A stretch of DNA of 64,000 nt from Nymphaea colorata (taxonomy: Eukaryota > Streptophyta > Magnoliopsida > Nymphaeales > Nymphaeaceae), in NCBI RefSeq assembly GCF_008831285.2, contig NC_045148.1, positions 1,612,001 through 1,676,000 of the forward strand, given 5' to 3'. This document shows positions 1 to 64,000 of this stretch, one piece after another. Every line of letters starts with the position of its first letter. Position 1 is the first letter of the stretch. A program made the position numbers and the translations under genes. The notes beneath the pieces are model-generated. The model had not been told where the DNA came from. It saw only the letters and a list, made by a program, of their open reading frames with translations, and did no database searches.

Positions 1-288
1 TACTTTCTCCTTGCTGTGCGCTGACAGATTAGTTGAAACTCGCGCCATCCGTGCTTTGACTTGTAGGTAGAGAAAAGGGAGGAAGCAGGGGAACTCCGAA
101 TTGTTTTGACTCAGAGCAAGACCTCAAATCATCCCAATGCCGCAAGGATTGGGTTGCTGAAGAATGGTAGTTTGATGCCTATCAATCATTTCCTCTTCGA
201 AGGATCCACGGGGTCTCGAAGGCCCTTCGTGGAATTCGGCTGCGGATTCGAGTTGTAGAAGTAGGGATTGAAGTGTGGAGGTGAAGAC
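1..288 (+). promoter_or_regulatory. 5' flank and leader of the sterol glucosyltransferase gene
   Basis: This is the sequence upstream of the chosen start codon. It contains short upstream ATGs, for example at about 135 and 169, each opening only a short frame, so translation could be modulated by small upstream ORFs. I see no convincing TATA box. The window edge may cut off the promoter. Confidence 0.3.
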
Positions 289-3200
289 ATGGAGTTTGAC
301 GGAGATTCTGCTGAAGAAAATGGGGATGGAGTTGCTGCATTGCGTAAGGAGACGAAGGAAAACTGCGATGGTTGTTCCGCAATCGGGGCCGAATTTGCTC
401 CCGATCGAGAGTTTGCACGACAGAATGGAGTGGAGGGCGATCCTTCGTTTGTCTCTTCAAGTGAAGTCGAGAAATTAGCAGGAATAGGCTCATGGCTCCC
501 GAGTAAGTTCTTACCCTTTTTCAGTTAACTGCATGCATTTATAACGAGAGTCAGAGGTGAGCGGGAAAGATAAGTGCATGATGGGGGTTCAAGAATTTGA
601 GGCTAGTTTCTGTTAGTAGCGGACTAACGTCTAAAAGTAACTACCAGCAAGCTGAATTATAATTGGTGCAAGTTGAAGATGAAGTAATACTTTTCTCCTT
701 TCTTCTAAAACTTATAGAGGTGAAGAGCGGCACGAGAAAATCGTTACTAACACTTTCATGCGCAGTGACATCAATGGAAACTGTTTTGTCCCTGAATAAT
801 ATTCACCGCTATTTTCTTTCAGGTCTTGAGAACTGCAGAATTGCTCGACTCAGCTTCAACGCTTATAAGAAGCTGCCTTATGGTGGTCATAGCTTCTCCA
901 TATGCCGGTCGAAGTCCGAAATAGAGGAAAGTCGAAATTTTGAATTGAGATTGGACAAACTATTGGAGACCGAAAAGGTGCGTTTGCTCTCTCTCTCGTC
1001 GCAAATCCTGCTAATAATCCAACGCTTTTCTTCGTAGTCGTGGTGCTATTGTTATTATATGATAGATATGGTCCTAGAACGAGTTCTCAAATGTTAAGCT
1101 GAAAACGTCTTGTTGATCTCTGGTCTTCCAAAAACGAACTCCCAAAAGTAATAGAAGAAACAAATAACTGCGATCCTGTAATTTTCTTATGTTCCTTCCC
1201 GTTCAAGCATTACCAATTTGAAATGGGGCGGTACCTTACCTACCATATTTGGGTGAGGGCACCAAATAACTATGGGCATTCATGCCACTAATGGAATGCT
1301 CCTACCTTCTTAATTTAGTAATTCAGCAAATATCATGCTTCCAGCAATCAGCAACCTATGTTCCTTCTGATGTGCTCTGAAACAAATACTTATATTGGGT
1401 TGTTGAGGCTTCAAAAGTGCATTGTCGTATTGGCATATATGGCTTCGCCGCTTCGGGTAATACATTGGTTGGTCGGGTAATACATTGGTTGGTGGCTTCG
1501 AGTTGAACCACCACTTCAAACAACAATATACGTCTCTGGTCGCCTTGGAAGCTTTTCTATCTAATAGTTAGCAAACTATTGTCTGATCGGCTATACATTT
1601 TTCTAGTAATACTGGTCAATGAGTCATGAACAATGTAGGTATGTATTTGGGTTCATGGCACAATTTTTGATGGCTTCATAACAAACTAAAAGAGAACCAT
1701 CGATTGCTCCACACGAATGCAAAAGGTCCAAAATGTACTATATATATCAGTTCTGTCGTTCCCAATTTTACTAGTAAAAAATAAGCAATTTCAGCCAGAC
1801 TTCCAATGAGTCAGTATATGAGTGATTGAGTGTCCATTGCATGCATTCATGTGTTTGCTTGCAGTAGCTACTAGCTGAACCCTGCCTTCTGTGGTTATCA
1901 GAACAAGATAATTGAGCTTGTCAAAGTCCAAAAGGATGGCACGGTGGAGGTTGATGTTACCAAAAATGAACCTATGGCTTCTGAATTACTAGAGTTTGAT
2001 GCTGCTGATACACAACACATTGGTGTTGGAGAGGGAGCAATTGAATTCCATAAGTCAATTCCACGGCTCAAGATTGCAATGCTAGTTGTTGGAACCAGAG
2101 GAGATGTGCAGCCGTTTATTGCTATTGCTAGGCGTCTTCAGGTCCATCTATCCCTACTTGATTTCCTGGCCCTTTTTGTTGGTGTGGATGTGTCTATAAC
2201 AGAATAATACTTCATCTGTTCTTGAAGTTCATTTACTTGTTAATAGCTTCATGTTTTACAAGTCACTTACAGTTGATAGACATTCCTCTTACAGATCTTC
2301 ATGCAAAGTGTTTTTAAGCTTCTCATCACGAGGATATGAATTAATTTACTGTGAAACTGCCTTAATTGTCTTAAGCACATGACTACCAGTATGCAAAAGA
2401 ACACACAGCTCCTATAAGAATCAACTACAAATATATTCCTCAAACCTCTTAGTAGAGCTTCTTATTCAAACATTTATGCCACATTGTTATACGAGTCAAA
2501 GAAAGTTGGTTGTCATATTATATATGTGCCTTATCTTACTTGTAGGGAAAACTATATTTGCAAACTATCATGCTAAGAAAATCATACAATTGTATTTAAT
2601 ATTTGGAAAAAAAAAAAGAAGGCGCATTTCCAGAAAAAATATCATACTTAACAACAAAAGGAAAAAGTGACATGCTAGAATGTATGCAGAACAAGTTGCA
2701 GAAGTAATAGAACGTGGCTGATCTCTATTAATCTTAAGCACAAATAACTCCTGAAAACACTCATTATATCCACCACTAGCAACAAACAACAAATTCTTAA
2801 GTTAATTACCTCCTTTGTATTGTTTAGGTATTCAGCATTGCATTACTTCCACAGATTTCATCACCTTGAAGTTTTGCACCACTTTCCATTAACTTGTAGG
2901 TTTAGTCCTCGCCTCTTATAACATAATCATCAGATGAAGGCTTCAGATCAAGACCTTCAAGGTTTCACCTATATTATGCTGATTTGGACCTGATATAGTC
3001 GTTCAATATTGATGGTCTACATTTTCTTCTTGCCAACTCAAAGTGTAAGCATGTGGCCTACCCTATCCATTTTTATGCTTGTCGGAAGTACAAACTTTAA
3101 ATGGTGACTTCTTTTTTCTTATCCAAAAAACTTGTATTTTTTTCCAAAAGCGTTTTTCTGATCAGAGTGCAACATGCCTGAGAAAAGAAATTGCTATTTA

Positions 3201-6200
3201 CTTTTAGATCCATCTGACTAAATATTTCATCTTTTTTTTTTCAAAAGTAACTGTTTCATCCACCTTAAAGATTATCATTCGTTTGCAATATTTTTTCCAT
3301 GATATTGCACTAACTTACAAGACTTACTGCAGGATTTTGGTCACAAGGTCAGGTTAGCAACTCATGCTAACTTTAAAGCATTTGTGGAATCAGCTGACAT
3401 TGATTTTTATCCCTTGGGTGGTGATGCACGAGTGCTTGCAGGATGTAAGCAATCTTATGTACACTGGTGTTATAAAGAAAAGACAAACCCTCTGTCCTTT
3501 TCTTGTGGTTTTGGCAGTCTTATGGCTGGTTGAGTTTTAAATTGCTACCTGATTTTAATGTTACGAGTCTTACATATACAGATATGGCAAGAAATAAAGG
3601 CTTTTTGCCATCTGGACCAGCAGATATAGCACTTCAACGAAAGCAAATACGAGCTATTATTGATTCGCTTTTTCCAGCATGCACAGAGCCTGATCCTGAT
3701 TCTGGCTCTCCTTTTAGAGCCCAAGCAATTATTGCAAATCCCCCTGCTTATGGTGAGTATCTAATTTCAGCTACCTCCCAAAAACTTACCTTGACAGTAT
3801 GTGTTACCAGATGAAAACAATCTTATAATTGCTTTTCATTTGCGAATGAGCAAATGAAGCTGTCATTGAAGACCAAGTGCAAAGTAAGAACCAGTAATGC
3901 CACATCATCTATGTCATATGGGTGTAGTTATAGTATGGGTATAGGTATAGCGGTACGGGTACAGACACAATAGTTTTGAAAATTGTGGATACGCGGGTAC
4001 GACAAATTTTTAAATTCCAAAAAAATGATAAAATGAAACAAAAAAAATTAATAGTTCATATTTGTAATCCCATAAAAAGGTCTATAAACAAACATCAAAC
4101 AAAACATTGTTTATCATAAGAACACTATCATTATCATCATCCCATGATTCTAGCTATTCCCAGTCAATGTCCATCTCGCCCGCCTCTTCTTCCACTGCCT
4201 CAAGCACATTAGAAGATGCTGATGGAATAGAGGGTTCTTCGAATCTTGAACTAACAGCTTCAAATGTGTCTTATTGTAAGTTAAAGTCCTCAACATTCAC
4301 ATCCCAATTTTTAGTTTCTCCTTTCCTACAAGACAAAAAACAAATTGTAACTATTAGCGAATAAGAAGAGAAACATCTAAATCAATAAATCGTATACTTA
4401 TTTACCTATGTTCTTCTTTGTTTCATGAAAGAAGCCAAAGGTTAGAATGCACATAAACCAGATCTTTTGCGAGTTTGCTTGTGAGATTATTTCGTTTCAT
4501 ATTATGGATTTGTGAATATGTACTCCAATTTCTCTCGTAGCATGAAGATGTAGCAGGTTAAACTAGCAATCTGAAAGCAAGGTATTGAAGAGTAGGATAA
4601 GCATGTCCATGTTTAATCCACCAAAAAATAGGTGGATAATCATTTTTATCTATAGCTGCACACACATCCTCTCCAATTCCTGTAGAGAACTTTGCAAACT
4701 CATCGCGAGCTTGGTGATTTTGATGTAAATCAATAAAAATCCTATTAAGACATGCCAATCTATTTTTTGATAATTATGAATCCTTATGTAGTGGGGTTCT
4801 TCCAATACCAATACTTTCTATAGCCATTTGTTCCATAATATTTTGGATTCAATGAATGTGCCATGCATTGAAGAGGAGTGCTACTTTTATCTCATTTTGC
4901 AATCAATATTTTATGCACATGATAAAAAAAGGCTGAATCTTCAAGTGAAATATATTTTTTTTCTCGTGCTTAAAACTGACCTCTTGGATTTTTTCAATCA
5001 TACTGTCCCACATCTCATAAACAGAATGCAATGTTGAAATATTGCAATCAAGAGCTCTCAACATCTCCCAAATAGGCTCTGTGAATGCCAGAAAATAAAA
5101 GATTCTATCCCACCACTTATCATCAATAATCAGGTTTTTTTATCGTTTGAACTTTGTCATCATCATCAGCATGATAGCAATTCCAATCATCATCAGTCAC
5201 CATACTGATCAATGCACTTTTAACCTTTTTCATCCTTTTGATCATAACAATTAAAGAAGCAAAACATGTCTCTACAACTCTTAACAATTTTAGATCAGAA
5301 TGTTTGTTATAAATGAAAATTTGCATGTTGATTATTTACTTCAATGTCTTAGCCGTACCTGCTTTTGTGTACCCATATACAGAATAGGCATAAGTATTAT
5401 AAAAGCATATGCATGGGTATTCCAATCCAGCCTTTTAATGCTATGTTACTTTCTCTTGATGGTGTTCTGTGCATGTGATCTCAACATGTAACTATGAAAG
5501 TTTCTTTCAGTTGATGCAAGGTACACATGCCAAGTAACATAGGTGTGGTTTCATTTGTCTTTGCAGGGCATGTGCATGTTGCCGAAGCTCTTGGAGTGCC
5601 AATACATATCATCTTCACCATGCCATGGACGTAAGTTTGAAATTTTAAACATTTGGCTATTTAAAATGGTTGCATTTATAGAAAGGTAGAATACGAGATT
5701 GTGATGCAGCTGAGATCAGTGAAGAGAGCATCTGCTGAAATGCACTCTGTTCCATGTGAAAATTTTATTTTGAATTAGTTGCAAACCACTAAACAAACTT
5801 TGGATATGTTCTGTTTCTATTTAGTACTGGCAATGAGTTTCAGATAAGATCATTTGACTTGTGATCTTGGATGTTTTTTCTCGATCAAGGTTACGGAACA
5901 AATTTGATTGGGGGAAAGTTATGAAACATGTAACAAAGTTATGAAACAAACTTACTGTTTTAGATTGCAGCGTTACATGATAATCTGCAAAATCCATGTT
6001 TTAAGAGTTAAAATGCAAACAATCTACTATCATTTTTTGACTTGTTGCCTTTATATTTTTTTGTGTTTTTTCTTGTGGCCTATGGATGCAAAAGTTGGTG
6101 TACTCTTGTCTAGTCATACACAAAGTCCCTGAGATCCTCGTTGTTATGTCTATGCTTTTCATCTGATGGTTTTGTACAAGTTGTGATAAGCCATCAAAGG

Positions 6201-9200
6201 AAGAAGCAACTAAAGTGAGTCATTGACCACTTTCTTTTTTTCTTGTGTCTTTATTTGCTCCCTCCAACCTGATTGCCTATTGACAGTTGAACGCTGTGTG
6301 CATGAAAGTTATCTGATCTAAGTAGCTGTTCTAAAATGGAGTTGTAATGGATTTTTTTGCTTGAATTTGTGCGTAGACAGTCCAACACAGGAATTTCCTC
6401 ATCCTTTGGCAAGGGTGCATCAAACTGCTGGTTATCGAGTATGTTTCTTCACATGATTCAAAGTAAAAAAAATTGCCTCTTTCGTATATTGGCGGATTCA
6501 TATATATGAGCTTTATCTGTTAAGTTTTTTTTTTTCCCTCTAATTGCAAAATTCGTTCTTTTGTAAGGCATAGCTTACTTATGGGTTTTTGCTTATTTTT
6601 TCCAGCTTTCATACCTTGTTGTGGACTTGCTAATATGGTGGTTTATAAGGGATATTGTAAATGACTTCAGAAGAAGAATGAAACTTTCACCCATTGCATA
6701 CTTCAGTACATACCATGGATCCATTTCTCATTTGCCAACTTCATATATATGGAGTCCACATCTTGTGCCAAAACCAAATGGTAAGTGCTGTCCTTCTAAT
6801 TTGATTTCTTGACAATTGATTTTCTTGTGTTGCATCAATATTGAGATTCTGCTCTAGTCTGTAGACAAAAACGGTCTAACTTATAATGGGATAATGAAGT
6901 GCATCATCTCATTCTTCTCTTGTTTAAACTGTGAAGAGGACAGATTGACAATATTAATAGTAATAACTAATAACAATAATAATAAGTCAAGGATTAGAAA
7001 GTGGAGTAAAGGAAGAGCCCAGGAAAGAACCGAGGGATTAAATGCAAGCGGATGAGATATGACCTTCCATAAGCAACAATCTAAGAGCCCAACTGCATAA
7101 GTATCTGCCATTGAATCCTTAAAATTACTTGAGAACTGTAGATTAAAGGTTCTAAGTGATGGCTGTTTGTCATTCATGCACACTTTTGCTGAAAGTCATG
7201 CATGGCACATGCATTATGTTCTGTCTCCCGTAGATAGCCTTGTCATTTAGTACTTGCACTTCTGAGCATAATATGAAACTCCGTAGACTGGTTTTCATTG
7301 TAATCAGTACCCGAATATGCTTGTTCAACTGCAGCAGAATATTAAGCTTTTTCTCCTTTTGGTTATCACTGTTTTCCTACTGTGAATCTTCATTTTTGGT
7401 TGATTCAATGCTTGGACAGTGCTTTGTTTTTTTCAACCATTGTCTTCGCCAACACAAAGTCCATATGTTGGCCTTTTCCATCTTTCAAATTGAGGGCTTA
7501 GGTAACCTTACATTATGTAAAAACCTGCAGAAAGCATGGTTTCACACCACATGCATGGACAAACAAATGATTTGCATGCACAAGTTTTTCTAAAGGGTAT
7601 CTTCTCAAGTGGATCAAATGGTGGAAGGGTTCCCAGGCAAAGAAGCAAAAGACAAATATGAGTGCAAACGCATACACATACAAGTGCATACAAAAACGAT
7701 CTTGGATAACTTCCTGGGTGTGTTCTATATATTTTTTTTTCTTTTTCATCAAATGGGCTTGCATCATTTGACAGCTATAAATAAATATTTCATTTTTTAA
7801 AAGTTTCCGCCTTTTTGGAGTTTTTTGAATATAGTTCAATTTCCTGATGTTTTCTTTAAATATTTTATTAACTAATTTGAACTTTAATTAATAAAAGTAA
7901 AAAATTTACTATTTCACAATTTTTTATTATATTTGTACTTTTTTAATTTTTTGAATTCCAAGTTTTTCCAAAGAAAAGAAACTTTTCAATTAATATCCGA
8001 GAAGAATCTAGCTGATAAAAGTACAAGAAAAGTAGTTCGCACAATTGTTTGCATACATGCTTAAGAGAGTTTTTGTGCTTGGTCCTTCCAACTATTTGGT
8101 GCCTAAGTGAACCTGTTTCACATAAGTTTTTTAATCTTCCGTTGTTTTTTCTTATGTGCTGTTTATGGTCGCCAGTGCCACATAGCCCTTTCAGGGAGTA
8201 ACCACCTATCCTCCCAACTGTGCTGTGTCTGCTGACTGTTTTGACTTAATCAAGAAATGAAGTGTTCAAACCAAGAAGTTTCCACATTCCAAAATCTTAC
8301 TTCTTAATGAAATGAATAATAGTTGAGTGACTGAAGACCAGTGCTTACTGAATCTAACTTTTTTCTTCATTACCTTTCAACGTTTAATTTTAGACTTTAA
8401 TCACGTGGGTGCTAGCACCATATTAGCCATTGTGATAATATGGAAGTTGAACTCATTGGATGCCTTCGTGTTGGCAATCTTGCTGAAACTAACTGCAAGC
8501 TATCTGGGTACATGTGACACGTCTTCTTTCCAAAGTGTTCACATCCCCCTATCTATATGCTGAAATTTGTTGCTTAATTTCTCAATGAAGCATCATGCTG
8601 TCCTGTTGGTTGTTTCTGACTCTCTGCTAAGAATCACTACCTAGAGTGCATTTTAGATGATCAAACTGAGATAGTTTCATGGTTTCGACTGCCGCTGGTT
8701 TTCACAAACAGATAGTTTCATGGTTTCGACTTGTTAGATGTCATCTCCGACAAAGTTGTATGCATTTCTTAACTGTTTTGGAAGACCAATCTTCACATGT
8801 ACTTTGTTCTTATCAAAGTTAACTTGAATCTGATTTTCTGAATTTATCTACAGATTGGGGCTCCCAAGTAGATGTTTCTGGGTTCTGTTTCATGAACCAT
8901 AGTCTCAACTATCAGCCGCAGAAGGAGTTTCTGGAGTGGATACTATCTGGTGCAAAGCCCATATATATAGGTTTTGGTAGCATGGTATGATTGCTGGGGC
9001 TATAAGCTAAACATGGTTAAGTTCATGCTTAGAGTTAATCATCATGAGGCATAGCATATGTTAACCACAAATCCAACTAGGACATTAAAAGAAAATGCTG
9101 TTCTTAGTATTTTCTCATGAAAGAAAAAAGGAACATTGGTGCTTTATGTTATGATTACTACCTTGATGATGTGATCATGCCAGTGCCCAACTATAGTACT

Positions 9201-12200
9201 TGCTCAGGATATTGTTTAGGTGCTCACGATATCAATATTGCCTTAACAAGTCATCTTTGTGCAATCTACCGAACCTTTAGCTTTTGTCTTTAGACACCTG
9301 CCTTCAACTGATGCAATGTGTTGTGCTTGCTTATCCAGTCTTCTCCAATATTCATCTCCTTCGGGGAACTTTCTGTGCTCCAGTTTCTTTTTCTCATCTA
9401 GTACCTACGCTTCGGGGGTGAGCAAGATGAGTATTTCATCAAACTCTCCGGTTGAAAGCCGAAGCCCCCACCTTTCTTCTCATCGCCTCAAGGTACCAGG
9501 CTCACTTTCGATGCCTCGGGATGATTCCCTTGCTATGCTTCAACTTGCGTAAGCACAGGAGAATTGATGCCATGCTATGTCACATAGGTACGGGTACGGG
9601 TGCCGGTGTGGGTACGGGTACGGACCATTTTCAAAAAATTTGGGTGTGGGGGTACGGCCGTGCACACATGCGGCCATATTTATAATATATATATATATAT
9701 ATATATATCAAAAAATTTCAAACAAAATAACATATTCACACGTATATATATATCAAAAAATTACAAACAGAATAGCATATTCATAAATCATGATCCAAAA
9801 CAAGTGTGGAAGTAATTAACATACAAATATTTCAGCTTTCTTGATAAACAAGTCACAACTCAAGCCATGGTTAAAGAGGAAATGCTAAACAGGTAAAAAG
9901 AACATGCTAAACAAGTCAAACTGTAAAACAGTAAAAGTCGGTGCAGGCTGCAGCCAAAAATTACTGATTTAATCATTTTAATGATAAAAAAACATAACAG
10001 TTAGAACAGAAACATAGCATTATAGCCTATAATGCTATTTTTCTGTTCTAAGTTATTTACATCAGGCTTAGCAGCACTCATAAGCCTTGAGTAGCTGTCT
10101 GGCAGAGTCTTGACGACCGAAACCAAGAAAACAGAAACAGAAAACAAATAAAAACAGTCCATAGAACATTCACTTATTCAGAAGACAGACCAAATTAAGA
10201 TGCACCGTTAAAAATTTTAAACGAACAACAAGAAAACAAAAAAATGTAAAAACGAAATCAAAACGACATACAATAGATTAATAAAACAAAGAAAGGGACT
10301 GTAAGATGGGATTTGAAGAACCAGAGAAAGCTACCGGAAAAACTACTGAACATATGGTTGTAATCGCCGCCGGAGGAACAAGTTGCAGTCGACCATCGAA
10401 AACACAAGCGTCAGTCGAGAGGATTCACAAGAAATAAGCAAAATACTGTCGCCAACGCCACCTGCCGTTGCCGGTCGCTCCTGCAGTCGCTGGTCGCCAT
10501 CATTCGTCCACTGTAGTTGTCGGTCGCCAAAGAGATTGCCGCAGTCGGTGAGAAATGCGTCGAAGGAGGAAGAAGACGTCTTTGGGGTTTAGGGTTTTCA
10601 ACCATTTTAACGTGACATGATGTTTAAAACGTTAAAAGCTTAAAATCATCAAAATAAAAAATGGACAACTATGGACTCGGTCAAAGTTGACCGAGTCCGA
10701 AATTGGAGCACCCACGGGCACACCGGTACCGTACCCGTACCATGCGGGTACTCCTCCTTAAGAGGAGAACCCGTGTGACATAGATGCCATGGGAGCTCGA
10801 ATTGGAGACTAACCATTTACCAACCCCTGCACCGTCCATTTTGCCAACCCCTTTGGGTATCATTTAATTCCTACACTTGGAACCTATGAATATGAATCAA
10901 AATTCAAAAAAAAAAAAAATACTTACCAGACGATGCATGTACATTTTTTGAAAACATAGTTTTCCGACCACCTCTACAAGTGTCTACTAAAGATATAGAA
11001 TGTGATTCAATAACCCAGAGCAATTTCCCAAAAGATCAGTGTAATGCATTTCTCAACTGCTCAAGGATATTATACAACCTTTACCTTGAAGTAGTATCTA
11101 GTGATAGAGATATTAGAACTATATAAAAGAAAAAAAATGAAAATAGATTATTAACATTTTATATGACAATCTTTGGTGAATACATTTAGGTCCTATTTAA
11201 TCTGTTTATGGTAATGTTATTTGCACCAGTTGCATGTGCTGATTATTTTATTTAGTATATCTGTGCATTGACTTAGAATACCTTTCTTTATTAAATATGG
11301 CATGTAACATGACTAGCTTTACTGTTTGTGAAGCCACTTGAAGATGCTGAAAGGACAACAAGTATCATTCTTGAAGCACTAAATTGTACAGGACAAAGAG
11401 GAATAATTGATAGGGGATGGGGTGGCCTTGGCAAGTGTAAGATTGTTTTTCTGCTGAAGTACTCCTTGTGCTTAGCGTGCCTACTTCTGTTATCTGATAA
11501 CTACCCCTTTTTTTCTGCTTAAGTACTCCTTGTGCTTAGTGTGCCTACTTCTGTTATCTGATAACTACCCCTTTTACATCTACTTTTGAAACATATCATG
11601 AATGAGAAGGCCCTCTCAAGCTATTCTGTTATTATAGTGTTGTCCTTTGTCTGATAGTAATTTGAGGTATGTCTTAAAGTATTTTCTTGAGAGAAATAAA
11701 TAGTTCTACATGACATGTCAAAAATGCGTTAAGACTTTATTTTCTTTTTGTTCCTCTGGCATTGGATTGCTTGTAGAACTGTCTATTGCTTACATGTATC
11801 AGTCACATTTGATCATTTCATTTTCTTAACATAATTTATGTGGCTTAAACTTAATAATTTTGCGTATGCCTACTTAATCATTTAGTTCTACTTTTTCAAA
11901 TTTTGCAGTTCCAGAAATATCAGACAATGTTTTTATTCTTGAAGAGTGTCCACATGATTGGTTGTTCCCTCAATGCTTTGCAGTGGTGAGTTATGCATCC
12001 ATATTGGACTTCACTCAGTCAGGAAATACACAATCTTTGATGGTACCTGGGCATAACTGAGTTTGTTGAAATTCTAGTTTTAGAATATTTCAATACGCAC
12101 AGATGTGCACTTAAAAACATATAGGTGTACCCACATTTTTTAGATGAATTTTCTTCTCCCATATCTGGACCTATCAATGATATCTATCATGCTTTCGGCA

Positions 12201-14875
12201 AGTTATGCTAATTGAAAATCAAGTTTTTTGTGGTTTTCCATTTTATATGCAAAGAATTGTATACCTGTTCTTTGGTAGCTGGCATGGTTCAGCGTTGTCT
12301 TGTCTGTTTCCATGTTCATGCTTCATGGGAAAGATGTATGGGTGCAACAGTGACTAGAAAAAGTTCTTGTTGGAATATATGAAGTGATAGGTCAGTTCAA
12401 AAGACAAACAAAAAGATCTAGTTATACAACCAAATTTTTTAGATTGGCTGGTGTAGCAGGTGAGCTGGTACTTTGCTTGTGTTGGCTCACGTGGCTTTGA
12501 TGAGTTTATATTTTTCTTGTTTAGCTGGTGTGGATGTGGCAGAGGTAATGCATTTCACATGCTTGCTTTAGAGTTCGGGAAATATAACTTAAAACCTGGC
12601 TTCAATTTGAACAGCAGACTACTTGAAGCAAAATGTGTGCTATTGGTGGTTTGTACATAATCTCCTCTTGGATCTTTACCTCAAACTTTATGTGGTCCTG
12701 GGATGATGTTCCATACATGAACTTTGCACTGAGGTTGGAACATGCCCAAACTCAAAGATGAAAGAGTTCGAAGTAAACAAGAATATTTAGAGAGATGAGA
12801 GAAAGGAAAAGAAGAATATGAAAGAGATAGGGGAGGGTCTGTTGAAGATTAATGATATTATGGTAGACAACCATAATTCCCGTTGCTTCTCTTCTTGTTC
12901 CATAAGTTATCAATGTTGTGACATGAAGGACAAGTGTCTTGTGGGTACCATAATATGGCTTACCTACAAGTTTAGGGTTGTGATTGAGAGGTATTCTTTA
13001 TTTCATCCTGTCTCTGCATATGGTATTGATAACGTGATTTCTGGCTTCAACACTATAGGTTCATCATGGAGGAGCAGGTACGACAGCCACGGGGCTGAAG
13101 GCAGGGGTAAGAATCTCCACAAAAAGCTACTCTCACGTATCCTAATATGTGGATGGTTTTATATTTGTTAAATAGTTTATGCCTAAGCAAGGTGGCAGCA
13201 TTCAATAAATAAAGGATGTCATCCCTACCAAGTTAGAATAAATAGAAAACAGTACCTAAATTAGCATATTGTATAAATCATCAACTACAAAAATCATCGA
13301 ACACCATCAAAGCAACTTCCACATGTATTCAAGGAGAATACTCAAATTGTATGTTGAAAACGGATTAAAACACAGTAGTAACAAAAGTCATTCTTTGCCA
13401 ACTCATCATTTTCAGATATGAGCCTTCAGTACTTTTTTATTAATTATTCATTCAATTTTCTCATTTTCAAGAATGCTCCATATTCAATTTTGAAGCACAA
13501 ACATATCACTATTTCTATGAAAGGTTCCTGTCAGCCATATGACGACTAATCTCATTGCTCGTTTTCTATTTTCAATGTTTTGACAGTGCCCTACTACCGT
13601 CATACCATTTTTTGGTGATCAATTCTTTTGGGGTGACAGAGTACACGAAAAAGGTGTTGGTCCTGCACCAATACCTATTTCTGAACTCAGTGTAGAGAGA
13701 TTATCAAATGCAATCAACTTTATGCTTGATCCTGAGGTAATACTCCCAAACAATGTGATACTTTATCATGCCTTTCTATAGTGACGGATAAACATGTCAT
13801 TTGTGCTTCGTGTAGAAATATTTTTCACTATTGTCATCATATTGATTGTCTAAAGCTGCTCAAGTGCAAAGCATCTCATAGAATCAAACCTATACTGCGA
13901 TATTCTGGAAGGCTTTAGAAGAACATTGATACATGCATGAATATGCAGCCTTCTGCTGCCAAATACTGGTGCTATCTAAGAAAATGAACACCTTCCTCTT
14001 AACATTTTTTTTTTTGCTTAAACAGTGAACAGTTACTTGAAATATAATGCCTTATCTTGTTTGGTTTTGTTTAACAGTTTTTCTGTTTGCCTTTTTGACT
14101 ACTCTGTGATGAATGGTTGCTTAGCATGTCCGTCGGTTAAGGAATTATTGAAATATATACATTCATCTTTTTCCTCTGCATTTTAGGTTATTTGGGCTAT
14201 TTTTTTTGCAGGTTTGACAATTGTTTTTGTCCCATGACATGGATATTCTATTCTTACTTTCATTTTTGTTAGCCATTTGAATTCCTGTTCTCTGTTTATT
14301 CTCTTAACTCTTGATCGAACTGTTGCGTATTCATTTCTATCGTGACTTTCAATTTGTAGATCGCTTGCCAGCTATGTGCATCATTAGGTTGACACTTTTA
14401 TTAGAGGAGCTGTTTGGTAGTTGCAGGCCTATGGGCATTGGAATAATGCTTTTCTTCTGCGTTCTCTTTGTCGACATCAACTGGGAAATGGCGACAGACT
14501 TGTTAGTTGTTATGTTTGTGTTAATAACTCAGCATTGAGTCTATTGATTCAATGAGAGTTAGGGCTTCCAAATCTATGATATTGGTTCCCTTTTAGATAC
14601 ATAGTACTAGTGCCTTTCTCAAATGTTCAAGCAGTGCTTCTTAACCTATGGAACTCATCCGCCCTCAAATCGTCTTCTAGGTGAAAATACGAGCACTGGA
14701 ATTAGCAAAAGCTATTGGAAGTGAAGATGGTGTGGCTGAAGCAGTAAACTCCTTTCACCGTCATTTACCTCCAGAATTACCATTGCCGGCTATCGCCTCA
14801 GAAGAAACAGGAAACCCCGTTCAGTCAATAATTTTGACAATGGAGAAATGGTGGTACCTGCCCTGTATCTCTTAG
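289..14875 (+). CDS. UGT80B1: Sterol 3-beta-glucosyltransferase, UGT80B1/TT15 type (14 exons, 630 aa)
   Basis: The enzyme transfers glucose from UDP-glucose to the 3-hydroxyl of membrane sterols, making steryl glucosides. Exons: 289-502, 823-977, 1902-2141, 3333-3444, 3582-3752, 5567-5630, 6381-6438, 6606-6780, 8854-8984, 11334-11436, 11909-11985, 13059-13106, 13587-13736 and 14681-14875. All joins keep frame and use GT-AG. The N-terminal ~175 residues are variable. The glycosyltransferase fold starts at GTRGDVQPF (about residues 187-195). The C-terminal nucleotide-sugar motif includes CPHDWLFPQC and HHGGAGTT (about 502-509), followed by PFFGDQFFWG. The phrases AYFSTYHGSISHLP and FHRHLPPELPLP near the end match my recollection of UGT80B1 (about 615 aa) better than UGT80A2. 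The ATG at 289 is the first that opens the long frame. Introns are long and hold transposon relics at 3908-5390 and 9574-10782. The protein looks intact. Confidence 0.93.
3908..5390 (-). mobile_element. Decayed hAT transposon with transposase remnants, inside intron 5 of UGT80B1
   Basis: Read on the - strand, this stretch gives pieces of an Ac-like transposase in several frames. 5120-5330 resembles the central part (TCFASLIVMIKRMKK). 4560-4630 gives FWWIKHGHAYPTLQYLAFRL, the start of the hAT C-terminal dimerisation domain. 4430-4545 gives CYERNWSTYSQIH and NLTSKLAKDLVYVHSNL, its end. 4155-4275 gives an acidic tail ending EMDIDWE before a stop. The + side end starts CTATGTCATATGGGTG at 3909, like the other two family copies here. 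The other end near 5390 (ACCCATATACAG) is degraded and I found no clear 8-bp target duplication. The zinc-finger N-terminus and catalytic region are missing, so it is inactive. Confidence 0.75.
9574..10782. mobile_element. Non-autonomous hAT element inside intron 9 of UGT80B1
   Basis: The element is bounded by an exact 8-bp direct repeat, GATGCCAT (9566-9573 and 10783-10790), the target-site length of hAT elements. It starts GCTATGTCACATAGG and ends GTGTGACATA, giving short inverted termini. Both subterminal zones hold clustered GGGTACGGG-type repeats. The ~1.2 kb interior is AT-rich and has no transposase. It includes a 25-bp inverted repeat and a block at 10380-10600 with open frames but no recognised domain. 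Ends and target length match the copy at 36095-36473. Confidence 0.8.
10001..10051. repeat. 25-bp near-perfect inverted repeat (hairpin) inside the hAT element
   Basis: Arms 10001-10025 and 10027-10051 are complementary except for one position, with a single base between them. The sequence would form a long stem. It lies in the AT-rich interior of the non-autonomous hAT element. Confidence 0.7.
11446..11571. repeat. 63-bp tandem duplication in intron 10 of UGT80B1
   Basis: Two nearly identical 63-bp units (11446-11508 and 11509-11571), each containing AAGTACTCCTTGTGCTTAG, begin 10 bases after the exon 10 donor. They differ at only a few positions, so the duplication is fairly recent. The donor itself is not duplicated. 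Confidence 0.85.
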
Positions 14876-15784
14876 GTTTTTATTCCTGATAAAAAGGACT
14901 TGGTAATATTCTTTCATTGTTTTTTGTCGTGCTCCTATTTTTCCTATAATTTTTTAATGTGGGGCATGGCATTATAAATAAGAAAAGAAGTACAAAAGCT
15001 ATCTTTCCCGCTCCATTAAAGGAACTCCTATTTTGATTTGGTTCGTATAATGATGTAACGCACGTGAAAAGTGGATCAAGAAACAATTAATTTTGTTTCG
15101 GTATCGTCTGTATGTATTCAGGTTATCATTGTAGATAAGATATCTTCATCAGTTCCTAATCTTCATTCATCTTCTGGGGCACCTGAATTTTTGTTATCAG
15201 TCATCGTTCAACTGTAGCCAGAGTCGTGATCCGCAATCGGAATTGATTACCGACTCTTAGTTTGGTTGTTGATGAGCGCAATCACGGTGGCTGCCGTTAA
15301 CATCATATATTAGTATCTGGTTCAGGTTTGGACTCAGATTGAAATGCACAGCTGCACCCAATGTTCAATTCCAATTGTTGATGCGGTTCTGGCTTGCTAC
15401 CAAATATGGACAGGTAGAATTCATGTCCCTTCACATGACCAACCTGAGTTCAAGGTATTTTTTAAGAATGAGATCGAGAATTTCGAATGAAATCGACAAA
15501 ATTCAAATTAGAATATCTGGAAACCCAGTTTAACGAAAATCTAAAACTTTGTCATTCAATTTCTACCAGTGCGGCCACCACCAGCCACGGCGCCCACCAT
15601 CGCCGCCACCACCACCACCACTGCCGTCATAAAGGATATCCATTAGCGTAACTGAATCAATCGACCTCATGGGCTTCCTCCATGCAAAACGTCCGAAGCA
15701 ACCCTTTGCCCTGAGTCCTTATAAATAACCATCGCCAAAATCAGCCAACCACAAACACGAAGAGAGAAAGAGACAGGGAGGTCC
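14876..15784. other. Intergenic: UGT80B1 3' side and EC1 promoter
   Basis: No coding sequence recognised. The stretch should hold the 3' UTR of UGT80B1 and the upstream region of the EC1 gene. A CCACCA/CCGCCA-rich stretch lies at 15570-15630. Confidence 0.5.
15719..15728 (+). promoter_or_regulatory. TATA box of the EC1 gene
   Basis: TTATAAATAA lies 57 bases before the EC1 start codon, leaving about 25-30 bases of leader. It is the best TATA-like site in the upstream region. Confidence 0.6.
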
Positions 15785-16171
15785 ATGGCGTCCATAACCA
15801 AGATGGCCATATTCATGCTTCTGGTAGGCCTTTTGTTGCCGGCATCAGGCAGGCAGTTGCCATTCCAGGCGGCAGTGGCCACCATTGAAGGAGGCGGCGG
15901 CCTCATGCAATGCTGGGAGGCTCTGTGGGAGCTGCGATCCTGCAGTGCGGAGATCATACTCTTCTTCCTGAATGGGGAGTCGTATTTGGGGATGGGTTGC
16001 TGCGGTGCTATCCGGATGATCACTTACAACTGCTGGCCATCGATGCTTTCTTCCCTGGGGTTCACGGCCGAGGAAGGTGACATACTCAAGGGCTATTGTG
16101 GTGCCATCGTTGCAACGCCGCCGGAATCTGGTGATGGAGGTGCGGTGCCTCCTGTTGGTCCGATGATCTGA
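15785..16171 (+). CDS. EC1: Egg cell-secreted protein, EC1 family (prolamin-like)
   Basis: EC1 proteins are small cysteine-rich proteins that egg cells secrete on sperm arrival. In Arabidopsis they promote sperm-membrane delivery of HAP2/GCS1 and gamete fusion. This intronless gene encodes 128 aa: a hydrophobic signal peptide (about 1-22), a short linker, then the prolamin-like domain with six cysteines at 43, 53, 72, 73, 83 and 105, including the adjacent CC pair. EC1 signature phrases are present: CWEALWEL, EIILFFLNGE, GCC-AIR, CWPSML and LGFTAEEGD-L-GYC. The start at 15785 is the first ATG after the TATA box. The tail after the last Cys is about 23 residues, rich in Gly and Pro, longer than the short tail I recall for Arabidopsis EC1. 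Its 3' end faces the ASR gene. Confidence 0.93.
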   Translation: MASITKMAIFMLLVGLLLPASGRQLPFQAAVATIEGGGGLMQCWEALWELRSCSAEIILFFLNGESYLGMGCCGAIRMITYNCWPSMLSSLGFTAEEGDILKGYCGAIVATPPESGDGGAVPPVGPMI

Positions 16172-16325
16172 ATGGCGGTGGTGATAATGCTGGTGTTTCA
16201 ATTCCCTTGCGTCTTCGTTTTTTTTTCTCTTTTAAGTCGCTTATGTTTCCCTTACTGCTGACCGCGAGGAATTCTGGAATTCTGTAGTCGCTTGATGGTC
16301 TGTGAGAGACTCTGTTGTCCTTTCA

Positions 16326-16326
16326 T

Positions 16327-16368
<42 letters not shown>

Positions 16369-16370
16369 TA
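16326..16370. repeat. (TA)n microsatellite
   Basis: An interrupted TA dinucleotide run just downstream of the EC1 gene, within its 3' flank. Confidence 0.9.
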
Positions 16371-16600
16371 CTTTTTTACCAACTACCTTTTTGTTATAGC
16401 AATTATGCTTAAATAAATCGATAATAACATAAGCATGATACGCAGGCCTTAATCCATGATGATGATAAAGTTAACCTGATATTGTTCACGTAAAGAACAT
16501 CAGACACAGAGAACACACGCACATTCAGAGACACACCAACGCATTAAAGAAATCCAGAGACGAGCCTGGACACAGAACCGCAGCAGCAGAGCTTTGTAAC

Positions 16601-17207
16601 CTAAAAGAAATGGTGGTGCTTCTTTCCTGATGCCTCCTCGGCCTCCCTTTTATCCTCCTTCCTCTCATGGTGCTCGTGGAAAGCGTAGCCGCCGGCGCCG
16701 ATGGCAGCAGCAGCAGCAAGCTCCTCCTCTATCTTGTGCCTGCGGGCATGCTCCGGATCCTTCTCTGACTGATGCTTCTCATGCTGCCAATTAGTCTTTA
16801 TGTTAGTCTCCAACTATGAGAAACTTGTAAGCCAACTATTTGAATTCGCCTTGATAATCTCAGAAAAAGTCAGGGTAGCTCTAGAATATACTCATAGAAA
16901 GAATGTAATCTGAAATTGTGAATAAAATAAGAAGCACATCAAAGACTTCCCAAAGATCAGTCAATTTGGACATTACCAGAAATTGTGAATAAAATAAGAC
17001 GCACATCAAAGGGTTTCCAAGATCGGTCAATTTGGAAATTACCAGAGCAAAAGCACCAGCAGCTGCTGATCCGAGCTCACCGAGCCGCTCATGGTGTTTG
17101 TGCTCTTTCTCCTCCTTCCTGTAGTCGACTGCCGGCGCAGGAGATGGTACATCTTCCTGATTCTGGTGGTGATGGTGATGGTGATGATGATGGTGGTGCT
17201 CAGCCAT
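16601..17207 (-). CDS. ASR: ASR protein (ABA/water-deficit stress and ripening induced), 2 exons, 115 aa
   Basis: ASR proteins are small, very hydrophilic, zinc-binding proteins induced by drought and abscisic acid. They act as chaperone-like protectants in the cytosol and as DNA-binding factors in the nucleus. Exon 1 is 17207-17043 (55 aa), exon 2 is 16783-16601 (60 aa plus stop), with GT-AG borders in phase 0. The N-terminus has a run of 11 histidines (residues 4-14), a typical ASR zinc-binding region. The ABA/WDS domain follows: [10 protein letters not shown] at the end of exon 1, then [36 protein letters not shown] and the lysine/His tail GKKHHHFF. Length and the single intron fit the family. 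The donor region is tandemly duplicated inside the intron (16912-17046). The gene converges on EC1. Confidence 0.93.
16912..17046. repeat. 67-bp tandem duplication covering the ASR exon 1 donor
   Basis: Two units (about 16912-16978 and 16979-17046) share most bases. The copy next to exon 1 carries the donor used in the gene model. The second copy carries an identical CTG|GTAAT donor at 16976-16975. Confidence 0.85.
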
Positions 17208-17830
17208 GGTGATGTCAGAGAACGAAGACGAAGACAATCCAAAAGAAAGCAACGAAACTGTGTAGCTGTAGAAACAGGGGAGATGGAGAAAGGAGGGAGG
17301 CAAGGGACTATTTGTATGCCAAAGAGCAAAGAAGTAGGGGCTCCAAACTTCACACGCTTAGATAAAGGACTCCATGGACGGCTCAGATTGCTTTTTTGTT
17401 GGTTAATTAATCTCAGCCGATGAGATTATTGCGACTTCTAACTGCATTTGTGCGCAAGAATAGCGGTCAAAAAAATTAGAAATAACGGATATATATTATC
17501 ATCAAATATTTTTTTATTGGAATTTCTATCGTTCATGGAATTTGCCATTTAAGAAACTCTATATGTTTGTTTATTTTGATTTTTCACCATATACGTTTCC
17601 ATTGTTGTTTTGGTAAAAAGCTCAACAGTCCAACAATGTTGGATCTTGGGTATGGATCGGAGACTCCATCTTTTCTGATACAAATGGAAATGGATCCCCT
17701 TTCAGATCGACCAGAACCAAAAATAGACCCGTCTCAACCGCCAGGGGTTGCCAGATTCAAAATTCACGGATGAGGATCACAGCTATCACAGTAAGATCCA
17801 AGAACATATTGTTTATGATATTTATAAGTT
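17208..17830. other. Intergenic between the ASR start and the U6 gene
   Basis: This is the upstream region of the ASR gene (read on the - strand), followed by AT-rich sequence. I see no further gene and no clear TATA box for ASR. Confidence 0.4.
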
Positions 17831-17832
17831 TA

Positions 17833-17876
17833 GTCCTGTAACGAAAATTGTAGAAAGTTTGTCAAGTTTTATATAT
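17833..17876 (+). promoter_or_regulatory. Pol III-type U6 promoter: degenerate USE and TATA box
   Basis: A TATA box (TTTATATAT, 17868-17876) lies at about -30 relative to the U6 start. GTCCTGTAACG (17833-17843) matches the plant upstream sequence element RTCCCACATCG at about 7 of 11 positions. The 24-base gap between the two fits the short spacing known for Pol III plant snRNA genes. The USE match is weak, so promoter strength is uncertain. Confidence 0.45.
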
Positions 17877-17897
17877 CCGTTGGAGGTTTGTCATCAT

Positions 17898-17917
17898 GTC
17901 TCTTCGGAGACATCCGA

Positions 17918-17949
<32 letters not shown>

Positions 17950-17999
17950 GGCCCCTGCGCAAGGATGACACGCACAAATCGAGAAATGGTCCAAATTTT
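17898..17999 (+). ncRNA. U6: U6 spliceosomal snRNA
   Basis: U6 forms part of the spliceosome catalytic core with U2 and U4/U5. The RNA starts with the 5' stem-loop GTCTC-TTCG-GAGAC and continues with the conserved core, including GATACAGAGAAGATTAGC, CCCCTGCGCAAGGATGACAC and AAATGGTCC, without visible damage. The usual plant stem is GTCCC-TTCG-GGGAC. Here one C-G pair has become T-A on both sides, so pairing is kept. A run of nine T follows at 17996-18004 and would stop Pol III. It may be a functional gene copy or a recent well-preserved pseudogene. Confidence 0.9.
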
Positions 18000-18004
18000 T
18001 TTTT
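17996..18004 (+). terminator. Oligo-T Pol III terminator of U6
   Basis: Nine consecutive T directly after the U6 3' end (TCCAAA), as expected for Pol III termination. Confidence 0.8.
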
Positions 18005-18445
18005 GTCCTTGTCTATGTATAGACATTTTGTAGAAAGAATCCAATGACTTAAATACTTTTAGATGGACTATTAAGGGAGTACTTTTTCTTTATGAAATCA
18101 CCTGAATATATTTTTTTCCTTACAAATTATGTCGTGCAAGTCAGACTCTGTAAGGCGGTTTTTCTTGTTTGCTACTGATCTTGGTTCGATAATCAAGTCC
18201 TTATAGTGAACTCTATTGATTTTATTAATTTTTCTGGATTTGACCAAGAACGATGAAGTAGCAAACCGGATTCCCATGTTTTCTGATACCAATGGAAACG
18301 GATCCTTTTTAAAATGATGAGAACAAAAAAATAAACAGGTATCAATAGGCATTTAATTTTTCTATCCTCTAAATATCATGGTTTTTCATTATTATACTAA
18401 TGGTTTTTATACATTTCTGCATTTTAATATGTATGGTCAATTGGA

Positions 18446-18660
18446 AATTAAAGTTTTTCCTCAAATTTTCTCTCATAAATTTAATTTTTTCTTAATACTG
18501 CCATATTGCCCATGAGGATATATTGGAATCCCTAGACTCCCTGACCCTGCGTAATTAAAGTTCTTTCTCAAATTTTCTCTTATAAATAAATTTAATTCTG
18601 TTTGATACTGCCACATTGCCCATAAAGGAAATATTGGAATCCATAATCTCCAACTCTGGG
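18446..18660. repeat. 107-bp imperfect tandem duplication
   Basis: Two units (18446-18552 and 18553-18660) both contain AATTAAAG, CTCAAATTTTCTCT, TACTGCCA-ATTGCCCAT and ATATTGGAATCC in the same order. They have diverged by small indels. No coding content. Confidence 0.75.
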
Positions 18661-19980
18661 CCCATTGGATCACAGAGACCCGACCCGACCCGACTGGGGT
18701 TATTGTTTGCCTTATTTGGCTAGACAGGAGATAAATTCTGCCCACATCCAACCAAAGATGGCTGCCTTCTCGTCTACTGCATGGGACTTAATTTAAGGAA
18801 GCCTCGTGGCCGACCCGAATCCAAATTCAATATTGATGCTGAATCTGGATTTTAGTCATATCCAAAACGCAAACCATTGCGGATCAAGTTTCGATCCCTT
18901 ATACAATAACCCAAGAAAAGTTTCCTCCTCTCAACGTGCATCCACTTTGCATAGAGAAATTTCCAAATCAATTAAGAAGCTCAGATCCAAAGAGGAGATT
19001 CGATGCATCAGATCTGGATCGAGGTTAAACAGAACCCGATCTACTCCGAAATCGCCTATATTGTCTGCGTGTTAGAATCTGGGCCATACACGTGGCATTC
19101 ATCCAACGAATAGGCACCATCCACGTATCAGGGAGCCAATGGAAGCAGCCAACAGCCTCATGGGGCCCACACGCTTCACGCGCTCTCGGAAGATGGTGGC
19201 CAGATGTTTTCAGAACAAACTTTTAGTTTTTACCACAAAAATCATGAAAAAGGAAGAGGATACTTGATTTTTTTTTTTTTGGACTCCAGAGTGAGTCCGA
19301 GAAACTTTATAACTGACGTTTCTAAATAATCAGAGTCAAATTTTAGGCTACGGAAGTTCGTGATGAATCCAAATTCCTTGATGATGTGAAATTACTAGGC
19401 ACTCAGAGTTAAACGTATAGTTTTTAATGTGTAAAATGGATTTAACTGACACCCTCAGTTTAAATTAAGAATCTACCAAAACACATCTTTTCTATTAAAC
19501 ATAACTTTAGGAAATCCGATTCAACTTGTTACCAAATCTAACTTAAATGATTTCAAATGAGATGGAAATTTGGATACATCAATCCATTTATACACCAATC
19601 TTTCGCGGTGTAAAAAAGGGTACAGTCCAAGTACAATAACCTAATGTTTTCAAAATTTTTTGCTCGCTCAATAATATTTTTCCTAACAAGGCGGGACATC
19701 TCTCTCTCTCTCTCTGTGGTTTTAAAGATCTTCGGCCAACCGAGATTTTTCGGTGGCTGTGTCATATAGTGCGAAGTTGAGAGTCACGTCTGTTTCTTCT
19801 GTTTCCAATCACCAGAAAAAAGCGAAAAATTTGAGAAAAACGAACGATCGGTTCGCTCTCTCTCTCGGATTTTAAATATCCACCTTCGAATTGTGAGAGT
19901 TTCCACATTTCAGGAGCGCCGGTTCATTAACACTCCCTCTCTTTCTCTCTCTCTCCATCTCCGCCTCTCTCTCTGACGGG
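18661..19980. other. Intergenic and leader upstream of the 77-aa gene
   Basis: No gene recognised. A G-box/ABRE-like CACGTGGC lies at about 19090. CT-rich runs at about 19700-19716 and 19857-19975 form the probable leader of the next gene. Confidence 0.4.
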
Positions 19981-22012
19981 ATGAAGAAATCGGCGACCTT
20001 GTTCACGTCCATGGCTGCCGCCTCCGCCACCTTGCTCTCCGCCTCGGCTCTCCCCAGCGATTCCAGGAGCCTGAATTCCCAGGAGGTAAACTTCCCCGCC
20101 CTTAACCGTTTGCTCATGGTTTGGTTGGTCTGGGAAAGCGGGTTCCAATCCCCAACTCTTTTTGGGCCTGCGTTTGGGGTAGCTCTTGCTTTCGTCGGTT
20201 TGTTCCAAGAGCCCGATGGCTTTCGCGCTGCCCTAGTGACGACCCACCTTGTTATTACTCATGGCTTCCCAGATTCACTTGGATCCATGGCTGCTTGTGG
20301 AATCCAAGGCGTGTTGGGGAATAACAGTTTCCGCACCAGCAATGACTTTTTTTGCTTTCATGCTTCCCCTAGGAATCCCTTTCTCAGCACCCAGTTTTTT
20401 GCAATGGGCCCTGTTTGTTTCGGAGGAGGGAAGTTTAAATGGCTTACCCTGTTATTCCCATCTGAGGAATTGTTTTGCACGGAAAACTCGAAAGTTTCCT
20501 GTGAGTCTTTCGCCTGCTGTTTCCATAGGCTACTTTCTTACCTTTTTTGTGAGGAAACGCCAGGGTTGCCCTGGGAACAAAATTTCCAATAAATGCTGGA
20601 ATCCAAACGCAGCTCTGGCCTGTTCTTCACGCGTGTCTGACAAGAAGGAATGAGTCAGACGTGAGAAGCACGTTTCGTCAAACGCTGAGAACTCCTTTCC
20701 TCAGCAGAAGAAACAAGAAAGCCATATTTATTCCGCTCTCTTTTCATAAGAAACGCTTGCTTTTCATAAGAAATGCTATTGAAACATGCGTTTCTTTCAG
20801 ATTGAGACTAAGGAGGCCTTTGGTACTCTGAAAATTTCAGGACCCACCTTTTTCACCGCATACCGAGTAGGGAAAATATTTCAAAACAAATAGTCGAACT
20901 TTTCCCCTAGAAATTTCACTCCATGAAGTAAGAACACAGGTGAAAATTTTCATGCCAAATTTCCTTGGAAAATATTTCGGAGCTATTAAACGCCCCCTGA
21001 GATTGGGTTTTCAAAAGAATTGGGAGGACACTGCCACTCAGAATTTCTAAATTTCTAACTAGCTCTTGTTTCCAATTTCCAATGTCCGTTTGTTTTGCAT
21101 TTATGTCTCAAATTTTCACGAGAAAGTAATTGGTAATTCCGCGATTGAGAGTTTCACCCTTGTGGAATAAGTATTTCTTGCAACTCTTGACACCCATCAG
21201 CTTGGCTTCATGGGGAGGCGAAGATGGACAACGTCACAAGCCCCAAGAATTCCACCCATGGATGAGCGTTCGAGTTCTGCAAATTCATTGGAATCGGATT
21301 CTGTTTCTTCCCGAAGGACGACCAGACGGTTCTAGTGGAGTAGAATTGAACATGAAGTACAATCCTCCGGACCACTAAAAATTAGTAAAATCCAGGAAAT
21401 TCCAGAACGACGACAGCCTCACGTTCAATTATAGGAGTAGGTGTGGGCCGCGTGAATCTGTATCTTCCACGAGATTGGTAGCTTGCAGTTGCGCTGCCCT
21501 TGGAAGCTTCTAGTGGGAGAGGACGGCAAGCCACAGGAGTGGCCCATATACTCTTATGGGGACCAAAGTCTACAATTCTTTAAAAAACTAATTGAGATGT
21601 CTAATCAATTCAGTTGACAATTTATAAAGCGTCACATAACAATTATGTTTTAAATTAAAAACATGCTGTTATATGTGCACGATTTAAATAGTTCAACCTT
21701 ACTTTACATCATCACAAATTTGTCTTAATCTGTATATTTCCATCGTATATTCTCATGGATCTTCTTGCGTTCCAGAACTTGCTGTCATCAAATTTCAAAA
21801 GAAAAAATGCAGGAAGCTTATTTGATGTGATTTCATTAATGGGTACTTCTCTGACATGCATTTCATGATTTACTGTGATGCAGGGGTATCCTAATTCAAG
21901 GAATTCGTCAACAAGCGAGGTACCATCTCAAAGCGGTCAGCTGGAAGATAGATTTGCACCGAGGCTCGATGGGCTGAGATTCATAGAAACGCTTGTCACA
22001 GCACACAGATAG
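19981..22012 (+). CDS. Small plant protein of unknown function (2 exons, 77 aa)
   Basis: I do not recognise a named family. Exon 1 is 19981-20085 (35 aa) and ends at a GAG|GTAAAC donor. Exon 2 is 21884-22012 (42 aa plus stop) after a TGATGCAG acceptor, phase 0. The N-terminus is rich in Ala, Ser and Thr and could be a targeting or signal-like segment (hydrophobic stretch about 8-24). The middle is Ser/Asn-rich. The C-terminus ends in the dense motif RFAPRLDGLRFIETLVTAHR followed by the stop, which looks conserved and functional. I believe similar endings occur in other short plant proteins but cannot confirm it here. A longer unspliced frame from the same ATG (to 20592) runs into the intron and lacks this motif. 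The leader is CT-rich, as in several other genes here. Confidence 0.6.
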
Positions 22013-23430
22013 CAAGCACAGAAGCGACCCTTCACTCTCACGGAAACTGCATTCTCCTTGTGTGTTATTATTTCGTCTTGTGGTTGGTGAGGGTCTGGTT
22101 TTCCTTTTATTCATTGTGTATTGTGGGGGGGGATTCAATGTAAGTTATTTTTAGGTTCAACTGCCAGAAAGATGTGGTGCAACTGGGATTAAAATATTGA
22201 TCTAAAATTGATTTCGAATGAACCAGAGAGGCGTCATGGTCATGCATGCTGTTATACTAATAAAATATTTAATCACTTTCTGAAGAGGCGTAGTTTCTTG
22301 TGCTGAAATGTTGTTTTGCTGCTGTGAAAAAAAGTGAGCTTTGAAGTTGATGCAATAATTGCAGTGGAACTATGTTTAAATATATTCAAGTAACATAAAT
22401 AAATAAATAAAATGTAGCATAAAAGACAAAGAAGATGATGTCAGTCCGTCTCTGTTCATCTTATTGCCAGGAAATTGGAATGGCTGGTCAATCGTTCGCG
22501 TCTCTATACATGGTTAATGTTTTGGATCTGAAAATCAAGTTGCCGTCAAGTTGGGTTAGGTTGAACTACTGGTCAAGAAATTGGGTCTTGCTTGTTCTTT
22601 TTAACGAGTCCAGGAGTTAGGTGGATCCATGCCTTTTGCCCGGTTTGAATGATCGAAAAGGTGAGAAGACTGATACATGACATCAGAGGCCGTTCGGGAG
22701 AAAATGAACTTGTTTTTGGATCCAAAAGCAGGAGTACTATTACTATATATATATATTTTTGTGTGTAAATGGCTTGGAAAAGAGTAAATAGCTCATGGCT
22801 CGGACCCATCATTCAAAGCCCGTTGCACTCACTAAGACCCAATTAGCCACACTCCCTTGACGAAATAACTGCCTTAAATGTCCTCCATTAAAACACAAGA
22901 CCATGGAAATTATCTATCTACCTATATATATATAGGGAGAGGGAGGGAAAGAAATGGAAAGAAAGGTCTTTCCTATGTTTGGATGACTAAACGAAAGGAA
23001 GTTGAGGAGAAGGAAATGATATTTTAATATAATTCTAATCGCTCAGAAAATAGAGACATTGGAAAGAAAATGAATGGATGATCATTCTCTTTCCTTTCTT
23101 CTACTTTTCCTCCCTATTCCCTTCCTTCCTTTTCCATTTCTTTCCCTTTCTTTCCCTTCATCCAAACATAGCGTTAATGTCCAGGAAAACGCCTGCTCGG
23201 GGGTTACCCAAATTTTATACAAAAGAAACATGATAGGTACAAAAAAGAACAGGAATGAGCATTTAGCAACACTAAAAAACCTGCGCAAGAGAAAACCAGC
23301 CCCAATGACAAAACGGATCAACAGAGAAGCAAATCAGCTATTGTTAGGAGGGAACCACATCTTGTCCTGACGCCCCCCATTCTTTGAAGTGAGTCTCGCT
23401 ATGATAATAAGCAACAGGGCAAGAAGCTCT
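22013..23430. other. Intergenic, AT-rich with purine/pyrimidine tracts
   Basis: No gene found. There is a short TA run near 22744-22757, GA-rich sequence at 22933-22965 and CT-rich sequence at 23085-23160, partly complementary to each other (both arms relate to CTATGTTTGGATG-like words at 22972 and 23158). This suggests a diverged inverted-repeat element. Confidence 0.35.
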
Positions 23431-23439
23431 GATGATACA

Positions 23440-24665
23440 TCACCAAAAATCTGATTTAGACTCCCCTTGCCATCTCTGAATGCCACCAAAATGAGCAAGT
23501 ATCTGGACATTAGCATCAAACATAACATATTTGACGTTATGATTATCTGAGAGCATGTTCTTTTTTATTTCTGGTATGACCAGAACATTGTTTAGTGTGA
23601 GAATTTGATGGCCAGTGGAGATCTTGACCATTCCAGTATGTGTAGTGGCAAGCTTTTCACCATTTCCAACCATTACTTTTTCATTTCCACAATATTTCGG
23701 CATGGAATAGAGATTACCTGGACTATCCGTGATATGGTTTGATGCTGCTCTTGCATCCATGAACCAGGTTTGATCTTGTTCATCAGCAATCTTTAAAGCA
23801 GCAAGGGCCTTTGGAACATCTTCAACTCGAAATGCCTGATTGAATATGTGTCAGCAGTGACTTAGCTTATTGCAAATTTGGCACATCATACCTTGTAGGG
23901 ATTTGCAAACTGTTTATTCTTTGGATCACCTTTTGTCCTGACATTTTCTGCTCATATTGTTGTTCGCTTCAGAGAATTCTCTTCCTACTGAATTGAAATT
24001 TTGCTTGTTGCGATTACTGTAGTGCATGGCAGTTGATCATTATTTCGTTACGCTGAGTGGTGGTTGATTTCAGCCTCTTCATCTTGAAGCGCATGTTGGT
24101 CTCATGAGCCTGCAGTAAGGCAACAACTTCGGCGTATTGCATGGTGAAAGGCCTTGTGAGCATGGAGGTGACAAACGCCTTATAGCCATCACCTAGGCCA
24201 TTTAATAACCAAAACAGTTTGATTTTGATCAGAAATAGGCTTGCCTATGGCAGCCAACTCATCGCAAATAGTCTTGGGCTATGGATAAGGTCTTTTTGCA
24301 ATAAAGTTGTGATCATTGGGTCAACGAGCTCTTGATTCATGAGCAAAGGCTGTAATAAGAGCATCTCATACTTCTTTTGAAGTCTCCCAACCAACAACTA
24401 AACCAATAACTTCTTTTGATAGAGTTTCCGTGATCCATCTCTTCAAAAGACAATCTCGGCCAAGAAGATGAGTTTTCCATAGTAGGAAATTTGATTGATT
24501 CAGCTTTAGTGAGACGGAGTTTGCCATGTTAAGACTATAGGGGTGTAGATACTTAGCTTCCACGGTCTGGTGGTTGATCGAAACCCTTCCTTAGAAGATG
24601 GATGCCTGCTCCGAATCACCACTAAAGGTAGCACGCTGCCCTTAAGATCGAGCACTCTAATACCA
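23440..24665 (-). mobile_element. Truncated Ty1/copia retrotransposon (gag and protease remnants)
   Basis: Read on the - strand, the order is a tRNA-iMet-type primer-binding site (24665-24645, TGGTATTAGAGTG), a gag start with MANSVSLKLNQSNFLLWK (24366-24563), a middle gag piece with FVTSMLTRP and QYAEVVALLQAHE, a decayed zinc knuckle (CQICNKLSH) and the aspartic protease region (23440-23760) with WFMDARAASNHIT and VLVIPEIKKNMLS. Frames are interrupted by stops and shifts. The protease active site normally reads DSGA but is DARA here. Integrase, reverse transcriptase and RNase H are absent, so the copy cannot move by itself. Confidence 0.8.
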
Positions 24666-24800
24666 TAAAAATGAAAAAGAGAAACTTAACATGGTTCAGT
24701 ACTCAATACCTACATCCACAATAGCCCTCACAGAATGTGAGAGACGCACTATCTACATCATTTAAATAATACAGATTCGTTACAAGGAGATTTTTTGCCA
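24666..24800 (-). mobile_element. Probable 5' LTR fragment of the copia element
   Basis: Immediately upstream (on the - strand) of the primer-binding site. It contains TGTAACGAATCTG and ATTGAGTACTGAACCATG, followed by a pyrimidine-rich end just before the PBS. The outer LTR border is not defined and no second LTR was found. Confidence 0.4.
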
Positions 24801-25108
24801 CTTTTATCATATCAATCTCCTTGACTTCACCATTGAAAGTTACAATCACTTGAAGGATTTTAGCAATATAATTTTGGCATACTCAGGTGACAGCTTTAGC
24901 TGTAATGCTATCTTGGCCAGCTTGCACAGTGGTGGATTTTGCAGACAAGGATGGAGGTGTCTTTCGATGATCTAGTCGTCCAGTCTAGAAAGAGGCAAGA
25001 TCATTTCGACCATCTTCGACAAGTCCTCTTTGCAGCTTCATAATTATCAAGTGATTTTTGCCTTATCGTTGACAATATCCACCTTATTTCTGTTCTTGGC
25101 CACGCCTT

Positions 25109-25760
25109 CTAGCCAATATGAAAGAAACATTTACGCCTCATTCCTTGCACCATGAGCATTGAAGATTTTAGAGCAGAATTTTGATTGCTGTGCCTCGACC
25201 TCAACAACAGAGCTGCATTCTTTTTGCCCTTCCATTTCATTCCTTCTAAAACCCTTTTGCAGGTAGTCCATACATCAGCATTGATGCCCTTAGCTCCCCA
25301 GTCCTCTCTTCCTCCATGAGCTATCTGGTTTAGCCTCCAAACTACAGTTTGAAAGGTCATAGACCAGCACTCATGGAGCCTTTTCTGTTTTATTCTAACC
25401 TCTGACAAAGCTTTAGCTTCCTTATCCATCGTCCACCATGGAATCCCTTTCCTTCCAAATCTCTTCACTACGCCACTCCACACATTTTGTGATATGGGAC
25501 ACACTGTTAGACTGTGGAGGTTGCTCTTCTCCCCATTGTAACACCTGATTGTCATGAGAATTCCAAATTTTTAGAGTCGATCTTGGGTGGGGAGGTTGTT
25601 GTTACAAGCTATATAAGTAAACCAACTTGCTCTTGATGGAGTGCTTGGATTCCATAAACACTTTCTCCAGTTTTCCTTGATTTCCTTTCTCCTTATCATT
25701 TCCAATATTGCACTACCTTTCAAACTTTTGGGTGAACAATCAGTCCACACTAAATACAAC
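25109..25760 (-). mobile_element. LINE reverse-transcriptase C-terminal fragment (zf-RVT region)
   Basis: On the - strand 25759-25571 gives WRKCLWNPSTPSRASWF and ACNNNLPTQDRL, the pattern of the zf-RVT domain that ends plant LINE reverse transcriptases. After a frame break, 25555-25109 continues with NLHSLTVCPISQNVW and VVWRLNQIAHGGRED, the usual downstream part. The copy is broken and lacks endonuclease and polymerase. Confidence 0.7.
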
Positions 25761-26332
25761 TATTATGTTTTCTACAACAAATGTTCAACTACATCAAGTT
25801 TGAGACTCAGGGGGTTTGGATTATACAAAGTGAAAATAGTATCTCGAACCTTTGCGTGTATCTGGATTTGGATATTTATCAGATTCAGCCAGAAAATCGA
25901 TATGGATTATGGATTTCAAACTTGGTTACTAGCGATTCGTATTATCATGTTGGATCCAGTTAAAATTTGAATTACATATCAAACAGGAAGCAAACCAGGG
26001 ACCTTACTAAAAGTAGACCCCAGATTTACCATTGATCGCAAATGGACGATGAGACAGGAAATTGAAGCACGCACTTATAGTCTCATTATAATTTATAAAT
26101 ATTCTCTTGCGTTAAATTCTTAAAAAATAAAATTACTCGTCAAAGTTTTTTTTGTATCACGTAATTGACGTGCTGTTAAGAATAAATTTATATTTTAATG
26201 TTATCTGCACATGAACATACTTAGATTCTTCTGATAATTCAAATTCATACCCAAAGAGAGTTCATGGACTGCATATACGTACACCTTCCTCCCTTTTATG
26301 ATCTATGATCAAGAAATCCTTTTATCTTTATC

Positions 26333-26395
<63 letters not shown>

Positions 26396-29300
26396 TAAAG
26401 TATAGATATTTGTTAGAAAGTCCTAACTGTGATTACTGCACTATCCCCAGCGGGCTCCTGCCTGCCTTCTTTAAGTTATCGATCTTTTCCGATTCCTTAC
26501 AAAACGTTTATACCAGCTCTCTGCAATTTCCGGCGAATGGCCAGAAAATCATCAGAAGACGGGGAAGAGCCATTCTTATTTTCCCGCACCATGAGTTTAG
26601 AATTCATCATCTGTTAACCATGGGCATGACTCATGAGGGGAATGAATTAATGCACATATATACGCCCATAATGATCTTTTTGTCAACCATAAAATAAATG
26701 TCGGCGTTCAATTATAAAAATTCTTACGGGTATGAACCGATAGTATAAAAGAGAAAAACATTCATGATAAAATGAGCCAACAACTCAAGGTGGAACAGTA
26801 GTGAATAATTTAAATTTGTGTTGATAGATATATGTAATATAACAGTTTTACAATCCATGACGCAAAGAATAGTCGACTACACCGAATTAATGTTCAAACA
26901 GTCGATACATATTTAATTTCAATATACAAATGAAAATTATATCTGCATTCATATTATATACCATCATTGAGTTTCTTTCTCTGTTTTTGGAAGAAATGAT
27001 CAAATTAATGCACGAGAGTTAACAGGAGGACTTAAATTTTAAATATTCAAAGTATTCCAACCCCAAGTTCCGATAAAGTTGGATCATGGTCGTACTTTTC
27101 TGAACTAAACATGCAATTCTCTTTCAATGTAAAGTTTTTAATAAAAAAGGCCCTAAAAGTATTCCAACTCCAAGATCCCATAAAATTAGGTTGCGACCTT
27201 ATTTTGCTAAACTTATAGGACTGGGGTTCCTTTTTTGCTTTTATAATTCTAATAAAGAAGAATCTGTTTGTTGAAGTTTAATTTGCTTTTTAGTACTGGA
27301 GTTTGATGATAAATCATCTGAGAATATTCCCGTCCTTGGATATAAACAATTGTATATTTCTAATTTTATAGTACAAAAAAATGCCTAATTATCCAGAAAG
27401 TCAAACCAGTCATGCGCCATGGCACATGTAGGCTTGTGTGGGCAACTGACCACATAAACCCGCACATATTGCTTATATATATGTTAATATCTCAAAAACT
27501 TCTACTTAATTATATGTCGATTGGCCCTTAAAGGCTAGAATTTAAAAGATTAGTACCCTCAACTTCAAGCTTTTGGCCTCATATCTGACTCAATTGGTGA
27601 ATTTGCTGATTTCACAAATTCAGATGAATAGGTCGTGAATATATATATGCGGAAAATATTTAAAACTCAATTTTAAAAAATAAATGAAAAATACATAAAA
27701 TAAATAAAACAAACATTTAAAAATAGAATAAAAATTAGTGAAAAATCTGACATACAATACTTTAGACACTTGAGACCCTACACTTGTCCAATTTTGCAAA
27801 AAGGAGCAATGGGACTTCTAATCCAACTGATGCTAAAAATTCTGGAATAGCAAAAGACAATTCACATGTTATGCTGTTGACATGGTAAGGTCCGATCGAC
27901 TTTTTAACAGAGGGGTATTTTGGTAACTCTAAAGGGTGAAAAATTTGCCAACTTCCTTGAAAAATATTTCGTTGTTTTGATAGTTTATTATTTGCACAAT
28001 GCATATCGTGTTGCCTTGAACGTCAAATTTATAAAATAGGTTATCTTTTTGCTTTCTAGGAACGCGGTTCAGCTCTTTTTCTTCCCTTTTAAAATAAGAA
28101 GGCGAAGGGGGGCCAAAAGGGTGGTCATCTATATGGTAGACATTATATTTAAAATATTATGAGAAGGGCCTTCATCTATGTTTTCTCTAAGTGTTTGAGA
28201 AAAATGGGATCTCTAAGTGTTTGGTAATCAATCAAACATGAAGGCTGGATTGATTTGCCTGTATTGAACTCTAAACTTCTTAGCATAAAAGAATTAGCTC
28301 CTTTCATCTTCTACTGTGACAATTGAGAACAAAACGTCACGTTCTCTTAAGTTATGACCATAGTTAGACCCCGGCGATATAAAATATACATCAAAACTAA
28401 GATCCTTAATTTGGTTTCGTATAGGATCTCAACTTGTGGGCAGTTGATTTTTATAACTCCCGTGACATTGAATTCTGGGCGGGGGACTTCATGGCAAAGA
28501 GCTTAAGATACATGGCTTGTTTTCGGTGTCTTAGATGTTTCAACTTGCTCACAAGTGACCCCTTTCTCCCTCATTTTACAGCACAGGAGGTTGACGTCTC
28601 CAACACTCGAAATAGAAACTGACCGTCTACCAACCCCTACCTCAAAATGTTACACCAACCACCTCAGAGACCACTACATGTCGGATTTGGTAAAAAACAA
28701 CATCCGGTTACTAATCAAATGCAGGCTCATTGTGCAGTATAGATAAGTGAATCCAAAATCGAGTTTGAGATCTGCTAGGAACTGGACTGAACTACATGCA
28801 TTAGGATTGGATTCTGTCTTAGAACTTGGAACATCGAATCCAATCGAAATTCAAGTCCAAAGCTGACTACATATATCTAATTAGGTCAGATCTGACCTGA
28901 TCTTACTTAAGAGTCTTGTTAGCTGTGAGGGAAGACAAGCTCCTTGTCCTTTGCTAAGAGAAAGAAAGAAAGAACGTAAAGTTGAGCGAATTTTTAGAAA
29001 GGAAAGGTGTTACAGTCTTTCAGGTGGCGACCTACGTTGCCGAAACCGATCGACAGGTGGGTATCGATACCTTTTCTCCCCTGTACTGCCATTATCCTTG
29101 CCACCGAATGAATTTTAGTTTGTAAGGTAACAATCAAGTTCCTGATCTCCAGAATTCTTACTAGAAACACCAGTAGAGAGAACCCAAGAATCATGAACTT
29201 GGTTCTGTTTCTTAATGTCTCCCAATCTGTGAAGAAAGCTGTGAGATCATGATCTTGTTTGATGAAATCCAGAACAAGTTACTGATTTGGTATATTTGGT

Positions 29301-32079
29301 AGCGTCAGTTGGTGGGCCTGATGGAGATCCAACTAATAAGGCATTAAAAAATTTAGCGCAAGGGTTGGTGCTGCTGCATCTGTTTGGAGATAATGGAGTA
29401 GGTCGCTCCGCTCGTTAGGCTAACTAACATATACCATTTTGCAACAACTACATGTACCTTTCTTCCAAACTTGGTTGGATCTGCTCTCCTGGCATTCAGT
29501 ACATGAGAATCCAACAAAGACTACTCATACGTCAATCTTACTGTTGCCCACGACTCAACTCTATCTTCTGTCAACTAGTGGATTGGGTCTCCCAGGTCAT
29601 CATGCAGACATCTAAATCACCAAACACCTCTCTCTCTCTCTAAAAACTTACTCCTCTCTCTTTTACTCACTGTTGATCTTGGCTGAGAATGTGGTTTCAT
29701 TTTGCTGGTCATATGAACATTACCACAATGCATGGGAAGTTAAGAATAAAGATGTCAACAGATCGGATTCGAACTGACTGCACCCTCAGTTATATCGGGC
29801 TTGTCGGACGTTCACGTATTCATATTCAAATATGGATAAGGAAAAGTTTATACCATATCTGAATTCAATCCTTAAATTTACACATCAAACCTTATCCTAA
29901 CATGAATTCTAGATTCACATCCGAATCTCGACTGCATCATATGTATACTTAATTTGAATTCAATGAGGCTTTTATTTAAAACTGAATCTGAATCGATGAC
30001 CAGATGTCATATCTTACATCTGAATCTAATCTTATTTCTCAATATGATGTTAAATCTTTTACATATTCAATTTTCATAAGATCTATCAACCTTGTTAGGT
30101 AAAAACCATATGTTCAAATCATGATTTTGCCTTGTAAAATCATGATATGGGCATGCATGTGCAAGATCTTGCAGGTCAAGAGTCAAAAGAGAGCTCATGA
30201 GAGGGTACAATAAGTGATTAAGACAGAGAGAGAGAGGGCAATTTCAGCTTATGTATGAAACGCCGGATGGATGGCCGTTTACTTGGTGTTAAAGAAAGAA
30301 GAGACACCTGGACCTAGTTGGCAGACAGGGACCCGATAGTTTTAGCATTAAAGGCAGATAGATGCTTTCTTTTAGCCCTTCATTTCTTCTAAACCTTCTG
30401 CAAAATTCTCTTGTGACAGAATCCTTTTCCATGGTGACTGCCCTCTCCACCACAGTGGCTGAGCTTCCCCAAGTCGATTCAGATTCAGCAGCAGCATGAG
30501 TCGAGCTGGCTTTCTGGGCAAAGAAGCCGATCCCAACGTGAGCTTTAGAAATTAGAGTCAAAAGTTGGTCTATTAAATAATGATTTCCCAATAGTTTAAG
30601 AAAAAAGATCATCAAAAGAAAAAAACAGAGTGGCAAAGCCGAATTTCCTTGACACAAACATCTCCACAGAAATAAAGAAGATGTACACACCTCTCTCTTT
30701 CTCATTTTTTTCGTGGCTCAAAGCTGTGACAGCTATTCCCGATGGATGTGCTGAGCATCTCATTGGCCATTTCCGTAGAAAACTCCAAACTCAGGCCCCT
30801 CCCTCCCCTTCATCTTTTCTACAACTGGCTCCATGAATCATGAAACAGTTCTCTCTCTCTCTCTCTATCTCTATCTCCCTTGCCAACTGTTTCCCAAAAG
30901 AAATTAAAAGCGTTACAGAAATCAGCATAAAATTTGGCCTGAATTTGCAGATATAGGCGACTTTGGAGTGTCGCGGCTAAACGTTTTTTAGTTCTTAGAT
31001 GTATTTATGATTTTTTAAGTATTTAATAAATATTATAATATTTTAACCATTCACTACCCAGTTCAGCTGAATTACTAAATCGGGCAGTCAGCAGCTTGGC
31101 CGATTTTTTTTTAAACTAATATTCTAGCATTCGTTTTTACCAAACGATGAAAATGTGGGCAATCCTGCATCTCTCAAATATCTCAAGGAGAGACCTGCTA
31201 ATCCTTCTGTTTCTGTATTCCTGCATCAGGTGGTGTATTGGAAGAGCATAGAGCACTGTCAACCCCGATTTTCAAGTGCCTTCAAGCTTTTGAAATTAGT
31301 AATTTGCTGGTAACGATGCACCAACGCGAGAGAGAGATAGAGAGAGAGAGACTTATGGGGTTCAAACTTCACTGTAAGTATGGGAAGAAGAAGAGAGAAC
31401 AGGGAAAGTAGCTGTGAAAGGAAATGTGGATGGTAACTGCTTATTAATTAAAGACAACGATTTTAAAATGAAAGGTTACAGACGGTCGGCCTAAAAATTA
31501 GCAGACTGCCTTAATATAGTTACCAGTGGCTTTTCTATACAGTTAGAGGCTTCTTACAGTAAGAGATTCTGTCAGAAAATTGATCCACCATTATGGCAGG
31601 CCTTTAATATCGAGAAATCGCCACCCATCTTAAGAGATCGCCATCGGTGCCAGTCGTGTACTCCTTGATGTCATGTGATCCCACCTCTCCTCGCCTCCCT
31701 ACCCTTTGCTCCTCTCACCAAACATGTGACTGAAGCCCCTTCCAAAACTGTGATGGAGACCAAAGAAAAGCTACAGTTCCACAAGCGCTTCCTACCTCTC
31801 CCCATTTCTCCCTTCTTCTTCCTCCCTCGATTCTTACTGGCCACTCTCTCACTATCCACATTGAACCCCACCAGCTTTCTCAGTGATCTCTCACAAACTC
31901 CTCCCTCTCTTCCTCTGAGTCCGCCTTCTGTAGCAAGCAGTGCTCAGACAGTGATACTGACTGTCGCTGAAACACAATAAACAAAAGGTTTCAGGCTTCT
32001 TGTTTGGCCCCACAACCACAGCGTTTTGCTGTCTCTCTCATCCATTCATTCACGCGTTCAATTAAAGCAAGTTAATACG
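25761..32079. other. Long gene-poor intergenic region
   Basis: I find no supportable gene over about 6.3 kb. The region is AT-rich with short random frames. It includes degenerate GATCTGAATCC-like sequence at 28780-28900 and 29760-30060 typical of decayed dispersed repeats, and CT/GA tracts at 29630-29640, 30850-30870 and 31330-31350. Confidence 0.5.
26336..26393. repeat. (TA)n microsatellite
   Basis: About 28 uninterrupted TA units, flanked by CTTTATCTTA on one side and AGATAAAG on the other, so the flanks are also roughly complementary. Confidence 0.95.
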
Positions 32080-32512
32080 ACGAACTCTCTCTCTCTCTCT
32101 CTGAGTATATTTAACAAATTTCTCGTTCCCTTCAGTTCTCCCTCATGAGTCTCTTCTCCATGTCTGCTGTCGTCGCCCTTCCGTAACTGTAAGCACCATG
32201 ACCCATCTGAGTCAGATCAAAAGGGAATTGGCTTCGCCGCCCAAATGATGAGGGAGAGAGGAGAGGAGGGAAGAGGGAGATTGGAGGAAGATAGACATTT
32301 TGTGTTATTTTTGTTCAGCGCACTTTTTAATTCCTCTTACTTTTCCATGTTGTTGGTTAAGCTTTCTACACGATCATTTTAGGTGGGTGCCGGGATTACT
32401 TCTCTTAGAGGAGTCTGAGAGAGAGAGAGAGAGACGGGGGGTGTTGTTTTCGGCCTTCTTGGGGAGAGAGTCTCCTCTGTCCCTCTCTCATTTCTCTTCT
32501 TCTCGGGGACTT
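32080..32512 (+). promoter_or_regulatory. CT/GA-rich promoter and 5' leader of the CESA gene
   Basis: Contains a CT run (about 32085-32102) and a GA run (about 32417-32434) just before the start codon. Such tracts are common in plant core promoters and leaders. The ORF extends upstream of the ATG at 32513, but that part is low-complexity and not CESA-like. Confidence 0.4.
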
Positions 32513-35500
32513 ATGGCTACCAATGGTCGGCTTATTGCTGGCTCTCACAACAGAAACGAGTTCATACTGATCAATGCCGAAGAACTAAACAAGGTACGCT
32601 CGATTTGGGGAAAAAAACCCATATTTGCCCTCTCAAATGCACCTTCTTATACACTTCGTGGAATGCCCGTTCGGCTAGGCCGTGTTCTTCTGTTTTACTG
32701 AATGCCCTGTGTCTTGGTGGATTCTGATTGTCGCAGGCGTCAAAATTTTATGTTACTTCTCATTTTTTCTTCTTTCAGCTTCTTTCCGCCCCCTCCCATC
32801 CACCCCCCTCCTTTCCATTTTTCCTCTTTTTTTGTTACGAAAAGATCGCAACCGTTATTTACGATTCCTTCTCGATTTTCTTTTGGTGTTGTTCAATTTT
32901 GCTTTTTTTCGTTTTTTTCTTCTCTCCGTGTCTACTTATCAAAATGCTAGTACCACTTGGCTAATTCTCTTTTTGAATATGTATTCAGGTGTCATCCTTT
33001 TTCTCTGCAGTTCCGTATTTTTTTTCTCTTGCCATTACTTTTTGCTGTATTTTTTTCTCCTTTTTTGCTTCAGCCTTCCTCAGTTTGACTCACAAATTAG
33101 TCGGTTTGTTTTCTATCTCAGGGCAAAACCGGTCATCTTTTCCGTTGGCCTTTGATTTAGGAAATTGCGCATGCTTCCTCCACTTTACTTTTAGTTCGCT
33201 TCCGCTTAGCCATTTAGATGGATGTGCTGACCAATCTAGCTTGGTGTTTGTGTTGCCCTTAGAGCTGAACCCACTTTGACATGCTGCTGTCTGAAATTGT
33301 TGATTTTCTGTTTCCTGTGTTGTGCTTGTGAGCTGACAGTCCACCTCTTGGATTTTTAGTTTGTATGGCCAGTTCTTATTACTATAGTTGGGTCTTCCTT
33401 TTCTCTTCGATGACGTGGATTATTGTTTTTTTTCAGCCAAAGACGAAAGAATTAAGTGGGCAGATCTGCCAGATTTGTGGAGATGGGATCGAAATAACAG
33501 TTGACGGAGAGCCTTTTGTGGCCTGTAATGAATGTGCCTTCCCTGTCTGTAGAACTTGCTATGAATATGAAAGGAGGGAGGGTACTCAGGCATGTCCACA
33601 GTGCAGAACTAGATATAAAAGGCATAAAGGTCAAACGTATTTTCACTTTATGTCTTCAAATTTTATCTGTCATATGGTAGAAACGTTTATGTGAAATAAG
33701 CTCTTCTTTCGTTTTTTTATTTTGTCAACACAATTTTTTGATACCTAAGGGTGAAGATAGAATCAAAAAGCTTCTATTTGGGCTAGAGATCTGCATATTC
33801 AAATGGACAATTTTTTTTTGTCACATTTTCAATGGTCTGAAAGGAAACGAACTTCTCAGTCCTGGGAAATTATGTGCATTTCAAGTAAAGATGTGACTTC
33901 TTTTCAGTGTGTATTTTCAATTGAATGTAGAGAAATTTGTTCTTTTCAGGTAGTCCTAGAGTCGATGGTGATGAAGAAGAAGATGATTTCGATGACTTGG
34001 AGAATGAATTTAGCTTTGGCGGTCATAGGAACCAAAATGATTCTCGGCAAATTGCTGAGTCAATGTTGCATGGCAGGCTCAATGTTGGTCGTAGTGATGC
34101 AGGGGACACATTTGGATCTCATGGCGCATCTGACATTCCACTCCTTACATACCGAGGAGAGGTACATAATTAACATGAATTATGCTTTTGGATGGTATTT
34201 TGGCATCTGCAGCTTTTCTCGTCTTAATAGTTTCTTGTGTTTTAATTCAGGATGCTGGAGTTCCTGATGATAGTCATGCACTTATTGTACCTCCATTTGC
34301 CGGGGGAAGCAGCAACCGTGTTCATCCTGTATCATTTCCAGATCAATCTGTGTCATGTATGTTGTCAGTATTTCGTGTGTATTTTTTGTTCTTGTAAGAC
34401 CGTGATTGATTCTTGATCTATATCTTTTGTATCGCAGCTGGGCCACCTAGGCCTTTGGATCCTAACAAAGATTTGGCAGTGTATGGTTATGGAAGTGTCA
34501 CATGGAAGGATCGAATGGAGGAGTGGAAGAAGAGGCAGAATAAATTGCAGATGGTTAGACATGAGAATGCAAATCCTGATGGTGATGAGCCAGATGATCT
34601 TGATTTGCCCACGTATGTATATTCCTTTTGTTTTGACAAACTTTTCTTTTGGGTAACATAATAGTGTTCTTCTAGTCGCATATCATATTTAGTGAACCTT
34701 GGATAGCTTGCTGGTAGTCATGTACTATATCTTTTTTATATTCACATTTATGAACTTCCTTTTATTTATTATTTACAGAAATGATGAAGGAAGGCAACCA
34801 TTATCCAGGAAGGTCCCCATTCCTTCAAGCAAAATAAATCCATACAGAATGATCATTGTACTGCGGCTTGTAGTCCTTGGCTTTTTTTTCCATTACAGAA
34901 TTCGTCATCCTGTTCCAAATGCATACGGACTGTGGCTTACTTCTGTTATTTGTGAGATATGGTTTGCTCTATCATGGATTCTTGATCAATTTCCTAAATG
35001 GTCTCCTATTGAGCGAGAAACGTACCTAGATCGACTGTCATTGAGGTACACAGCATTTGTAGGCTAACTGCTATACATAATTTTAATCCTTTTTGTGAAT
35101 GTATGTTTTTTGCCTTTCCTAAATAAGAACGACCACTTTGCATATCTTTAAGATTCTATGTTTGAATTCTCAGGTATGAAAGAGAGGGGAAGCCATCAGA
35201 GCTTGCTGATATTGACATTTTTGTCAGTACAGTGGATCCTATGAAGGAACCTCCATTGATTACTGCAAACACAGTGTTGTCTATTCTTGCAGTGGACTAT
35301 CCAGTTGAAAAAGTTGCTTGCTATGTCTCAGATGATGGTGCTGCCATGCTGACATTTGAAGCACTCTCAGAAACATCTGAGTTTGCTAGAAAATGGGTCC
35401 CATTCTGCAAAAAATACAGCATTGAACCTAGGGCTCCTGAATGGTACTTTGCACAGAAAATTGATTATCTTAAGGATAAGGTTCATCCAGATTTTATTAG

Positions 35501-38500
35501 AGAGCGACGAGCTATGAAGGTCAGTTTTTGATGTGTATGTTTTGTTCTGAGGCTACATTCCGTTAAATCTTGCTTTGCATCAATCACTGTGTTCAGCAAA
35601 TTGAATAGGATCAGAGTCCAGCATTGCTGATCAAGATAGTTCTAACTTTTGATTGACTGCACAATACTTTTGAACATATTACTTGCACTTGTAATTTTTC
35701 TATTAGGCATTTCCCTCCACCAACCTAGATTTCTGTTGGCAATATGAAAGTGTTCGTTTTTAACATGTTTTGTCTGTCAATTCTTAATTTGGTTTCAGTT
35801 GCAAGCACCACAATCTGTTGTTTCTGTATTCCGAAAGTTTTTGCAGCTCTCACAGTGGAAACTGACTTGCTTCACGGCCTCTAAATTTTCCTCAGAGAGA
35901 ATATGAAGAGTTCAAAGTTCGGATCAATGCCTTAGTTGCACAAGCTCAGAAAGTCCCGGAGGATGGTTGGACCATGCAAGATGGAACTCCTTGGCCTGGA
36001 AATAATGTACGCGATCATCCAGGAATGATACAGGTATGGGGTTCTACACTGCTATTTGGGAACTGAAATTTTATAAAAGTTCATCTGTAGATAGGCTATA
36101 TCACATGGGTGCAGGGTGCGGGATGCGACAAATTCGAAAAAAATTTAGGTGCGGGTGTGGTGAGAGCATATATATATATGATCTGTTATATATAAGTAAT
36201 TTTATTTGTCTATATTTTAAAACATTTTTTTATCAAGGTTAGCTTAATCTCATACAAAACTCAAAGTTTTATTAAATAAAATAGGGGAGGAAAGAGAGAA
36301 GAGGGGAAAAGGAAGAGGAAAAGATAGAAGAAGGAAAAAAATAAAAAGGAAAAAGAGAAAAGAAGAATGGGTGTGGTCAGCAGCAACCGACTGAGTCAAG
36401 TGCCGTGTCGGGCCGCACCCGCACCTGAGTTGACGCGGATGCACCACCATATTTGACGCACCTGTGTGACTTAGTAGATAGCTGTACGCTTATCCTGGCG
36501 AACGGACATAGAACTAATGCTAGCTCAAAGTCAAATTAGTTTAGAACTATGCATGTCAAACACTCACAAGTTTGGAGGGTCTCAATTTAGCGTAAAATGT
36601 TTTTACAGTTATAGGCTACACTTTCTCTGTTTGTAGAGCCTGTCACAGGCCTTCTGATGTTAAGTCACAACTTGTGATGCATTAGGAATTGCAAGCAAGG
36701 CAAGCATGACTAAATGAAATGTTTTATGCCCCAAAAATTGCTTTTTTCTGGTGTCTTTTAAATGCATGTTGCTCTAGAACTAGCTTCTTTTCCTTCAAAC
36801 TGTCTCCCACATACTGTAAGTTTGTCCTTACTACTTTTCCATTGCCTCTCTTTGATTACACCTAAAAATTGTATCTCCAAGTCACCACTAATTGCATCAG
36901 CAATTATTGTTGATATGATCTCTTTCAGACTATCCGAGTTGAGATGGAGATGTCATCACTTGCATAACTAAATGTGTGTTACACCTGCATGTCTGTCTGT
37001 ATGGCATCGATGTTCATGTGCACTGAATTTCTCCATCTTTTAGTTAAGAAAACTTGATTTTCTTTGATATTGTACTAAGCCACTGGAAACGCAGAAAAGT
37101 ACTTATCAATACCTGGTTGATGTTCCTGATGGGGAAGTTGCACAATGTCACAGAAATGTCTTGCTGATTGGTTATGTGAAACTAACTTAATAAGGTCCAT
37201 TCACAAAAGGTGGTGTATTTTCTAAATATCATACGGTAACTATTTAGGATTATAAATTTATCAGTTTTCTTGAACAAAAGAACTAAAGTTTTCTTTGAAT
37301 AATATGCTGAAGCTTTTTTTGCCTTTATCCGACATTTCGTTCTTGATCTATTCTCTCGAGTTATGGTTTTCTCTCTTGTGATCCTTGAAAGGCTTGACAG
37401 TCTTTATAATCTTGCTTATATGCAGGTTTTCCTTGGCCCTAATGGTGTGGTTGATGTGGAAGGAAATGAGCTACCTCGTTTGGTGTATGTCTCGCGTGAA
37501 AAAAGACCTGGATTTGATCATCACAAAAAAGCTGGTGCTATGAATGCTTTAGTATGTCACACAGTTTGTTCTGAGATCTCATTCTGTGTTTGTATATAAT
37601 ATATATACATAGATAGATAGATATATATAATGTCAAACCAATGTTTGTAACTGATTTGTTTGGATGTCTCAAGGTGCGAGTGTCGGCTGTTCTCTCCAAT
37701 GCACCATTTCTTCTTAATGTTGACTGTGATCACTACATCAATAACAGCAAAGCTCTCAGAGAAGCCATGTGCTTCATGATGGATCCTATATCTGGGCAAA
37801 AAGTGTGTTATGTTCAATTTCCTCAGAGATTTGATGGGATAGATCGACATGACAGATATGCAAACAGAAATATTGTTTTCTTTGATGTATGTCATTCAAT
37901 TGTAATTGGATGAATGTTCTTAAAGCTAATAAGTTATAATTTAAAGTTTGATCTTTTTTAACCTGATATTTTCTTATTAGGTCAACATGAAAGGGTTGGA
38001 TGGCATTCAAGGACCAATTTATGTAGGAACAGGATGTGTCTTCAGAAGGCGTGCTCTTTATGGATATGATGCTCCTGTCAGGGAGAAACCCCCAAGAAAG
38101 TCTTGCAACTGTTGGCCCAGGTGGTGCTGCTTATGCTGTGGGTCAAAGCGTAAGAAGGGAATAGGAAAGACCAAGGTGAACAAAAAGACCAAATCGAAGG
38201 AGACTTCTTCACAGATATATGCCTTAAATGATGCTGGAGAGGGGCTTCAAGGTGTCGTGTATTTTTAAGTTATAACTTCAATTCTTTACTCAACATTACT
38301 CACAGTTTTCAGCATGTCAAAGCATTTTGTAATCATGCCAACTGCAACAAAAATGGCCATTCATCTGTTTCTTTTCTCCATTTCAGAAACCAAGGGGGAA
38401 AAAGATCTCCTGCAACCCCTGAGGAAACTTGAGAAAAAGTTTGGCCAATCTCCTGTTTTCGTGGCAGCCACTCTCAAGGAGAATGGTGGAATAGTTCATG

Positions 38501-39789
38501 CTGCTGAAGCGTCACTCTTGAATGAAGCTATTCATGTTATAAGTTGTGGCTATGAAGATAAAACAGAATGGGGAAAGGAGGTAAATAAATTTCCAGGCGC
38601 CAATTTTTGGCATTGGTGACATTCCAAGCACGGGCTAGGTTTGCAATGGCTGAATGTAAAATGTATGATTTGGTTCTGTCCATGGCAGGTCGGCTGGATA
38701 TATGGCTCTGTGACGGAGGATATACTGACAGGATTCAAGATGCATTGCCATGGTTGGCGCTCTGTTTACTGCATACCCAAAAGGCCAGCATTCAAAGGAT
38801 CTGCACCCATCAACCTCTCTGACCGCCTTCACCAGGTCCTTCGATGGGCACTTGGGTCAGTGGAGATCTTCTTAAGCAAGCACTGCCCTATCTGGTATGG
38901 TTATGGGGGTGGTTTGAAATGGTTGGAGAGGCTTTCTTACATCAATTCTGTCGTATATCCATGGACATCTTTGCCACTCATTGCCTACTGTACATTACCG
39001 GCTATTTGCCTTCTCACTGGAAAATTTATCATCCCTGAGGTACTTAACTGTACCAAACCATATTTTCCTTTTTAGTTATCAGATATTTGGATGATTCTCT
39101 TTATCTCTCTTCCTAAGATATAAGTATTTAGTTAGAATCTGTTATATGTTATATTTCTGCCTACTAAATTCTGATGTTTATATCCTCTTATTTAACAGGT
39201 TAGCAACTATGGAAGCATAATTTTCATCTCACTCTTTTTGTGCATCATAGCAACTGGTGTGCTTGAGATGCAGTGGGGCAGGATCGGAATTGATGATTGG
39301 TGGAGAAATGAACAGTTCTGGGTGATAGGTGGCGTCTCATCCCACCTCTTTGCTCTTTTCCAGGGCCTGCTGAAGGTGCTTGCCGGAGTTGACACCAGTT
39401 TCACAGTCACTTCAAAAGGTGGAGATGATGGAGAGTTTGCAGAGCTCTATGTATTCAAATGGACATCGATGTTAATTCCTCCTTTGACATTGCTGATCAT
39501 CAACATAATTGGGACTGTGTCGGGGATATCTAGCGCAATCAACAACGGCTATGACTCATGGGGTCCACTGTTTGGGAAGTTCTTCTTTGCCTTCTGGGTC
39601 ATTGTCCACCTCTATCCTTTCCTGAAGGGTTTGATGGGGAAGCAGAACAGAACACCAACCATTGTGGTAGTCTGGTCTATTCTTTTGGCTTCAATTTTCT
39701 CACTTGTGTGGGTGCGGATCAATCCGTTTCTGAGCAGATCAACAGGGCCTGTGTTAGAAATTTGTGGATTGGACTGTGAAAATAACTAA
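32513..39789 (+). CDS. CESA6: Cellulose synthase A catalytic subunit, CESA6-like (14 exons, 1087 aa)
   Basis: A plasma-membrane glycosyltransferase (GT2) that polymerises UDP-glucose into beta-1,4-glucan in the rosette complex. The N-terminus, starting [17 protein letters not shown], resembles the primary-wall CESA6/2/5/9 group. Exons: 32513-32593, 33437-33629, 33950-34161, 34251-34356, 34438-34612, 34779-35045, 35174-35519, 35896-36033, 37426-37551, 37674-37886, 37981-38251, 38387-38580, 38689-39039 and 39199-39789. All joins keep frame. The RING-type zinc finger has cysteines 38, 41, 57, 60, 65, 68, 80 and 83. Two membrane spans lie at about 270-325, then the catalytic loop with DDG (about 398-400), DCD (565-567), TED (783-785) and QVLRW (823-827), then a hydrophobic C-terminal membrane block from about 850. 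A cysteine/lysine-rich class-specific region follows YGYDAPV. It ends GLDCENN. Length fits CESA6 (about 1084 aa). Intron 8 carries a hAT element. Confidence 0.96.
36095..36473. mobile_element. Short non-autonomous hAT element (MITE) in CESA intron 8
   Basis: A 379-bp element bounded by an exact 8-bp direct repeat, GTAGATAG (36087-36094 and 36474-36481). It starts GCTATATCACATGGGTGC and ends GCACCTGTGTGACTTA, giving inverted termini of about 16 bases. Subterminal GGTGCGGGTG-type repeats match the style of the element at 9574-10782. The interior is AT- and purine-rich with no coding content. Confidence 0.85.
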
Positions 39790-41277
39790 ACTGGATTGCC
39801 ATTAGATGATCTTGGTTGTGTAGCATGTGGAAGCTTGCTGAAAGAGACAACTGCTTTGGCGATTTTTGATAAAAAAGCTTATTTGGTTCATCAATGGTCG
39901 CTTTCGGTGTGGAAGCCATCAAGCCCTGTGTAGATAAGAAGCATGGAACACTGATCAAGTCTCATATTCATTCTGTGTTTATTCATTCTTTTCATAGTGT
40001 TCAAATATTGTATACTTTGGCTTTATTTTTCTCATTTTTTTCTCGCTTCGGCTAATGGTGGCTTCAGGGGCCTGTGTAATTCAATGGTCTGAACTTAGAG
40101 CAGCTTGTGTCAGAAATGTATCATTTTTCTCCCTTGTTGAAAAGGGCAGGTTACCTTAATATCTCTCTACTTTAAGTCGATGGATGACCGAAACTCTGGC
40201 TTGAATTGACTCTGTGGCTTGAATTGAATTGATTCACTGAGCTCATGGTCCTTCCAAGAACGAAAGTTGACAAACTAGTCATATATTGAAGGAGAGGAGA
40301 CTTCTTCCGATGCAGCGGTCAGGCTTATGTTCTGTGAAATTCAGATTCATATAATAGGAATTACTCTGCTTTGAAGCTACTTTAAGAGCAATAAATGTTA
40401 AAAAGTACTCATAAAGAAAAGGACCAACATTGAAGAGCTCTTGGAGAATCTGGCTCGCACACTATTTTTTTCACAAATCTACTTTTAAACGTGATAGAAT
40501 TCAATACCAGCAATACGTTGAGCGCATATTTTCTTTACCTAAATTTGAAGACAAAGTGAAATTTTGAAAAAGAATTGTCGTCGACTCTTTCGTTGATGAC
40601 AACCAGTTCTTGTAGCGAAATGCTTACCTTGTCCGTTATTTGAATGCATATCGCTCAGCTATTCTTTCTTAAACGTGGTGGAATAATATGCTTCACTGCT
40701 GGTAACATTAAGCCAATCCCTTCTCGCCTTCCTTCTTTTCCCTTTTCTTGGTCCTTTCTGAGTCCCTGTGCCCCTCCTCTTCCCCGTCCAAGGCTTCTAC
40801 CTGCTCTTCCTTCTACCATGCTAGCTTTGGTCCTGCTGCCCCATAGCAAGCGCCCTCTAAGCCCACCCAACTGGCCTTTTTTATCTGACAATAGAAAGAT
40901 CCCGCTGACCCAATGAAAGCACATTCTCGACAAAATCGATTCCAACAGTCCTGTTTCAAGAACACAATCGGTGGATAACTCTGAGCTTGATAATGCATCA
41001 CTACAGAGCCATATTGTGGCACACCCACAGCCCGCTTGCTTTCTCAAGTCAGAAGCCACATACTCACTGATTATCTGTAATAAGCCAAAGCCGAAGTTCC
41101 CTTTCTTTAACATCTGCCTTTTGAATAACGGAGGAGAAGCAGTCCTCACATTTTCTCCAATTTTTCTCCGTCTCTGTCCTGAGGTTACATCTCCCTCTAT
41201 TGTTCAAAATAAGAGTTCCGAACTACCCGAATTCCTCATTTGGCCATGTGAAAACAGATTCTCCAACATTTCACAAC
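39790..41277. other. CESA 3' flank and intergenic sequence
   Basis: The first few hundred bases should be the CESA 3' UTR. After that no gene is recognised. Long overlapping frames on both strands at 40655-41516 show no domain I know and are probably decayed repeat sequence. Confidence 0.4.
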
Positions 41278-41577
41278 CCAACCTCTTATGTTGTTTGCTG
41301 CAATTTCTGACGCAAATTATGGATTCATGGATTTCCTCCTTGTTTGGACACAGAAATCCTCCAGCGTCTCACAATACACGGTCCAATGCATTGCATTTAA
41401 CAATCCATCCTCTTTTGATGTTTGCTGCAAACCACCACTTAGTTTGCGCCAGTAGTTACGGATTCCTAGATGTTTCCGTGAGGATCTCTCCATCCTTGTT
41501 TGGACAGAGAGATTAGGACGGAGAAATCCTCCAGCATCTCACAGTATATGGTCCAATGCATGGCTTTGAACAATGTG
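41278..41577. repeat. About 175-bp diverged tandem duplication
   Basis: Two units (about 41278-41400 and 41402-41577) share CTTTTGATGTTTGCTGCAA-like sequence, ATGGATTC/ACGGATTC, CCTTGTTTGGACA, GAAATCCTCCAGC and GGTCCAATGCAT in the same order, with small indels. No gene is evident. Confidence 0.7.
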
Positions 41578-41639
41578 TTTAATCATAACTGCTTGATGCA
41601 ATGATCCAGATGGCCGAAGGATTTCACTTCCTCGTATAT

Positions 41640-41765
41640 TAGGACGGGGAATCCTTCCTCTGTTCAATCTGGCAGAAATTATCATCTGCCAAACTTTGGT
41701 TGTCATATTGCAAAAGAAGAATACGTGATCTATGTCCTCATAGGTTCGGTTCTAGAGATGATCTA
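41640..41765 (-). mobile_element. LINE fragment (zf-RVT end)
   Basis: On the - strand this gives RTYEDIDHVFFFCNMTTKVW, which fits the E-x2-x-HLFF-C-x3-VW end of the LINE zf-RVT domain. The first zinc-binding cysteines are lost and stops lie close by. The neighbouring 41770-42185 may belong to the same relic, but I cannot show it. Confidence 0.5.
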
Positions 41766-41769
41766 GGCT

Positions 41770-44700
41770 GCGCATATGATCTTCGCATGCCATGTAGGTG
41801 ATCCAGGGAGCCCGTGGTTATGCATACCTGAGCCAGATCGATCTCTCTCTTGATATATGTATATAAAATCTGCCAATCAATCCCAAAAGTAGTTTTGATT
41901 TTTCTCTACAAACACTTACACAAAGGTGGTTTGATTTTCTTTTCCAAACTTGCTCCGAAAGAAAACCCTTTATCGAAAGCATACCCAAGTCACTATTTCA
42001 CCAAACAGCATGCGGAAAGAGTTGTATGTGAGCTTAACTGAGCATGTGTTAGGCAACTCAAACTCCGCTCTTTGATATTCGAGATCAATCTGGAACAGAA
42101 AACCAATCGATCCGTTCATCCTACGAATTGAGCTCAAACCAAAGCTTAACCAGGTCAAGACAGATTCCAAGTTTGCAAATGACAATGCACACTTAGTTCG
42201 ATTCTCAATGGTGCTCTGTTAGACTGCAAACATTGGCATGCATAACACTAAACTTGAAGGATATACTGCAAAATTGACTGTGGAGCCTGAGGTGAGGGAA
42301 AGGGGAGTGGTTAAGCCTCTTGCCAACCACCAACGAAGAAAGGATTTTGTAACCTTAGCCAAGTCCCATGGCTTCTAAAAATGTTATGATTTACTTTCCT
42401 GAGAAAAGAAAATCCTCAAACATTGAGCTTTGAAAGCTGATCAGACCCAATTCTTGTCAGGTGTGTTTGAGAGACGTGGATGGGTAACGAGCAAATTTTT
42501 CGAAACAATTTCGATGCAGCTATTTTTCTTGAGAAAGTGTGGCCATTCACATTTAAAAGACTAATGCAATGGAGAATAAGTTAGTATATGTAAAGCGTTT
42601 ATATGCAAAATGCTCTCATAAATTTACTTATTCCTATATTAACACCTAATGGCAATGAAAGCTAGGATTTGATGTGTTGGTGCCTTTCAGTAAAAAATTT
42701 CCAACTCCGCCGCTAAATGCCTTGAAAATGGTCTTTAGTCAGCTGAGACCTGAATGACAAGAAAAAGGGGCCGGGTTTTAAAAAATGGCATATTAATGAT
42801 CTTCTTCTACGATGTTCAATGATCTTCTACAACTTGAGAATTCTTAATCCCAAGTCAAATCCTGAATGAGCTGATAATTTTATGTAGACATGAAAACCTG
42901 AGCATTTTTTCAACATCTTTAGCATGAGTTCAAAGTTTTCCCAACGTCATTATCAACAATTCTTGGAGAACATCGCGATATCACCACAATAATTTCAGTA
43001 TGACGCCATCCACAACGAAAATATAACGTTACGTTATTATCTGGAGATTTTTCTGATGTTTTCCCGAGATTTTCAAAAACTTCCGTTTGCATACTTTTAA
43101 ACATGCCTTATTCTTTTTCCCCTACTTTCCTTTCTCTTTTTCGTTTTTTGCTGAAAACTTGTGCTAGGCATCATATCTCACTCTATACATGTCTTGATTG
43201 TCCTTTCTTATTTTCAAGTTTAGTTTTAAAACTTCTGAGTTTTTTTCTTTTAAAACATTTTCACTCTATATCATTTTAACGCTATATTCCATTGTGTACT
43301 CAGGCAAGTGAAACGAACAGGCAACATGAATTACTTTCTTTTTTTTTTTCATTTCTACAATTAAAAGAAAAAAAAAACACCTCCTAATAACTCAATTATA
43401 CAGGCCACAACTTTTGCACGAATAGAAGGTCTTTAGTTACTAATACCCATTATCGGCGGGCCATACATACTGGCAACTTTGTCGGCAATCAACTTTACCG
43501 GCGGCCCATGTAGGTCGGGATCATCTGATTCAACACAACAAAATGCATTAGAGGTAGGATCCGATACATTAAAGTTCACAAAATCTTTGAACTATTTTCT
43601 TTTTAGTATTTATTTTAGCAAACCACTTTTCCCATAAACCCACAAGACAATATCCTTATGCTTTCAAGGTTTTGATTTAATTTGGGAGATAGGTGGTGGA
43701 CCTATAGGTATATTATTTAACTCGGATATCGTGTTTGTCATCGTTTGCAGCTGCTTAGAGAAGTAACATATCGAGATGTGATAGATGTGATAGTGACCGC
43801 GAGATTCAAACCTTGGATTCCTTGGGTGTGAGCCATCTTGCTGCTCAGTTACACTATGCTTCTTGAGTCATTTAAACAAGCTTTTTTGCAAAACCTCAAG
43901 ATCTCACTGAAACAAACTGAAGGATCTTAAAAAAAATACCCCCTTTCGAAACACTTTACTGATGGCAACATTTGAAAAATCTCCCACTCGTAAAAACAAA
44001 TTAAACGAGAAATAGGAACTAAATTTATAGTCATGCCCTCATAGAGAAAGCCTTTTTGGATGATAAGAAATTTCTTGTGTAGATTGGAGATACACCAAGA
44101 AGAAAAAGTGAAGTTGTTTGTGATAAGATTAGTGACTTGGGTTGGGAAAGTTTAATCATTTAGAATCAATGGTGGTCTTTGTACTGTACACATGATAACA
44201 ACAGTTTTTTATTCACCCAACCATGATAAGGTACATTGTCAAGATTAGTTTAATAACTTTTCTTTAGAAAAGCCCAACACAAGCAACATACATATTGACT
44301 AATTTGCAAAACCTTATACGACGCTAAGGTGGAGACCATGCTGGACACTATGTGGTAGTAGCGGAGCATACATTTCCATACTCATACTTAGGCAGGAAGT
44401 TTTTTGCATGGTAAAATTATCAATGCATGTAATAGATAAGTTTTAGTAGAATAAAGGTCCCATTTTTTTGCGTGAAGAGTTTTCGAATTCAATGAAAAAT
44501 GTATGGTAAAATTTCATGTGTTTGATGCTGTAAGAAAAAACCATACAAACTTGAAAAAAATCCACATTATACAATATATTTTTTTGTGCATCAAAAGGGG
44601 GGGGGGGGGGGCGCTATCAAATTCTAACTAATAGATCTTTTAAAAGTATTATAATCTATCTGAGTGGTTAAAATTTAAAAATTTATTGTTAAGAACATAA

Positions 44701-44890
44701 AAACTATTATTGAAAGCATATGAACCATTGTTGCAACATGAGCCATCGTTCATCTTCATGTGATTAGTAATAGATTTTAAATTTTTAGTCGTCTAACATT
44801 GAATTGGGCGGATTAAAATTCTCTATTCTGATTAAACAAAACAGTTTGGACCGCTTGAACTCAACTAACTTCGGTGGGTCTGAAACGTTT
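41770..44890. other. Intergenic, no gene seen
   Basis: AT-rich sequence without supportable coding regions. It holds a poly-G run at 44597-44611. A GA microsatellite (about 44895-44930) lies at its downstream border, ahead of the next gene. Confidence 0.5.

Positions 44891-44894
<4 letters not shown>

Positions 44895-44930
<36 letters not shown>
44895..44930. repeat. (GA)n microsatellite upstream of the 141-aa gene
   Basis: About 17 GA units roughly 500 bases before the start codon at 45430. The following leader has CT runs at 45152-45173 and 45411-45430. Confidence 0.9.
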
Positions 44931-44933
<3 letters not shown>

Positions 44934-45429
44934 GAATGTAGGGGAAAATGATTCACCAAGCGATGCGACCTTTTCAGTTACTCGTCTTCCTCCCAGGTAG
45001 AGAGCAAGAGTGGTGTTCTTATCGAACAGTTCCTCACTTTCTTCTCCCTCTTTAGTAAACGACATGACCTCCACAAAATGTTTCAGAAGTCAAAATGCTT
45101 CCGTTCCGTCTGCTTGTAGTTTTCTCTTTTTTCTCTCTCTACAACAAAGCTCGCTCTCTCTCTCTCTCTCTCTTTATGGCAAGCCATTTCTCTCACTAAA
45201 ATTCTTTAAAATCTCTCTCAAACGGCAACTCTGCTTCTTCTTCTTCTCTCTCTCCCCTCTGAATCCCGTGCACGCTTTCTCTCTCTATATCTCCAAGAAA
45301 CCAACATCCACCTTTGCCCTTCTTTTCACAACGTCCTTGCTCTCGCCAAAATTTTCTGAACTTCTCTTTCCCCTCTCTATTTCCCTCGCCCCTCTTCGTT
45401 ACTCAAACGACTCTCTCTCTCTTTCTCTC

Positions 45430-45855
45430 ATGGCGCTAGTAGGCCCTCTGATGGCCCATCAACCCTCGCCGCAGTTCCTCAAAAGCCACCCAACGGCAAC
45501 AACCATCTGCTCCAGCCACAACCGTTCCTCCTCCTCCCTCGCCGCCGCCTCTCTCCCCCAACCATCCGGCCTCCCTCCTCCTTCCTCCGTCGCGTTCATC
45601 CTATCGGACTCGGACGTTGCTGCCGCTCAACATCTGCTCCACCTGAGCAGCGATACCGACGCCGACGATGCCTCCCACAATTTCAGTGGTCACCCCGCCG
45701 AAGCCACACCCACCGCCACCTGCCAGATCTCAAGGGGGGGCGACGATTCCAACTCCGCTGCCCCGGCTCCCACCAGCCGGAAGCGCCGGTTCGCGTCCAT
45801 CTCTGCCATCTATTCTCGAACCAAGCCGTTGAAGACCTGGAAAGTCGGCTCCTGA
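45430..45855 (+). CDS. Single-exon protein of unknown function with a basic C-terminal motif (141 aa)
   Basis: I do not recognise the family. The ATG at 45430 follows a CT-rich leader. The in-frame extension upstream to 45010 is low-complexity Ser/Leu/Phe and is left out. The protein is rich in Ser, Ala and Pro, with a Ser-rich stretch (about 28-55), an acidic/His-Leu region SDSDVAAAQHLLHLSSDTDA (about 58-77), and a C-terminal basic motif RKRRFASISAIYSRTKPL ending about 6 residues before the stop. KR-F-SI-IY-TKP-type endings seem familiar from plant nuclear proteins of unknown role, but I cannot name one with confidence. GC content in the coding part is clearly higher than in the flanks, and the basic cluster could be a nuclear signal. 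Probably a real gene. Confidence 0.6.
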   Translation: MALVGPLMAHQPSPQFLKSHPTATTICSSHNRSSSSLAAASLPQPSGLPPPSSVAFILSDSDVAAAQHLLHLSSDTDADDASHNFSGHPAEATPTATCQISRGGDDSNSAAPAPTSRKRRFASISAIYSRTKPLKTWKVGS

Positions 45856-48440
45856 TCCTTCTCGTCTTTGTGCCCTCCTTCCTGCGTGAGATGCCAACAA
45901 GCAGCGAGAGCGGTCGCCTGCGTTTCCCCTTGTCTCGGTCGCCGGAGAAACGTCCGCCAACAGAGCTCGTCCTCGTACTGTAAGAAGCCGCCTCGACGTG
46001 TTCTGCACCGTCAAAAGATATTGGTATTTACCGTTTTCCTTTCTCAGAGACTGGTGTTGCCCATCTCCCTCTCTCTTTGTATAGAGCCAAGAATAAGTAT
46101 TCGACATGAGACCATTTTGTGGCTTCTCCTCTCCCTCTCTGTGTGCGCGCGCGGGGCCGTGCTTGATTTAGCCTGTGTGTTCGGGGAATTGAGTTTCTTG
46201 AGTAATTAACTGCTGAATCAGAAAGAAAACATTCTTGATTATAGGTTTCAGGCCGTGTTTGGAGATTGGGATGGACGCATGTTTCTTTCTCTGTAGCAGA
46301 TAGGTCCACCAACTTGGCACCGAATACGTGCTGCCACAGCGGTTAGCTGATTGATGGGTCCTCCTGACCTAGTGGCTCAGATCTTACTTCTGTCATTTAG
46401 CCACCCCTTTTTAGATAACTTAGTCTTGAACTTCATCTTCATCTTCTTCATCATCATCATCGATGGTGAACCCAAATGTAGTCTTGACTTACTGTTACAC
46501 CTTGTCATGCATACTAGCGAAGCCTTTTATGTGTTGAAGCTAGCGGCTCTTTTTTTTTTTTTTTCATATATGTATTCGAGGTTTGAATATTTCTACTGTA
46601 AATTATTAAACTTGGCTTCTGAGTTGGATAGATCCTCAGGAACTAGCTGGGCTTCATAAGTTCTTGTTGTTATCTAATAATTGTTCTCCAACAACCGATT
46701 ATGGAGCCCCAGAAACTATCGCTCCCCATCGTCGTTCCCTCCTGATTCAGGAATCGTAACTGCGGGAAATTTTTCTATCAACGTCGATCACGCACTTCAA
46801 TTCATGAGCATATATACTCGATCGCGGTGAATCGAACTTCTTTTTCCTCAACGAAATTTTTTCTTGTGTTTGAGAAAGATGAAACTATTCATTTTGTGCC
46901 CTTATCAGCGGGAAAATCGAGCAGCAACGCTTCATTCGAACGCCATTCTTCACGAAACGAATCGCTTGATTAAAATCCGTTTGACGAAGAGAACGAGGAG
47001 GATCGATGGTAGTATGTCTACGGGAAGCTTTCATTGAAGGAGCTAGTTGCTCATTATGGGTAGTTCATTTCATTTCCTAGGTGATCGTTTCCCACTTGAT
47101 TTTTTCCGCTCGCAAGCCAATCAATCTCATTCTCCTGTTCTCATTTCCAGTAGGGGAGGTCTTGGGAGGTAGGAATTTTTTATGAAGAACAATTTTTTAT
47201 ATAGATTATATAAAAAATTTGTAGAACTTTATTGTTCCATCACTTCAGTGTTCCTTAACGTCACGTGTAACACCACTTTCTTCTTCGTCTGTCCCGCCTC
47301 ATGATTCCCTACGCATTTTTCATGTGGATTCTTATTTTTTCTTTGATCTCCTGCTTCTTAGGACTCACTTCCCGCTTCCACCTCTCTCGCATTCATTTTG
47401 TAATATGTAGGAAAATGGTGGGGATGGTAGAGCATCTTCTCGTAGGCTTTGCTACGTCCTGACCATGCAAGTACGCGTGCGGTGCTCATGAGACACCGAT
47501 TTACCATGCATGATTCAATATTTACTTCATGCTGAGCTGCTCTGATGATGCATAGAGAAAAAAAGAACGAGAGAGAGAAAGTCGAATTTGTTACATATAC
47601 ACAAGGAATTTAGTTTTCAACAACTATTAATCTGATTGAAGACTCTGTCCTTAAACAGTTGCTTTATAAAATGTTTAAAGAGGAGCACGGGATGAAGAGA
47701 AAGATGAATAATAAATACGCACATGTATGTACCCCTGGATAGGCCAACATGAAGTCTGAAGACGATGCTAGAAAACGCATCCAGATCGACCCTCCCTAAA
47801 GACATGAAACCCTGGCCCATCGGTAGAGGCTCTTTTCATCTAGGGAGTTGATCTCCATGCACTATTGAACATTCAAATTCCTTTGTCCAACTTGGTATAT
47901 ATATATATATATATATATTTATTTATTTATTTATTGATATCACTAGAATTCGAAATAAAAACTGACTTTTTACCAACAATATCTTGACCATTTTGCCAAT
48001 CCTTCACATATAAATTCACTTCAATTAAGACTAATAATCGTGCGTACACATGTTGGTGAACTTATCGTGGCTGATACCCTTTTATCTTTGGAGTTTTACA
48101 TTCATGAATCACCTGCCTTTTATAAAAGTCGTAGCAATTGATCAAAATAACTTAATGAACTTAAGAGCTTTATTCCATCAATGCACAAACATTTACGTAA
48201 AATGGCAACATCAGCCTTCACTAAAACCGTGGCTGGAGAAAGCGGAAAGCAGGGCGTAAAGAGAACAAATAAAAAACTAACAGGGAAATAGAAGGGCCAC
48301 CTGTCGTGTAAAATCCAGACGGCCTAAGCCCTTTACGTCCTCCCAGAGATGGCTTGCAGGGGACGCCTCCTTACCGCCGTCTGAGTCTTAGTCGCCATCT
48401 CCCTTTTCTCTAAGATTCGATGGGATGCCGTGGCGGGGAT
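45856..48440. other. 3' flank of the 141-aa gene and intergenic sequence
   Basis: The first ~350 bases are probably 3' UTR. Beyond that I see no gene. A TA run lies at 47897-47919. Short frames such as 46351-46659 have no domain. Confidence 0.4.
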
Positions 48441-48449
48441 GACCCCCAC

Positions 48450-49010
48450 CGCGCCTGTCTCTAAGATCAACCATATTGTTAACAGATTTTTGCAGTGTGG
48501 GATAAACTTAGAGAAGAAAAACCATCATGTGGTTTGGAAATACGTTATGTTGTCCTTTTGCTCGTAGAGTTTTAAGAATTCTAAATATGAGAAAAAGAAA
48601 TATTTTTTTCATTTTAAAGTGATGGACTTTTATTAAGACTCCAATTCAATTTGTGCAATGGCCTTGTGACACAAATACAATTTCTATAGTTTCTCTTTTC
48701 TCTTACATAGACAAAGAATTCCTCATTTGATGAGATCGTAGACATCTACCTTCTTCAAGTGCAGTTAATAGTTTTTACAAAGCATTTTTTTTTATGGGCA
48801 CCAGATGGTGAAGGATGTTTCTCTGTACATCGTGTTTACAACTTATTTCAACCTTCTAGTGATGACTGGTTTCCTCATACTCTCTTTTGGGATGGGGGCC
48901 TTACTCAGCGATCCAAAACTTTTGTCTGGCTTATTTTGTTTGATTATATTCTGACTTAGAATACCTCAAAAGGTTTGGTTTTCATCTTGCGAGCAGGTGC
49001 CCATGATATT
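48450..49010 (+). mobile_element. LINE reverse-transcriptase 3' fragment (+ strand)
   Basis: The + strand gives KINHIVNRFLQCGINLEKK and HHVVWKYVM near 48460-48550, matching the segment just after the LINE polymerase core. Then 48790-48957 gives DGEGCFSVHRVYNLFQP and FVWLILFDYILT, the start of zf-RVT. A stop after DYILT and frame breaks show it is dead. Unlike the other two LINE scraps in the window, it lies on the + strand. Confidence 0.65.
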
Positions 49011-49391
49011 GTTGTGCCCAAGAAACTACCACTCACCTGTTGTGGTTTTGTTGTGAAGTGTTTCACGATTCCTATGCACTTAACTTTCTATTGAAGTCAC
49101 AAACACATACACAATTTGAAACCTAATCCATAGATCAATTAGAGTGAAAAACAAAAAAAATGACGTACTATTTGGAGAATTTAGTTGTTTACATTTTGGT
49201 AGGTCAATTGAAGCTCCAAGAATGATAATATTTATAGGAATGAAGTCATCTCAATTCAGTGTATACCATCCTTCATTTTGTATAATGTTTGGTTAATTTC
49301 TGGTACTTATGATTACAAGAATTAAGAGCTGAGTCTTATATGTAATCTTTGTTTTTTCGTGAGACTTATATTAATGTCATTCTCCATTCTG

Positions 49392-49397
<6 letters not shown>

Positions 49398-49423
<26 letters not shown>
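49398..49423. repeat. (CT)n microsatellite
   Basis: An uninterrupted CT run in intergenic sequence between the LINE fragment and the pseudogene. Confidence 0.9.
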
Positions 49424-49427
<4 letters not shown>

Positions 49428-49806
49428 TTCTCTATCTCTGTGACAATGAAAGGCTGCCCAACATCCATCCCTCTTACAACGAACGGCCGCCCAGAATACC
49501 TATTCCAGCGGCAAAAGTGAGGGTGTGTTTTGTTTCACTGTAGATCACGATGATCTACGTCACATCTGTAGATTTAAAGTTGGAAGCTCTTTTTATCCAA
49601 TCTTAAGTTCATGGTTTTTAACACGCGGATTTATAAGATCCACGTTACGAAGATATTGACAAACACATTTTTAATGCAACTTCGGAAGATATTCAAGTTT
49701 TGGCATATGATGCATCTTGAATGTTGATCGTCACTGCAATGACTTCAAAGGTTCTGACAAAGTTATCCTAACCTCCCTGTCGTCATCTCTGCCTCTCTCT
49801 CGCTCT

Positions 49807-50180
49807 CACATGCAATAGCAACTGGAACCCCACCATTGATTCCACCTTCAGTACGCAGACGATTCGGTTCTGTGTAATGAGCAGATATGAGGAATTCAGC
49901 TGTAGAAACGAAATTACCAGAGCAATTTTTTGCTTGTTTTGCAAGAGAGGCAGCTTTACTATGCCCATTATTCTCCATACCATACCACGTATACTTGCTA
50001 TGCAGAAGACAGCCCCAAGATTTCGTGTAAGGGCAATTCTGCTGACATTAAATGAAGGTATGATTCTAATATTGAAGCCACCATAACCATATAGCGTTGC
50101 TAGATGAAATCCATCGATTGCAAAATCTTCTGTCGCAACAATGAAGGTATTTTTGTCCCATACTTCCTTGAGAAAAAGAT
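49807..50180 (-). pseudogene. Prolyl oligopeptidase (POP) pseudogene fragment
   Basis: Prolyl oligopeptidase is a cytosolic serine peptidase that cuts short peptides after proline. On the - strand this stretch encodes about 120 residues of its catalytic domain: [41 protein letters not shown], then after a frameshift near 49980 the piece [28 protein letters not shown] and EGGINGG. The normal nucleophile motif is GGSNGG. Here the position before NGG is Ile, so the catalytic serine is lost. The rest of the gene is absent. No intron interrupts the stretch, which suggests a reverse-transcribed copy, though one large exon cannot be excluded. Confidence 0.8.
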
Positions 50181-50482
50181 CCGGTCAGACAAAAAAGAGA
50201 GGGTTCATCAGCAAGAGTTGAATTACGGATGAATGGAAAAACAGGCAGAAGGTTGATGGTTTCTGTCGATGGAAATGAGGGCTTCGAAGCCCTCTTCTCC
50301 TGCTGGAGAAAGACTTCCAGGCCTTCTTTTCCGGCGGGGCCGCCGGAAGAAAAAAAGCCTTTCACATGCCATGCAGAGGGTCAGAGGGAAAGAGAGGAGA
50401 AAGAACCTTCGGACTCTCCGTGACGAGGCCGCTTCTGGCCATCGAGAGAGAAGAGAGCAGCTAAAGAAGTTGGGTCGCCATG

Positions 50483-50516
<34 letters not shown>

Positions 50517-50518
50517 AA
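50483..50518. repeat. (CG)n/(GA)n compound microsatellite
   Basis: A CGCGCG run passes directly into a GA run. Confidence 0.9.
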
Positions 50519-50549
50519 GCTCAGCATGTTGAGGTTGGAGCTGCATTGT

Positions 50550-51989
50550 TAGGTGTACATGGTTTTTGCAATTGCCAGATCCCTACAGGAGTCCAGTGAG
50601 AGTATAATTTATGAGTCAGCAATATCAAGTTCCACTATACTGGACTTGGGATGAAGATTCATCCAAAGGGACGCCTTCTAAATGCAACTACTTCTTAGAA
50701 AATAGACGACCAGCTATATGGTTGGTTGGAAGAAGAAAAAGAAGACATTTTAGCATTGATCGCCATTGAAAGCTTATGATAGAACTTTATGATTTGCCCG
50801 AAAATTTAGCCAGTTATAGACTTTTAGTTGTAGTGATGAACATTGTGCTTCTCAGAGGAAGCCAAAAGCAGATGCAATATAGTTACATAATGTTTTTATG
50901 GTTATGTCTTTTACAATGTTATTCCAAACTTCGGCGTCAAGTATTTATTTTATTTTATAAATGTAATCACATTTCTGGAAAATACCTGCTGGGTGGTTAG
51001 GTTTTAAAATCGTATTTTAAAACACAAAAACGTGCTGTTAAATCAGTTCTTTCTATGCTTAAATAAGACCGGGATAGCAACCTGAACAAAGACCAGAATT
51101 TAAAAAATTTTCATGAATTTTAATCATTGGTTTTTCACTTCGCGTAGGATCAGCAGAAAATAAACTATTATATAATTCTTCTTAAACAAGGCTCTGAATT
51201 TTCTACAATGCATGCAAATCTTTTTCTAAAAAAAGAAAAGCCCAAAATGACGAAATTCCATCTATTTTTCTTATTTCTGTGGGATAAGGCAAAACATGTG
51301 TAAGGCAACGTTTGACTATGCTTTGGCTCTTAGACAAAGGACTCTCCCCGTCAAAAGGTTCAAAACGTTTGTCCAAACTGAACCATCCCCCTTATGTAGG
51401 GCCTGTTCCCCACTCACTTGTCAAGTATGAGAGTATTTAAATTTTCCTATAATAAGCGGGACAAAACTTTTGATAGACAAACTTTGCCAGAAAAAAATTT
51501 TCTATGACAAATCTTCTGCCTTCATTTAAACAGCAATTTAAGAGCTTGATCTTCGATGCCCACTTACACATAAAAATGTTCTATTTTCGTACCTTTTTTT
51601 TGTTCAAAAAGGAAGAGCTCTGGGCCGATTGTTACCGAGGGGATCGTGTTTTCCTTCTCTCCCTTCTACGTACGTGTCCATCTATAAGTCGAGAGAGCTG
51701 TGATATTACCAGCCTCTCGCAGCTTATTCGACTTTCTTGACGATGAAAAGCAGTTCTCTCTGTCATCCATACCTGTCACAACTAATCTCTCTCCCATCCC
51801 CTCTTTTCGTAAGAACCAATGTCGTCAATTCATTAAAGAGGAAGTGAGGAAAATCAAGTTGCGAAAATAATAAAAACAGACTTGGTACACGCGCATAAAA
51901 TCGTAAGCAGAAAACCAACTCTTCTCAACAATATCCCGGTCCAAGTTTCACACCGTAATGTTTTGACCCCAACTGAAACATCCAGGAAG
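50550..51989. other. Intergenic: 3' side of CSN8
   Basis: AT-rich, with no supportable gene. The part nearest 51990 should be the CSN8 3' UTR. Confidence 0.45.
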
Positions 51990-54943
51990 TCAGTGCTCCA
52001 GGTGGAAAACATACTCCGTCAAACTCTGCAGTTTACCAGGATCCAGTTTCTGCTCACTGACCACCGGCATTTTCTTCACTGTAAGCATCTGCAGAGTTGG
52101 GTCTATACTCCAGCCATGTTTCAGAGCATCTGCATAGAACATGGTGCACCAATAAGCAAGCACAGGAAAGAAAATCAGGAGTCGTCCTCGAAGTAACAAA
52201 CCATGTTTAAACCCTTAAACAACCTGGCTCATTGCAAGTGTCAACAAAGATCAAAATGCTGGAACGAGCATCCGATTATATTGAAGGAAGAATAGGGGAC
52301 ATGCATCTAATTGCGACACATTTATTATCAAGCAAAACAGAGAAAGATGCCTACATTTTGTGGCGTCGTCTTCACTCAACCCAAGAAACCGAGCTGTATC
52401 AGCAACACTTATGGTCGAATAAGCATTCAAGAGTAGCTGAAATATCCTGTTCCTGTACCTCTCTGCAAGATACAAATCATGATCTTCATAATGGAAGGAG
52501 GAAAATGAAGAATGAATACTATCAGATAATGAGGTGTAGAACATGTATGTGTCAATACATCTGCACGGATGCAGGTGTGTTCACATGGAAACAAAATAAG
52601 AACTAGGAAAAAACGAAAAAAAATGGACACGGCACAATGTGAATAAGAAAAGAAGCACAAATGAAAGGAAAAAAGTTACACAAAAGTTACAGAAACTAAA
52701 CATGGAGGTTTGATAGGCTTTTGCTTTTCCAAAGGTTTAGTAGCAATAGCAAACCATTTTCTCAATGAAGGGTTACACAACCGACAGTTTTTGAATTATG
52801 AAGCTACAAATGATTAGTCATATTCCATTTTAGTAAGGAAAGTATATGTTCCAAAGAGACTACAAACTACAAAGCATTTCCCTGGTGATATTTCTGTTTG
52901 CTCATCATGAGAAGAGCATAATTCTGAAAGTAATTTGTGAAATTTAATGGTTGGGACCATATTCATTCTCGAAATATGATTCATTTCCAAGAGCCTATCC
53001 ATGTTTTTGTGCCTTCCAAACTTAAGATCATAGCTGCAAATATCGTTTCTCGGGTTTTTATCGGTGAGGTTTTTCTCGGGTATTTATTGGCAAAGTTATT
53101 GTTTTGGAAAAAATCAAGGAAAATTTGGAGTTTTTTTTTAAATAAAAAAACAACTCGATAGCAAATGAAAGTGAAAGAACAAAAGGAAAATGGGTCAAAA
53201 GAGGGTTGACCACAATACGGATGACAGTAAACGAAGGTTTTCTAACCTCTCCATGCAGCATCCCCTGATTGCCTTAAGGAAAGCCTAATTCTCCACCTTT
53301 TTCTCACTAACTCCAAATGGTTTTCTCTTTTTCTTTCCCCGAACAAGCATGTGCTTTCCATTCTGATCCAGTTAAAGGAACTTGTCCATTACATGCTGAT
53401 GTTATACTTCCATCACCGGTTTGGTTCATTCACATTGTTTCATAAACAACATAACATTCTCCTCAATGCCCTTCAAGCTTGTCATAATCCATATGCATAA
53501 ATTTAGTATCTCAGCATTAGCTCTTCATCTTCTTTACATGAACGTTTTTTTGTACACAATGACACCAAAGCCTAATTCATCAATGTCGTTTTCAACGTTT
53601 TAAATGTCAACTGCCTACGCTTCTAATATACAATTCAAGGTCCACAATTATGTTTTTTTTTTCTCCAGACACCCTAGACAATTTCCTGTTCAAACTTGAA
53701 ACAAACAAAAAAATAGCCGTCTCTGTATACTAAAATTGCATAACGACATCACTCAATGAGCATAAACATTTGAATTTTGGGAATGCAACTTGTACTACGC
53801 TTATCATATGAATAAGAAAAACTTGTGGGTTCGCTGTATGGAAAAATAGGAGTTCTATCGGATAACAATAAACATATCCCAATTACAACCTAGGGGCACA
53901 AAGTTGGAACAACATAATTGTAGGAAGCATAAAAAAATGCATAAGCAACAGCTCAATTACCTACAACCAACGAAAAGAATATACAACAGTCTGCAGTGAT
54001 AACAGACATCGTTACTGCAGTTAGGAAACTCATTCATAACAGGAGCAAAGTCACGAAACATGCCTGTCAATGTGGATACAAGGGCCTGAATGTCTGGGCT
54101 CCAATCAAAACCATGAAAGGCTTCGTACACGCCAGCATAATCACGAGTCCAAAGACGCTGGCCGATTGCCCAGACAGCGACAAGCTCAGGCTGGCCTTCC
54201 TTAGTTGAGTTTGGGATACATTTCCATAGAAATCTGGCACTATTCCTGCACGGAGAAACTTCGATTGATTTAAAAACTAGCAACAAAAGGAAGAAACATT
54301 TTTCTTACTGCAAGAAAGATTAGAGTAACAGAAGTACATACTTACATATCCTGCACCAGCATGTAACCCAGGAGATGAATAGCATAAGGCCACTCATCCA
54401 CATAGGAGATACCTTGGGAAGCGACCTGATCCGCCATTGGAGAAATCAGAGACCATCCAAAATCCAAATGAAAAAATGAAAACCCAAAACCTCCCGAGGA
54501 CAATGTAAATGAAGAGCAAAAGAATCCTTGAGTGACATAAAACGAGGCCACGAAGTCGGACTTCAAAACCTAGGATTGCTATTGCGCGTTCTCATTTCTC
54601 ACTTCTAAAATAAATTTAGGGACTGAAAGACCACCACAGAGATATTTCAAACGGAAACCCCAGGCGAGAGCGGAACCCGCTTCCGCAAGTCCGACCGCCG
54701 GGATGAGGAGCAGCATCAATTCACACGCTGATACAATGAGAACCGTTCCAAAAGCACGGTAGCAAAGCAAATAGGAATTCCAAACCTCAGTACATAGGAT
54801 TCGCAACAATAAGCACGGGAGAGAGAGAGAGAGAGAGAGAGCACCTGGAGGCGTAGCTCGTCGCAGATGTCCGCGATCTTATCGTAAGACCTGGAGGAAA
54901 CAGCGTCCTTCAGCGGCGTCAGGTCCAGAGAAGAAGACGCCAT
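51990..54943 (-). CDS. CSN8: COP9 signalosome complex subunit 8 (5 exons, 202 aa)
   Basis: CSN8 (COP9/FUS7 in Arabidopsis) is one of the eight subunits of the COP9 signalosome, which removes NEDD8 from cullin-RING ubiquitin ligases and represses photomorphogenesis in the dark. Exons on the - strand: 54943-54845, 54425-54346, 54245-54064, 52462-52355 and 52129-51990. The protein aligns along its length with Arabidopsis CSN8 (about 197 aa): SYDKIADICDELRLQ, VDEWPYAIHLLGY, SARFLWKCIP, LWTRDYAGVYEA, FQLLLNAYSTIS, LGLSEDDAT and the end LQSLTEYVFHLEH. The middle is the PCI-like CSN8/PSMD8/eIF3K helical region. Four borders are GT-AG. Intron 3 (1.6 kb) keeps frame only with a GC donor (ACAG|GCATGT), a likely GC-AG intron. 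A GA microsatellite lies just inside intron 1. Confidence 0.93.
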
Positions 54944-56325
54944 CTCCGCCCTCTTCCTCTCTTCTCCCTAAACCCTTCGTCCTCCTTAGCAAGGGGTTTC
55001 TCCTTTTCACCTTCCGGGCTCCCTCCTCCTCCTACGGTCCTACCTGATACACACCTTCCCGCCGTCTCGTCTTCCCTCTGCCCCCTTTCTTCCGTCCCTC
55101 GTCTCGTCTGCGGCCTCTGCTTTCTGATTCGGATCGAGAACCAATGAATTGGATCGCGATGTCGTCCAGCGCTCTTCTTTTATTCTTTTTGATGTTTATT
55201 AGGGGAATCATCTCATCTTCCACGTAAAAACTCTAAAATCGGTTTCCTCTCGCTCGCTTCATGTTTAAATAGATCTACGCACAGGACATATGGTTCACTG
55301 TTTGCAATTGAAAAGAACAACACATTAGAACGTAACGGCAACAATGAAATTCAATTCCTTAAATATGATCCGCTCCACGACCTCTCACTTTTGGATAATG
55401 GATTGAGTTAGGATTACTTTACCCTGCACTGGGATCTTCCCTTGGACAAGTGGGATCGGTCCATCACAATTTAGAGTCGACTCGGTTTTTGAAGCAGAAG
55501 AACCAAACTGACCTTCCAAGGATTTTAAAGTTCCTTCTTAATATTAGACCATTTATATGAACACTGCCATTATTTATGAACTGCTTTAACTTATTGAGAT
55601 GCCCAAAATAATGACAAAATTTGAAAAAAAAAAATTCCAGTTTCTACATCGATCCAACATAAGTTCTCATAACTCTTTTGTTCTTGATTAAAGAAAGACC
55701 ATCAACTATGCTTTCTGCATTTTCCATTCTAGAAGGAACGATTATGCTCTGAGCCGAATTTAAGAACGAGAAAGCACAGTTTCTACCAAAAGCTCCTCAT
55801 CTTGTTAACACCTTCAGTTGCGTGCTCCTCATCTGGCTTGCGCTAAATTCTATATATTTTGTCAATGTTTGGTTGGTCCTGCATTGATTTTTTGTTCACA
55901 ACGCAATTTCAATTCATTGGTTGTATAATAATCCAGAGTACCAAAAGAGATGGGAAAATCTCGTCCTATCAATGAAACTGTACACACAAAAAGGTAGAAT
56001 ATATACATATATAGATATATAGGCATATCATGAGAGCAGGGACAAAGAAAAATTATTGTTTTCTTGAATCAGATGGAACAAACAAAGGCACCGAGAAGCA
56101 CCTGCTTCTGCAGGGCTCCAAATCGATCAGCCTTGGTTAATGAACTCAAGAAAAATGGAAGAGGAAGAGCTAAGGAAAGAAAGGGTTAAGCCAAAAGGCA
56201 TGACATCATGCAATGTATCACCGGCCGGCCGGCCGGCTAACCTGAGCTAACCTAACCTAACAAAGTCTTGGGCTGGATGCAATGGGGAAATTAGCCTTTC
56301 TCATGGAGCAACGCAATCGGACACC
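54944..56325. other. CSN8 upstream region and 3' side of the CEEC-repeat gene
   Basis: GC-rich leader and promoter sequence of CSN8 up to about 55150, then AT-rich sequence. (CCGG)4 at 56221-56237 is a short self-complementary CG tract about 90 bases past the next gene's stop codon. No additional gene found. Confidence 0.4.
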
Positions 56326-56907
56326 TTATGGAAACTCATAGTAGTGGTACCAACTGCGCTCGTCCTCACCCTCACCCTCAAATTCTGCATGCCAATGCTC
56401 ACGTTCATCAGACCAGTGGTGATGCTCCTCCTCTTCTTCTTCGCATTCTTCGCACTCATGGTGGTGCTCCTCTTCCTCTTCCCATTCATGGTGGCGGTGC
56501 TCCTCTTCTTCTTCGCATTCCTCGCACTCATGGTGGCGGTGCTCCTCCTCCTCTTCGCATTCTTCACACTCATGGTGACGGTGCTCCTCCTCCTCTTCGC
56601 ATTCTTCACACTCATGGCGACGCTCTTCCTCCTCGTGGTGGTGGCGCTCTTCCTCCTCGCATTCTTCGCACTCATGGTGATGCTCTTCTTCCTCGCACTC
56701 TTCGCATTCGTGGTGAAAACGCCACCACTTTTGATCGTGAATTGGCTGGCTGTCTGCCGTCACATTGCTCATCCTAGTGATGTTGTTAATGATGTTGGTC
56801 ATGTTGACCTGAACTGTTTCCACTTTGGGGACGTCCCTTAGTTCTCTTCCTCCATTGGCAGCACACAAGAACAAGGCCGTGGATAGTAAGAGAGGAAGAA
56901 GAGACAT
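56326..56907 (-). CDS. Secreted His/Cys/Glu-rich repeat protein (CEEC repeats), function unknown, 193 aa
   Basis: I do not recognise this family. It is an intronless frame on the - strand with its own TATA box. Residues 1-20 form a clear signal peptide (LLPLLLSTALFLCAA), so the product should enter the secretory pathway. Residues 21-64 are ordinary sequence with three N-glycosylation sequons (N35, N42, N48). From about 65 to 165 the chain is a tandem repeat of about 14 residues, HHECEECEEEEEHR: six copies keep the CEEC pair, giving 12 cysteines, and two copies have lost it. A tail with Trp, Glu and aromatic residues ends HYYEFP. Dense His, CxxC pairs and acidic runs suggest metal binding in the cell wall or apoplast. 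That is inference. Other frames are open across the repeat but lack the signal peptide. Confidence 0.75.
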   Translation of the reverse strand: MSLLPLLLSTALFLCAANGGRELRDVPKVETVQVNMTNIINNITRMSNVTADSQPIHDQKWWRFHHECEECEEEEHHHECEECEEEERHHHEEEERRHECEECEEEEEHRHHECEECEEEEEHRHHECEECEEEEEHRHHEWEEEEEHHHECEECEEEEEEHHHWSDEREHWHAEFEGEGEDERSWYHYYEFP

Positions 56908-56977
56908 GGTTGCTCACTAGATTAGATTGAACAAGGAAACCAGATGGATAGAGTAAGGACATAGGAGATATCATGGA

Positions 56978-56985
56978 TTTATATA
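56978..56985 (-). promoter_or_regulatory. TATA box of the CEEC-repeat gene
   Basis: On the - strand TATATAAA lies about 70 bases before the start codon at 56907, leaving a leader of roughly 40 bases. It supports this reading frame as a transcribed gene. Confidence 0.6.
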
Positions 56986-59080
56986 GACGGCGAGACCAAC
57001 TTGCGATTTATTTATGCACTCCTTCGGTCCATGGTTGTTCAACTAGTTTTCCAAATAGAGCAGTTAAGAAAGGTTAGCGATTATGATAAATATTTGATAT
57101 ACACCTATCAGCGTTCGTAGTCATTAGTTTATTTTTAATGTTGCATGCGTTATGATTCCTTCAAGAAGACTAACACTTTCTCAAGATATTGCACACTGAT
57201 GTTGGCGAATCCCATATAATATTTAGTTCGAAACTAGCCAATTCTGGAATAATGGTCAGGATTTCTTGATTACCTACTACTTTTCCATGCACATTTCATT
57301 AGTTTTGAGTTCACGTTAAGTCCATATATACTTGCATATTGTTTCAATTCGTGGTTCATTTGGCAATGGGAATTGATGCTTGCATATTTGGAATTCAATC
57401 TATGTGTGTATTCCCCCATAAACGTGAAGATTAGATGACTGAATTTTTTGAGATAAACCACATTTTTGTTAGGAAAAGACAAATAATAATTTATTGGCAT
57501 ATATATGCCCCCCCATTTTCTGATTTACTAGAAATAACGCACATTTTATGGATTTTGAATGAATATGGACTTTAATGGCATGAGGATAGGAGATTATGGT
57601 CTCTGTGGATAAATTTAAGCCAGTTATGTTGCATTTAGGTATGTGATAAGCAGGGATGCAAAGGCAAGAGCAGTCTTCCATGTTCAATTAGTGGCGAAGT
57701 AAGTTCAGACTAATGAGATTGCCGATTTAAGTATAAGCCACAAACAGGTATCAAATGGGGTGTCAGTGGATTTGATTTAGATCTGATATCTGACAGAAAT
57801 ACTTCAAACAAGTCAGATACGGAAAAATTTTAGCATCTGATTGAGAAATCGGATTGGATTCGCATCTAAAAAATGGCATTCAATTGAATAAATATCCAAC
57901 CACATCTGAATTCATAAGTGAATTTGGATTTAGTTTTAAACAAGTGTCCTATATCCAATATCAGTACATTTTGGAAAATGGATCTTAACATATAATAATG
58001 TGGTTTGGATTCGGCAGCATATTTAGTATTCATATTTGGATATGAAAATGCTGGATCTGTTATCCAAACACCTTTCCGTTGGATCCCAGATCTCATTGTA
58101 CCCAAGTCAGATCCATGTTCTTGAGAAATAAGCTTGATCGGAAAAATCATGTCATGTGGCATATTTTGTTCTATAAACCTTCAATCTGGAGGGCTTTGAA
58201 TCTTGAAACCTATGTTCCATATGATGAGCCAATGTAAAAATGTGGAATTACAACAAACAGATCTGGCTGTGCTTCTTTAGCAAGGTGTCTTAACCTCTGA
58301 TTAGCATATTGAGACACAGGAGCTGCAAGCTTGAACATGTCAAGCACCAGCTCTGGTAACAAATTGACAAGAACTTCTTGTGATTATGTGTTCATCTGTT
58401 CTAAAGATTTATCTCGAAAGGCTGACTCTTTTGTGATCATCCAAAGAAAAAACCGAACTTGTGATCATGCCAAGAGATGAACCTTGTGTATTAGAACCCT
58501 GACTTGCTTGCAACTTGAAATTCAAGTCCAACCCTTTACCCAGGTGAACGAAGCTCTTGTCAGCCAAGGGGTTGGACCTGATTAATTTAACCCGATTAGA
58601 TTAGTCTGTTTAATTACTTTTATTGGTCAACTAATATGTATTATAATCCAAGTATTCTCGTTAGCAGATTTATATTTTAGTCCCTGTTTATGGTCCAAAG
58701 AGCAATGCTTACTATTTCATTGGTGAAATACCCAACCATAAACTAACATCTTAATTTCTTTTCATTTTCAGCCCGGCCTTTTAGATGTCATGAACGTCTC
58801 GGGTTGGTATGATCCAAAACGGCATGTGTTAATGGAAAGTAAACCAAACTCTCTTCAAGTTGTAACAATGTGAATATGATCAAATTCACTGAGCTTTATC
58901 TCCAATAATAAACTAGTTTGGCTTAAACTGGCAAGCGTTTGCCCACCCTCAGCTTTCCGAAACATACACACACGCACCCACACACACTAAAAAGTCCACT
59001 TAGGAGTCGTTTGATTGCAGGGACATTCTGTCAGTGGCCCATGATTAGGACATGTTCATAGAACATTAGCTCTAGTAAGG
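56986..59080. other. Intergenic, no gene seen
   Basis: AT-rich sequence. 57760-58110 holds GATCTGAATT/GGATTTGGATT-like words typical of a decayed dispersed repeat. Short frames on the - strand have no domain. Confidence 0.45.
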
Positions 59081-59084
59081 GATG

Positions 59085-59290
59085 GAAGCAAGGGGCCGGT
59101 AGGGGCCCTAGCCCACCTTGATTAAAAAATATATATATATATATCAAATTTTATGTATAAATTTTTTTAAAAAAAAAAGTTTAACCTAGATAAAATTTTG
59201 AAAACTTATATTTCGGTCTTGTTAAAATTTTGAAATTATAGTTTGGCTCTTGCAACGAAAAATTTCTAGCTCTACCCTTGCTTCTAATAA
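59085..59290. mobile_element. MITE-like sequence with short inverted ends
   Basis: Begins near GGAAGCAAGGGGCC and ends near CCCTTGCTTC, with an AT-rich centre carrying a TA run and repeated AAAATTTTGAAA words. The ends are inversely related over about 10 bases. No target duplication was defined, so the class is uncertain. Confidence 0.35.
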
Positions 59291-60181
59291 TTCATGGGCT
59301 GGCTCCAATTTTTGGGTAGTTTCTTGAAACACTCGCAAAATATCTTTACTACCAAACAACCCCTAAGAGTTATGCGTAGCCGAAAGCAGGTTTCATTGTG
59401 TCTGCAGTGTCTCAATAGATCAGGGTTCAGAGTGGCCTGTTGGACTTGGGTGATGAAAGCTGCTCTGATTTTGAAAATAATTAGGTTAAGAACTTTGTGT
59501 TGAAAAAAGAGGCTAGCTATCTGGTTTTGTGGAGATTAGCTTATATAAAGTATATTTGAGGAAAAAGGCTAACAACTCTACTCTAGCTTTGAATATTAGC
59601 TTTGAGAACTTTGAGTTGCAGAAGACAAGAAGTGGACAGTAGTCAAGTTGCTTATCTTGCAGTTTGGTGAAGTTCTGCTAACCCCAACTGATCAATCAAC
59701 TTAATTTGGTGACCTTCTCAGCTTCCAATCAATTAAAGAATTAACAGCAACAGAAACCATGAGCTCCAGGGGTAAGTGCAGCTCAGCAGGAAGGAGAGAG
59801 GCCGATACTTCCCCCTTGAGGCAAATAAATAAGTAAATGGAGCTGCCTTCCTGACGCTCAGCTCAGCTTGTGTCTCACTTAGCCAAGCCAAGTTTGAGCT
59901 TGTAACTCCTTCAAGTGAGCTTGAGCGAAGCCTCAATAAGAGGGATTGTCCCGAGGGACATTGTATAATTGATCGGACTGGAGGGTTGGTGAAAATCTGG
60001 TCATTAGTTCGATTATTATAGGCATTGTTCATCTGGATTGCGCTATTTGATGGGTGTTGCGCTCCTCACTAAAATCCCAAAGCAACTCTAGACCCCGAGA
60101 GAAAGAAGAGAAAGCAAGAGGCTTTGGCCTCTTCAGGATATCTCCCTCTCTTCTATAAAAAATGATGGGTTGCCCCATTTA

Positions 60182-60860
60182 TAACACCTCAAAAATATTA
60201 TGATAAATCTTTAAGGACTTATAAAGGGGGCTATTGAATGGATGGTTGTCTTGGTTCCCACTTTTTTTGGAGCTGAAGCCGAAACTGCTAGGGGGTGGGT
60301 TGGGATCCGTTGAACTATAGGCACGAGCACAAGAGTGAGTTGAGTTGTTATAGTCGTATCAGAGCTCGGACCTAGGGTATCAGACGCGTAGACGCGTGTG
60401 CCTTAAGAAGGGTGAATTGTAACACCCCAAAGATTTTGTTCCATTGAAAATTGTGAGAGATCTTCAAGGAGTTATAAAATAAATGGTTATTCTGGTTCTT
60501 AGCTTTTTTGGGGTTAGAGCAGAAACTGCTAGGGGACGGGTTGAGATCAGTAAACTGCTAGGGGACGGGTTAGGTTGTTACAGTGGTACCAGAGCTCGAA
60601 CCTAGGGTTTCATACGCGCAGATGCATGTGCCTTAAGAGGGGGGAATTGTAACACTCCAAAGATTTAGTCTCATTAAAGATTGTGAAAGATCTTCAAGGG
60701 TTTATAAAAGAGACTATTGATACATGATTGTTTTGGTTCCTAGCCTTTTCGGAGTTGGAGTCCTCCCTATAAGGGGACAGGTTGGGATTCACTAAATCAG
60801 GGGCTCGAGCCAGGAAGTGGGTTGGGTTGTTATATCGTTGGCTCCTTTGAGCAACACCTC
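60182..60860 (+). repeat. Tandem array of about three 200-240 bp LTR-like units with primer-binding-site motifs
   Basis: Units start near 60182, 60420 and 60650 with TAACAC-C-CAAA-AT-type sequence, and a fourth start appears near 60856. Shared landmarks in order: GATCTTCAAGG, TTATAAA, TGGTT-TTGGTTC, GCTAGGGG-GGGTTG and GTTGTTA. The first two units also carry a TATCAGAGC/TACCAGAGC motif (60353 and 60590), then CCTAGGGT and GTGCCTTAAGA. TGGTATCAGAGC is the tRNA-iMet primer site of many plant retrotransposons. The layout looks like a TRIM or LTR tail amplified in tandem. No coding content. Confidence 0.6.
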
Positions 60861-61434
60861 AAATTTTTTTTGTGCAAAATAGGACGTCTCACATTCAAAG
60901 ATTTCTTATACGTTATATACTACAACCTTCTTCTTTCTTTCTAACAAGATTTCTTGTCCAAAAATTGCTCCTCATGCTATTTTAATATTTTTCAACAACA
61001 AGTCGAGCATGTGCAGGTAATATACGAGCCACCTCCATGTGACATGAGACCTAGATGGCTCAACTTCAGGGCCCTCTGGGCCGTGTCATTAAAGAGTATA
61101 GGCAGGCTTTCACGTTCACTCGGCACCGCTTTTCTGGCGTGACATTCAATTACATAGCTAACAATCTTTTGAAAAACCTATAATTGAAAATAAAAATGAA
61201 TTTCAGATGTCAATTTATCTCTCTCCCTTTCGACCCCCTCCCCCCTTTCCTCCTTAATACCCTTAAATTTATAAACATTTTCAATTTCTTCGATGAGATT
61301 TATTGAAATTAGGAATATGTCAGACCTGGCGACTTTTAGAATCAACCAGTTAGCTCCGGAAGGCTGGATAAAGGAATTTGTGAAAGCATTTATACCAAAT
61401 TAACTGATTCTGGAAACATCGAGATACCAGTAAA

Positions 61435-61437
<3 letters not shown>
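60861..61437. other. Intergenic, no gene seen
   Basis: AT-rich, with one C/T-rich stretch near 61215-61255. No supportable coding region. Confidence 0.45.

Positions 61438-61529
<92 letters not shown>
61438..61529. repeat. (AT)n microsatellite, about 45 units
   Basis: A long uninterrupted AT run, the longest simple repeat in the window. Confidence 0.97.
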
Positions 61530-61532
<3 letters not shown>

Positions 61533-61940
61533 CTATTCCAAGAGAAGAAAATGCTAGTTAGTTGAAATTATAGTTAAAAGGAAGGGCTTTAAATGGACTT
61601 TTTGCGTTTTTGTGGTGTCATCACGTAATAAATTGGCATCACATCATTAACTTAGTAAGACAATATTATAAAGGTTGTAAAATTGAAAAAAAAAAAAAAA
61701 AAGGTTTCTTGTCAAGCTTTATTCAATCATGTTAACGTCATATTGGCTTGCTCATGTACGTTGTATCCGCCGCGCCCATAACAGATTTTTTAATTATAAA
61801 ATAATTGAAAATATTTAACTTAAATAAATAATAATATTAAACCCATATGGGTCACGCATCGTATTACCAAGAGGGAGACACCAGGTGGTCCGCGGAGGCT
61901 GATACTTGACAACAATGGGTTCATGTACTTGTTCCCGACT

Positions 61941-62500
61941 TCATCAGTCCCAAGGTGACTTAAGTTATTTGAATCAAACCCTCTAGGATATTGAATTCAA
62001 AAAAATTTCAATAGTAGTAACTTTAGATTTCTTGTTTGAAGATGTATGAATACAACAGTAATCAAGCCATTCATGTATGATCTAGTTTAGAACACACACT
62101 TATTTGATAGACAAAAAAAGTCATCAGTTCCAAGGTGACTTAAGTTGTTTCAATCAAAGCTTCCAGGATATTGAATTCAAAAAAATTTCAATAGTAGTAA
62201 CTTTAGATTTCTTGTTTGAAGATGTATGAATACAACAGTAATCAAGCCATTCATGTATGATCTAGTTTAGAACACACACTTACCCCCCCAAATTTGATAG
62301 ACAAAAAAAGTCATCAGTTCCAAGGTGACTTAAGTTATTTGAATCAAAGCTTCCAGGATATTGAATTCAAAAAAATTTCAATAGTGACTTTAGATTTCTT
62401 GTTTGAAGATGTATGAATACAACAGTAATCAAGCCATTCATGTATGATCTAGTTTAGAACACACACTTACCCCCCTAAATTTGATAGACAAAAAAGAGTC
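61941..62500. repeat. Three-copy tandem array, unit 180-190 bp
   Basis: Units start at TCATCAGT at 61941, 62121 and 62311. Each contains CCAAGGTGACTTAAGTT, GGATATTGAATTC, TTTCAATAGT, AGATTTCTTGTTTGAAGATG, CAAGCCATTCATG and GAACACACACTTA. Copies 2 and 3 differ by a short indel around a C run (62283-62289). They are nearly identical, so the expansion is recent. No coding content. Confidence 0.93.
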
Positions 62501-64000
62501 TTAAATCCGAAACTTTAAGAGGCTCTTTGGTATTAAGAACAAATGTTAGAGTGTTCTTTGAGTCTACCTCAAAACTAAGGCAGATTGATAGGACACTTGT
62601 TCAAATGTTCCAGGAATCTTCTACTTTGGAATATATTTGTGAAAATTCACACTTTGATCTTAATATAGGTTGTTTGGCGAACTATCACATGAACCATTTC
62701 CAAAGGATGAGGTAGACATATAGAATACCATAACAAGTGCTTCATGAATCTACTCATTTTTTTTTTATTATTGTCAAAATTCACAGAACACAATTACTAT
62801 TACCAAACGGCCCCAAAAGTCTAAAGTAGAACCGCGGATTTGAACTGGGACCAACATCAGATTCGAACCTGGACGTCCCACTTTATTCACAATCCCGTGC
62901 TATAAAATGTCTTGCAGGGAGTAATGACCCTGATAGTCCTTATCAAGTCCTGCCATGAGTTCAGGTACTAATAAGAAGAAATTGGATTAATTGGACCACA
63001 TGGGTCGATCCAATTATCACAAACTGAGATAAGATCAGGATGCATTAATTCTCATCCGAATCTTGCATCAGCAGATGCAATGCTGCAAGGGCCGGGGCGA
63101 CCGATTCAGCGGTGCAATAGCGAAGCATGTCGATCAATTAATTTCATTACCCCTTCCAAGATTGAAATCCGTGTGTCCTTTGAGATTTCTTGTTCGTGAG
63201 GCCAACGACATTGATTTTATAGTAAGCCACCTTCTTCCTCCTTTAGTTTTTGCCGCCATGGCCCTTAAAATACTCTATATAGCGTTAGCTCCGGCGTCTG
63301 TATTCTACTGTGCTTCAAATCAGTATTGGCCGCTAATGGCCGAATCTAACACGTTAAACGAAGTTTCTTGGCTTTTTTATTCACAAGTTTATGAGATTTC
63401 CATACACATGTGTGTGTATTATCATGTAATCAATTTGTCGCTATCAGGTTCTTCACGCTACCAATCTCCACTGTTGCAGTTAGCGTGTCTATTGATTCAT
63501 TCATCGAGGAAGGAAGGGTGAGGTAACAATGAGAAGAGGGTGGGTGGCCGACACATATAAACGTCTAGATTTACGCTGCGGTTCCTTTCGTGCTCAGGCG
63601 TCGACCTTTTCCTTCTCGTGTCCTTGAAGCTCTTAGCTGCTCCATTTTTATATGAGCATGGATATTTTATTCTTGCACGATTAGTTGATCGACTGCCCTT
63701 TCTGCAATTTTTTTTTTTTTGTGTACTCGCTTTTACCTGTAATCTGATTGGGATCTTAAAATCATAAAATCATAGTTGTTTTGATTCACTTCAATATCAG
63801 TAGTTTTAGATGTATTTGGTATAATGAAAAGCGCACCAAACCACTCCTAATTTGTTGGTTTTTGAGCAAAATAATCTGTTGCATTTTTCTTCAATGATTT
63901 TTGGATTGCAAGGAGTGACTTTATATATAGACGGGCTCTGTTAGTTCGAAGGTTGATCTCTATGGATTGAATCTTAAAGGTTGGATTTACAAGAAAAAAA
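62501..64000. other. End of window: no gene recognised
   Basis: The region has no conserved coding sequence I can identify. A 152-aa frame at 63063-63521 looks random. A CACATATAAACG motif at about 63551-63562 is TATA-like and could mark a promoter for a gene starting beyond the window. Confidence 0.35.

Follow-up and report, generated by a model that had tools for sequence, protein, structure and literature searches.

The 64,000-nucleotide stretch of the Nymphaea colorata genome analysed here (C11:1612001-1676000, hereafter the window) carries on its minus strand an open reading frame which, judged from its sequence, is a real coding sequence with a probably secreted product. Together with two genes on contig C1 it makes up a family whose members share a hydrophobic leader, a pair of N-glycosylation sequons and acidic units built around a CxxC pair and His. 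We read the window protein as a metal-ion buffer on the luminal side of membranes, a proposal to which we give about even chances. The gene, its flanking elements and its two paralogs were located as follows:

56326..56907, minus strand: whole coding sequence, a single exon as read, 193 aa (open reading frame and translation)
56851..56907, minus strand: hydrophobic leader, residues 1-19 (hydropathy; a leader ending in GGRE is common to both paralogs)
56758..56805, minus strand: sequon block, residues 35-50, with NMT, NIT and NVT (a sequon pair occupies the same place in both paralogs)
56416..56709, minus strand: repeat array, residues 67-164 (98 residues), eight units, six of them with HECEECE
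56329..56415, minus strand: C-terminal tail, residues 165-193 (29 residues), His/acidic/aromatic, unlike the paralog tails
56977..56985, minus strand: TATA box, TATATAAAT, 78 nt upstream of the ATG
57031..57056, minus strand: upstream block common to C1b, 22 of 26 positions identical, at -149 in the window copy and -151 in C1b
56052..56057, minus strand: AATAAT, a possible poly(A) signal (consensus match only)
Contig C1, 14065804-14066199: paralog C1b, uninterrupted single frame, 132 aa
Contig C1, 14069569-14070006: paralog C1a, uninterrupted single frame, 146 aa

On the minus strand the frame of the window gene starts with the ATG at 56907 and ends with a TAA stop at 56328-56326. Its first 19 residues (MSLLPLLLSTALFLCAANG) likely represent a signal peptide, cut before GRE (the cut site was placed by eye), and are followed by three N-x-T sequons, N35-M-T, N42-I-T and N48-V-T, in agreement with the signal peptide and the three glycosylation sequons placed ahead of the repeat in the original prediction. 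Behind the presumed leader, the chain of 174 residues includes 67 Glu and 28 His, 12 each of Cys and Arg, and only 3 Gly, and its computed pI is about 4.5. By-eye inspection found neither KDEL/HDEL nor a GPI-like or transmembrane end in the window protein, so that the apoplast or the vacuole is its likely destination. By eye, the tail contains GGTGAG sites that resemble splice donors, and a pyrimidine-rich stretch near 56171 resembles an acceptor; the spliced alternative end which these suggest was set aside because the tail keeps its His/acidic/aromatic composition up to the stop. A short CCGG/GGCC repeat at 56221-56237 falls within what is presumably the 3' untranslated region.

The array had been predicted as a 14-residue unit extending over about 100 residues, with six copies keeping the CxxC pair and two having lost it. 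Its overall length and the distribution of the pair were reproduced, with CEEC present in six of the eight units, while the regular period was not: exactly 14 residues were counted in only four units, the lengths in order being 12, 13, 7, 14, 14, 14, 10 and 14 residues (67-78, 79-91, 92-98, 99-112, 113-126, 127-140, 141-150 and 151-164, as read from the translation). The two units without CEEC are 92-98, which has seven residues and no Cys, and 141-150, in which EWEE takes its place. His stands two residues before the CxxC in all six CEEC units and also three residues before it in five of them. The three full central units of 42 nt differ from each other by 1, 4 and 5 nt, and such near-identity agrees with recent unit duplication or homogenisation. 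Because the window copy also has more CxxC-like units (six CEEC) than C1a (four) and C1b (two), growth of the array in the window copy is supported, as had been anticipated.

The unit lengths of the array are multiples of three, which keeps several frames open over it, and an open frame alone is therefore little proof of coding. When the six CEEC units were compared over their gap-free 27-nt core, codon positions 1, 2 and 3 showed 0, 0 and 7 variable sites out of nine each (hypergeometric P of 4e-5 for the third-position bias). The same bias was apparent in the 73 codons compared between neighbouring units, with the last unit cut at residue 162: position 3 accounted for 18 of the 21 nucleotide differences (binomial P of 1e-6), and 15 of 20 codon differences were silent. 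The antisense frame sharing the wobble phase, in which the same changes would be silent, is interrupted by stops, and over the whole gene only one of the six frames is open, namely that of the 193-aa protein. Among 200 random ORFs with a minimum length of 100 aa, one reached 193 aa. The leader hydrophobicity of 2.35 lies slightly below the cut of 2.4, which was passed by 4 of the 200 random ORFs. As for codon usage, 18% of random stretches equalled the N-domain score and one reverse frame exceeded it.

Searches through the host genome (408 Mb, 783 contigs) recovered the same two relatives, which are arranged in tandem on contig C1. The window protein matched them at E 2e-6 and 4e-12, and the C1b protein matched the other two genes at E 9e-14 and 2e-8, while the C1a protein found C1b at E 7e-12 and the window copy weakly, at E 0.15. 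With the array removed, the window N-domain alone still matched the paralogs at E 7e-5 and 0.011. All three genes encode the hydrophobic leader, GGRE, and VNxT with the sequon pair, followed by the acidic CxxC/His units, and the prediction of a family is thus borne out within the host genome. The original prediction had also stated that relatives with an unconserved N-terminal region or a broken frame would point to a chance frame; in both relatives found within this genome the N-terminal region is conserved and the frame uninterrupted. The unit of C1a is spelled with Asp (CDDC three times and CEDDC once), and that of C1b is CEEC, present twice; the stricter motif H[DE]C[DE][DE]C[DE] was counted six times in the window copy, twice in C1a and once in C1b. 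When this motif was searched as a DNA pattern, nine exact matches were obtained in the genome, all nine inside these three genes, and the reversed control pattern gave no match genome-wide. The tails differ: that of the window copy is aromatic and acidic, whereas those of the two C1 copies contain Lys. Of the other candidates, L018 is the opposite strand over C1b; L015, L016, L017, L019 and L021 are Glu-rich or unrelated frames by appearance; and L040 (E 1.5), a frame with one stop, lacks CEEC/CDDC DNA on both strands, and its similarity does not continue. L006 (E 4.98) and L020 were further weak matches.

The loci on C1 and C11 belong to a collinear block with the same gene order and orientation: a prolamin-like gene, the stretch at 16.8 kb beside the ASR gene, a cellulose synthase, the gene at 45.6 kb, the repeat-protein family and a further gene located about 36 kb past the end of the window. 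The collinearity cut was 1e-6, and the repeat-protein pair itself (1.35e-6, just missing the cut) was added from a separate comparison. The cellulose synthase copies, compared in five pieces (576 codons), gave a dN of 0.05 and a dS of 1.04. For the N-domains, dN, dS and dN/dS were 0.43, 1.13 and 0.38 between the window copy and C1a (54 codons), 0.54, 1.00 and 0.55 between the window copy and C1b (55 codons), and 0.35, 1.00 and 0.35 between C1a and C1b (58 codons), by a simple method with dS nearly saturated and an alignment partly made by hand. A dN/dS of at least 1 was obtained in 0, 4 and 0 of 300 bootstraps, respectively. As far as such estimates go, they show the N-domains to be under constraint, albeit a far looser one than that on cellulose synthase (dN of 0.35-0.54 against 0.05 at a similar dS). 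Since the dS within the family is close to that of cellulose synthase in the collinear block (about 1.0), the family probably predates the duplication of the C1/C11 block, and the C1 tandem pair is probably about as old as that duplication.

That a low-complexity repeat merely happens to leave this frame open is suggested by the repeat period, which is mostly a multiple of three and keeps several frames open, and by an N-domain codon-usage score that 18% of random stretches also reach. This reading is rejected as very improbable in view of the 0/0/7 variation by codon position, the single frame open over the whole gene, the uninterrupted paralogs with a homologous repeat-free N-domain and the dN/dS below 1.

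Upstream of the gene, the TATA box has its counterparts at -67 and -77 in the paralogs. The 26-nt block common to the window copy and C1b has 22 identities, compared with a maximum of 18 in 60 shuffles; it was not found in C1a, where the best upstream matches to the other two copies coincide with the TATA region and do not rise above the shuffle maximum.

Several other features were seen in the window. An ASR-type gene (Pfam ABA_WDS) at 16884-17357 on the minus strand has a predicted N-terminus consisting of a His run and is itself a candidate metal binder. The matches of the window protein to the His/Glu-rich ASR region at 16.6-17.2 kb (E 0.001-0.04) were attributed to composition, there being no homology beyond it. 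A small secreted-type protein with a Prolamin_like domain is encoded at 15725-16168 (plus strand) and has a collinear copy on contig C1, as does the cellulose synthase gene at 32490-39790 (plus strand) that was used for dating the duplicated block. Also present are a U6 spliceosomal RNA gene at 17898-18000 (plus strand; full-length Rfam match), a retroelement remnant at 23443-23850 (minus strand; Pol_BBD domain match) and a tandem array at 61941-62500 with two to three copies of units of about 180-187 bases and 91-96% matches.

No known family was recovered above its cut-off in the database searches. In Pfam, the window protein had two matches, both below the cut-off, C1a had none, and C1b had four below the cut-off, the best of them to bone sialoprotein at E 0.019; the four NCBIfam matches were all far below their cut-offs, with TolA the best at E 0.006. 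These sub-cut-off matches were taken as composition or chance. A sequence search of the PDB with the window protein gave no match up to E 10, and the single SWIM zinc-finger chain returned by the family alignment (E 0.27) was likewise taken as chance. Among 39 pattern stretches in bacterial genomes, one was confirmed, a 20-residue Sanguibacter match (L001); this was also taken as chance because only residues 23-42 are covered and its E-value holds only relative to the candidates. Pattern stretches in viral contigs, 3 and 347 in number, yielded no confirmed match. A description of the His-Cys-Glu unit was not found among the papers listed by one open-access literature library. The designation as a new family thus rests on absence from Pfam, NCBIfam, the PDB and the open-access literature searched.

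By analogy, the nearest known systems appear to be animal HRC and the metallohistins of alder nodules (AgNt84 and Ag164). HRC resembles the window protein in having a signal sequence, tandem His and acidic repeats and Cys-X-X-Cys repeats, and differs from it in its size of 170 kDa, its 29-residue HRHRGH-acidic units and a Cys cluster placed in a separate C-terminal domain (PMC6171002), whereas the window protein has His, CxxC and acid together in each 12-14-residue unit. Its general features, a signal sequence and His-rich acidic tandem repeats, are present in the window protein; none of the three proteins had an HRC family match in Pfam up to E 1. The metallohistins are, similarly, plant His-rich metal-binding proteins, described as Gly- and His-rich in a reference title (PMC11534348). 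The mature window chain is His-rich (28 of 174) but has only 3 Gly and so lacks a composition of this type. The defensin-like CAL1 and DEF8 are also small plant proteins with a secretion leader, Cys and Cd binding (for CAL1, PMC5811569); CAL1 differs in being a globular protein of the defensin fold that contains eight Cys and lacks acidic/His tandem units. Neither a defensin (CSalphabeta) nor a metallothionein family was matched when the three proteins were scanned with Pfam. Plant metallothioneins and ASR proteins are likewise low-complexity Cys- or His-rich metal binders, but they are cytosolic or nuclear and, unlike the window protein, have no secretion leader.

The best-known metal chelators of plants, metallothioneins and phytochelatins, are cytosolic, and few secreted protein chelators are known (CAL1, DEF8 and the metallohistins). 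The reading we favor, at the even chances given above, is a secreted (or vacuolar) N-glycosylated metal-ion buffer or carrier of high capacity and low specificity. It is preferred because of the secretory leader and sequons, the metal donors available in each unit and the donor pattern kept across the Glu/Asp exchange. The leader and sequons would direct the protein into the secretory pathway, where glycans near the N-terminus may keep the highly charged chain soluble. Each full unit would offer a pair of Cys and at least one His close by as donors, surrounded by carboxylates, which would suffice for one site of the Cys2His2 type. Several such sites on a flexible acidic chain could buffer thiol-loving and borderline ions (Zn, Cu, Cd and perhaps also Ca), with the unit number setting the capacity. 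The exchange of Glu for Asp in C1a, with CxxC and His retained, suggests that the donor pattern and the charge may be under selection. A precedent for the chemistry exists in the metallohistins, which bind Zn, Ni, Co, Cu, Cd and Hg (PMC11534348), and in plant CAL1, which carries a secretion leader and binds Cd via Cys at pH 5.5 and 7.5 (PMC5811569). However, CAL1 had no significant Ca, Mn or Zn binding (PMC5811569), and a secreted Cys-rich plant protein thus need not be a broad buffer. Against the metal buffer also stand the single strict motif left in C1b and the loose constraint on the N-domain relative to cellulose synthase.

The main doubt about the metal buffer is chemical. CxxC pairs may form disulphides in an oxidising secretory compartment, and at the acid pH of the apoplast His is a poor ligand. 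With CEEC as a disulphide and His weak, the protein would, through its acidic run, be a Ca binder or scaffold resembling HRC. Such a luminal Ca buffer or scaffold of the HRC or calsequestrin kind, in which the acidic His-rich chain binds Ca and partners and the CxxC disulphides stabilise or cross-link it, would suit a mature chain with 67 Glu among 174 residues; we regard it as unlikely, because HRC has its Cys cluster and its His/acidic repeats in different domains while the window protein has them in a single unit, and because of the missing ER-retention end (by eye) and the lack of an HRC family match in Pfam. Less likely still, and improbable in our judgement, is a role in defence, in which the protein would deprive microbes of Zn or Cu or would itself be a His-rich antimicrobial: the leader, the rapid divergence outside the motif and the array growth would fit, but many His-rich antimicrobials are cationic and the window chain is strongly acidic. 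A slightly lower probability is given to a redox or cross-linking protein of the wall or vacuole, with the CxxC pairs as thiol-disulphide switches and metal binding incidental. This motif is shared with the thiol isomerases, where it is the active one (PMC12561257), although neither a thioredoxin-like nor any other fold was matched in Pfam or the PDB and the CxxC is conserved together with the His and acidic residues around it.

Extending the metal-buffer reading to the whole family, we propose tentatively, and with more doubt than confidence, that it may be an undescribed group of secreted plant glycoproteins serving as extracellular, copy-number-tunable counterparts of metallothioneins, the 12-14-residue units being self-contained His-Cys2-carboxylate sites in which Glu and Asp are interchangeable while the donors are kept, and the number of which sets the capacity. 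If this is true, a family retained since an ancient genome duplication, with the repeated donor unit growing within one gene, would provide a simple and testable route by which extracellular or vacuolar metal capacity may shift between species or accessions.
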